Below, piece by piece: positions 1 to 53,026 of a stretch of DNA of 53,026 nt. How positions within the stretch are numbered: position 1 is the stretch's first letter; every line of letters starts with the position of its first letter. Source of the stretch: an uncultured Pelagibacteraceae bacterium (GTDB lineage: Bacteria; Pseudomonadota; Alphaproteobacteria; Pelagibacterales; Pelagibacteraceae); NCBI GenBank assembly GCA_902558205.1, contig CACECY010000004.1, positions 1 to 53,026 on the forward strand, given 5' to 3'. The notes beneath the pieces were generated by a model. That model had not been told where the DNA came from. It did no database searches and saw only the letters and a program-made list of their open reading frames with translations. Both the position numbers and the translations under genes were made by a program.

Positions 1-408
1 TGGAAAAAAGAGGGCGATAAAAAAACTCCAAAAGGAATATTTAAAATTGAAAATCTTTATTTTAGAAAAGATCGTAAAGAAAAACCATTAACTTCATTAA
101 AATGTATCGAAATAAGAAAAAATATGGGTTGGTGTAATGATGTTCATTTTCCAAAAAAATATAATAGACTTTTCAAAATAGAAAAAAAAATCAAACACGA
201 AAAATTAAATAGAAAAGATTTTAAGTATGATTTTTTAATTCCAATCAAGTACAACTTTACAAAACCTATTGCAGGTCTTGGAAGTTGTATTTTTATTCAC
301 TTAACTAAAGATTACAAACCTACAGCTGGTTGTATTGCTTTAAATGAAAAAGATTTTTTGATTATGATTAAATTAATTGGAAAAAATTCAAAAATAAAAA
401 TTAGTTAA
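1..408 (+). CDS. L,D-transpeptidase (YkuD-like) catalytic domain protein, 5'-truncated by window edge
   Basis: Frame is open from base 1 (WKKEGDKKTPKGIFKIENLYF...); C-terminal GSCIFIHL..TAGCIAL resembles the YkuD HxxxxxxxxGC(I/V) motif. Confidence 0.8.
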   Translation, partial: WKKEGDKKTPKGIFKIENLYFRKDRKEKPLTSLKCIEIRKNMGWCNDVHFPKKYNRLFKIEKKIKHEKLNRKDFKYDFLIPIKYNFTKPIAGLGSCIFIHLTKDYKPTAGCIALNEKDFLIMIKLIGKNSKIKIS

Positions 409-1064
409 TATCTCTGGCCAAAAATACTAGATCCAATCCTCAAATAAGTAGAATTTTTTTTAGCAGCATCTAAATAATCAGCTGACATTCCCATACTCAA
501 TTCAGTAAATCCATACTTATGATTTATTTCGCTCATTTCATTGAAATAATGTAAAGGATTTTTATCAACTGGAGGGATACACATTAAACCAACAATATTT
601 AGTTTAAGTTCTCTACAATAATCTACTAATTTTTTAATTTGATTTTTATTAATCCCAGATTTTTGATCCTCATCACCAATATTTACTTGAATAAAAATTT
701 TGATTTCTCTATTAATTTTTATTTGTTCATCAGCAATTTTTTTTGCAAGTTTTTCATTATCAACGGAATGAATATAATCAAATAATTTTACAGCAAATTT
801 AACCTTATTTGTTTGTAATCCTCCAATCATATGAAGTTGAATATTAGGTTTTTTTTCTTTTATTTCAGTCCACTTATCGACTGCTTCTTGAACTTTATTC
901 TCTCCAAAATCTAAATGTCCATATTCTATTAATGGTAAAATTTTATTTATTTTAAAAGTCTTGGATACTGCAATAATTTTTGGTAAGTTTTTATTATTTA
1001 TAAGACTTAGTTCGTACTCGATTTTTGTTTGAATATCGATTAAATTTTTAACTGTAGTATGCAT
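405..1064 (-). CDS. YggS family PLP-binding protein (PLP homeostasis)
   Basis: AVSKTF, HMIGGLQTNK, SMGMSADYLDA, LRIGSSIFG motifs of the YggS/PLPBP family. Confidence 0.93.
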   Translation of the reverse strand: MHTTVKNLIDIQTKIEYELSLINNKNLPKIIAVSKTFKINKILPLIEYGHLDFGENKVQEAVDKWTEIKEKKPNIQLHMIGGLQTNKVKFAVKLFDYIHSVDNEKLAKKIADEQIKINREIKIFIQVNIGDEDQKSGINKNQIKKLVDYCRELKLNIVGLMCIPPVDKNPLHYFNEMSEINHKYGFTELSMGMSADYLDAAKKNSTYLRIGSSIFGQRY

Positions 1065-1601
1065 TTTTTCTCTAACTATTATCTTACAGATAAGTTTGAT
1101 ACAAAAGAAATAAATAAACTAGATAAAAAAACAATAATTATTTATAGAAATTATAAAGAAAATTCTATTAATTTAACTTTATTAAAAGAATTTAAAAATT
1201 TGTGCCAAAAAAGAAATTTAAAACTTTTTATTTCTAATAATTTCAAACTAGCTTTATATTTGAGGTTAGATGGTGTTTATATCCCCTCATTTAACAAATC
1301 TTTGTCTCACCTGAATTACTCATTATATAAAAACTTCATGACTATTGGTTCGGCACACAATGTTAAAGAAATCAGAATTAAAGAAAAACAAAAGGTGGAT
1401 CAAATTGTTTTATCTTCATTATTTAAAAAAAATAAAAATTATTTAGGATTGTATCGTTTTAAAATACTTAAAAACTTAACCAAAAAAAATGTTATTGTGC
1501 TGGGCGGGGTAACAAAAAATAATAAAAAGCAGATTAAGTTAGTGAACTGTAATAGTTTTGCTGGAATATCTTATTTCAAAAAAAAAGCCCCTACAAATTA
1601 A
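1059..1601 (+). CDS. thiamine-phosphate synthase/TenI-like TIM-barrel protein (divergent)
   Basis: YYLTD near N-terminus, LDGVYIPS, TIGSAHNVKEI, VLGGVTKNN..FAGISYF: ThiE/TenI fold signatures, but degenerate. Confidence 0.65.
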   Translation: MHFFSNYYLTDKFDTKEINKLDKKTIIIYRNYKENSINLTLLKEFKNLCQKRNLKLFISNNFKLALYLRLDGVYIPSFNKSLSHLNYSLYKNFMTIGSAHNVKEIRIKEKQKVDQIVLSSLFKKNKNYLGLYRFKILKNLTKKNVIVLGGVTKNNKKQIKLVNCNSFAGISYFKKKAPTN

Positions 1602-1613
1602 TGTAGGGGCTTT
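1584..1613 (-). terminator. intrinsic terminator (probably bidirectional) downstream of the porin gene
   Basis: 12-bp perfect stem AAAGCCCCTACA / TGTAGGGGCTTT with 6-nt loop; T-tract on both strands, longer on minus. Confidence 0.9.
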
Positions 1614-1640
1614 AAATTTAAATTATTAAACTATTGCTTA

Positions 1641-2570
1641 TTAGAATGCAAAAGCAAGATTTAACATAGTAACTTCAGCATCAGAACCAGCAGCTCCGCT
1701 AGCACTTTCTACTTCATTGAAACCACCACCGATAGTGATTGATCCCATTGTGTAAGATGCACTTAAACCAGTGTTAATCTCATCGTCAGCTTTAGTATCA
1801 ATTTCTACTGTTTGTCTACCAACAGAAACAGATAGGTTTTCATTCACAGCGAATGATACACCCATGTGCATTGCTTCTTGGTCGTTAGTAGCAGTTGAGT
1901 CATAGTTGATGTCTGTTCTTTGAATAGCAGCAGTTATTGCGCCTGCACTATACTTAAGACCAACTGTATCATGTACAGCTACATCACCATCGTCGAATCT
2001 ACCAGCAACAGCTGTTACACCGTCCATAGCGTATGAAAGACCAATTGATCCCTCTGCAGCATTTGCAGATACAGTATCATTGATTGCGTTGTAACCTAAA
2101 CTTACAGTTAAATCACCAACAGTGTTTGAGTAACCCCACATGCTAGTTGTACTTCTTCCACCAATACCTGCAGCAATACCATTGTCTACAGCGTTAGTGT
2201 TTTCGTATACAGCTGTGTAAGCAGTAGGAACGATATCTTTAACAGTATCAACACCACCTGCGTTTACAGAGTTACCTGAGAACGTTATAGTTCCCATACC
2301 ATCACCTAAACCTAAAGTTAGTTTGTAGTCATCATAGTTACCACCATCTAACTCGTAGCTTACGCCAACAGTCATACCATTATCTAGATCTCCACCACCA
2401 GAAAATGTAACACTGTCACCCATAGTCCATGGATTAGCGTTAGAATTAGTGCTAAGTCCACTGTAGTTTAACGATGCTGAACCACTTACACTCATCTCAC
2501 CAGCATACGCTGAAGAAGCTACAAGTGTAGTAGCAAGAGCAGTCAAACCTACTTTTTTTAGTTTGTTCAT
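1641..2570 (-). CDS. outer-membrane porin
   Basis: Signal peptide MNKLKKVGLTALATTLVASSAYA, Gly/Asn-rich beta-strand repeats, C-terminal aromatic residue (LAFAF). Confidence 0.88.
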   Translation of the reverse strand: MNKLKKVGLTALATTLVASSAYAGEMSVSGSASLNYSGLSTNSNANPWTMGDSVTFSGGGDLDNGMTVGVSYELDGGNYDDYKLTLGLGDGMGTITFSGNSVNAGGVDTVKDIVPTAYTAVYENTNAVDNGIAAGIGGRSTTSMWGYSNTVGDLTVSLGYNAINDTVSANAAEGSIGLSYAMDGVTAVAGRFDDGDVAVHDTVGLKYSAGAITAAIQRTDINYDSTATNDQEAMHMGVSFAVNENLSVSVGRQTVEIDTKADDEINTGLSASYTMGSITIGGGFNEVESASGAAGSDAEVTMLNLAFAF

Positions 2571-2676
2571 ATTAGTACTCCTAATTGTTAATAATTAATT
2601 ATAAACGTGAACAAACTACCAAAAATTTCCTTTTTATTTGCTCTAAAGTTAAAATAATCTATCTTTTTTCTTTTAT

Positions 2677-2694
2677 TGTGATAAATTTATCACA
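2677..2694. promoter_or_regulatory. 18-bp perfect palindrome TGTGATAAATTTATCACA (candidate operator)
   Basis: Perfect dyad in the divergent porin/lipoprotein intergenic region; half-site GTGATAAATT recurs at 2710-2719. Confidence 0.55.
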
Positions 2695-2790
2695 TAATTA
2701 ACTGTTTTAGTGATAAATTAAAAGGTGTATTTAATAGCGTTAATTCTTACTAGTTTAATATTACTTTTTATGCAACTTATCTCTAAACCT

Positions 2791-3375
2791 ATGAAAATAA
2801 TCACTATAGCAATTTCTCTCATTTCTCTGATGTTTTTAACGGGCTGTGAGGCATTAAAATATAAAAAAGTTAGTGCTAAAGATTTTCCCGCTGACCCGAA
2901 AGAACGAATAAAAAAAAATATGGAAGAAGGACGTGGATTTAGAATAATGGGTGGCGATAAAAATAAAGGGACAAACTATTCATTTGCTACATCTAACCCT
3001 CTATGGCGTGCAACTTTGGATACTTTAGACTTTATGCCTTTAGTATCAGCAAATTATAGTGGTGGGATAGTTGTCACGGATTGGTATTCTGAAAATGATA
3101 ATCCCCGAGAATCTATAAAAATTTCAATAAGATTTTTAACAAATGAAATTAGATCTGATGCTTTAGATGTTAATGTCTTTTATAAAGAATGCTCTGAGGA
3201 TTTGTCAAATTGTAGTGTAAATAAAAAAAATAATGAAGTAGCCTCTCAAATTACATTGAGTATACTAAAAAAAGCTAGTCAATATGAGAAACAAAGAATT
3301 GATAAGTATAAAAAAGAAAACCCATATGAAGTTTCTACTCCAACAAAAGAAAGAGACCTGCCTAAAAATCAATAG
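2791..3375 (+). CDS. DUF3576 domain lipoprotein (start refined from ORF track 2725)
   Basis: MKIITIAISLISLMFLTGCEAL = signal peptide + lipobox LTGC; located directly upstream of leuS. Confidence 0.75.
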   Translation: MKIITIAISLISLMFLTGCEALKYKKVSAKDFPADPKERIKKNMEEGRGFRIMGGDKNKGTNYSFATSNPLWRATLDTLDFMPLVSANYSGGIVVTDWYSENDNPRESIKISIRFLTNEIRSDALDVNVFYKECSEDLSNCSVNKKNNEVASQITLSILKKASQYEKQRIDKYKKENPYEVSTPTKERDLPKNQ

Positions 3376-3399
3376 TTTAAATTAATAAACTCTTAAACT

Positions 3400-5940
3400 A
3401 TGGAAAGATATAATTTTAATTTAATAGAAAATAAATGGCAAAAACATTGGCTTGATAATAACGTTTTTAAATCCAAAATAGATCAAACTAAGAAAAAATT
3501 TTATTGCTTAGAAATGTTTCCTTATCCTTCAGGTAAAATTCATATGGGTCATGTAAGAAATTATACCATAGGAGATGTTTTATCTCGTTACAAAACTCTT
3601 GAGGGTTTTAATGTTTTACACCCAATGGGATGGGACTCATTTGGTATGCCTGCAGAAAATGCCGCAAAAGAAAATAATTTGAATCCAAAAGATTGGACAG
3701 AAAACAACATAAAAGTAATGAAAACTCAATTAAAAATGTTGGGATTATCATTGGACTGGGATAGAGAAATTTCTACATGTTCTCCAGATTATTATGAGCA
3801 TCAACAAAAATTATTTTTAGACCTCTACGATAAAGGATTGGTTTATAGAAAAGAAAGCTATGTAAATTGGGACCCTGTAGATCAAACAGTTCTTGCAAAT
3901 GAACAAGTAATTGATGGTAAGGGCTGGAGATCAGGTGCCTTAGTAGAAAGAAAAAAATTAAATCAATGGTTTTTTAAAATTTCATATTTTTCAGAAGAAT
4001 TACTTTCTGATTTATCTACTCTAAATGAGTGGCCAGAAAAAGTTAAGATCATGCAAAAAAATTGGATAGGAAAATCATATGGGTGCGAAATTGATTTTAA
4101 AATTGAGGGTTCTAAAGAAATCAAGGTAATCAAATGTTACACTACAAGACCTGACACTCTTTTTGGTTTTTCTTTTTTAGCATTATCAGTTGACCACCCC
4201 ATTTCAAAATATTATGAAAATGATAAAGATTTTCAAAAATTTAGCAAAGAATGTTCTAAGACTGGAACAACTGAAGAGTCTATTGCAAATGCAATTAAAA
4301 TTGGTTTTAAAACAAACCTTTTAGCAGTAAATCCACTTGACCCCAAAAATAAAGTTCCTGTTTACTTTGCTAATTTTGTTTTGATGGATTATGGATTTGG
4401 AGCAGTGTTTGGATGTCCTGCTCATGATCAGAGAGATTTTGAATTTGCAAAAAAATACAATCTTGAAATCAAAACTGTTGTGAAACCAAGTAATGAAGAT
4501 GATAATTTTACTGTAAAAGATGAAGCCTACTCAGGTCCCGGGGTATTAATAAACTCAGAATATTTGAATGATTTAAAAGTACCTGGCGAGTCAATTGATC
4601 AAACAATTAAACTTTTAGAAAAAAAGAAATTAGGGAAAAAGAAAACAAATTATAGACTAAAAGATTGGGGAATTTCTCGACAAAGATATTGGGGATGTCC
4701 TATCCCAATTGCTTACGATAATGATAACAACATTGTAAAGATTCCAGAAAATCAATTACCAGTAAAGCTACCAAAAAATGTTAATCTAAAAGTAAATGGA
4801 AATCCACTTGATGCACTAGATGAATGGAAAAATATTGAGATTAATGGAAAAAAATGTGTGAGAGAAACCGATACACTTGACACTTTTGTAGACTCCTCAT
4901 GGTATTTTTTAAGATTTTGCTCAGCTGAAAATAAAGAAGTTCCTTTCAATAAAACGGACATAGATTATTGGATGCCTGTAGATCAATATGTAGGTGGTGT
5001 TGAACATGCAATTTTACATTTGTTATATTCAAGATTTTTTACGAGAGCGCTAAGATTAAATAATGATGAACTAAAAATTAATGAGCCATTTAAAGGTTTA
5101 TTTACTCAAGGAATGGTTTGTCATGAGACTTATAAGAATGAAGATAATAATTGGCTAAGTCCCGACGAGGTGACGTCTAATAATGGAAAAGATTTTTATG
5201 AGAAAGATAATCCAAATAAAAAGGTTAAAGTTGGGCCCTCAGAATCAATGTCTAAATCAAAAAAAAATACAATAGATCCGCAAAATATAATTAAAAAATA
5301 TGGAGCCGACTCAGTTAGATTTTTCATACTAGCAGATAGTCCACCCGATAGAGATGTAAAATGGACAGATGAAGGTATATTATCATCTTACAAGTTCGTT
5401 CAAAAATTTTGGATATTAAGTGAAGAAATTTTAGAATTAAATAAAAAAACTGCTGATATATTTAATGAGGAACTTGAGAGTTTCACAAATCAAATTATCG
5501 ATAAAATAAATCAGTCTTTGAATAAATTTAGATACAATGTCATAATTGCAACATTTCATGAAATCTACTCTCACTACAAAAAGATAATCGAAAAAAATAA
5601 AAATTTTAAAAATCTTAAAAATAATTTTGAAAAAATCTTAATTTTGGTAATTCCTGTAATGCCTCATCTAGCTCATGAGTGCTTAAAAAGATTTGATTAT
5701 AATAAAAAATTGTCTTGGCCAGTAGTTGAAGAAAAATATTTAAAAAATGAGAGAAGTAATATTGTTATTCAAATAAATGGTAAAAAAAGAAATATTATAA
5801 GTGTAGAAAATAATATTGAAGAAAAAGTTTTAGTTGAAAAAATTAATAATCAGAAATTAATCGAAAAATACCTAGAAAACAAAAAAATAACCAAGATAAT
5901 TTATGTTAAAAATAGAATAATAAATTATATTATTTCATAA
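3400..5940 (+). CDS. leuS: leucyl-tRNA synthetase
   Basis: HIGH-like [24 protein letters not shown] editing domain, [16 protein letters not shown] loop. Confidence 0.98.
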
Positions 5941-6389
5941 TGAAAAAAATTTTATTTCTTTTAATTTTGTTTACGGTCAGCTGCGGGTATCAACCGATTC
6001 ACCTAATTTCAGACAAACAAAACTTTAAGTTTTCAAAAATATCAATTCAAGGAAACGAAGAAATAAATAAAAAGATAATCAATTCAATATCTTTTGAAGA
6101 AGACGACACAGACAAGTCTTTGAATGAACTAATATTAAATAGTTATTACGAAATTTTGGAGACAGCAAAAAATTCTAAAGGTCAAGTTGAGTCATACAGA
6201 TCAAAAATTTTTGTAACTCTTAAAATTAGAGATAACAAAGAAATAATTAAGGAAAGAGATTTTTTTAATGAATTTTCTTTTAATACAAAAAAAAATAAGT
6301 TTGATTTGATACAATATCAAAAACAAATACAAAATAATCTGATTAAAGAGGTTATCAGAGATATTAATATTTATTTAAATCTCGGATGA
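5940..6389 (+). CDS. lptE: LPS-assembly lipoprotein LptE-like
   Basis: Lipobox FTVSCGYQP; position between leuS and holA as in other proteobacteria. Confidence 0.75.
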   Translation: MKKILFLLILFTVSCGYQPIHLISDKQNFKFSKISIQGNEEINKKIINSISFEEDDTDKSLNELILNSYYEILETAKNSKGQVESYRSKIFVTLKIRDNKEIIKERDFFNEFSFNTKKNKFDLIQYQKQIQNNLIKEVIRDINIYLNLG

Positions 6390-7378
6390 TAGTTAAAAAT
6401 TTAGATTTAAAAAAAAATCTTAAAGGCAATAAAAATTTTCTACTACATGGGATAAACTCTGGTTTAATAAATCAAACAATAGATGATACTTTAAAACCAA
6501 ATTTTTCCAAAAATATCTATAATTATGACGAACAAGAAATTTTATCCAATTCAGATCAATTTAAAGAGGATGTCTTTAACAAGTCTTTTTTTGAAGAGGA
6601 TAAACTTATAATCATTAATAGAGCTTCAGACAAAATTAAAAATATTTTAGAGGAAATAATTGAAAAACAAATCGATGATTTAACATTAATTGTTAAATCT
6701 GGAATATTAGATAAAAAGTCTAAGCTGAGGATTTTTTTTGAGAAAGAAAAAAATACAATTGCAACTGCTTATTATGAAGATGGTTATCGAGATTTGAATT
6801 CAATAATCCAAAAATTCTTTTATGAAAAAAAAATTAAAATTTCATCTCAATCAACAAATGTTTTAATTGAAAGATCTAATGGAAATAGAATTAATTTAAT
6901 TAATGAATTAGATAAAATTTCAAATTATTTGTTTAATAAAAAAAAAATTGATTATGAAGAAATTTGTAAATTAACAAATTTATCTGAAAACCATAAAATT
7001 TCTGATTTGACTGATCATGCATTGGCAAATAATAAACTTAAAACTTTAAACATAATAAATGAAAACATCTTAACTTCAGAAGATTACATTCTTATTCTAA
7101 AAAATTTTTTATACAAAATTAAAAGACTTAAAAAACTAAAGAAAAATCTTGAGGGAAACAAAAACTTGGAAAGTGTGATTTCATCCTATAAGCCACCTAT
7201 ATTTTGGAAAGAAAAAGATATAATTAAAAAACAATTAAGAATAATTTCTCTTGAAAAGCTAAATGCACTTTCTGTTAAAGTAAATGATTTGGAAAAATTG
7301 ATAAAAGAAAATTCTAAAATATCAGGCTTGCTTTTATATAACTTTATTCTAGAACTTTTTAGTATTGCTAATAATTAG
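6386..7378 (+). CDS. holA: DNA polymerase III subunit delta
   Basis: HolA-like sequence (LKSGILDKKSKLRIFFEK, ERSNGNRINLINELDKI) and gene order. Confidence 0.85.
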   Translation: MIVKNLDLKKNLKGNKNFLLHGINSGLINQTIDDTLKPNFSKNIYNYDEQEILSNSDQFKEDVFNKSFFEEDKLIIINRASDKIKNILEEIIEKQIDDLTLIVKSGILDKKSKLRIFFEKEKNTIATAYYEDGYRDLNSIIQKFFYEKKIKISSQSTNVLIERSNGNRINLINELDKISNYLFNKKKIDYEEICKLTNLSENHKISDLTDHALANNKLKTLNIINENILTSEDYILILKNFLYKIKRLKKLKKNLEGNKNLESVISSYKPPIFWKEKDIIKKQLRIISLEKLNALSVKVNDLEKLIKENSKISGLLLYNFILELFSIANN

Positions 7379-8210
7379 ATTTAATTATTTCAATAATTTT
7401 GTTTAATTGGTCTAATTCTTTATATCCAAATGTAATTGTTCCTTTATTTTGCTTATTATTTTTAATAGCAACATTTAATCCAATTTTTTCAGATAATGAA
7501 TTTTCTAAATCTTTAATATTAGGATCCTTATTATCTTTGAGTTTATTTTTTTTTGTTTTAAAAATTTTAACAAAATTTTCAGTTTGTCTAACTGAAAGCT
7601 TTTTTTCTATAATTTTATTAGCTACAAAACTTGCATTTTCAAGACCGACTAAAATTTTTGCATGACCAGCGCTTATTTTTAAAGATTCAATTAGCTTTAT
7701 CACGCTTTCGGGTAACGTTAAAAGTCTCAATGAGTTTGTAATATAGCTTCTACTTTTTCCAATGAATTTTGAAACTTTTTCTTGGTCATAGTTAAATTCA
7801 TCAATTAATTTTTTGTAACCTTGGGCTTCTTCTAATGGATTTAAATCATGTCTTTGAATATTTTCAACTATTGCAAATTCCAAAGATTTTAAGTCATCCG
7901 CTTCTGTAATAACAACTGGTACATTATGAAGACCAGCCTTTTGAGCGGCAAGCCACCTTCTTTCACCTGCAATAATTTCGTATTTGGAAATATCATCACC
8001 AGATTTTCTGACTACAATTGGTTGTATTATTCCCCTTTCCTTAATAGAGTTAGTCAGTTCCTCTAAATTGCTCTCTTCGAAAATTTTTCTTGGTTGATAT
8101 TTATTTGGTACTAAATCACTAACTGACAATTGATTTTTTAAAGGTTCAACCTTTGTTTCTCCTATTAGTGAGGATAAACCTCGTCCTAGTCCCTTTTTAA
8201 TTTTATCCAT
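7368..8210 (-). CDS. parB: chromosome partitioning protein ParB
   Basis: KKGLGRGLSSLIGE, NKYQPRKIF, IIAGERRWLAAQKAG, ENIQRHDLNPLEEA. Confidence 0.97.
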   Translation of the reverse strand: MDKIKKGLGRGLSSLIGETKVEPLKNQLSVSDLVPNKYQPRKIFEESNLEELTNSIKERGIIQPIVVRKSGDDISKYEIIAGERRWLAAQKAGLHNVPVVITEADDLKSLEFAIVENIQRHDLNPLEEAQGYKKLIDEFNYDQEKVSKFIGKSRSYITNSLRLLTLPESVIKLIESLKISAGHAKILVGLENASFVANKIIEKKLSVRQTENFVKIFKTKKNKLKDNKDPNIKDLENSLSEKIGLNVAIKNNKQNKGTITFGYKELDQLNKIIEIIKSNY

Positions 8211-9004
8211 TAAGCTGCACTTCCTATTGAAGATTCTTGACTTATAAATTCATCAGTAAAATTAAAATATGATTTACTTCCTGGGCAAGCTTTGTCATAA
8301 ATTAAAACTGGCATTCCATGTGATGGCGCTTCAGATAATCTCACATTTCTTGGAATAACTGTTGTATAAACTTTATCACTAAAATAATCTCTAGCCTCTT
8401 TTTCAACTTGAGAAGATAACTTATTTCGTTTGTCATACATCGTTAAAAGTATGCCCCTTATTTTTAGATCGGGATTTAAACTTACTTTTATCCTTTCAAT
8501 TGTCTTCATAAGCTGAGTTAAGCCCTCCAGAGCAAAAAATTCTGTTTGTAGGGGGACTAAAAGTGAACCGGAAGATACTAAAGCCATAACTGTCAATAAA
8601 CTCAATGAAGGTGGACAATCAATTAAAACATAATCATATAATCCTCTAGAATTGTTTAAATACGTGGTTAATTTAGCCTTTAATATGAAGGCCCTGTTAC
8701 CATCTTCTGCTGTTTCTACCTCTAGACCTGATAAATCCACATTAGAAGTAATTATATCTAAATTTTCAAACTGAGTTTTTTTAATTACTTCATTTATTTC
8801 TTTAGAACCATTTAGGACCCCGTAAATCGTGTCACTAGAATCATCCATATTTGATAGTCCTAGTCCTGTTGTTGCATTTCCCTGAGGATCAAGATCGATA
8901 ACTAAAATTTTTTTATTTAGCTGCGATAATCCAGCTGCAAGATTTATTACAGTAGTGGTTTTTCCTACCCCGCCCTTTTGATTTATAATTGAAATGATTT
9001 GCAT
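8210..9004 (-). CDS. parA: chromosome partitioning ATPase ParA
   Basis: INQKGGVGKTTT deviant Walker A, DLDPQGNATTGLG. Confidence 0.97.
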   Translation of the reverse strand: MQIISIINQKGGVGKTTTVINLAAGLSQLNKKILVIDLDPQGNATTGLGLSNMDDSSDTIYGVLNGSKEINEVIKKTQFENLDIITSNVDLSGLEVETAEDGNRAFILKAKLTTYLNNSRGLYDYVLIDCPPSLSLLTVMALVSSGSLLVPLQTEFFALEGLTQLMKTIERIKVSLNPDLKIRGILLTMYDKRNKLSSQVEKEARDYFSDKVYTTVIPRNVRLSEAPSHGMPVLIYDKACPGSKSYFNFTDEFISQESSIGSAA

Positions 9005-9649
9005 CTAATTTTTTTTTTTAATTTTTTTAATATTTAATAAAAAGGAACTATCATTAGTTAAACTTTTTTTTTCTTCATATTCTAATTCCCAATTTTTTTT
9101 TGATTCTTCAAAAATTTTTTTTCCACTCTTGCCCATGAAAAAAATTAAATTTTTAAAATCTGAAAAATTTTCATAAACTAGATCTAAAACAATTGGCATA
9201 GGTTTGAATGCTCTTGACATAATTGTTCCTGTCTTTAATTTTTTTACATCAAAAATATTTTTTTGAAAAACTTTTGTATTTAAATTTAATTTTTTGGAAA
9301 CTTCTCTCAAAAAATGGCTTTTATGGTGACTCTTTTCATAAAGATGCACATTCATGCTATTTTTCATATTTTTTAGCATAATTGCAATTATAATTCCTGG
9401 CATTCCACCCCCAGATCCTAAATCTATGGTTGTATTACTATTTAAATTAACAAAATCAATGATTTGCGCTGAATCTATTATATGACGATCAATAATGGCC
9501 TTTTTTGACGCTGTTTTTTTGCTTATTATGTTAATTTTTTTATTTTTTTCTAATACCAATGATATATAGTTTTCAAAGTCTAAAAATGTTTCACGTGAAA
9601 CATTTAAGCCATTGAGTCTTGAGTAAGAATTTAAAATTTCTTGGTCCAT
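9005..9649 (-). CDS. rsmG: 16S rRNA (guanine-N7)-methyltransferase RsmG
   Basis: NVSRETF, DLGSGGGMPGI SAM motif; parA-rsmG-mnmG order. Confidence 0.95.
   Translation of the reverse strand: MDQEILNSYSRLNGLNVSRETFLDFENYISLVLEKNKKINIISKKTASKKAIIDRHIIDSAQIIDFVNLNSNTTIDLGSGGGMPGIIIAIMLKNMKNSMNVHLYEKSHHKSHFLREVSKKLNLNTKVFQKNIFDVKKLKTGTIMSRAFKPMPIVLDLVYENFSDFKNLIFFMGKSGKKIFEESKKNWELEYEEKKSLTNDSSFLLNIKKIKKKN
9584..9605. promoter_or_regulatory. parS centromere-like site (ParB binding)
   Basis: Exact parS consensus TGTTTCACGTGAAACA at 9587-9602, extended to 22-bp palindrome AAATGTTTCACGTGAAACATTT, within rsmG (encodes NVSRETF). Confidence 0.96.
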
Positions 9650-11520
9650 TAAGCTATATGCTTAATAGACTTTCTTTTGACGTGTGACAACAAAATATAT
9701 ACGGCTGCAGGAGTAATTCCATCTATTCTTAACGCTTGTCCCATTGTTTTTGGTCTTATTTGCTTAAATTTTGCCTTGACCTCATTAGAAAGACCTGAAA
9801 ATTGATCATAATCGATATTATCAGGGATAGATAAATTCTCATCTCTTTTAAAAGCTAAGATATCAGCTTTTTGTTTTTTCAAATATCCACGGTAATGTGA
9901 ATTAATCTCTACTTGCTCATCAATTTCAGGCCCATAATTACGGATTTCAGGCCATATATCTCTAATTTTACTCATATAAACGTCTTTTTGAGTTAATATT
10001 TCTTCAGCTGTTCTAAAAACACCATCTTTAGCAATTTTAATTCCAAATTTCGAAGCTTTTGAGGGAGAAATACTCAAATTAGACATCTGCAATGATATTT
10101 TGCTCAATTTTTGAAATTTATCCTCAAATATCTCTTTTCTGTTATTTGAAATTAAACCAATATTAATTCCTTTGTGAGTAAGTCTTAAGTCAGCATTGTC
10201 TGATCTAAGACTTAATCTATATTCAGCTCTAGATGTAAACATTCTATAGGGCTCAGCAACACCCTTAGTTACTAAATCATCAATCATTACTCCAATATAA
10301 GCATCTGATCTATCAAGGATAAAAGGCTCCAATTTTTTAAGTGAAAGGGCAGCATTAATCCCAGCTACAAGACCTTGGGCTGCAGCCTCTTCATATCCTG
10401 TGGTTCCATTAATTTGACCTGCAAGGTATAGATTCTTTATTTTCTTGGTCTCCAATGTTAAAAATAGTTCTCTAGGGTCTATGTAATCATATTCTATAGC
10501 ATATCCTGGTCTAATCACTTTTACGTTTTCTAAACCATTGATATTATTGAGTATTTCATGCTGTACAACTTCAGGTAATGATGTTGATATGCCATTTGGG
10601 TAGATTGTGTGATCATTCAGGCCCTCTGGCTCTAAAAATATCTGATGTCTAGTCTTACCGGCAAATTTTACTATCTTGTCTTCTATTGAGGGACAATATC
10701 TTGGACCAACACCTTGAATGCTGCCAGAGTACATTGCACTTTTAGATAAATTCTTTTCTATAATCTTATGAACCTTTTCATTGGTATAGGTCATAGAACA
10801 CGATACTTGTTTGTTTAGATTTTTTTTTGTTAAGAAAGAAAAAAAATAAGGATCATCATCTGCAAATTGTTTTTCCAATTTTTCAAAATTAATAGTTCTA
10901 GAATCTAACCTTGGTGGCGTCCCAGTTTTTAGTCTACCTATTTTAAAATTATATTTCTCTAACTGTTCACTTAAACCAGTGCTTGGCTTTTCATTAAATC
11001 TACCAGCAGGAGTTCTTTCATCACCAATATGTATCAAGCCGTTTAAAAATGTACCAGTTGTAAGTATTAACTTGTTACAACTTACTTTATTACCTTTTAA
11101 TGTTAAAAATCCATTTATTTCATTATTATTAAAAATAAACTTAATTACAGGATCAGAAAAAATGCTTAAATTACAATAATTTACAAGTTTTTCTTGCATA
11201 AATTTTCGGTATAATGATCTATCAGATTGAGTTCGCGGTCCTCTTACTGCTGGACCTCTACTTCTATTTAACAGTCTAAACTGTATTCCAGACTTATCGG
11301 CAACCTCAGCCATAACCCCATCTAGAGCATCAATTTCTCTTACCAAATGACCTTTACCTAAACCTCCAATAGCAGGATTACATGACATTTCTCCTATGGT
11401 ATTTTTATTGTGAGTGAATAGGGCAGTATTAATTCCAAGTCGAGCTGATGCAGCTGCTGCCTCACATCCTGCATGACCCCCACCAATTACTACCACATCA
11501 TATGATAAATCTTTTTTCAT
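9649..11520 (-). CDS. mnmG: tRNA uridine-5-carboxymethylaminomethyl modification enzyme MnmG
   Basis: [22 protein letters not shown]-type motifs, [10 protein letters not shown]-terminal MnmG domain. Confidence 0.98.
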
Positions 11521-11636
11521 GATCTAAATTTATATTCGATTAGAATATTTACAAGATTTCAGTTTTTTTTCTTAAATAAGCTATATTTATCAACGAAAAC
11601 CGAAAAAAAAGGCCCAAAAATGCAGCAAAATTGCTT

Positions 11637-12968
11637 TTATTTCCCAATGCAAAAATCGTTGAAAATACTGCCTAATATCTCCTCTACATCAACTTTTCCG
11701 ACAATCATACCCAAATGTCTAGTTGCTAACCTTAAATCTTCAGCTGCTTTATCAAAATCTTTTTTACTATTTTTATCCAAAAAATTTTTCAGATGATCTA
11801 CGCACTGAACCAAATGTTGTCTATGCCTTTCTCTTGTGATTAAAATATCTTCCTCAGTTATGAATTTATCTCTTAAATAGTTTTTAATTTTTTTGATCAA
11901 CTCATCAATGTTTGAGTTGTCTTTTAATGAAATTAAAACGTGATTAAGTTTAAGAATTTCTGGGTCTAACTTGTCTTTTATTAGGTCAGATTTATTAACA
12001 ACAAGAATTGCATCATTTTTTAACAAATCATTCAAAAAACCGCTTAAATCAATACTTTTAGCATCAACTACTACTAATTTAAGATCAGCATTTTCAGCTT
12101 TTTTTAGAGATAATCTTATTCCCTTTTTTTCGATTTCATCTTTTGACTCTCTTATACCGGCTGTGTCAGAAATAATAACAGGATACCCATCTATATTTAG
12201 ATGGGTTTCAACAACATCTCTCGTTGTGCCAGCTATCTCAGAAACTATAGCAACCTCTCTGTTAGATAAATTATTTAATAAACTTGATTTGCCTGCATTA
12301 GTTGGTCCTACGATTGCAATTTTAAAACCTTCACGGATTATCTCTCCAACTTTTTGATCATTTAATATTTTATTAATCTCATTTAATATATCTGCAGACT
12401 CTTGTTTTATTTTTTTTAAATTATCTTCTGGTAAATCTTCATCTGGAAAATCTATTTTAGCCTCAACAAATGATAAAATTTTCAATAATTTTTCTCTTAA
12501 CTCATTAAATTTCTCTGAAGATTTTCCTTTCATGATTTTTACAGCTTGTAATCTTTGAATTTCAGTTTCAGCAGATATCAGGTCTGCTATACTCTCAGCT
12601 TTAAGTAAATTTATTTTCCCATTTTGAAAAGCAACCTTTGTAAATTCTCCTGGCTCGGCTAATCTACAATTTTTGATTTTTGAAATCTCGTTTTGAACTG
12701 CCAAAACTACAGCTTTCCCTCCATGCACATGTATTTCGGCCATATCCTCGCCAGTATAGCTCTGAGGGCCTGGAAACCATATTATAATCCCTTCATCAAT
12801 AAGCTCAGAAGTGTTGATATTGTTTATTTTTCGAAGGGTAGCTACTCTTGGTTTTGGGATTTCTTTACCTGTGAGTGATTTTATCACTTTAGATGACTCA
12901 GAACCAGAAATTCTGATTATTGCAACACCCGATACACCTGGTCCAGTAGATAAAGCATAAATTGTCAT
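11637..12968 (-). CDS. mnmE: tRNA modification GTPase MnmE
   Basis: GPTNAGKSSLLN G1, DTAGIRES G3, NKSD G4, C-terminal CIGK. Confidence 0.98.
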   Translation of the reverse strand: MTIYALSTGPGVSGVAIIRISGSESSKVIKSLTGKEIPKPRVATLRKINNINTSELIDEGIIIWFPGPQSYTGEDMAEIHVHGGKAVVLAVQNEISKIKNCRLAEPGEFTKVAFQNGKINLLKAESIADLISAETEIQRLQAVKIMKGKSSEKFNELREKLLKILSFVEAKIDFPDEDLPEDNLKKIKQESADILNEINKILNDQKVGEIIREGFKIAIVGPTNAGKSSLLNNLSNREVAIVSEIAGTTRDVVETHLNIDGYPVIISDTAGIRESKDEIEKKGIRLSLKKAENADLKLVVVDAKSIDLSGFLNDLLKNDAILVVNKSDLIKDKLDPEILKLNHVLISLKDNSNIDELIKKIKNYLRDKFITEEDILITRERHRQHLVQCVDHLKNFLDKNSKKDFDKAAEDLRLATRHLGMIVGKVDVEEILGSIFNDFCIGK

Positions 12969-13013
12969 TTTTTTATTATAGTTTTTTTATAATTTTAATG
13001 ACATATTTTTTTT

Positions 13014-13853
13014 ATGATCATTTGGCTAGCTTCCTTTCCAAAAAGTGGAAATACTTGGTTAAGATCTATAATATCTTCGCTAATTTACAGTGATGATGGA
13101 ATATTTAATTTTGAATTGAATAAAAAGATCAAACAGTTTCCATCAATACCTTTTTTTCAAGATTTTACACAAGATTATAATAACATTCATGAAATTAAGA
13201 AATTATGGATATTAGCTCAGGATAAATTGAATTTAGATAATAAATTAAAATTTTTGAAAACTCATCATATTAATTGCACTATAGATGGTTACTCATTTAC
13301 AAACAAAGAAAATACAGCAGCTACAATTTATATTGTAAGAGATCCAAGAAATTTAGTTAACTCTATATCTAATCACTTTTCAAAAAATCAAACTGAAGCA
13401 ACAGAGTTTCTATTCAGATCTAACATTTTGGGTGCAAGTAAAAGTAATACCTTACCTAGTGATGTAGCAACGATCCTGGGATCTTGGAAAGATCACTATC
13501 ATTTTTGGACTAAAAAAAATGATAAATTACTACTAATCAAATATGAGGATATTGTTCTTAATCCTAAAAATGAATTAAAAAAAATTATTAAATTTTTAAG
13601 TAGATTTACAAAAGTTGAAACAAATAACACCAAAGAAGCGAATATCATAAATTCTACATCATTTGAGACTCTTAGAAAGATGGAACAAAACGGAGAGTTT
13701 ACAGAGAATGTATTTGATAAAATTTCAAACAAAAAAATCAAGTTTTTTAATCAGGGTCCAAGTAATAAATGGCAGGATAGTCTAAAAGATGAAATTAGGT
13801 CAGAAATTGAAGCTAAACTTAATACTGAAATGAAAGAATTGGGCTACTTATAA
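13014..13853 (+). CDS. PAPS-dependent sulfotransferase domain protein
   Basis: WLASFPKSGNTWLRSII (5'-PSB) and YIVRDPRNLVNSISNHF (3'-PB) motifs. Confidence 0.88.
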   Translation: MIIWLASFPKSGNTWLRSIISSLIYSDDGIFNFELNKKIKQFPSIPFFQDFTQDYNNIHEIKKLWILAQDKLNLDNKLKFLKTHHINCTIDGYSFTNKENTAATIYIVRDPRNLVNSISNHFSKNQTEATEFLFRSNILGASKSNTLPSDVATILGSWKDHYHFWTKKNDKLLLIKYEDIVLNPKNELKKIIKFLSRFTKVETNNTKEANIINSTSFETLRKMEQNGEFTENVFDKISNKKIKFFNQGPSNKWQDSLKDEIRSEIEAKLNTEMKELGYL

Positions 13854-13855
13854 AT

Positions 13856-15124
13856 TTATGCTGGTTTATTCATTGAGTTAAAAAACTCAGCGTTATTTTT
13901 AGTATCTTTTAATTTGGAACTAATAAACTCGATTGCATCCATGGTACCCATTGGAGCAATTATTCTTCTAAGAACATTCATCTTTTGTAAATCATTTTTG
14001 TCAAATAATAATTCCTCTCTTCTAGTTCCAGATTTAGTGATATCAATCGCTGGATAAATTCTTTTATCAGCAATTTTTCTATCTAGCACTGTTTCACTAT
14101 TACCTGTTCCTTTAAATTCCTCAAAAATTACTTCATCCATTCTACTACCAGTATCAATTAACGCTGTAGAGATAATAGTTAAAGATCCACCTTCTTCTAT
14201 GTTTCTAGCTGCACCAAAAAATCGTTTAGGCCTTTGAAGTGCATTGGCATCAACACCACCAGTTAAAACTTTACCAGAACTCGGTATTACTGCATTATAC
14301 GCTCTTCCAAGTCTTGTTATAGAGTCTAAAAGAATTACCACATCTTTTTTATGTTCTGTTAATCTTTTTGCTTTTTCAATTACCATTTCTGCAACAGCAA
14401 CGTGTCTTTGTGCAGGTTCATCAAATGTTGAGCTTATAACTTCACCTTTTACAGTTCTTTGCATATCGGTAACCTCTTCTGGTCTTTCATCAATTAAAAG
14501 TACAATTAAATAACACTCTGGATAATTTTTAGCTATTGAGTTAGCTATACTTTGTAAAATCATTGTTTTACCTGCTTTAGGAGGTGAAATAATTATTGAA
14601 CGTTGCCCTTTTCCTATCGGGCTGACTAGATCAATTAATCGTGGTGTAAGATCTGGTTTTTTTTCAATTTTTGTTGTCTCTACTTCCATCACTAATTGCT
14701 TATCTGGATATAAGGGTGTTAAGTTGTCAAAAGCAATTTTGTGTCTTGATTTATCAGGTTCTTCAAAGTTTATTTTGCTTACTTGCAACAATGCAAAATA
14801 TCTTTCACCATCTTTTGGAGCTCTCACGGGCCCTTCGACTGTGTCGCCTGTTCTTAAACCAAATTTTCTTATTTGACTTGGGCTTACATAAATATCATCT
14901 GGTCCAGGTAAATAATTCGACTCCATTGCTCTTAAAAAACCAAATCCATCTTGTAATAATTGCAAAACGCCAGCGCCTGTAATTTCTTCTTTTTCTGCAA
15001 CTTTTTTCAGTATAGCAAAAAGAATTTCTTGTTTTCTTAGCGTACTAGCATTTTCTATTCCAAGCTCTTCGGCTTGTGTAATAAGCTGTTCGGATGATTT
15101 AAGTTTTAGTTCTTGAATGTTCAT
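13856..15124 (-). CDS. rho: transcription termination factor Rho
   Basis: [15 protein letters not shown] Walker [29 protein letters not shown]. Confidence 0.99.
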
Positions 15125-15188
15125 GATTAAAAATTATTAAGGACTTAATAATAAGATTAATATATATACTACTAATTATAATTCAACC

Positions 15189-15623
15189 CTAGATTGGCTT
15201 AAAAATAGCTAAAAATACAACAATAATAAGTATTAAAGTTGGTATTTCATTAATAATTCTAAAAAATTTTGCAGATTTTGTATTTGTGGAATTTTTCAAA
15301 TTTACAAGGCATCTGCCTAAATAATCATTATATGCCGACAAAATAATAACCATAACAATTTTTATTTGCATCCATAATTGTGAGAAAATTTCAATGCCGT
15401 TAAGATGAATTAATATTAATCCAAAAACCCAGGTTAGTATCATGGCGGGTCGCATAATGTAATAAAATAATCTTTTTTCCATCACCTCAAACACTTCAGT
15501 AATTGATTTTTTCTCTTTATTTTCAACGTGATAAACAAAAATTCTTGGAAGATATAATAGTCCAGCCATCCATGAAACCACGGCTATTAAATGTAAACTT
15601 TTAAATAATAAATAACTATTCAT
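15189..15623 (-). CDS. hemJ: protoporphyrinogen oxidase HemJ (CopD/UPF0093 family)
   Basis: LKSLHLIAVVSWMAGLLYLPRIFVYH, next to hemH. Confidence 0.9.
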   Translation of the reverse strand: MNSYLLFKSLHLIAVVSWMAGLLYLPRIFVYHVENKEKKSITEVFEVMEKRLFYYIMRPAMILTWVFGLILIHLNGIEIFSQLWMQIKIVMVIILSAYNDYLGRCLVNLKNSTNTKSAKFFRIINEIPTLILIIVVFLAIFKPI

Positions 15624-16651
15624 AGCTTAAACAAGGACATCTTTTAAATTGATTTGGACACTGTACCTTTGGTGGGTAAAGTTTTCCATTTAAATTATAA
15701 TCCTGTTTATTAATAATTAGATTTGACATCGCTTTTATGTAATTTTCGTTTGTTCCGAGAGCGGGCACTCTTGAATAATTCTTACAACCATTCTTAGTTG
15801 CTAATTCCTTATATTCAATATCTAACTCTACTAAAGTTTCCGAATGTTCTGAAACGAACGCAATAGGAACTAAAACAATATGCTTTCCTAATTTTGAGTT
15901 TTCTACGATTATATCATCGGTAGATGGGCCAATCCACTTTAAAGGTCCAACTCGACTTTGATAACTTAATATCCAGTCTAAGTTTTTAATATCTAAAGAC
16001 TTAACAATTTTATCAACCGATTGTTCTACTTGCCATTGATATGGATCTCCCTTTTTAATATTTTTTTCAGGCAATCCGTGTGCAGAAAAAATTAATTTAA
16101 AATTATCTAAATTATTAATTTTTTTAATTATTTCATCCTTATGCGCTTGAACAAAATTTTCATCAGTGGGATAGCAACAAATCGTAGATGTTTTTGTTTC
16201 AAAGTTATTTTTTAGGCATATATTTTTCCATTCTTTTATTGATGAGCCAGAGGTTGCTGCTGAAAATTGAGGATAGAGTGGCATTAAAATTACTTCTTCT
16301 GGATTATAATTCATCACATCTTTAAGAACATTTTCTGCTCTAGGGTGCCAACATCTCATTACCACAAAACACTTATATTCTGATAAATCATCGTCTTGAT
16401 TTAATCTTAATTCCAAAGCGAGGGATTGCTCGTTTGTAAGTTTTAAAATTGGTGAGGAGCCTCCCAATTCTTCATAAATTTTTTTGGCTGTAGGAGCCCT
16501 TCTATTAGCTATCAATTTTGCTAACGGATATCTAAAAAAACTTGGTAAGTTTAAGATTGCAGGATCATTAAATAAATTAAATAAAAATGGCTCAACATTT
16601 TCTAACTTGTCTGGACCACCTAAATTAAAAAAGAATAACAGCTTTTTTCAT
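15616..16651 (-). CDS. hemH: ferrochelatase, apparent +1 frame disruption near N-terminus (ORF track start 16515 is truncated)
   Basis: Main frame covers 15616-16626 (NLGGPDKLENVEPFLFNLFNDPAIL...LIFSAHGLPEKN..); native start MKKAVILF at 16651 is in another frame, joined at T6 run 16627-16632. Confidence 0.85.
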
Positions 16652-17652
16652 TTGTATTCTTTTACGGTTTGAACCAAATACTCCATCATCTCCGGGTTGG
16701 TTTCTGGCAACACACCATGTCCAAGATTAAAGATATATGGATGATCTTTAAAAATTTCTAAATATCTTATTATTTCTTTTTTTAAATTATCTTTATCTGT
16801 TAATAAAACTTTGGGGTCCAGTCCTCCTTGAACTGGTATATCTATTTCTTTGATAATTTTTGTAGGATCAATATTATAGTCGATGCTAATTGCATTTGGT
16901 TTAACAATTTCACAGTAATCTTTATAATTCGAAATTCCTCTCGGAAAACATATAACTGGTATATTTAATGATTTCACATAATCTACTAAACTTAGTGTTG
17001 GAATATATACATAATTTGGTAAATCTTTTTCATCTAATAAACCAGCCCAACTATCAAAAATTTGAATTACTTTAGCACCATTTTCAATCTGATTTTTAAT
17101 ATGAATTTTTAAAAATTTATCTAATAAATCTAAAATTCTGTTAATTAAAAATTGATCCTTAAAAAAATCTTCTCGTAACTCTTTTTTAGGAGATTTTTTG
17201 TTTAATATATAAACTAATAAAGTCCAGGGCGCCCCAACAAACCCTATGGTGCTTTTTCCCTTTAATAATTCATTTTGTGAAACTTTACTAATGGCTTTGT
17301 AAACAGGAAATATTTTTTTTATAAAATCTATCTCATCTATGCTTGATACTTTTTTAATATCTAAATCGCCTAATATTGGTCCATAATTTTTTTTAAATTC
17401 AACTTTTTGATCTAGTGCATATGGTAACATTAAAATATCTGAAAAAATAATTGCTGCATCAAAATTAAATCTTTTTAATGGTTGCAAGGTTATTTCTGTT
17501 GTTAAATTTTCATTTAAACATAATTTTATAAAATCAGTATTTTTAGATCTAATTTCTCTAAATTCTGGTAAATATCTTCCAGCTTGCCTCATTATCCATA
17601 TTGGATTTAGCCTTGTTTTTTTATTAACTAATACTTGTTCGATTAAGTTCAT
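16648..17652 (-). CDS. hemE: uroporphyrinogen decarboxylase (start refined to MNLIEQ)
   Basis: PIWIMRQAGRYLPEFRE, GFVGAPWTLLVY, NLGHGVLPETNPE. Confidence 0.97.
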   Translation of the reverse strand: MNLIEQVLVNKKTRLNPIWIMRQAGRYLPEFREIRSKNTDFIKLCLNENLTTEITLQPLKRFNFDAAIIFSDILMLPYALDQKVEFKKNYGPILGDLDIKKVSSIDEIDFIKKIFPVYKAISKVSQNELLKGKSTIGFVGAPWTLLVYILNKKSPKKELREDFFKDQFLINRILDLLDKFLKIHIKNQIENGAKVIQIFDSWAGLLDEKDLPNYVYIPTLSLVDYVKSLNIPVICFPRGISNYKDYCEIVKPNAISIDYNIDPTKIIKEIDIPVQGGLDPKVLLTDKDNLKKEIIRYLEIFKDHPYIFNLGHGVLPETNPEMMEYLVQTVKEYK

Positions 17653-17932
17653 ATAAATAATCAATAATATTTAATTGTATTAGTATTATATCCTGTTAAT
17701 TACGATTATTAATTTTTACACACTTTTTATATACAGTTTATTAAAACAAAATTAATAATAAACCTTGATATTACATAGTAATTTAAACAAATATTAAGTT
17801 ATTTATTAAAATGTATAAATTTATTAACATGTTTAATATTGTGAATAATTAATGATATTTACATTAAATTTTAAATCAATTTTATAATGAAAAATAAAAC
17901 TCTAGAAATTCAATCTTATCAACATTTAATAC
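17653..17932. other. candidate chromosomal replication origin (oriC)
   Basis: Longest non-coding AT-rich gap in the window, between divergent hemE and ppsR; DnaA-box-like TTTTACACA (17714-17722 +) and TTATTCACA (17840-17848 -) plus one-mismatch TTATATACA, TTATTAACA, TTATCAACA; parS and parAB about 8 kb away; gene strand switches here. Confidence 0.75.
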
Positions 17933-18760
17933 ATGAGTAATACTTTCCAAATATACTTAATATCAGATTCAACGGGTGAAACTCTAGATAGAATCTTTTT
18001 AGCCTTAAAAGCTCAATTTAATAATATTGAATATAAAGTTCATCCTTACTCATTTACGAGAACTGAAAATCAAATTACTAAAATTCTAGAGATTGCAAAA
18101 AAAAACGAAAATTCAATAATATTATATACCATCGTAGATAATAACCTTGCAAAGTTTTTAGCAAATCAAAGTGATGACAAAGGACTTCCTTGTTTTGGAG
18201 TTTTGGGAAATTTAATTTTAAGTTTTTCTAAGCTATTAAATCAAAAGGCTTCTCACGAACCTAGCGGACAACACGTGTTGAATGAGGAATATTATCAGCG
18301 TATAGAGGCAATCCAATTTACAATGAATCATGATGATGGAAACTTAGCAAATGAAGTAGGAAAATCAGATATAATTTTACTTGGTGTTAGTAGAACGAGC
18401 AAAACACCAACATCAATTTATTTAGCCAACAAGGGCTACAAGACATCAAATATTCCACTTATAAATGAAAACTCAGTGCCCAAAGTTTTAAAAGACAATC
18501 CTAAAATTAGTTGTGTAATTGGGTTAAATACTGAAGCCGAAAGACTTGTTGATATCAGAAAGAACCGAATGAACTCATTAAAAGAAATAGATAATAAAAA
18601 ATATACAAATATAGAAAATATTCAAAAAGAAATTGATGACGCAAAAAAAACTTTTAAGCGATATGGTTGGCCGACTATTGACGTTACCAGAAAATCAGTA
18701 GAAGAAACAGCAGCATCAATTATTAAAATTCACGAAATATATACTCAAAATAATGAATAA
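17933..18760 (+). CDS. ppsR: pyruvate, phosphate dikinase / PEP synthase regulatory protein (DUF299 kinase-pyrophosphorylase)
   Basis: YLISDSTGETLDRI, HEPSGQHVLNEEYYQRIEAI, LGVSRTSKTPTSIYLANKGYKTSNIPL. Confidence 0.96.
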   Translation: MSNTFQIYLISDSTGETLDRIFLALKAQFNNIEYKVHPYSFTRTENQITKILEIAKKNENSIILYTIVDNNLAKFLANQSDDKGLPCFGVLGNLILSFSKLLNQKASHEPSGQHVLNEEYYQRIEAIQFTMNHDDGNLANEVGKSDIILLGVSRTSKTPTSIYLANKGYKTSNIPLINENSVPKVLKDNPKISCVIGLNTEAERLVDIRKNRMNSLKEIDNKKYTNIENIQKEIDDAKKTFKRYGWPTIDVTRKSVEETAASIIKIHEIYTQNNE

Positions 18761-19337
18761 TATTATTTTAGCCTCGAAAAGTAGGGTTAGAAAAAAAATT
18801 TTAGAGAAAGGCGGTATCTTTTGCGAAGTTGTTCCATCAAACGTAGATGAAGATAGTGTTAAAGAGGCTCTATCAAAAGAAAATGCTTCTCCAGAAATAA
18901 TCTCTAAAAATTTAGCAGAATTAAAAGCTAATAAAGTAAGCACTAAATTTTCAAATAGATTAGTCTTAGGGGCAGATAGTGTGATTGATTTAGAGGGAAA
19001 AGTTATTTCAAAACCAGTAGATAGAAAAGAGGCATTAGAGATATTAAAGTCGTTAAATGGCAAGTCACATCATTTAATAAGCTCGGCATGTATTTCAAAA
19101 GATGGAAATATGATTTGGAATTATACAGATAAAGCAACACTAACAATGAAAAATTTTTCTGATAAGGATTTAATATTATATTTATCTAAAATCTCTGATG
19201 AAGCTTTATATGCTTATAATGTTTATCAAATTGAGGGCGAGGGCAGAAAATTATTTTCGGATATAAAAGGAGACGAAAACACCATAATGGGCCTTCCAAT
19301 TGACAAAATTAAAGATTATCTAAAAAACCATGAATAA
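18753..19337 (+). CDS. maf: Maf-like nucleotide pyrophosphatase
   Basis: ILASKSRVRKKIL, VLGADSVID, IEGEGRKLF..ENTIMGLPID. Confidence 0.95.
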   Translation: MNNIILASKSRVRKKILEKGGIFCEVVPSNVDEDSVKEALSKENASPEIISKNLAELKANKVSTKFSNRLVLGADSVIDLEGKVISKPVDRKEALEILKSLNGKSHHLISSACISKDGNMIWNYTDKATLTMKNFSDKDLILYLSKISDEALYAYNVYQIEGEGRKLFSDIKGDENTIMGLPIDKIKDYLKNHE

Positions 19338-20160
19338 ATATTTAGTAATTGGCAATCCGATAGATCATTCTTTATCACCCAAACTTCACAACTATTGGTT
19401 TAGAGAAAACAATATTGATGCACTTTATGAAAAAAAACAAATCAGAGAAGCAGATATAAAGCAAATAATTTTAGATATACGAAATGGTAAGATTGAAGGC
19501 ATAAATGTTACTGTTCCATTTAAAAAATCAGTGATACCTTTTATCGATAAGTTGGAAATTCCAGAAAAGATTCAATCGGTAAACACGATTTACAGAGAAA
19601 AAACAATTAAAGGTTCAAATCAAATAGTAGGTAGAAATACAGATATTTTAGGATTTAAATATTCCTTAGAGCGGATTAAATATAACGTTAAAGGAAAAAC
19701 TGTTTTAATTCTAGGGGCTGGAGGGGTAACGCCTTCAATTATATATGCTTTAGAGGAAATGAATCCCTCAAATATTATGTTAAGCAATAGAACTAAAAAA
19801 AAAGCTGAAGATTTAAAAAAATTATTCCCTCAAATAGAGCTTATAGAATGGGGAGATACTGAAAATTTTGACATGATTATAAATACAACAAGTCTAGGTC
19901 TTAAAGAAAATGACAAACTCCCAATTAATTACGACAAAATTGGTTCGGGGAAGTTTTTTTATGATGTTATTTACAATCCAAAAAAAACAAATTTTCTTGT
20001 GGAAGCTGAAAAACGTGGTCATCAGATTGAGAATGGTAAAATGATGTTTGTTTATCAAGCTCAAGAAGCTTTTAGGTTGTTTACAATAAAGCCCGATGTG
20101 GGGGAGGGATTATTACCCTCAATAAATAAAAAAGTACTTCAATTATTAGACAATGATTAG
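19330..20160 (+). CDS. aroE: shikimate dehydrogenase
   Basis: VIGNPIDHSLSPKLHNYWF, NVTVPFKK, ILGAGGVTPSIIYAL. Confidence 0.97.
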   Translation: MNKYLVIGNPIDHSLSPKLHNYWFRENNIDALYEKKQIREADIKQIILDIRNGKIEGINVTVPFKKSVIPFIDKLEIPEKIQSVNTIYREKTIKGSNQIVGRNTDILGFKYSLERIKYNVKGKTVLILGAGGVTPSIIYALEEMNPSNIMLSNRTKKKAEDLKKLFPQIELIEWGDTENFDMIINTTSLGLKENDKLPINYDKIGSGKFFYDVIYNPKKTNFLVEAEKRGHQIENGKMMFVYQAQEAFRLFTIKPDVGEGLLPSINKKVLQLLDND

Positions 20161-20722
20161 AATTGGAATTTTAGGCAATATTGGTTCTGGTAAAAGTTAT
20201 GTAGCAAAATCTTTTGGGTACCCAGTATTTAATGCAGACCTTGAAGTTAGTAAATTATATAAAAATAATAAGAAAATTTTTTTAAAACTAAATAAAATTT
20301 TACCTAATTATATTCATACATTTCCAATAAATAAAAATGAAATGTCTAAAGCCATATTAGCAAATAAATCTAATCTGAATAAAATCGTAAAAGTTGTTCA
20401 TAAAGAAGTAAGAAAGAAAATGAATGTTTTTATGAAAAAAAATAAAAATAAAAGAATTGTTATTTTAGATATACCACTTCTATTAGAAAATAAGATAAAT
20501 ATTAAGAAAGATATTCTAGTATTCGTTGAGTCAAAAAAAATAGATATTTTTAAAAGATTAAAAAAAAGAAAGAACTTTAATAAAAAACTTTATAAAAAAT
20601 TTAAAGATATTCAATTATCACCCAGTTATAAAAAGAGAAAATCTAAATTTATTATTAAAAATGATTTTACAAATAAATCTGTTAAAAAGTCTATTAAGAA
20701 TATTTTAAATCAAATTATATAA
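20153..20722 (+). CDS. coaE: dephospho-CoA kinase
   Basis: GILGNIGSGKSYVAKSF P-loop, FNADLEVSKLY, ILDIPLLLE. Confidence 0.93.
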   Translation: MIRIGILGNIGSGKSYVAKSFGYPVFNADLEVSKLYKNNKKIFLKLNKILPNYIHTFPINKNEMSKAILANKSNLNKIVKVVHKEVRKKMNVFMKKNKNKRIVILDIPLLLENKINIKKDILVFVESKKIDIFKRLKKRKNFNKKLYKKFKDIQLSPSYKKRKSKFIIKNDFTNKSVKKSIKNILNQII

Positions 20723-21388
20723 ATGAAAGAAGTAGTATTAGACACGGAGACAACAGGTATATCGGTTAAAGAGGGTCACAGAATTGTTGAAATCGGATGT
20801 ATTGAGCTTGATAATTTAGTTCCCACAAAAAATAAATTTCACTGTTATTTAAACCCTGAAAGAAAAGTTTCTGAAAAAGCTTTTGAAGTTCATGGTTATT
20901 CTGATGATTTCTTATCTAAACAAAAAAAATTTCAAAATGTTGTTGAAGAATTTTTAAAATTTATAAGTGGAAAAAAATTGATAATCCATAATGCTGAATT
21001 TGATTTGGCACATCTAAATCACGAATTAGAAATTTTAGGAAAAGATAAAATTAATAATGAAATAATCGACACTCTTATTTTGGCAAGAGATAAATTTCCA
21101 GGTTCATCAATAAGCCTTGATGCATTATGTAAAAGATACAGAATTGACAATTCTAAAAGAATTCAGCACACAGCTTTAATTGACTGTGATTTATTAGCTA
21201 AAGTTTATATTAATCTTATAGATCAAAAAGAACCAACATTAGATTTTCAGAAGCAAGATGATAAATTTAATCAATTTGAAAATAGCAATATTTTATATTT
21301 TAAAAAAATTATTAAACCCTCCTCTGATGAATTAAAAAAACATAAAGAGTTTTTAAAAAAAGATTTAAAGAAAAACTTCTTTAATTAA
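20723..21388 (+). CDS. dnaQ: DNA polymerase III subunit epsilon
   Basis: VLDTETTGISVKEGHRIVEIGCIE, IHNAEFDLAHLNHEL, HTALIDCDLLAKVY. Confidence 0.96.
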   Translation: MKEVVLDTETTGISVKEGHRIVEIGCIELDNLVPTKNKFHCYLNPERKVSEKAFEVHGYSDDFLSKQKKFQNVVEEFLKFISGKKLIIHNAEFDLAHLNHELEILGKDKINNEIIDTLILARDKFPGSSISLDALCKRYRIDNSKRIQHTALIDCDLLAKVYINLIDQKEPTLDFQKQDDKFNQFENSNILYFKKIIKPSSDELKKHKEFLKKDLKKNFFN

Positions 21389-21806
21389 ATCTCTCATTAT
21401 AAAGTTTTTTAAAATCAATCTTTTTTTCTATTTTAATTGATGGATGACCAGAATTATGAATTAAATTTAAAAAAGAATTTTCTAAGTCAGGGTATATTTT
21501 GGTTGGAACATCGCACAAAATTATTCTTTCCATATCTTTTTTTTCCTTAACATCATCATCTACTTTTATGATGGTTGCATAAACTATTTCATAATATGAT
21601 TTTTTTTCATTAGCTTCTTTATCTTCGAATTTTAAAGTTGTATTAACTTCAATTAATTTATTTTTTAAAGCTTTAGAGGTAATATCTATATTCATTTGAT
21701 ATTTTGAAATATTATCTTTCACAAAAATATATGTTTCTATGTCAGGTGTTTCACTTGATAAATCTTTTATATATTTTGCTAAAATCTTAAATTTTTCTGT
21801 CATCAT
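21381..21806 (-). CDS. secB: protein-export chaperone SecB
   Basis: AKYIKDLSSETPD, YEIVYATIIKVDD. Confidence 0.88.
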   Translation of the reverse strand: MMTEKFKILAKYIKDLSSETPDIETYIFVKDNISKYQMNIDITSKALKNKLIEVNTTLKFEDKEANEKKSYYEIVYATIIKVDDDVKEKKDMERIILCDVPTKIYPDLENSFLNLIHNSGHPSIKIEKKIDFKKLYNERFN

Positions 21807-22215
21807 TATCCTCTATATCTTCGTATTCACCATCTATAAAATTTTTTTCATTAACCTGATCTTTTTTTTTAAACTTATTAGACAAATTTCCAAAAATTAA
21901 TTTTCTTGTTATTGGAAAAATTAATAAAAAACCTAAAAAATCAGTTGCAAAGCCAGGAAGAATTAAAAGAATTGCCGCAAAAGCTATGGCCGCGCCAGAT
22001 ATTATCTCATATGCAGGAGTTTGATTTTTAACAATTTGCATAAAACCAGATCTAATAGTGTTTAAACCTTCGTATTTTGCATAATAAATGCCAACGACTG
22101 CAGTAAAAAAAATCAGTAAAATAGTATTAAACGCACCAATTTGAGATCCAATTTTTATGAAAAGGTATATTTCCAAAACTGGAATTAGAATAATTGATAA
22201 TAAAACTGGGTTCAT
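21787..22215 (-). CDS. fxsA: FxsA family membrane protein
   Basis: ILIPVLEIYLFIKIGSQIG, YEIISGAAIAFAAILLILPGFATDFLGFLL. Confidence 0.92.
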   Translation of the reverse strand: MNPVLLSIILIPVLEIYLFIKIGSQIGAFNTILLIFFTAVVGIYYAKYEGLNTIRSGFMQIVKNQTPAYEIISGAAIAFAAILLILPGFATDFLGFLLIFPITRKLIFGNLSNKFKKKDQVNEKNFIDGEYEDIEDNDDRKI

Positions 22216-22223
22216 TTGTCCTT

Positions 22224-22269
22224 AATGTAATTGTTAGTTGAAATTAATCAACTTAGTAATTACATTTAA
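22224..22269. repeat. imperfect inverted repeat filling the fxsA/Tim44-like divergent intergenic region
   Basis: TAATGTAATTGTTAGTTGA-AATTAA-TCAACTTAGTAATTACATTTA; perfect core AGTTGA-AATTAA-TCAACT. Confidence 0.6.
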
Positions 22270-22272
22270 CCT

Positions 22273-22869
22273 ATGAATTATAGTTTTGAATACATCGATA
22301 TAATACTTCTCGCAATGATTGCTGGATTTATCTTTTTAAGGCTAAGAGGTATTTTGGGAAAAAGAACTGGATTTGAGGGAAAAGCGCCTTCGCAATTTGA
22401 AAAAGTTTTAAATAATATTCAAGCAGAAAAAAAGGTTGTTATTAAAGAAAACTTTGATGAGGAAGCACAAATAGAATTTATTAAGGGTGCAAAAATTGCT
22501 TACGAAACAATTATTACTGATTTTAGTGATAATGATAATAAGCTTGTCGCAAGTAAGCCTTTGTTAAGTAAAAAAATCCATGATCAATTTGAAAAAGCCT
22601 TGATAGAAAGAAGCAATAGAGGTCATTTTGCGGAAATCACTTTTATTGGTGTTAATTCTGCAAAAATAAAAGAACATAAAAAAATAGATCAAATATTAAA
22701 AGTGACTGTTGATTTTGTAAGTGAAGTTATAACGTGTATTAAAGATAAAGATAAAAAAGTTATTTCAGGAGATCCCGACAAAATTAAAAAAATATATGAT
22801 ACTTGGGTTTTTTCAAGAGATACAAGATCAAATAATCCAAATTGGCAATTGGTAGATACTCTTACATAA
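22273..22869 (+). CDS. Tim44/TimA domain-containing protein
   Basis: N-terminal TM plus FLRLRGILGKRTGFEG and Tim44-like C-terminus (DTWVFSRDTRSNNPNWQLVDT). Confidence 0.9.
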   Translation: MNYSFEYIDIILLAMIAGFIFLRLRGILGKRTGFEGKAPSQFEKVLNNIQAEKKVVIKENFDEEAQIEFIKGAKIAYETIITDFSDNDNKLVASKPLLSKKIHDQFEKALIERSNRGHFAEITFIGVNSAKIKEHKKIDQILKVTVDFVSEVITCIKDKDKKVISGDPDKIKKIYDTWVFSRDTRSNNPNWQLVDTLT

Positions 22870-23283
22870 TTGAACGATAAAATTTCAGACAAAGATAAAA
22901 AAGATTGGGAAGACTTTTTATCTAAAAGTGAAAAATTGCCTAATAAAGATTTTAAATTAGAGCGAAAAAAAATTCGAAAAATTGAACATATCGATTTACA
23001 TGGTTTTACTTTAGAACAAGCTAATAAAACTATCGAAAAATTTATTGATGACTGTTATCAAAATAATGTTTCAAAAATTATAGTTGTAACTGGAAAAGGA
23101 CTGCACTCTAATGTTGAAAAAGATCCATATGTCTCTAAAGATCTCAGTATCTTGAAATATTCAGTTCCTGAGTATATTGAAAATAATTTAGAATTAATGA
23201 AAAAAATTATAGAAATTAAAGATGCAGAAATCGAGGATGGTGGTTCAGGAGCTTTTTATATTTTTTTGAGAAAAAAATTATAA
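22870..23283 (+). CDS. Smr/MutS2-type domain protein (TTG start)
   Basis: [43 protein letters not shown]. Confidence 0.9.
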
Positions 23284-24651
23284 AATAAATTTTGATAGAT
23301 CTGTATCTTTTACCAAATTATCTAAATTTTTATTTATATATTCTTTATTTATGATAATTTTTTCTCCAGCTCTATCGGTAGCTGTAAAACTAATGTCATC
23401 TAATATTTTCTCTATTATAGTGTGAAGTCTTCTTGCTCCAATGTTTTCGACAGTAGCATTGACTTCAGAGGCTATTTTAGCAATACAATCAATGCCATCA
23501 TCTGAAAATTCTAAGTCAACATTTTCAGTTTTTAATAAAGCCACATACTGTTTAATTAAACTATAATCAGGTTCTTTCAAAATTCTTCTGAAATCATCAC
23601 TTGTTAAGGCTTCTAACTCAACTCTTATAGGTAATCTTCCTTGGAGCTCAGGCAATAGGTCAGATGGTTTTGCAAGCTGAAATGCCCCAGATGCGATAAA
23701 TAATATATGGTCTGTTTTAATAGGGCCATGTTTTGTATTTACAGTTGTGCCCTCTATCAAGGGTAATAAGTCTCTTTGGACACCTTCTCTAGATACATCA
23801 CCACCAACTCTATCTGTTCTTGCCGAAATTTTGTCAATTTCATCAAGGAAAACAATTCCATTATTTTCAGTTGATAGTTTTGCAGCTTTAACAATTTTAT
23901 CTTGCTCAATTAATTTGTCAGACTCATCATTTATTAAGATTTCGTGAGACTCTTTAACGGACATCTTTTTCTTTTTCTCTTTAGCACCCATAGACTTACC
24001 CATTATTTCTCCAATATTTATCATCCCAACATTTGCTCCTGGCATACCTGGTATTTCAAAAGATGTGCCACCAGATCCAGTGTCACTAACCGCAATTTCT
24101 ATTTCGTTATCATCCAAGTCACCATTTCTAAGCCTTTTTCTAAAACTTTCTCTTGTCGCCAAGCTCGCTTTTTTGCCGACTAATGCATCCAAAACTTTTT
24201 CCTCTGCAGCTTTTTGTGCTTGGGCAAAAACCTCTTTTCTTTTTTTTACTTTTTCCATAGAGATAGCAATTTCAATTAAATCTCTAACTATTTGTTCTAC
24301 ATCTCTTCCGACATATCCGACTTCAGTAAATCTTGTAGCTTCAACTTTTACGAATGGTGCTTCTGCAAGTTTGGAAAGTCTTCTAGAAATTTCAGTTTTT
24401 CCAACACCAGTTGGTCCAATCATTAAAATATTTTTAGGTAAAACTTCATTCTTCATTTCACCTTTTAGAGCCTGTCTTCTCCATCTATTTCTTAATGCAA
24501 CTGCAACTGCTTTTTTTGCTTTATTTTGACCAACAACAAATCTATCTAATTCTGAAACTATTTCTCTTGGAGATAAAGAACTTACTAAAGATTTCTCATC
24601 TTTATGATTATTCTCTTTAGGGTGTAAAGGTGTTACGTTTGAATTGTCCAT
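23278..24651 (-). CDS. hslU: ATP-dependent protease ATPase subunit HslU
   Basis: [47 protein letters not shown]. Confidence 0.98.
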
Positions 24652-25166
24652 TATATTTTTTCAATTTTTACGTTATCATTTGTAAATACACAAATATCAG
24701 CTGCTACTTTAATTGCTTTTTTTGCCACTTCCTCTGCAGACATATTTCCTTCCATCAAAACTTTTCCTGCAGCTAAAGCATAATTACCACCTGAACCAAT
24801 TCCAATAACATCACCCTCGGGTTCTAAAACATCTCCAGTGCCTGATATAATGTAACTATTATTTTTATCCCCTACAGCCATTAGTGCCTCAAGTCTTCTT
24901 AAATATTTATCTGTTCGCCAATCTTTTGCTAGTTCAACAGCAGCTCTTGATAAGTTACCTGCATGTTTTTCTAATTTTCCTTCTAATCTTTCAAATAAAG
25001 TTAAAGCATCAGCTGTTGATCCTGCAAAACCAGCAACTACATCTCTTTTTTCAATTTTTCTAACTTTAGAAGCTGTACTCTTTACAACAGTATTTCCCAT
25101 ACTTACTTGTCCGTCACCGGCAACTACTACCTCTTTATTTTTTCTAACTAGTACAATCGTTGTCAT
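24651..25166 (-). CDS. hslV: ATP-dependent protease peptidase subunit HslV
   Basis: [38 protein letters not shown]; adjacent to hslU. Confidence 0.98.
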
Positions 25167-25255
25167 ACCTAATAAATGGTAACTATTTTTGATACTTCAA
25201 GTGTTTAGACTAATATTGATATAGTGGGATTATCTATGTATACCATTTAAAATAT

Positions 25256-25846
25256 ATGGCTAGAAAAGGAAAAGTATCTCGAAAAACAAATGAAACCAGC
25301 ATTAATGTTGAAGTAAATATTGATGGTAAAGGAAAGTACCAAATTGACACTGGTATTGGTTTTTTAGATCACATGCTAGAGCAATTATCTAAACATTCTT
25401 TGATTGATATTAAAGTTAAAGCAAAAGGAGATACACATATTGATCTTCACCACACCACTGAAGATACAGGAATTGCAATTGGTGAAGCATTAAAAAAAGC
25501 TGCTAAAAAATTTGTAGGTATAAAAAGATATGCACACGCGATGATACCAATGGATGAAACATTATCACGTGTAGCGGTTGATATTTCCAACAGACCATAT
25601 CTGATATGGAAAGTAAAATTAAAGGTAGAGAAACTTGGGGAGATGGACACTGAATTGTTTAAAGAGTGGTTCCAAGCGTTCTCACAATCAGCTGGTATTA
25701 CATTGCATGTTGAAAATATTTATGGTGACAATAGTCATCACATTATTGAGTCTTGTTATAAGGGCCTAGCAAGATCTTTAAGAGCCGCACTAGAGATGGA
25801 TCCTCGAAATAAGAAGAGTATTCCATCCACTAAAGGCTCATTATAA
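25256..25846 (+). CDS. hisB: imidazoleglycerol-phosphate dehydratase
   Basis: [33 protein letters not shown]. Confidence 0.98.
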
Positions 25847-25851
25847 GTTTA

Positions 25852-26478
25852 ATGAACGTCATAATTGTTGATTATAATTCGGGCAATATAAGCTCGGTAG
25901 TAAACTCTTTTAAAGAAGTTGCTCAAGATAAAATAAATATTGAAGTTACTTCAGATTTAAACAAGATTAAATCGAGTGATAAAGTGGTCCTACCAGGGCA
26001 AGGTTCATTTAAGAGCTGTGTAGATGCTTTAAATAAAATTAATGGTCTTTCAGACACTTTAAATGAATTTGCAATAAATAATAAAAAACCTCTTCTTGGA
26101 ATTTGTGTTGGATTACAAATGTTTGCTGATATTGGTTATGAGGGAATTGAAACAAAAGGTTTAGGCTGGATATCAGGCAAAGTTTCAAAAATAGATAACC
26201 AAAATGGAAAATATAAACTGCCTCACATAGGCTGGAATCAAATCAATATAGTTGGAGATAGTAAAATATTTAAAAACATAGAAAATAATTCTCATATGTA
26301 TTTTGTTCATAGTTACGAATTTATCCCAGAAGATAAAAAAGTAATTTCTGCAACAACTGATTATTCATCAAATATTGTTTGCTCCGTTGAAAAAGAAAAT
26401 ATTTATGGAACCCAATTTCATCCTGAAAAGAGTGACAAGATCGGACTAAAAATAATTAATAATTTTATAAATTTATAA
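25852..26478 (+). CDS. hisH: imidazole glycerol phosphate synthase subunit HisH
   Basis: VDYNSGNISSVVNSF, LGICVGLQMFAD, YGTQFHPEKS. Confidence 0.97.
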   Translation: MNVIIVDYNSGNISSVVNSFKEVAQDKINIEVTSDLNKIKSSDKVVLPGQGSFKSCVDALNKINGLSDTLNEFAINNKKPLLGICVGLQMFADIGYEGIETKGLGWISGKVSKIDNQNGKYKLPHIGWNQINIVGDSKIFKNIENNSHMYFVHSYEFIPEDKKVISATTDYSSNIVCSVEKENIYGTQFHPEKSDKIGLKIINNFINL

Positions 26479-26479
26479 A

Positions 26480-27211
26480 ATGAAAATATTTCCAGCCATA
26501 GACATTAAAGATAAAAAGTGTGTTAGGTTAGTTAAAGGAGACTTCGATAATAAAACTGAATATGAAATATCTCCAATTGAACAAGCGGGTAAATATAAGG
26601 ATCATGGTTTTAAAAACTTACATATAGTTGATCTAGATGGGGCTCTAACTGGAGAAACAGTTAATTTAGATGTTATCCAAGAGATAGTAACTAAATTTGA
26701 TATTAAAATTGAAATTGGTGGAGGAATAAGAAATTTTGAAAGTATTCAGAAATACATTGATACTGGTGTTGAAAAAGTTATTTTAGGAAGTGTTGCTATA
26801 AAAGATAAACTTTTTTTTAAGGAAGCTTGCGAAAAATTTTCAAATAAGATTGCCCTAGGTTTAGATGCAAAAAATGGATATTTGTCAGTGTCAGGTTGGA
26901 AAGAAAATTCAAATCAATTAACATTAGATTACTTAAAAGAAGTGAATAATTTCGGTGCTAGCAGATTGATCTATACTGATATAAATAGGGATGGGATGAA
27001 ACAAAGCCCTAACTTTGAAGAGACCTCAAAGGTTGCTGATATATCTAATTGTCCAGTAATTATTTCAGGTGGAGTATCATCAATAGATGATATTAAAAAA
27101 GCTAAAGAGCTGAATAATAATAATATTGAGGGAATTATAGTTGGAAAAGCTATTTATGATGGTGATATTAAATTAGAGGAATTGGTTAAGGAATTAGATG
27201 CTAAAGAATAG
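26480..27211 (+). CDS. hisA: phosphoribosylformimino-AICAR isomerase
   Basis: [29 protein letters not shown]. Confidence 0.97.
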
Positions 27212-27953
27212 AATTATACCTTGTTTGGACGTTAAAAATGGTCGCGTGGTTAAAGGAATTAACTTTGTTAATTTAAAAGATGCTGGTGATCCTGTTGAGC
27301 AAGCTAAAATTTACTCTGATAATGGAGCAGATGAAATTTGTTTTTTAGATATTACTGCATCAAATGAAAATAGAGACACTATTTATGATGTAGTAGAAAG
27401 AGCTTCTAAAAATTGTTTTGTTCCTTTAACAGTAGGAGGAGGTGTTAGAAGTGTTGAGGATGTAAATCAATTACTGAATTGTGGTGCTGATAAAGTATCT
27501 ATTAATACTGCTGCTGTCCAAAACTCAAAAGTAGTTGAGGAAAGTTCTAAAAAGTTTGGCTCACAATGTATTGTTGTTGCAATCGATGCAAAAAAAAATG
27601 GAAGTAAATGGGAAATATTTACTCATGGAGGAAGAAATTCAACAGGAATTAATGCTATTGAGTATGCAACAAAAATGGAAAATTGTGGAGCAGGAGAACT
27701 ACTAGTAACTTCAATGGATAGAGATGGAACACAAAAAGGTTACGATAACGATCTGTTAAATAATATATCTTCAACTGTAAATATACCAATAATTGCATCT
27801 GGAGGCGTTGGTAATTTAGATCATCTGGTTGAAGGAATTAAAATCGGTAAAGCAAGTGCAGTTTTAGCGGCATCTATTTTTCACTATGGTACTTATACAA
27901 TCTCAGATGCTAAAAAATACCTAAATAAAAATCAAATTCCTGTGAGGATGTAG
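27198..27953 (+). CDS. hisF: imidazole glycerol phosphate synthase subunit HisF
   Basis: [30 protein letters not shown]. Confidence 0.98.
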
Positions 27954-27956
27954 CTA

Positions 27957-29861
27957 TTGAAATTTTTATACTATAGACCAGAGGTAAATGGCCTAAGAGG
28001 TATTGCTGTCTTAGGAGCTGTATTTTATCACGCTGAAATTATACTTGGAACATTTCGTATTTTTCCAGGAGGTTTTTTAGGAGTAGATGTTTTTATTGTA
28101 ATCTCTGGATATTTGATGACAGCTATTATTTCCAAAGAGTATAAAGCCACAAATTCTTTTTCTTTTGTAAACTATTATAAAAGAAGGATAAGAAGACTTT
28201 TGCCAGCTTTATTAGTAGTTATATTTTTCACATCAATTGCTTCTTATTTTATTTTTTTACCAAGTCTTTTTGAAGATTTTATAAAATCAGTATTTGCTTC
28301 GATTTTCTTTTTTTCAAATTTTTTCTTTCATTATTCGGGCCAAGCTTATGGAGCTCAAGTTTTATCTGAAATTCCACTACTTCATACGTGGTCTTTATCT
28401 TTGGAGGAGCAGTTTTATATTGTTTATCCCGCTATTTTGTTAGGGTTGGTCATTTATTTAAAAAAAAGAATTGAACTAATTTTAATTATTGGGATTTTAT
28501 TGTCAGTAATTTTTGCTTCAATAATTACTGTAAATCATCAATCATTTAATTATTACATGCTCCCATCTAGAGCTTGGGAGTTTCTTTTTGGGGCATTATT
28601 AGGTGTTAAATTAGATCAAATTAATAGCAATGAAAATAAGAAATCAAAAGAAGTTTTAGCATTAATCGGTTTCATTGTTCTTTTGTTATCTTTTGCATTT
28701 TTTGATGACAGTAATTTTCATCCAAGCTATTTGACTTTAATCCCAGTGACAGCAACTTATTTGATAATTCAAAATGCAAGTAAGGACAGTCTAATTAATA
28801 AAGTTTTATCTCTACCCGCATTGATATTCATAGGTCTGATTTCTTATTCTTTTTATCTATGGCATCATCCAATTTTTTCTTTTGCTAAGATTTTAGATAT
28901 TGGTCAAGAGAGTATATTGATTAAAACTCTGATTATTTTCATTTCTATATTGCTTGGATTTATCACTTATAAGTTTATTGAAAAACCATTTCGAAATGAA
29001 GGAGAAAAGGTATTTAGTCTGGGAAAAATAAGCTTATTGAGCTCAAGCATAGTAATAATATTAATTACATTAAATTTTTCAATAAATTTTCAAAAAGATA
29101 ATCATCCAAAGATTGCACAAGACTTGTATAAAAAAACATGGTTCACAACAAAACAATATTTTAAACCTTGTTTTCAAAGAAAAACCTTTTTTTGTTCTTT
29201 TAATGATGATGAAAAAAACCCAACAGTTTTTTTAGTAGGGGACTCTATCATGGCTTCAATTCAGGAGGATTTAAAAACTAAACTTTTAAAAAAAGATATT
29301 AATTTTATACCAATGACAAATGCTGGTTGTGATTTTCTTGAAATAGCTGATGGGACAGCTTGTAATAAAAAAATATTTAACAATAGACTAAAAAAAATTG
29401 ATGAAAAATTAGGATCAACAATAATTTTTCATTTAAATTACTATCAAGCTAAAGATGATGACATTTTTTTTGATGAGTTTTTTTTAGAAAAAATTAATTA
29501 CTATTTAGAAAAAGATTACAAGATAATTTTAATTTATCCAATTCCATATTTGGATGAAAATGTTTCAATGGAAATAGAAAAAAAAATTGTAGATAAAAAA
29601 AATAAAATTGATTTTGTAAACATAGACCTTCAAAGGTTTTTAAAAGAATCTAAGAAAATTTTTACTCTCTTAGATACTTTAAATCACGAAAATATATATA
29701 AAATCTATCCGCATAAAAAATTTTGCAACACACAATTGACTGGAAAATGTGTAGGTAACACTCAAAATGAAATTTACTATATAGATAAATTGCACCTTTC
29801 AAATGAAGGATCAAAATTAATTAATGTGGACTTGATAAAGATTATTGATAAGATTTATTAA
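27957..29861 (+). CDS. acyltransferase-3 (OafA/YrhL) with C-terminal SGNH domain (TTG start)
   Basis: YRPEVNGLRGIAVLGAVFYHAE, GGFLGVDVFIVISGYLM, LHTWSLSLEEQFYIVYP; SGNH GDS (LVGDSIMAS) and DxxH (DKLH) blocks. Confidence 0.95.
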   Translation: MKFLYYRPEVNGLRGIAVLGAVFYHAEIILGTFRIFPGGFLGVDVFIVISGYLMTAIISKEYKATNSFSFVNYYKRRIRRLLPALLVVIFFTSIASYFIFLPSLFEDFIKSVFASIFFFSNFFFHYSGQAYGAQVLSEIPLLHTWSLSLEEQFYIVYPAILLGLVIYLKKRIELILIIGILLSVIFASIITVNHQSFNYYMLPSRAWEFLFGALLGVKLDQINSNENKKSKEVLALIGFIVLLLSFAFFDDSNFHPSYLTLIPVTATYLIIQNASKDSLINKVLSLPALIFIGLISYSFYLWHHPIFSFAKILDIGQESILIKTLIIFISILLGFITYKFIEKPFRNEGEKVFSLGKISLLSSSIVIILITLNFSINFQKDNHPKIAQDLYKKTWFTTKQYFKPCFQRKTFFCSFNDDEKNPTVFLVGDSIMASIQEDLKTKLLKKDINFIPMTNAGCDFLEIADGTACNKKIFNNRLKKIDEKLGSTIIFHLNYYQAKDDDIFFDEFFLEKINYYLEKDYKIILIYPIPYLDENVSMEIEKKIVDKKNKIDFVNIDLQRFLKESKKIFTLLDTLNHENIYKIYPHKKFCNTQLTGKCVGNTQNEIYYIDKLHLSNEGSKLINVDLIKIIDKIY

Positions 29862-30163
29862 TGTTAGATAGTTTAGTAAAAATTATTAGAGATAGAAAAA
29901 AAAGTGATGCAAGCAAATCTTATACGAGTAAATTACTTAATCAAGGAATTGATGGCTGTATTGATAAATTACAAGAAGAATTTGATGAACTAAAATATGC
30001 TTTAAAACATGAAAAACAAAATATTGTTCATGAGACCTCAGATGTAATTTATCATTTACTAGTTTCATTAGAAAGTGCGGGAATAAAGTTTGAAGATGTT
30101 TTAATTGAACTTGAAAAAAGAAAAAAACAATCAGGCATAGATGAAAAAAATTCAAGAATATGA
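29861..30163 (+). CDS. hisE: phosphoribosyl-ATP pyrophosphatase
   Basis: SYTSKLLNQGIDGCIDKLQEEFDELKYA, ETSDVIYHLLV. Confidence 0.95.
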   Translation: MLDSLVKIIRDRKKSDASKSYTSKLLNQGIDGCIDKLQEEFDELKYALKHEKQNIVHETSDVIYHLLVSLESAGIKFEDVLIELEKRKKQSGIDEKNSRI

Positions 30164-30525
30164 AATACAATGAAAACAATATATTCGCAAAAATATTAAG
30201 GAAGGAAATTCCTTGTGATTTAATCTATGAAGATGAATTTGTATTATCTTTTCACGATATTAATCCCCAAAAAAAAATTCATGCTTTAATAATTCCAAAA
30301 GGAAAATACGTTGACTTAGATGATTTTAGTTTAAATGCTTCTTCTGAAGAAATGGTTGGTTTGATAAAGGGTATAAATATAGTTGCTAAAAAATTAGGTA
30401 TTTCAACAGAAGTTGGCAAGGGCTATAGAGCCCTAACCAACATAAATGAAGATGGTGGCCAAGAAGTTCCTCATTTACATTTTCATCTATTTGGTGGTGA
30501 AAAAGTAGGTAAAATGGTCGTGTGA
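30160..30525 (+). CDS. HIT family (HinT-like) protein
   Basis: IFAKILRKEIPCDLIYED, histidine triad PHLHFHLFGG. Confidence 0.95.
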   Translation: MKYNENNIFAKILRKEIPCDLIYEDEFVLSFHDINPQKKIHALIIPKGKYVDLDDFSLNASSEEMVGLIKGINIVAKKLGISTEVGKGYRALTNINEDGGQEVPHLHFHLFGGEKVGKMVV

Positions 30526-31028
30526 CAGAAACCATTAATAGAAATTATTTAGAAATAAAATCAAATGATATTTTAAGAGAAAGTAATGTTCCTAAACTTA
30601 TTAATACAATTGATTTAGTAGATCCTGCTGATTTTCAAATTAATAAATTTTTTTATAAAAATATTGGTAAAAAACATAGGTGGACAGACCGTCTTATTTG
30701 GTCTGATGATGATTGGATTAAGTATGTTACAAATTCAAAAGTTGAAACTTACATATTTAAAGTAAAAGAAGATCTTGCTGGTTATTTTGAATTGATTATT
30801 CATGATAATCTTAATGAGATTGAAATAGCTTACTTTGGTTTATTAGAGGAGTATCATAATAAAAAACTTGGTGGGCATTTACTTTCAGAGGCAATAAAAA
30901 AATCCTTTTTTAAAAAAAATATCAACAGGGTTTGGGTTCACACATGCACTTTTGATCATGAGAATGCATTAAAAAATTATTTAGCCAGAGGTATGAAAAT
31001 TTATAAAAAAGAAACAGTTAAAATTTAA
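30522..31028 (+). CDS. GNAT family N-acetyltransferase (GTG start)
   Basis: EIEIAYFGLLEEYHNKKLGGHLLSEAI, VWVHTCTFDHENAL. Confidence 0.87.
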   Translation: MTETINRNYLEIKSNDILRESNVPKLINTIDLVDPADFQINKFFYKNIGKKHRWTDRLIWSDDDWIKYVTNSKVETYIFKVKEDLAGYFELIIHDNLNEIEIAYFGLLEEYHNKKLGGHLLSEAIKKSFFKKNINRVWVHTCTFDHENALKNYLARGMKIYKKETVKI

Positions 31029-31579
31029 TTTGAAGCTGGCAATTTAAAAAAATTTTTTTCTAAAGTTTGATTTATTTCTAATGAATAAATATAAGTAATA
31101 CTTAAATTTTGATATATATCTAATGTTTGCCATCCAATAAGATTATAATTATTAGTATCAAAAAAAATATTTATTTCGTTACCTTCTATTATAATTTTGA
31201 AATTAATAAATTTATTATCAATCATTCTTCCCTCAAGATTTTGTATCTTATTTATTAAAAAATTTTTATCTAGGATGTAGTTCAAAGGTGTTGTTTTAAT
31301 TGAATACCTATAATAACTCCCACTTTTAGTCTTAATAACAAGAGATTTGCCATTAGAAACTAAAATTTTATCATTTAAATTTTTATAATTACAAAAAATT
31401 TTTTTAGGGTATTCAATGATACAATTTCCATTTTCAATTTTACCATTAATGTTTTGTTCAAACACAAAACTTAAATTGTTAACATTTTCTAATTTTTTTA
31501 TTATATTATTTTTAATTGACCCATGAGCTAAATTATTAAGATTGATCAATAAAAAGATTATTAAAATTTTTTTCATCAA
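31025..31579 (-). CDS. lolA: outer-membrane lipoprotein carrier LolA-like
   Basis: Signal peptide, LolA-like pattern, directly downstream of ftsK as in other alphaproteobacteria. Confidence 0.8.
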   Translation of the reverse strand: MMKKILIIFLLINLNNLAHGSIKNNIIKKLENVNNLSFVFEQNINGKIENGNCIIEYPKKIFCNYKNLNDKILVSNGKSLVIKTKSGSYYRYSIKTTPLNYILDKNFLINKIQNLEGRMIDNKFINFKIIIEGNEINIFFDTNNYNLIGWQTLDIYQNLSITYIYSLEINQTLEKNFFKLPASN

Positions 31580-33666
31580 AGAACATCTCTTTTGCCAACG
31601 TGATTTGCTTTGCTTACAATTCCATCCTCCTCCATCATGTCAATAATTCTTGCTGCTCTGTTATAGCCTATTTGCAGTTTCCTCTGTAAGAATGAGGTTG
31701 AAGCTTTACCCTCAGATCTTATAATTTCTAGAGCTGTTTGATAAAGTTCATCTTTTTCATTGCTATTTTTTGAGCCATCAACAATTTCTTTTTCGTCTGC
31801 AAAGTTTAAAATTTCATCAACATAATCTGGTTCTGCTTGTGATCTTAAAAAGTTATTAATTTTTTCTATTTCATCATCTGAGACAAAAGGTGCATGAATT
31901 CTTAGAATTCTATTTGCAGAAGACATAAAAAGCATGTCACCTTTACCAAGAAGCTGTTCTGCACCTTGTTCTCCTAAAATTGTTCTACTGTCTATTTTTG
32001 ATGTTACCTGAAATGATATTCTGGTTGGAAAATTTGCTTTAATAGTACCAGTTATCACATCCACACTTGGTCTTTGAGTTGCCATAATAATATGAATTCC
32101 AGCAGCTCTTGCCATTTGAGATAATTTCTGAATATAATTTTCAATTTCTTTGCCAGCTACCAACATCAGATCCGACATTTCGTCAACTACAACAACAATA
32201 TATGGCATCGGTAATTTATGTTTTGCATTGTATCCATCGATATTTCTAACCCCTTCTTTCGTCATCAGTCGATATCTACTTTCCATCTCTTTAACTACCC
32301 AGCCAAGAACAGAGGCGGCTTTTTTTGCCTCTGTGATTACAGGACATAAAAGATGAGGAATACCCTCATAAGTAGATAACTCTAACATTTTAGGATCAAT
32401 CAAAATGAACTTACATCTTTCCGGAGTATGTCTGTAAAGAATAGAAAGAATTATTGTATTGATACAAACAGATTTACCAGAACCAGTTGTCCCTGCTATC
32501 AGTAAATGAGGCATTGAAGCTAGATCACTTACGATTGGTATCCCAGAAATATTTTTTCCAAGTGCAATAGGTAGTTTGATCTCTTTCCTCTTAAAATCAG
32601 TTTTATTCAGTATTTCACTTAGATAAACATTTTCTCTTGATGAATTAGGCAATTCTATACCAACTGTATTGCTTCCAGGTATAGTCGCAATTCTTGCTGA
32701 CTCAGAGCTAGTGTTTCTCGCTATGTCATCAGATAAATTAATTATTTTTGAAACCTTGACACCTGCAGCTGGTTCGAATTCATTTAAGGTAACAACAGGC
32801 CCATGACTTACTTTCTTAATTTTACCATTAACGCCAAAGTCTAATAATATTTTTTCGAGAAACGTAGGATCGCTAGTTATTTCTTTATTTGAGTTTTCTC
32901 TTTCTTTTTTCGTTGGTATTTTTAATAAATCTAAATTAGGAAGTTTAAATTTGATCTTTCCAGTTTCTTTAAGTTTCTCTGCCTTGATAAATGGGAGGTC
33001 TTCTTGAATTAAATTTTTAATTTCTTCCTGAGGAATATACTCACTTATAACTTCACTTTTATCTGTGTATGGTTTGTTTTTATTTTTATTAATATAATTT
33101 AATATCTTTTTTATATTGCTCCAAAAACCTTTTGGACTGAAATTAATACTAACTAAAAAAAAAATTATGATTAAAAACAGTAAAAAATAATATGAAATTA
33201 CTGTTTGTATACTCAATATATTACCAAAGAAAGCTTGGTTTAAATATTGTCCAACAAATCCACCATTACCATTAATATATAGCTCATAAGTATTCTTGTA
33301 GAAAAAATTAAAAAAAAGAGATCCAAAAATACAATAAAAAATGGAGTAAAACGTATTTTCGATAATCAGAAATAGGTTTTTGGTTTTAAAGATATTTATT
33401 CCAGTAATAAGAAAAGTTATTGATGCAAGATAAGAGACAACACCAATTGATTGGAAAAATAAATCAGAAATATAACTGCCCTGATATCCTAAAATATTTT
33501 GAATTTCTGTATTTTCTGGAAATATAAAATTAGGATCACTTGGAGAATAGGTTATTAGAGCCAGGAGTAGCAAGATACCAATTACTGATATAGTGACACC
33601 TATTATTTCAATTAATCTATTAATTATAAATTGAAATGTATTGCTAGCTATTTTTTTAATATTCAT
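31576..33666 (-). CDS. ftsK: DNA translocase FtsK
   Basis: N-terminal TM helices, PHLLIAGTTGSGKSVCINTIILS, QRPSVDVITGTIKANFPTRISF, C-terminal gamma domain. Confidence 0.97.
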   Translation of the reverse strand: MNIKKIASNTFQFIINRLIEIIGVTISVIGILLLLALITYSPSDPNFIFPENTEIQNILGYQGSYISDLFFQSIGVVSYLASITFLITGINIFKTKNLFLIIENTFYSIFYCIFGSLFFNFFYKNTYELYINGNGGFVGQYLNQAFFGNILSIQTVISYYFLLFLIIIFFLVSINFSPKGFWSNIKKILNYINKNKNKPYTDKSEVISEYIPQEEIKNLIQEDLPFIKAEKLKETGKIKFKLPNLDLLKIPTKKERENSNKEITSDPTFLEKILLDFGVNGKIKKVSHGPVVTLNEFEPAAGVKVSKIINLSDDIARNTSSESARIATIPGSNTVGIELPNSSRENVYLSEILNKTDFKRKEIKLPIALGKNISGIPIVSDLASMPHLLIAGTTGSGKSVCINTIILSILYRHTPERCKFILIDPKMLELSTYEGIPHLLCPVITEAKKAASVLGWVVKEMESRYRLMTKEGVRNIDGYNAKHKLPMPYIVVVVDEMSDLMLVAGKEIENYIQKLSQMARAAGIHIIMATQRPSVDVITGTIKANFPTRISFQVTSKIDSRTILGEQGAEQLLGKGDMLFMSSANRILRIHAPFVSDDEIEKINNFLRSQAEPDYVDEILNFADEKEIVDGSKNSNEKDELYQTALEIIRSEGKASTSFLQRKLQIGYNRAARIIDMMEEDGIVSKANHVGKRDVL

Positions 33667-33727
33667 TTTGATGAATCAAATTTATCACTTTGTATCATCT
33701 AATTTTTGTTGTTAAAATTAATTTGTT

Positions 33728-34798
33728 ATGAAAGTTTGTATAATTGGTGGCGGTTTGGCTAGTCTTACACTAGCCAGTGTTTTAATTAAAAAAGATATAT
33801 TTGTAGATATTTTAAACGAGAAAAAAACCATTCCATATGACCAATCAAGGACGCTAGGTATTTCAAAATCAAATATAGATTATTTTAATAATGAAATTAC
33901 AAATATTAAAAAGATTTCATGGGAAATTAAAAGAATAAAAATTTTTACTGAAAAAAATAATGATGAAGAGTTACTTAAATTTGATAATAAAAATGATCAA
34001 ATTTTTTCAATAATTCGAAATTATAAATTACACAAACAACTATTTGAAAATCTAAAAAAAAATAAATTAGTTAAATTCAAAAATAATATAGATATTGACA
34101 GTAACAAATACAAATTAGTAATCAATTGTGATCCTACTCATCCATATATTAAAAAATATTTTTCAAAAAAAATTGAAAAAAATTATAGTAGCTTTGCATA
34201 TACAACTATTATTTCTCACAAAAGAATTAAAAATGATACTGCATTTCAAAATTTTACCAAAAATGGTCCAATTGCTTTTTTACCACTTTCAAATACAGAA
34301 ACATCAATAGTTTATTCCTTAAGATCCAATAAAAAAAAAAGTATTTTGGAAATGAATGATTTAGTTAAAAAATATAATCCAATATATTCTATTAAAACAT
34401 TTAATGATTGGAAAAATTTTAATTTAAAATCTTCCAGTTTAAGAAATTATTATAAAGATAATATTTTAGCTTTTGGAGATTTACTTCATAAATTACACCC
34501 ACTAGCTGGCCAGGGATTTAATATGTCATTACGTGATATTAAATTACTATCAGATTTAATTGATGAAAAAATTAACTTAGGTTTAGATTTAGATTCCTCT
34601 ATATTTATAGAATTTCAGAAAAAAACACAGAGTAAAAATTTTATTTTTCTATCAGGTATTGATTGGATTTATGAATTATTTAATTTGGAAAGCAAAATTA
34701 ATTTAAGCTTATTAAATAATTCGATAAATTTTATTGGCAACAACAAAATTGTAAATAAATTTCTTAAAAGTTTCGCCGATAGTGGCATCAAATATTAG
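33728..34798 (+). CDS. UbiH/UbiF-type FAD-dependent hydroxylase
   Basis: VCIIGGGLASLTLASVL FAD motif, LAFGDLLHKLHPLAGQGFNMSLRDIKLL. Confidence 0.9.
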   Translation: MKVCIIGGGLASLTLASVLIKKDIFVDILNEKKTIPYDQSRTLGISKSNIDYFNNEITNIKKISWEIKRIKIFTEKNNDEELLKFDNKNDQIFSIIRNYKLHKQLFENLKKNKLVKFKNNIDIDSNKYKLVINCDPTHPYIKKYFSKKIEKNYSSFAYTTIISHKRIKNDTAFQNFTKNGPIAFLPLSNTETSIVYSLRSNKKKSILEMNDLVKKYNPIYSIKTFNDWKNFNLKSSSLRNYYKDNILAFGDLLHKLHPLAGQGFNMSLRDIKLLSDLIDEKINLGLDLDSSIFIEFQKKTQSKNFIFLSGIDWIYELFNLESKINLSLLNNSINFIGNNKIVNKFLKSFADSGIKY

Positions 34799-34801
34799 TT
34801 A

Positions 34802-35449
34802 TTACTGTAGGGTAGTATTATTATATTGATCAAAAGTATATGTAGATAATATTTCTGCAATTTTATTTTTTCTTAAATCTAAATTAGTTGCTTCTAACAA
34901 TACTTGTTTTTCTTCTAAACTAAAAGGTGACGCCATAGCTAATGCATTAATTGTTTCATCTAGACTTTGTTTTTCTAAAGCTTTCCAATTTATTATAAAG
35001 CCCCTTTTTTCAAATAATTGTTTCAAATCTTTAAAAATTAACTCAAGATCTGAAAATTTTAAGTTCTCTTTTTTAGAGCTTAGATCATTTAAATAGTCAT
35101 CAAAAACTATTTCACAAGTTCTGTAAAGTTTATTAGTTTCTTTTTCTTTTATAATTTTAAACCTGATAATTCCTTTTAATTCAATTAAATATCTCCCATC
35201 TTCAGTTTCTTTAAAACTAGTAATTTTTCCTAAGCAGCCAATTTTGTGTAATGATGGAATTGATGATTTTTCATCACTAATAGATTTTGGTTGAATCATG
35301 CCAATAAGTTTGTTGGTTTTCATGCTATCATTAATCATTTCAATATAACGTGGTTCGAAGATGTTTAAAGGTACAGAAGTTTTTGGAAATATAATAAAGT
35401 TACTTAAAGGGAATATTGGGATTGTGTTTGGTAGCTCTTCTTTTTTCAT
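34802..35449 (-). CDS. Lon N-terminal (substrate-binding) domain protein
   Basis: IPIFPLSNFIIFPKTSVPLNIFEPRYIEMINDSM. Confidence 0.9.
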   Translation of the reverse strand: MKKEELPNTIPIFPLSNFIIFPKTSVPLNIFEPRYIEMINDSMKTNKLIGMIQPKSISDEKSSIPSLHKIGCLGKITSFKETEDGRYLIELKGIIRFKIIKEKETNKLYRTCEIVFDDYLNDLSSKKENLKFSDLELIFKDLKQLFEKRGFIINWKALEKQSLDETINALAMASPFSLEEKQVLLEATNLDLRKNKIAEILSTYTFDQYNNTTLQ

Positions 35450-35516
35450 AAAAAAAAATATATCATAATTAATATTACTTGAATAAAAAAAATTACCTCA
35501 CTATACTGTTTTAGAT

Positions 35517-35591
35517 GCGGGCATAGCTCAGTGGTAGAGCGTCTCGTTGCCAACGAGAAGGTCGAGGGTTCGACCCCCTTTGCCCGCTCCA
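35517..35591 (+). tRNA. tRNA-Gly (GCC anticodon), CCA encoded
   Basis: Acceptor GCGGGCA/TGCCCGC, D-arm TAGCTCAGTGGTAGAGC, anticodon loop TTGCCAA on TCTCG/CGAGA stem, T-loop TTCGACC, discriminator + CCA (TCCA). Confidence 0.97.
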
Positions 35592-35597
35592 AAAAGA

Positions 35598-35942
35598 ATG
35601 TCTGATCTTACTAAAAAAAAATGTGCACCATGTGAAGGAGGAGTGATTCCTTTCGATATATCAGAAATACACAAATACCAAAAAAAGGTAGATGATTGGG
35701 ATATTATAAAAGATAGTAAAGGTATCTTTTTCTTAGAAAAAAAATTTAAATTTGATGATTTTAAAAAAAGTCAGGAATTTGTTAATGAAGTTGGAAGAAT
35801 TTCAGAAGAAGAAGGGCACCATCCAGATATTTTTTTTGGCTGGGGCTATGCTAAGATTAATATAACAACTCATGCAATAGAAGGTTTATCTGAAAATGAT
35901 TTTATTCTAGCAGCTAAAATTGATAAAATTCCTAATGTCTGA
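35598..35942 (+). CDS. phhB: 4a-hydroxytetrahydrobiopterin (pterin-4a-carbinolamine) dehydratase; start refined from 35547, which lies inside the tRNA
   Basis: MSDLTKKKCAPCEGGVIPF, EEGHHPDIFFGWGYAKINITTHAIEGLSENDFILAAKID. Confidence 0.93.
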   Translation: MSDLTKKKCAPCEGGVIPFDISEIHKYQKKVDDWDIIKDSKGIFFLEKKFKFDDFKKSQEFVNEVGRISEEEGHHPDIFFGWGYAKINITTHAIEGLSENDFILAAKIDKIPNV

Positions 35943-37467
35943 AATGTCTTGTTTTTGAAAAAATTAAAACAGTCCCTGTTTGATTTGCAAATTCTATAAC
36001 TTTTTTATCGTTAATTGATCCTGAAGGCTGAATTACAGCTTTTACACCAGATTGAACTAATTTTTCAATTCCATCAATAAATGGAAAAAAGGCATCAGAG
36101 GCAGCAACAATATCTGAGGTTGGAGTAGTAAATTTTTTCATTTTATCAATTGCTATTTGGCAGCTATCTAGTCTGCTTGGTTGACCTGAGCCAATTCCAA
36201 TAGTTGTTTTGCTTGATGCTAAAACAATTGCATTAGATTTTACATATCTACAAACATTAAGTGCAAATATTAGATCATTAAATTGAGATTTACTAGGTTT
36301 CTTTTTTGATACAACTTTAAAATCTTTTTTTGAAAAAGTTTTGTTATCTTCTGATTGAATTAATAAATTTTTATCGACCGACGTAAACTTTAAAATTTCA
36401 ATAGGATTAAAATTAGAAGCATCAATTAATCTTAGATTTTTCTTTTTCTTTAAAATTTTTAAGGCACTGCTTTCAAAATTTTTTGCAATAATTACCTCAA
36501 AAAATAATTTACTAAGTTCTATAGCTAACTTTTTACTTATTTTAAAGTTACATGAAACTATACCACCAAAAGCACTTATCGGATCACAAGTAAGAGCAGA
36601 TTTATAACACTCAACATCATTTTTTAATATTGAAACACCACAAGGATTTGCATGTTTCACTATTACTATTCCTCTATTTTTTGGTAGAGATTTTGATATA
36701 GTTAATGCAGCAAAAATATCGTTATAATTATTATAGCTTAATTGTTTTCCATGTAATTGTTTGATGTTTAAAGATTTATTTTGAGAATATAGGGCGCTCT
36801 TCTGATGAGGATTTTCACCGTATCTTAATTCTTGTATCAAATTACTAAAAATTATTTTTTTTTCCGGAAATATATTGTGAGTAATTTCGTTAAAATACCT
36901 TGAGATTAAGGCATCATAGTAGGCTGTTTCTGTAAAAGCTATTTGAGACATTTTCTGTCTGAATTCTAGAGATGTTGATCCATTAAATTTTACTAATTCA
37001 TTTTTAAGCTCCTCATACTGAGAATTTGATACAATTACAGTAACATCATTGTAGTTTTTTGCGGCTGCTCTAACCATGGTTGGTCCTCCAACGTCAATAT
37101 TTTCTATAATTTTTTTATGATTTATTGTTTTTTTTAAAGTTTCTTCAAATGGATAGAAATTAACAATTACTAAATCAATATTTTTATAATTATTTTTTTT
37201 TAAATCTAGTTGATGAGACTTATTATTTCTTTTGTTAAGAATTCCTGCATGAATTTTAGGATGCAATGTTTTTACTCTTCCACCTAAAATCTCTGCAGAC
37301 CCTGTATAATCTGAAATTTCAGTACATTTATATCCTAACTTTTTTATTTCTTTATATGTTCCACCAGAACTTATAATTTCAATCTTATATTTTTTAAGTG
37401 TGTTTAATAAAGGTTTAAGGTTTTTTTTATCTGATACAGAGACTAATGCCTTTTTAATTTTTTTCAT
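35932..37467 (-). CDS. purH: bifunctional AICAR formyltransferase / IMP cyclohydrolase
   Basis: ALVSVSDKKNLKPL, ILGGRVKTLHPKIHAGIL, RYGENPHQKSALY, VKHANPCGVS. Confidence 0.98.
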   Translation of the reverse strand: MKKIKKALVSVSDKKNLKPLLNTLKKYKIEIISSGGTYKEIKKLGYKCTEISDYTGSAEILGGRVKTLHPKIHAGILNKRNNKSHQLDLKKNNYKNIDLVIVNFYPFEETLKKTINHKKIIENIDVGGPTMVRAAAKNYNDVTVIVSNSQYEELKNELVKFNGSTSLEFRQKMSQIAFTETAYYDALISRYFNEITHNIFPEKKIIFSNLIQELRYGENPHQKSALYSQNKSLNIKQLHGKQLSYNNYNDIFAALTISKSLPKNRGIVIVKHANPCGVSILKNDVECYKSALTCDPISAFGGIVSCNFKISKKLAIELSKLFFEVIIAKNFESSALKILKKKKNLRLIDASNFNPIEILKFTSVDKNLLIQSEDNKTFSKKDFKVVSKKKPSKSQFNDLIFALNVCRYVKSNAIVLASSKTTIGIGSGQPSRLDSCQIAIDKMKKFTTPTSDIVAASDAFFPFIDGIEKLVQSGVKAVIQPSGSINDKKVIEFANQTGTVLIFSKTRHFRH

Positions 37468-39095
37468 TAAATCTTATTTAACTGCCAAGTAATATTTTCA
37501 TTTTTGTTATTCGTTATACCTGAAATAAAAATATTTTGATTTTGTGTATATGAATTTTTAATACCGAAATATAAGCCATTATCAATGTTTATATCATAGT
37601 TATCACAGGTGAACTTCCATCCCTCTTCATCAAGTTCGATAAGGATAGCTTTATTATCTTGAGTTTTCATCAATTTTATATTTGGCTCTAAATGAAATCT
37701 TATATCAAATTTCAAATTCGAATTAGATTTTTTGAATATTATTTTGTCTGTTCCACAAAATTTTGATTTTTCTGGGTAATATTCAATATCTCTTTCATGA
37801 ATTACATTATATTTTTTCATATATCCATCATGTGAAGAACTTATTTTCCAATAATTTTTTTCAAAAACTATATTTTTTTTCAATATCTTTAATCCATTTT
37901 TTAATAAGTAATCCTCTTTCTTTTTTTTAAATTTACAGGAAGAATTATCATCAATCACTAAAGTGCTATGTGTCGCAGTAGATTTTGATAGTTGTATAAG
38001 TTGATTATTTTTACCGTCATAATAACCACAATTAGTAATTAATTTTTTTCCGTTTGAAATTATTTCAAATGAAAGTGAGCCCGACTGATACTCTGAGGAA
38101 AAATTAGAATATGGAGATTGCCCCACATCCATTACGATTGATATTTTTTTGTCATTTAATATGGCATAACCACCAAATTCTTTGTTTTCATTTTTAAATC
38201 TATAACCAAATCTTTTTAAGTAATGATCAAATTCTTTGTTATCTGAGATATTATTACCATTCATCAAGATATCTGACTTAACATTCTGCCAAGTAAAGGC
38301 ATATCCTTGACCTAAATAAAATATGATCTCATTTATAAGATCTGGTGTTTCAATTTGAGCCTCTTTAAACCATTCTCTCATTAAGATTAAATATTTAAGG
38401 TGGAACACTAATTGTTTGATACTTCTTGATTTTGTAAACCCATAATTGTCAAAAATAGAATTAGATATTTTTTTTAATAAGCTTAATCCATAAGAAAGGT
38501 ATTTTTTTTCATCTTTGTAACTGAGACCAACAAGAATTATTGCAGCACAACCAATTATTTTATCATTAAATTTTTTTGAATTATCTATTTCATTTATCAG
38601 ATGATTAGTCTGCTTTTGAATCATAATATTGAATGCGTTTAAGTAATCTTTATTAGCCTCATCCATTGTTAAATTATGATTAGAGAGCCAAGCTATAATT
38701 CTTTTAGAAGTTGAGTCAAATTTCCAAGTTTCAGAATTGTATTTGAAATTTTTTCTTATCCAATCAGATATTATTTTTTGAGTATTTTTCTTTGAAGATT
38801 TTAAATCAAGAGTAAAAAACCAATAAAAATTATTTAATCTTTTGAAATGTTTATTATTAATACTTGTAGTTTCCCATAAATTTTCAGCCGAGATATCATT
38901 AACATTAATTTTTTGTGTTTGATATTTGATTAGTGATGAAAGTAGATGAGGACTTGGCCTATAAATCAATTCTTTATAAAAAATTTTCGAAATTTTTTTT
39001 TCATAAAAGTTAGAATTTAGATAAACCTTCCTCAAATTTTTATTAATATTTTCTATTAACACAACAATGAAATTTAAGAAGTTTCTTAAAATCAT
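37467..39095 (-). CDS. heparinase II/III family protein
   Basis: GQSPYSNFSSEYQSGSLSFEIISNGKKLITNCGYY, ATHSTLVIDDNSS. Confidence 0.85.
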   Translation of the reverse strand: MILRNFLNFIVVLIENINKNLRKVYLNSNFYEKKISKIFYKELIYRPSPHLLSSLIKYQTQKINVNDISAENLWETTSINNKHFKRLNNFYWFFTLDLKSSKKNTQKIISDWIRKNFKYNSETWKFDSTSKRIIAWLSNHNLTMDEANKDYLNAFNIMIQKQTNHLINEIDNSKKFNDKIIGCAAIILVGLSYKDEKKYLSYGLSLLKKISNSIFDNYGFTKSRSIKQLVFHLKYLILMREWFKEAQIETPDLINEIIFYLGQGYAFTWQNVKSDILMNGNNISDNKEFDHYLKRFGYRFKNENKEFGGYAILNDKKISIVMDVGQSPYSNFSSEYQSGSLSFEIISNGKKLITNCGYYDGKNNQLIQLSKSTATHSTLVIDDNSSCKFKKKKEDYLLKNGLKILKKNIVFEKNYWKISSSHDGYMKKYNVIHERDIEYYPEKSKFCGTDKIIFKKSNSNLKFDIRFHLEPNIKLMKTQDNKAILIELDEEGWKFTCDNYDINIDNGLYFGIKNSYTQNQNIFISGITNNKNENITWQLNKI

Positions 39096-39099
39096 TTAA

Positions 39100-39759
39100 T
39101 TATTTTGATTTGAGTAAATCTATATTTTTTTTGATATCACCGTTATTACTTTTAAATATTGTAGTACCTGAAACTAGAATATTGGCCCCCGCTTCGATAG
39201 CAATTTTTGAATTTTCAAAGTTAATTCCTCCATCGATTTCAATGTCAAAATCAATATTTTGTTTTTTTTGAATACTTTTTAATTCTTTTATTTTGTTTAA
39301 AACTTCTGGCATAAATTTTTGGCCACCAAAGCCTGGGTTAACACTCATTATTAAAACTAAATCAATTTTATTAAGATAATTTTTTATGACACTAATTTTT
39401 GTTTCCGGATTTAAAGATACACCTACTTTTTTTCCTAGATCCTTTATTTTTTGAATTGAGGCTGACAAATCATTTGTTGCTTCAGGGTGAATAGTAATAA
39501 TATCTGCTCCCGCATCAGAATAAGCTTCAATATATTTATGAACTGGTGAAATCATTAAGTGCACATCAAATTTTAACGAACAATTTTTTTTTAATGCTTT
39601 AATTACAGGAGGACCAATCGTTAAATTTGGAACAAAGTGACCATCCATTACATCAACATGAATTAAATCAGCACCTCCTTCCTCTAATCTTTTTATTTCA
39701 TTACCTAATTGACTAAAATCAGCTGATAAAATTGATGGTGAAATTTGTATTTTTTTCAT
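39100..39759 (-). CDS. rpe: ribulose-phosphate 3-epimerase
   Basis: ISPSILSADFSQLGNEIKRLEEGGADLIHVDVMDGHFVPNLTIGP. Confidence 0.98.
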   Translation of the reverse strand: MKKIQISPSILSADFSQLGNEIKRLEEGGADLIHVDVMDGHFVPNLTIGPPVIKALKKNCSLKFDVHLMISPVHKYIEAYSDAGADIITIHPEATNDLSASIQKIKDLGKKVGVSLNPETKISVIKNYLNKIDLVLIMSVNPGFGGQKFMPEVLNKIKELKSIQKKQNIDFDIEIDGGINFENSKIAIEAGANILVSGTTIFKSNNGDIKKNIDLLKSK

Positions 39760-39787
39760 TTGATACTAAATCTATTAGTATCAATTT

Positions 39788-40144
39788 TTAAAACTTTATT
39801 GAATTATAAAATTGATAAATTTGTCTTGATATCTCACTTTCAAGTGGAAAAGAAAGCATTCCCATTACTGAGTATCCTAAGATAAAAGGCATTAGATAGA
39901 ATCTAATCATAAAAAAGAACCAAGCTACATAAAGTGGTACAAGAGGTTGAATTATAAATGACGGTGTTACAGGTCTAAAAATATTTAATAAAGGATTTGT
40001 AAATTTAACAAATACTCTCATAAAAAAGAATTGAGAGTCCTCTCTTTGGAAAATATTCATTGCAACTCTTCCAACTAAAGTCCACATTATTATTCCAAGA
40101 ATATAATCAATTATATAGACTAAAGGATGAAAGTTAGCAGACAT
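39788..40144 (-). CDS. small membrane protein, possibly YggT-like
   Basis: Hydrophobic segments with VGRVAMNIFQRED..FTNPLLNIFRPVTP resembling YggT. Confidence 0.55.
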   Translation of the reverse strand: MSANFHPLVYIIDYILGIIMWTLVGRVAMNIFQREDSQFFFMRVFVKFTNPLLNIFRPVTPSFIIQPLVPLYVAWFFFMIRFYLMPFILGYSVMGMLSFPLESEISRQIYQFYNSIKF

Positions 40145-40177
40145 TAAAGAATTTATATTTGAAAATAAAAAGAAATA

Positions 40178-40203
40178 AAAGGGGCGAAATTAATCGCCCC
40201 TTT
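40178..40203 (-). terminator. intrinsic terminator downstream of the SSS symporter gene
   Basis: 10-bp perfect stem AAAGGGGCGA / TCGCCCCTTT, 6-nt loop AATTAA. Confidence 0.88.
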
Positions 40204-40214
40204 ATTAAAGATAT

Positions 40215-42026
40215 TTATCTTTGGGTTATTACTTGTTGACCCGCAGGTACTCTAGCGTCATCAACCATTTTCTGAGTTGCAGAGCTTGGTTCAGAAGTCA
40301 TTAAACTTACAACAACCATAGCTACTAAACTCACAGTTGATCCAAAGATACCAAAAGTTAACTGAGTAATTCCTAAGAAACCACTTCCGCCACTACGTAC
40401 CCAAATTAGATACGCAAAGCCCGAAACTAGTCCTAAGACCATACCAGCAATAGCACCTTCTTTATTTGCTCTCTTCCACCATACACCAAGTACAAGTGGC
40501 CAGAACAAACCAGACATCGCAAAGTCAAAAGCCCATATTACTGAACCTAAGATACCTTGGATCTCCATTGCTGCTATAGTTGCACCAGCAAAACCAATAA
40601 TTACAAGTAATACCCTTGCAACTAAAAGTCTTTTTGCAGTCTCTGCTTTAGGGTCTATCATTTTGTAATAAACGTCATGAGAGATTGCATTAGCGATTGC
40701 TAGAATCAAACCATCTGCAGTAGACATGGCAGCAGCCATACCTCCAGCAGCAACTAGACCTGAGATTACATAAGGTAATCCAGCTACTTCTGGTGTTGCT
40801 AATACAACAGCTTTACCGGCCATGAAGAACTCGTTTAATTCAACAGTTCCATTTCCATTAAAGTCGCTAACAAACATCAGATTAGCTTGGTTCCAGTTTT
40901 GATACCAATCGATCGCTTGAACTTCCGCAATTGATTTACCGATAATACCTGTTGGTAAGTTCGGATCAATTAACGCAAGCTTAGATAGTGTCGCTAACAT
41001 TGGTGCAGAAGAATAAAGTAGGAAGATAAAGAATACTGACCAACCTACTGATTTTCTAGCTGCTTTTACACTTGGAGTTGTAAAGAATCTCATCATTACG
41101 TGTGGTAACGATGCTGTTCCCATCATCATAGCCAATGCTAATGAGATGAAAGCCCAAGGTGTTGCATTAACCTCAGAGTGAGCTTTAGTAATACCAGCTA
41201 ACCCTTTAGGCACTGTTGCTAAATCAGCAGCAGAGTTTTTAACAAACCCAAACTGTTGTTCTAACTCACCAATTCTAGCAACTTCGTCAGCTAACATGAA
41301 GTGAGGGAAGAAACCCGCACCAATGTTATTACTGATCCAGAATACTGGAAGTAAGTAAGCTATAATTAGCACAATATATTGTGCAACCTGTGTCCAAGTC
41401 ACCCCTCTCATACCACCTAACATTGAACATAGTAATATACTTACTAATCCAACATAGACCGCGTATTGAAATGGGATATCTAGTGCAACAGATGCAATCG
41501 TACCCGTAGCGTTAATTTGTGCAGTCACATAAGTGAATGAAGCAACAGTTAAAACTATTACTGCCATTAATCGTGCTGTATTACCACCGTATCTTGTACC
41601 TACGAAATCTGGAACTGTATAACAGCCAAACTTTCTTAGGTAGGGTGCTAATAAAGTTGCAACTAACACATAACCACCTGTCCAACCAACAAGCAAAGCC
41701 ATATATCCGTAACCTTTGAAGTAAATACCTCCTGCCATCGCAACGAATGAAGCACCTGACATCCAGTCAGCTGCTGTTGCCATTCCGTTGAAAACAGTTG
41801 GTACAGATCTTCCAGCTACATAATAGTTACTTGCTTGTGCTGTTCGAGATAGCCAACCAATTAGTGCGTAAATGAATATTGTAAAACCAACGAAAGCAAT
41901 TCCTATTGCTTTAGATGTCATACCCATCTGCTCACCTATTGCCATTATAAGTATGAAAGCTATAAAACCACCTGTATAGATTCCATAGATCTTAGGCAAG
42001 TTATCAATAAAATTACCTTTAATCAT
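40215..42026 (-). CDS. actP: sodium:solute symporter family protein (acetate permease ActP-like)
   Basis: ASNYYVAGRSVPTVFNGMATAADWMSGASFVAMAG, GGMRGVTWTQVAQYIVL; DUF4212 partner and acs nearby. Confidence 0.85.
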   Translation of the reverse strand: MIKGNFIDNLPKIYGIYTGGFIAFILIMAIGEQMGMTSKAIGIAFVGFTIFIYALIGWLSRTAQASNYYVAGRSVPTVFNGMATAADWMSGASFVAMAGGIYFKGYGYMALLVGWTGGYVLVATLLAPYLRKFGCYTVPDFVGTRYGGNTARLMAVIVLTVASFTYVTAQINATGTIASVALDIPFQYAVYVGLVSILLCSMLGGMRGVTWTQVAQYIVLIIAYLLPVFWISNNIGAGFFPHFMLADEVARIGELEQQFGFVKNSAADLATVPKGLAGITKAHSEVNATPWAFISLALAMMMGTASLPHVMMRFFTTPSVKAARKSVGWSVFFIFLLYSSAPMLATLSKLALIDPNLPTGIIGKSIAEVQAIDWYQNWNQANLMFVSDFNGNGTVELNEFFMAGKAVVLATPEVAGLPYVISGLVAAGGMAAAMSTADGLILAIANAISHDVYYKMIDPKAETAKRLLVARVLLVIIGFAGATIAAMEIQGILGSVIWAFDFAMSGLFWPLVLGVWWKRANKEGAIAGMVLGLVSGFAYLIWVRSGGSGFLGITQLTFGIFGSTVSLVAMVVVSLMTSEPSSATQKMVDDARVPAGQQVITQR

Positions 42027-42286
42027 TATTTGTCTCCTCTTTCTGCAAAGCCAAATTCTTCATCAATTTTTTCTTGTCTTCCCGCAAACCAAAAAATAAG
42101 GATTACAAAGAAACCAAGAGAACCTTGACATGTGAACCAATAGGTTAAAGGATACCCAAAAGGACCAGTAACTGTGTTCATTTCAGCTCCAAAAAGGAAG
42201 ATACCCATTGAGAAAATAGCCCAAAGTACTAATGTAACAATTAGCAACCCTTTGGTTTTTTCCCAGTGTTGTGCATTTTTTGCCAT
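42026..42286 (-). CDS. DUF4212 small membrane partner of SSS symporter (start refined from 42364)
   Basis: MAKNAQHWEKTKGLLIVTLVLWAIFSMGIFLFGAEMN..; AGAGAGG Shine-Dalgarno-like sequence upstream of 42286. Confidence 0.9.
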   Translation of the reverse strand: MAKNAQHWEKTKGLLIVTLVLWAIFSMGIFLFGAEMNTVTGPFGYPLTYWFTCQGSLGFFVILIFWFAGRQEKIDEEFGFAERGDK

Positions 42287-42408
42287 GTATACCTCTCTCT
42301 TTAAGTTATAACTTGCGAAACCATAACCATTCTGAGAAAGATTAAAAGTGTTAAAAATGTACATAATAGGTTAGTTTTTACTGTATTTTCTACCTAAAAT
42401 AGAAATTT

Positions 42409-43032
42409 ATGACAAAAAAAAAATTTACCTGGAGAGATCTATCTTTAAATGATTTTAAGGTTTATTTATTTTCACTGTTTAAAGCCTTCATTCCAAAAAA
42501 AAAAATTAGAAATTTAGATGAATTAGAAAATTTTATTCAAACAAAATCAGCTTGGGTATCTCAAGTTACACTTTACAGTTATTTGAAAACTAGAATGGGG
42601 ACAAGATACGTTCTTCACTTTGATAATGATGAATTTATGAAATCAGTCAACCAAGCAAAATGGAATATATATGCTGTTGCACTTCAGGATTTAAATTTTT
42701 TCGTTTTTTCTTACTTAAAAGTAAATTTTAATTTCCAGGACATTGATAAAGTAAAAGAAATTTTTTTTAATATTCTAGATGATGAGATTAACAATGGTAT
42801 GCCGTTAGAAATTATAAAGGAGTCAAAAAAAAATTTTGAGGAAAGACTGCAAAAAATTAATTGGGATACTTATTATAATGATCTTCCATTTAATCTAAGT
42901 GCTCTTTCTTTATATGAATGGGCACCAATAGCAGAGGAACTTAAAACTTTGGACAGAAAAATTGTTTTAAATTCTGTTATTTTAAAATGGGATATAATCA
43001 AAAAAGAATTTAAAGAAAGAATTCAGTTTTAA
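42409..43032 (+). CDS. conserved hypothetical protein
   Basis: Long ORF between two opposing genes; no recognised motif. Confidence 0.7.
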
Positions 43033-45143
43033 ATATTTTTTCTATTATCAACTAAACTTTGCACAACACTTGGATCAGCCAAAGTGGTAGTATCTCCTAA
43101 CTGGCCATGTTCATTTGAGGCAATTTTTCTTAAAATTCTTCTCATGATTTTTCCAGATCTAGTTTTTGGTAAACCAGGAGTAAAATGTATCAAATCAGGA
43201 GTTGCTAATGGACCAATTTGTTTTCTCACCCAAAGTTTTAAATCTCTCTCAAGTTCACCTGTTTCCGACTCACCTGCATTTAAGGTTACATAACAATATA
43301 AACCATTTCCCTTAATATCATGAGGATATCCAACTACCGCTGCCTCAGCAACTTTTGGATGAGCAACAAAAGCACTTTCAATTTCTGCTGTACCAAGGTT
43401 ATGACCAGATACTATAATTACATCATCAACTCTACCTGTTATCCAATAGTAGCCATCTTTGTCTCTCCTGCACCCATCTCCAGTAAAATATTTTCCGTTA
43501 AATTGAGAGAAATAAGTGTCAATAAATCTTTGATGATCGCCATAAACAGTTCTCATTTGGCCTGGCCAAGATTGTGAAATACATAATCTTCCTTCCCCGG
43601 GCCCTTTTATTTCTTTACCATCTTTATCTATTAATGCAGGTTTTATTCCATAAAATGGTTTTGTGGCTGAGCCAGGTTTTAAAGGTATAGCACCTGTCTG
43701 AGGCGCTATCATAATTCCCCCAGTTTCTGTCTGCCACCAAGTATCTACTATTGGGCATGTAGAGTTACCAATAGTTTTATAATACCACATCCACGCTTCG
43801 GGATTAATTGGCTCACCAACAGTTCCAAGTAATTTAAGAGATTTTCTGGAAGTTTTATTAACTGGTCCATCCCCCTCTCTCATTAAAGCTCTGATAGCTG
43901 TTGGAGCAGTATAGAATGTATTGACTTTGTATTTGTCTACAATTTGCCACCATCGAGAACTATCAGGATAATTTGGTATTCCTTCAAACATTATTGTTGT
44001 AGCACCATTAGCTAGTGGACCATAAATGATGTAACTATGACCTGTTACCCATCCAATGTCAGCAGTACACCAATAAATATCTTTTGGTTTATAATTAAAA
44101 ATATACTGATGTGTCATTGATGCATAAACCATATAACCACCAGTGGTATGTAAAACTCCTTTTGGTTTTCCCGTCGAGCCAGATGTGTAGAGAATAAATA
44201 ACGGATCTTCAGCATTCATTTCTTCTGGTTCACAATTAGATGAAACATCTTTTATTAGATCATGATACCAAACATCTCTACTTTCATTCCAGTTAATTTC
44301 ATTTCCAGTTCTTTTGACAACAATACACTTTTTGACATTAGGACAACTTAAAAGTGCTTCATCAGTTGTTGCTTTAAGAGGAATAGTTTTTCCACCTCTA
44401 ACCCCTTCATCTGCAGTAATAATATACTCGGACTCACAATCATTTACTCTTCCTGAAATTGAGTCAGCAGAAAATCCACCAAAAATTATTGAGTGTACAG
44501 CACCGATTCTTGCACAAGCCAACATTAAAATCGCAAGTTCTGGTATCATAGTTAAATATATTGTAACTCGATCACCTTTTTGAATTCCAAGTTTTCTAAG
44601 ACCGTTAGCAGCCTTTGAAACTTTTTGATGTAATTGTTTGAACGAAATTTTCTGACTATCTTTTGGATCATCTCCTACCCAAATTATTGCTGTTTTATCT
44701 TTTTTATCTTTTAAATGCCTATCAATACAATTAGCCGATGCATTTAAAGTTCCGTCTTGAAACCAATTAATTTTAACTTCTTTAGTACTATACTTTACGT
44801 CTTTTATTTTTTTGTATGGTTTAATCCAAGTTATTCTTTTTCCTTCTTTTTTCCAAAACTCGTTATTATTTTTGATCGAATCATTATATTTCTTTTGATA
44901 AGTAGATTTATTAGCTAAACTAGCTTTAATCCATTCAGGTCGAGTTTTAATGATTAATTCCGACTGTTCATATGATTGATTTTTTTTGGTTTTCTTCTTG
45001 GAAACTTTTCTTACTTTTCTTTTACTAGTTTTTTTATTTTTTCTTTTTGAAGATTTTTTTACTTTTCTTCTATTAGCTATTTTATTTTTTTTTCTTTTTG
45101 AAACTTTTTTTTTTGCTTTAGTTTTTTTCTTTTTTTTTGGCAT
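43029..45143 (-). CDS. acs: acetyl-CoA synthetase with Lys-rich N-terminal extension
   Basis: [77 protein letters not shown]. Confidence 0.96.
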
Positions 45144-45159
45144 ACAAAAATACTTATAT

Positions 45160-45573
45160 CTAAATTTTACCCATCTTATTTAAAATTTTCCAGCTTTTAG
45201 AGTCTATTGGCATTACAGATAATCTACTTTGTTTTATAAGAGATAAATGGCTTAATTCCTTGATTTTTTTAATATCTTCAAGACCTATTGGTTTATTTAA
45301 TTTCCTTAAAAATTTAACTGTTACTGCCACAAATCGCCCAGTTTTATCTGTTTTATCTTTATATGCCTCTCTGATAATCTCTACAACACCAACAATCTCT
45401 TTTCCAATATTTGAATGATAAAAAAAACATTGATCACCTATTTTCATTGATCTCAAATTTTTTGCTGCCTGATAATTTCTAACTCCATCCCAAGCAGCAC
45501 CTTTAGATCCAGCTTTTATTTGTTGATCAATGGACCAAACATCGGGCTCTGATTTCATTAACCAATATTGCAT
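45160..45573 (-). CDS. EVE domain-containing protein
   Basis: [43 protein letters not shown]. Confidence 0.93.
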
Positions 45574-46646
45574 TACAATTTTACTCCAGCTCCTTTAAGA
45601 AATGCTGCACCTTCATCTAATTGCCATCTTGGTTTAGCTGGAAAATCTAAATCATCAAATCGTTTCATCTTAAATTTTTCAAGACCTACCAATGCAATCA
45701 TAGCACCATTATCTCCACATAAGTTTATTGGTGGAAAAATATTTTCATAATTATTTTCATTACAAAGATCAATAAGCATAGATCTAATTTTTTTATTTGC
45801 AGCAACACCACCTGCAACTACAAAGAATTTTTTGTTTGGATTAGTATTTTTTTCATACTCAGTGAACGCATTCTTAGTTTTTTTGTACATGATATTTAAA
45901 ATTGTTTTTTGAAAAGAAGCAGCAATATCAAATTTGTCTTGTTCATTTTTAATATTTTTACTAACTTTTAATACCGCAGTTTTTAATCCAGCAAAAGAAA
46001 GATTACAGCCACCTTTGTTAAAAATTGGCATTGGCAATTTATATTTATTTGGATTTCCTCTTTCAGCCAAAATTTCAATTTGTGGACCTCCTGGAAACTC
46101 TACTCCTAATAACTTAGCTGTTTTATCAAATGCTTCACCAAGAGCATCATCGATCGTAGTTCCCAATCTTTTATAATTTCCAATCCCATTAACTGACAAG
46201 TATTGAGAATGTCCTCCAGAAATTAATAATAATAAATAGGGGTAATCAAGTTTTGAGTTTAATTTAGGGCTTAACGCATGACCCTCCAAATGGTTAACAG
46301 AAATAAAAGGAATGTTCATTGCTGATGCAAATGATTTTCCAAAACTGAGACCTACAGATAAACAAACAATCAATCCCGGACCCGCAGTAGAGGCTACGGC
46401 ATCAATTTGCTCTATTTTTAAACCACTTTCATTAATTGCTTTTTTTACGATTATATCAATCTTTTCAATATGCGCTCTCGCTGCAAGTTCGGGCACAACA
46501 CCACCAAATTCTTTATGCACCTCAACTTGACTAGAGACAATATTTGATAAAATTATTGGTATTCCTTGCTCATTTTCAGTTACTATTGAGGCTGCTGTTT
46601 CATCACAGCTAGATTCAATTCCAAGAATTATTGGCTTTTTGCTCAT
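45573..46646 (-). CDS. tsaD: tRNA threonylcarbamoyladenosine biosynthesis protein TsaD
   Basis: ILGIESSCDETAASIV, FGGVVPELAARAHIEKI, LISGGHSQYL, VAGGVAANKKIR. Confidence 0.98.
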   Translation of the reverse strand: MSKKPIILGIESSCDETAASIVTENEQGIPIILSNIVSSQVEVHKEFGGVVPELAARAHIEKIDIIVKKAINESGLKIEQIDAVASTAGPGLIVCLSVGLSFGKSFASAMNIPFISVNHLEGHALSPKLNSKLDYPYLLLLISGGHSQYLSVNGIGNYKRLGTTIDDALGEAFDKTAKLLGVEFPGGPQIEILAERGNPNKYKLPMPIFNKGGCNLSFAGLKTAVLKVSKNIKNEQDKFDIAASFQKTILNIMYKKTKNAFTEYEKNTNPNKKFFVVAGGVAANKKIRSMLIDLCNENNYENIFPPINLCGDNGAMIALVGLEKFKMKRFDDLDFPAKPRWQLDEGAAFLKGAGVKL

Positions 46647-46685
46647 TCAAATAGGTTCTATTAATAGTACAATCTCTTTACAAGT

Positions 46686-47606
46686 ATGAAAAAAGAAAAA
46701 ATTATAATTGGTTCCAGAGGCAGTAAATTAGCATTAATTTATGCTCAAAATGTAAAAAATAAAATTTTAGAAAATTCAGACTTACAAGAGGATCAAATAA
46801 TAATCAAATCTATAGTTACAGAAGGTGATCAAGCTCAAAATAAAAGACTTTCAGAAATAGGTGGCAAAGGGTTATTTTCAAAGAATATTGAAAAAGAACT
46901 TTTAGATGAAAATATAGATATTGCAGTGCATGCTCTTAAAGATATGCCAGCTATTGAAACAAAGGGCTTGTTATCAAATTTTTTTTTAAAACGTAATGAC
47001 CCCAGAGAAATTTTGATAAGTAGAGATAATAATAAACTTCAAGATTTAAAAACTGAGTCAGTAATAGGCACTTCCTCGTTTAGAAGAGAGTTTCAAATAA
47101 AAAGATTAAAAAAAGATATAGTATGTAAATTGATAAGAGGAAATGTTGATACCAGATTAAAAAAACTTAAAGAGGGATCTTATGATGCAATAATTCTTTC
47201 AATGGCAGGCATAAAATCTCTAGAATTAGAAAAAGAAATAACTCAAATTTTTTTGATAAATGAAATTATTCCAAGCGTAGGACAGGGTATAATTTGTGCT
47301 CAGTGTAAAGAGCATAATTCAAAAATTATTGAATTGTTGAATAGGATTATTGATCATCAAACGTTTCAATGTGCTGTTGCAGAAAGGGATGTATTAAAAA
47401 TTTTAGAGGGCGATTGCGAAACAGCAGTAGGAGCTCACGCAACATTGGGAGTTAATGAAATTACACTTGAAGCAGAGTTATTTTCATTAGACGGTTCAAA
47501 AAGATTTTATGAAAAAAAGACAAGAAAAATAAATGAATTTGATAAAATAGGTTTGGAGATTGGTGGAATTTTAAAAAATAAATCGAAAGGGACTTATAAA
47601 AAATAA
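46686..47606 (+). CDS. hemC: porphobilinogen deaminase
   Basis: IGSRGSKLALIYAQ, DIAVHALKDMPA, LIRGNVDTRLKKL, EGDCETAVGAHA. Confidence 0.97.
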   Translation: MKKEKIIIGSRGSKLALIYAQNVKNKILENSDLQEDQIIIKSIVTEGDQAQNKRLSEIGGKGLFSKNIEKELLDENIDIAVHALKDMPAIETKGLLSNFFLKRNDPREILISRDNNKLQDLKTESVIGTSSFRREFQIKRLKKDIVCKLIRGNVDTRLKKLKEGSYDAIILSMAGIKSLELEKEITQIFLINEIIPSVGQGIICAQCKEHNSKIIELLNRIIDHQTFQCAVAERDVLKILEGDCETAVGAHATLGVNEITLEAELFSLDGSKRFYEKKTRKINEFDKIGLEIGGILKNKSKGTYKK

Positions 47607-47607
47607 A

Positions 47608-48306
47608 ATGCACTTACTTTTAACAAGACAACTTGACGATTGTTTGGATTTAATAGTTCGATTTAAAGAGCTTGGACATGTTGTTTCTCATTTACCATTA
47701 TTAAATATTGAAAAAGTTGAATATAATCAAAAATCTTTTGAAGACTGCAAAGGCATTATCTTTACAAGTGCAAATGCAATTAAATTCTTAGATACGAAAG
47801 AAATAAACAAAAATATTAAATGTTTTTGTGTGGGATTAGCTACTGAAAAAAAAGCAAAAAGTGTAGGTTTTCAAAACATAATTGTTGCAGAGGGGAATGT
47901 TAGAAATTTAAAGGAATTAATATTACAAAATTTTAATCCTGCTGATGGAAATATAATTTATGTAAGTGGTGAAATTATATCATCAGAATTAGATCGCCAA
48001 TTAATTAATGACGGATATTCTGTGAAAAGATTAATTAATTATAGAACAAATCATAATAAAAATTTTGAAAATAAATTTGTTGAAAAATTAAAAAAAAATA
48101 TTCCCGATATTGTTTATATATATTCTTATAATAGTGCACTTAGCTTCTTAAATTTTATTAAAAATGAAAGAACAGAGAGCTTTTGGATGAATACCAATTT
48201 AATGTGTATGGGTGAAAAAACCTCATCAATATTGAATGAAATTAAGTGGAAAAAAATATTTCTTTTTAATCCTGGAGAAGAAGAGTTTTTGTTATATAAA
48301 ATTTGA
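47608..48306 (+). CDS. hemD: uroporphyrinogen-III synthase
   Basis: LLLTRQLDDCLDLIVRFKELGHVVSHLPLL, GIIFTSANAIKFL; follows hemC. Confidence 0.9.
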   Translation: MHLLLTRQLDDCLDLIVRFKELGHVVSHLPLLNIEKVEYNQKSFEDCKGIIFTSANAIKFLDTKEINKNIKCFCVGLATEKKAKSVGFQNIIVAEGNVRNLKELILQNFNPADGNIIYVSGEIISSELDRQLINDGYSVKRLINYRTNHNKNFENKFVEKLKKNIPDIVYIYSYNSALSFLNFIKNERTESFWMNTNLMCMGEKTSSILNEIKWKKIFLFNPGEEEFLLYKI

Positions 48307-49394
48307 TTATGGAATTAATAAATAATTTTTCTGAAATATTTTTATCAGTATGGAATAAGGGCATCTTAGGAGTTGATATATTTCAAATATTGATAGGAAT
48401 AGGAATTTTTTTAATATTCTTAATTTTTAGAGGTTTGATAAGTAAATTGATTATTAAAAAATTAGAAATTATTTCAAAAAGAACCACAAACAAATTAGAT
48501 GATACATTTGTTCAATCTCTTACGGGACCTGCAAGATTTTTACCAATAGTTTTAGGTTTTTTCATTGCAAGCTATTATATGACTTTTTCTACTGAGAGTA
48601 GAGAAGTAGTAGATACAATTAACAGAACTTTAATAACTATTTTAATTTTTTGGGTAATCCATCAGCTCATTGAACCTGTTTCGTATATTTTAAGTGGATT
48701 AGATAAAATTTTAACAAGAGAACTTATTGGGTGGATAATTAAGTCACTTAAAATTTTAATTTTTATTTTAGGTCTAGCAGCGGTGTTGGAATTATGGGGA
48801 ATTAAAATAGGTCCAATAATAGCCGGTCTTGGTTTGTTTGGTGTTGCCGTTGCACTTGGTGCGCAGGATTTATTTAAGAATTTAATTTCTGGAATTTTAG
48901 TTTTAGTGGAGAAGAGATTTAAAATTGGTGATTGGATTTCTGTTGATGGCATTATAGAGGGTATTGTTGAGAAAATTGGTTTTAGGTCAACAACTATTAG
49001 AAAATTTGATAAATCACTTGCTATAATTCCAAATTTTCAATTTGCCGAAAATGCTGTTGTTAATGTTAGTGAAACTTCCAATTGGTTAATTAGTTGGATC
49101 ATAACACTTCAATATGACACCACGGTTAAACAATTAAGAGTAATTAGAGATCAAATTGAAAATCATATTAATACAAGTGAAGATTATAATACCTCAATTG
49201 GAGTAGCGGTGAGAATTGATAAATTTTCAGATAGTTCAATAGATATGTATGTGAGATGTTTTACTAAATCTGACAGCTGGAATAATTGGCTAAATGTCAA
49301 AGAAAATTTAGCAATTGCAATTAAAGAAATTGTTGAAAAAAATGGAGCAGCTTTTGCTTTTCCAAGTCAGTCTATTTACGTCGAAAAGAAATGA
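48303..49394 (+). CDS. MscS family mechanosensitive ion channel
   Basis: GLGLFGVAVALGAQDLFKNLISGILVLVEKRFKIGDWISVDGIIEGIVEKIGFRSTTIRKFD. Confidence 0.95.
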   Translation: MIMELINNFSEIFLSVWNKGILGVDIFQILIGIGIFLIFLIFRGLISKLIIKKLEIISKRTTNKLDDTFVQSLTGPARFLPIVLGFFIASYYMTFSTESREVVDTINRTLITILIFWVIHQLIEPVSYILSGLDKILTRELIGWIIKSLKILIFILGLAAVLELWGIKIGPIIAGLGLFGVAVALGAQDLFKNLISGILVLVEKRFKIGDWISVDGIIEGIVEKIGFRSTTIRKFDKSLAIIPNFQFAENAVVNVSETSNWLISWIITLQYDTTVKQLRVIRDQIENHINTSEDYNTSIGVAVRIDKFSDSSIDMYVRCFTKSDSWNNWLNVKENLAIAIKEIVEKNGAAFAFPSQSIYVEKK

Positions 49395-49681
49395 TTGCAA
49401 TTTTTTATCTGACATTGCAGATATTAAAACTTTATTCTTATGTTGTAATTGCAAACGTGATTATTAGCTGGCTGGTTGCTTTTAATGTTTTGAACACCCA
49501 TAATAGATTTGTTTATTCAATATTGGAGCTTACATATAGATTAACAGAACCATTTTTAAATAGGATTAGAAGATTTTTACCTAATTTGGGGTCCTTAGAT
49601 ATATCTCCAATTATTCTTCTTTTATTGATTTGGTTTATTGAAATTTGTATGAAAATCTATATTGCTCCATTAATATTTTAA
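49391..49681 (+). CDS. YggT family membrane protein
   Basis: YSYVVIANVIISWLVAFNVLNTHNRFVYSILELTYRLTEPFLNRIRRFLPNLGSLDISPIILLLLI. Confidence 0.92.
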   Translation: MIAIFYLTLQILKLYSYVVIANVIISWLVAFNVLNTHNRFVYSILELTYRLTEPFLNRIRRFLPNLGSLDISPIILLLLIWFIEICMKIYIAPLIF

Positions 49682-49686
49682 TTATT

Positions 49687-50532
49687 ATGATTTTAATTGA
49701 TGGTAAAAAAGCTGCTGCGGAATTAAGAGACGAATTAAAAAAAGAAGTTTCTTCATTAAAGGACAAATATAATAAAGTTCCCGGGCTTACAGTAATTTTA
49801 ATTGGCGACTTAACACCCAGTCAAATTTATGTGAGAAATAAAGAAAAATCTGCTAACGAAGTAGGCTTAAAATCTGAGGTAATAAAATATCCAGACTCAG
49901 TAGAGGAAAAAACTGTATTGGATAAAATTCAAGAGCTTAATCAGGACGAAACAGTTTCTGGTATCTTGGTACAATTGCCTCTCCCTAAACATATTGATAA
50001 ACAAAAAGTCATAGAAACCATTGATCCATCAAAAGACGTAGATGGTTTCCATCCAATGAATGTTGGCAACTTATCTTCAGGTTATGAGAGCTCTGTGCCC
50101 TGTACTCCTCTAGGATGTTATTTATTAATAAAAAAAATTGAACCAAATTTAAATGGAAAAAAAGCTGTTATTGTTGGTAGATCAAATTTAAACGGAAAAC
50201 CAATGACGCAACTTCTTTTAAAAGAAAATTGTACTGTAACAATAACTCACTCCAAAACAAAAGATTTAAAAGAGGAGTGTTTAGAGGCAGATATTATTGT
50301 TGCTGCAGTTGGTATTCCGGAACTTATTAAAGGTGATTGGGTAAGAGAGGGGACAATTGTAATTGATGTTGGAATTAATAAAATAGAAAAAGGGATTGTT
50401 GGCGATGTAAATTTTGATGAAGTTTCAAAAGTTGCAAAAGCACTAACTCCAGTTCCTGGTGGTGTTGGACCAATGACGATTGCCTGTTTGTTAAAAAATA
50501 CAATTGATTGTTTTAAAAGATCTCAAAACTAA
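49687..50532 (+). CDS. folD: methylenetetrahydrofolate dehydrogenase/cyclohydrolase (start refined from 49645)
   Basis: VSGILVQLPLPKHID, KDVDGFHPMNVG, VPCTPLGCYLL, VIVGRSNLNGKPM, TPVPGGVGPMTIACLL. Confidence 0.98.
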   Translation: MILIDGKKAAAELRDELKKEVSSLKDKYNKVPGLTVILIGDLTPSQIYVRNKEKSANEVGLKSEVIKYPDSVEEKTVLDKIQELNQDETVSGILVQLPLPKHIDKQKVIETIDPSKDVDGFHPMNVGNLSSGYESSVPCTPLGCYLLIKKIEPNLNGKKAVIVGRSNLNGKPMTQLLLKENCTVTITHSKTKDLKEECLEADIIVAAVGIPELIKGDWVREGTIVIDVGINKIEKGIVGDVNFDEVSKVAKALTPVPGGVGPMTIACLLKNTIDCFKRSQN

Positions 50533-50610
50533 ATAATTTTTTTTTAAGTTTTATTGTCTCAAATAGAAATAACTTCACTAAATCATGCTTATTTTTGATA
50601 ATCTAAGCTA

Positions 50611-50820
50611 ATGAAAAAACCAAAATATCCATACAGAATTGCAATTATTATGCTTCTTTTAACAGCAGTTCCAATCGGAGCTACTCAATTAGGATGGTAT
50701 CTTTATGGTATGCAAGTAGGGTTTGATTATGGAATGATAGCGGGTACTTTTGCTGTTATACTAGCAGCATATTTAATGTATCAAAAAGGCTGGAGAAATG
50801 AAGATGAGGATGAGGATTAG
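50611..50820 (+). CDS. small hypothetical two-TM membrane protein with acidic tail
   Basis: Two hydrophobic segments, C-terminal NEDEDED. Confidence 0.65.
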   Translation: MKKPKYPYRIAIIMLLLTAVPIGATQLGWYLYGMQVGFDYGMIAGTFAVILAAYLMYQKGWRNEDEDED

Positions 50821-50823
50821 AAA

Positions 50824-51096
50824 ATGGAAAAATTGATATTTTTAATTTTGGCAGTGTCTATATTAATTTTTGTTTTATATCTTGGTGCTACAGCGATTAT
50901 GACTGGTTTTAAGGCTAAGGGAAATGCACCAAATAAAGATGAAAGTAGAGATAACTATCCTCAAGATACCAGTGGTAGTTCTGATAGCAACACAAATTTG
51001 AGCGATGAAATTGCAAAGTTAAATGAACTTTTAAAATCTGGAGTTTTAACCCAGGAAGAGTTTGATAAAGCAAAACAGAAATTATTAGATAACTAA
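50824..51096 (+). CDS. SHOCT domain small membrane protein
   Basis: N-terminal TM, C-terminal DEIAKLNELLKSGVLTQEEFDKAKQKLL. Confidence 0.85.
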   Translation: MEKLIFLILAVSILIFVLYLGATAIMTGFKAKGNAPNKDESRDNYPQDTSGSSDSNTNLSDEIAKLNELLKSGVLTQEEFDKAKQKLLDN

Positions 51097-52154
51097 TTTC
51101 TTTCCATTAACCAAAGACTGCCACTTGCTAAAAAATATATTTTTCCATTTGAAGGATGAATTTGAATATCTCTTATTCTTCCAATTTTATCTTTAAAAAT
51201 AATTTCTTCTTCGATATTGCTAAGATCTTTAAAATTTAATTTCCTTAAAGATTGATCTTTAAGAGATGTAATGAGAGCTTTTCCATTCCATTCTTTGAAC
51301 TCTTTACCATCATAAATAGTAATTGCACTAGTAGCTATTGACGGAACCCAATATTGAATTGCTTTAGTAAAACCAGGTTTCCATTTTGGACCAATTGGAA
51401 TACCAGAATAATTTTTTCCTCCCCAACCTAATATTTTCCATCCATAATTTTCACCTTTCTTTATTTCACCAAACCAATCACCACCTCTAGCACCATGATT
51501 GCTTGCATAAATTTTTTTATCAAATTTAGAATAAGTTAGACCTTGAGGATTACGAACTCCAATTTGGTAAATTTCAGGCAACCAATTATTTTTACCTTGA
51601 AATTTTGGATTATCTTTAGGAATACTTCCATCTAAATTAATCCGTATAATACTACCTGTGTGATTAGTTGGATCTTGTGCTATCATTCCACCACCTCTTT
51701 CACCAATTGAGGCATATAAATGTCCATCCTTAATAGCTAATCTTGAACCAAAGTGGTAACCAGAATTAATATCGGGGCTTGCTTGAAATATGTTTTCAAA
51801 GTCAATATTTTTTTTATTAAATTTACCTTTGACTATTGAGGTATTGGATTTACCAGAACCCCTATTTTCAGAATAAGAAATCCAAAGATATTTATCTTTA
51901 TAAATTACATCTAAGAGACCACCCTGACCATCAACAATAAAATTTATATTATGTTTGATGTCATCGATGTTTCCATTTTCAACATTAACTAATTTAATCT
52001 TCCCGATTTTTTCTGTAATAATTAATTCTTTATCATTTATAAAAGTTGACCCCCAGGGCTCCTCAAGATCTACAATCTTCCTTAACTTAATATCAATTGC
52101 AAATCCATTTTGACTAAAAAGAGATATAAAAAAAAATAAAATTATTTTTTTCAC
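51093..52154 (-). CDS. PQQ-dependent sugar dehydrogenase (aldose sugar dehydrogenase type); GTG start refined from 52265
   Basis: VKKIILFFFISLFSQNGFA signal peptide; LYASIGERGGGMIAQDP, YQIGVRNPQGLTY, KGENYGWKI. Confidence 0.9.
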   Translation of the reverse strand: MKKIILFFFISLFSQNGFAIDIKLRKIVDLEEPWGSTFINDKELIITEKIGKIKLVNVENGNIDDIKHNINFIVDGQGGLLDVIYKDKYLWISYSENRGSGKSNTSIVKGKFNKKNIDFENIFQASPDINSGYHFGSRLAIKDGHLYASIGERGGGMIAQDPTNHTGSIIRINLDGSIPKDNPKFQGKNNWLPEIYQIGVRNPQGLTYSKFDKKIYASNHGARGGDWFGEIKKGENYGWKILGWGGKNYSGIPIGPKWKPGFTKAIQYWVPSIATSAITIYDGKEFKEWNGKALITSLKDQSLRKLNFKDLSNIEEEIIFKDKIGRIRDIQIHPSNGKIYFLASGSLWLMERN

Positions 52155-52155
52155 T

Positions 52156-52866
52156 TTATGATAGCTTTGATCTTCCTCCGTCAACTGCAATAATTTGACC
52201 TGTAATCCAAGAACTATCTTCAGTAAGTAGAAATTTTGCAAGAGATGCAGAATCTTTTCCTTCACCTAATCTTTTTAAAGGATGAGCTTTTGCAATCCCT
52301 TCAGCGATAACGGTATTTTTTAACATTGGTTCTGCTATTTTAGATTTTGTTAAGCTTGGTGCTATACAATTTACTCTGATGTTTGGTGCAAATTCAGCTG
52401 CAAGAGAAACTGTTAAGCCCTCAACAGCTGCTTTTGTTGAAGCTATTATTGCATGATTAGTAAATCCTCTTTGAGCAGCAACAGTAGAAAACAACACTAT
52501 TGAACCTTTATTTTTTTTTAAGCTTTCTTGAAATCCCTTAATAGCTTCTACAGCAGAATAAAGATTAAGTTTCATGCATTTTTGAAAGTCTTGTTCATTA
52601 ACCATCCTTAATGGTTTTAAATCAATTGAACCCACGCAATAAGCTAGGCCTTTAATTTCAGAAATATCTGATTTAACTTTTTCAATAAATCCATCCTCTA
52701 AAACATCTGCAACGGTATGTGAACATCCAAGTTTTTCAGAGATAGAACTAAGTTCATTTTCATTTCTTGCAACCAAATGAATATCGTTTCCAGAGTTTTT
52801 TAATTGTTCAGCCAAATTTGATCCAATAGAACCTGTCGCACCAAAAATTATATATTTTTCTGACAT
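52156..52866 (-). CDS. SDR family oxidoreductase
   Basis: IFGATGSIGSNLAEQL, STKAAVEGLTVSLAAEFAPNIRVNCIAP, ITGQIIAVDGG. Confidence 0.95.
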   Translation of the reverse strand: MSEKYIIFGATGSIGSNLAEQLKNSGNDIHLVARNENELSSISEKLGCSHTVADVLEDGFIEKVKSDISEIKGLAYCVGSIDLKPLRMVNEQDFQKCMKLNLYSAVEAIKGFQESLKKNKGSIVLFSTVAAQRGFTNHAIIASTKAAVEGLTVSLAAEFAPNIRVNCIAPSLTKSKIAEPMLKNTVIAEGIAKAHPLKRLGEGKDSASLAKFLLTEDSSWITGQIIAVDGGRSKLS

Positions 52867-52893
52867 AAAAAATTTTATTAGTTATATTTAACT

Positions 52894-53026
52894 ATGAAGT
52901 TATTTTTTATACTTGGTAATCAATTATTTCCAACAAAATACATAGACCGCTTCAAAAAAGACCACCTATTTTTTATGGCTGAAGATAAGGGTTTATGCAC
53001 CTATGAAAAGCATCACAAACAAAAAA
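52894..53026 (+). CDS. cryptochrome/photolyase family protein, 3'-truncated by window edge
   Basis: MKLFFILGNQLFPTKYIDRFKKDHLFFMAEDKGLCTYEKHHKQK resembles the N-terminus of FeS-type bacterial cryptochromes/photolyases. Confidence 0.75.
   Translation, partial: MKLFFILGNQLFPTKYIDRFKKDHLFFMAEDKGLCTYEKHHKQK

Follow-up and report, generated by a model that had tools for sequence, protein, structure and literature searches.

A predicted chromosomal replication origin in the hemE-ppsR intergenic region of a SAR11 bacterium

Gene neighbourhood of the hemE-ppsR gap

The DNA analyzed here, referred to as the window, is the whole of one SAR11 (Pelagibacter-type) contig (C4, 53,026 bp), which belongs to a 622-kb, 43-contig assembly that is 54% complete. 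The named relatives closest to it are Pelagibacteraceae. The gene order deduced from Pfam matches is parB-parA-rsmG-mnmG-mnmE-[sulfotransferase]-rho-hemJ-hemH-hemE, followed by an intergenic gap and then by ppsR-maf-aroE-coaE-dnaQ-secB-fxsA-Tim44. The gene that we take to be hemJ is a UPF0093 match. The sulfotransferase-domain gene (13014-13853, plus strand), which has mnmE and rho as neighbours, breaks the minus-strand run near the predicted origin.

An earlier note on this DNA, made from the sequence, had proposed the gap as a candidate chromosomal origin, and its description of the locus was borne out. The start codons of the two outward-pointing flanking genes (ATG at 17652, minus strand, for hemE and at 17933, plus strand, for ppsR) leave a gap of 280 bp with the limits that it gave. 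The gap is indeed very AT-rich, with a GC content of 13.8% vs 28.8% in the window (86% vs 71% AT). The parAB genes and parS, placed by the note about 8 kb to the left, were found 8-10 kb from the gap as parB (7368-8210), parA (8210-9004) and a perfect parS palindrome. The palindrome lies within the rsmG coding sequence and not in an intergenic region. All the DnaA boxes that had been listed are present with their coordinates and strands. The features are collected in Table 1.

Table 1. Genes and predicted origin elements in and around the hemE-ppsR gap. Percentages and counts refer to 107 distinct aligned SAR11 gap copies.
Feature	Position	Strand	Remarks
parB-parA, chromosome partition	7368..9004	-	ParB_N, HTH_ParB and AAA_31 matches
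parS palindrome, perfect	9587..9602		0 mismatches to TGTTTCACGTGAAACA
hemE, uroporphyrinogen decarboxylase, left flank	16648..17652	-	PF01208, E 8e-84
hemE-ppsR gap, predicted oriC	17653..17932		box cluster, conservation, skew switch, ranking
DnaA-trio-like array TAT-TAG-TAT-TAT, predicted strand-opening site	17678..17689	+	3-base periodic conservation
4-nt spacer ATCC, triplets to box 1	17690..17693	+	ATCT/ATCC in 60/107
Box 1, trio-proximal DnaA box, degenerate TAATTAACA	17694..17702	-	TTATTCACA in 88/107 relatives
DnaA box TTTTACACA	17714..17722	+	almost private to the window's sublineage
DnaA box TTATATACA	17727..17735	+	box within 1 mismatch in 61% of relatives
DnaA-box-like word TTATTAACA	17821	+	conserved in 16% of relatives
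Box 5, DnaA box TTATTCACA	17840..17848	-	93% of relatives; there mostly TTATTAACA
Box 6, DnaA box TTATCAACA, just before ppsR	17916..17924	+	69% of relatives
ppsR, DUF299/COG1806 kinase-pyrophosphorylase, right flank	17933..18760	+	PF03618, E 1e-88

The gap holds five boxes that differ from TTATNCACA by at most one mismatch vs 0.88 expected from dinucleotide-model shuffles (P ~0.002), and the pattern TTWTNCACA occurs twice vs 0.066 expected in shuffles. Single boxes are uninformative and clusters alone count, because genome-wide numbers of TTWTNCACA barely exceed those of a reversed-pattern control (192 vs 154 in genome G012 and 170 vs 158 in G082). The degenerate IHF consensus is likewise uninformative in DNA of 86% AT.

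A CtrA-like TTAA-N7-TTAA spacing, which had been reported at 17783, is present there, together with a second copy at 17741 that the earlier note lacked. Shuffles of the gap contain at least one such motif with a probability of 0.26 and at least two with a probability of 0.04, and no conserved position was found for it in the 107 relatives. According to a comparative study, Pelagibacter has no ctrA ortholog (PMC2877005). The matches of four OmpR-family proteins, all taken from complete SAR11 genomes, were to PhoB or fell below threshold, and none came near the CtrA cut-off. On these grounds, a motif near chance level, no reported ctrA ortholog and no CtrA-like protein among those four, control by CtrA was rejected. 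Separately, a small protein of about 190-206 aa with an OmpR-type DNA-binding domain, for which no curated-family match above the cut-off was found, is encoded in several relatives (loci L315, L316 and L317) at a distance of about 18-20 kb from the predicted origin.

Conservation of boxes and triplets in SAR11 relatives

In all SAR11 loci that were retrieved around ppsR and contain hemE, both flanks are kept, at a distance of 249-272 bp (tblastn boundaries). The 107 distinct gaps contain a mean of 4.8 boxes vs 0.93 in shuffles. The site of box 1 is within one mismatch in 93% of the relatives, and the exact form makes up 82%. The window's own box 1 is three mismatches from TTATCCACA and one from TTATTAACA, which is the form seen most often at boxes 5 and 6 across SAR11. 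Additionally, a plus-strand series of boxes at 17716, 17727 and 17738, with 11-bp spacing, is kept in 70%, 61% and 26% of the relatives, respectively. Within the gap, conservation is lowest in the middle (17747-17835). Seen in this alignment, the box list of the earlier note holds in part: its boxes at 17727, 17840 and 17916 match sites kept in 61-93% of the relatives, whereas that at 17821 is poorly kept and that at 17714 is nearly limited to one sublineage. Moreover, the list omitted the best conserved elements, namely the minus-strand box at 17694-17702 and the TAN array at 17678-17689.

The 17714 box is found in six of the seven gaps with a decayed box 1 vs one of the 100 other gaps; as these seven gaps are related, the association may represent a single evolutionary event. 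It is conceivable, though we consider it doubtful, that the origin was rewired in the window's sublineage, the order-typical, triplet-anchoring TTATTCACA box having decayed and a new strong box having arisen on the other strand at a distance of 20 bp. If true, the box from which DnaA loads on the triplets may be non-canonical or face the opposite way.

The triplet array adjoins box 1 on its hemE side and is accompanied by a further TTG triplet at 17675-17677. Across the 107 relatives the T recurs at every third base, with 97-100% conservation, through five triplets. The A is 93-98% conserved in triplets 1, 2 and 4; the third positions are variable. TTG stands at triplet 3 in half of the relatives and at triplet 5 in most. 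Four or more TAN triplets in a row are present in 31% of the gaps vs 0.8% of the shuffles, and strict TAG/TAA-only runs showed no excess in the gaps, the signal being T-A-N with occasional TTG. Triplet arrays are observed throughout the order; some members of family f2, a sister family within the SAR11 order, have (TAG)n forms (e.g., G099 and G093). In G012, G082 and G046, a pattern of triplets, spacer and perfect box matched the gap and nothing else over the 0.21-0.62 Mb scanned; in the gaps of G036, G152 and G091 the strict pattern had no match.

Genomic position and alternative explanations

We ranked intergenic regions of at least 150 bp by DnaA-box score in partial scans covering 0.18-0.62 Mb per genome. 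The gap came first in the window, G012, G082, G036 and G046, and second in G152 and G091; in AT content it was first among the intergenic regions in five of the seven sets. In G152, the closest complete relative, the gap holds three one-mismatch boxes and scores below the top window of the scanned sequence.

As raw GC skew tracks gene strand too closely, we used a strand-balanced third-position (GC3) skew, averaged over both gene strands, which removes most of this effect. When four same-genus genomes were pooled, every 20-kb bin that could be computed within 160 kb had a negative value on the hemE side and a positive one on the ppsR side; the individual genomes were noisier than the pool. The skew of a fifth same-genus genome, G152, agrees with a switch at the gap, and the expected switch was absent in the f2 genome G091, although gene orientation flips there at the gap. 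The change point lies +10 kb from the gap (bootstrap 5-95%, -10 to +45 kb), the resolution being tens of kb. In complete relatives dnaA is located 60-65 kb from the gap on the parAB side, and 0% of the bootstrap change points fell within 15 kb of it; a dnaA-proximal origin was rejected on this analysis. The skew check suggested in the earlier note thus places the switch in the gap region and not at dnaA.

One alternative is that the gap is merely the divergent promoter region of hemE and ppsR, perhaps regulated by DnaA, with the origin elsewhere, e.g., beside dnaA. The gap must contain the promoters of the two divergent genes that it separates, AT-rich DNA yields box-like words, and box 6 ends just 9 bp ahead of the ppsR start. 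However, the box score of the gap far exceeds those of the other divergent gaps, of which 6-19 were scanned per genome, its triplet array adjoins a box, and no bootstrap places the change point at dnaA. It also persists where ppsR has gone. In family f2, hemE was matched in 16 genomes, whereas ppsR was matched in no f2 genus in the relatives search. The seven f2 loci that were read (L247-L253) have hemE, then a gap of 265-307 bp containing boxes, then maf, and ppsR appears simply to have been lost. A gap that outlives this neighbour is hard to explain as the ppsR promoter, and we judge the promoter-only explanation very improbable.

Genus g12 offers another rearrangement. In G150, hemE (at 718 kb) and ppsR (at 140 kb) are about 578 kb apart, so that one flank of the origin has moved. 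The hemE copy of g12 has diverged (about 29% identity) and lies among densely packed genes on one strand (L254, L255), and no box cluster was found upstream of this copy.

A second alternative would put the true origin within some tens of kb of the gap, e.g., on the ppsR side, and make the gap a DnaA-titrating or regulatory cluster of boxes. It draws on the breadth of the skew interval, with its best value on that side, and on a secondary box peak at +62 kb in G012. Against it, the score of the gap is unmatched by the other intergenic regions in the scanned flanks of G012, G082, G036 and G046, the triplet array speaks for unwinding at the gap, and elsewhere in the class the origin sits at the hemE-COG1806 position (PMC1914354). 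We therefore regard an origin elsewhere near the gap as very unlikely.

The position of the gap, its box clustering, triplet array, conservation, skew switch and neighbouring parS are features of the sequence itself. With the box cluster, its conservation, the skew switch and parS all in support of the earlier proposal, the hemE-ppsR gap is very probably the oriC from which this SAR11 bacterium replicates its chromosome.

Predicted mechanism and comparison with known origins

DnaA binding, the melting site and initiation are inferred from these elements. DnaA-ATP would bind boxes across the gap (17694, the 17716-17738 series, 17840 and 17916), and a DnaA filament would grow from the 17694 box toward hemE onto the single-stranded T-A-N triplets. 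The AT-rich DNA on the hemE side, at about 17665-17690, would then melt, allowing two DnaB helicases to load for bidirectional replication, and ParB bound to parS about 8 kb away would segregate the new origins.

Such an arrangement resembles the basal unwinding system (BUS), a DnaA box plus DnaA-trios that was described in Bacillus subtilis and is predicted widely (PMC6669920, PMC8287927). A BUS has at least three consecutive central-A triplets (PMC8287927), and the window has four (TAT TAG TAT TAT). A DnaA box with at most two mismatches lies within 16 bp of the triplets in 93% of the relatives; the window's TAATTAACA has three mismatches to TTATCCACA but one to TTATTAACA. The SAR11 gap shares with the B. 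subtilis BUS a box, a 4-nt spacer, at least three central-A triplets and the right polarity. It differs in that the uniform 3'-GAT-5' is replaced by T-A-N with frequent TAT and TTG, and in the degenerate anchoring box of the window; the likeness is one of sequence. BUS-type unwinding from the hemE-side array is a likely mechanism for SAR11 generally. For the window's own sequence our confidence is lower, owing to the degenerate anchoring box, and we consider the mechanism only somewhat favoured there.

SAR11 bacteria count among the ocean's most abundant cells, and origin-to-terminus read depth is used to estimate their growth. One method of this type, GRiD, assigns fragments bearing dnaA to the origin (described in PMC7852909), and DnaA has served as the starting point of SAR11 genome alignments (PMC12421898); in the relatives examined, the distance between dnaA and the predicted origin is 60-65 kb. 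In the literature searched we found no description of a SAR11 origin sequence; databases such as DoriC may list predictions. The 280-bp sequence, whose boxes and triplets are defined, lends itself to direct tests, and the many related gap copies make a good case for studying the turnover of origin binding sites. The location itself is as expected for the class; the predicted origin is ordinary in kind and useful in detail.

In Caulobacter crescentus and Rickettsia prowazekii, the origin is found between hemE and COG1806 (CC_0001/RP001) and has DnaA boxes and a high AT content (82-83% AT and 383-396 bp in Rickettsia; Brassinga et al., as cited in PMC1914354). The present gap lies in the same place, and the earlier note had also pointed to the hemE-RP001 neighbourhood. 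The gap has the position, the box cluster and the above-average AT content of the hemE-COG1806 class, and no credible counterpart of the CtrA sites of Caulobacter, which vary elsewhere in the class. CtrA sites are scarce in several accepted members (PMC1914354), so their absence does not exclude membership. Like the Caulobacter and Rickettsia origins, the gap combines the two flanking genes with AT-richness and a cluster of DnaA boxes; unlike them, it is shorter and has neither credible CtrA sites nor a ctrA gene. The Wolbachia, Ehrlichia and Anaplasma origins lie between hemE and COG1253 (PMC1914354). In SAR11 family f2 (hemE-maf), as in these genera, the hemE side was retained after the other flank changed, but the f2 ppsR was apparently just lost, and the hemE-ppsR pair of the window is intact. 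By its sequence, the gap is a new, well-resolved predicted member of the known hemE-COG1806 class of origins.
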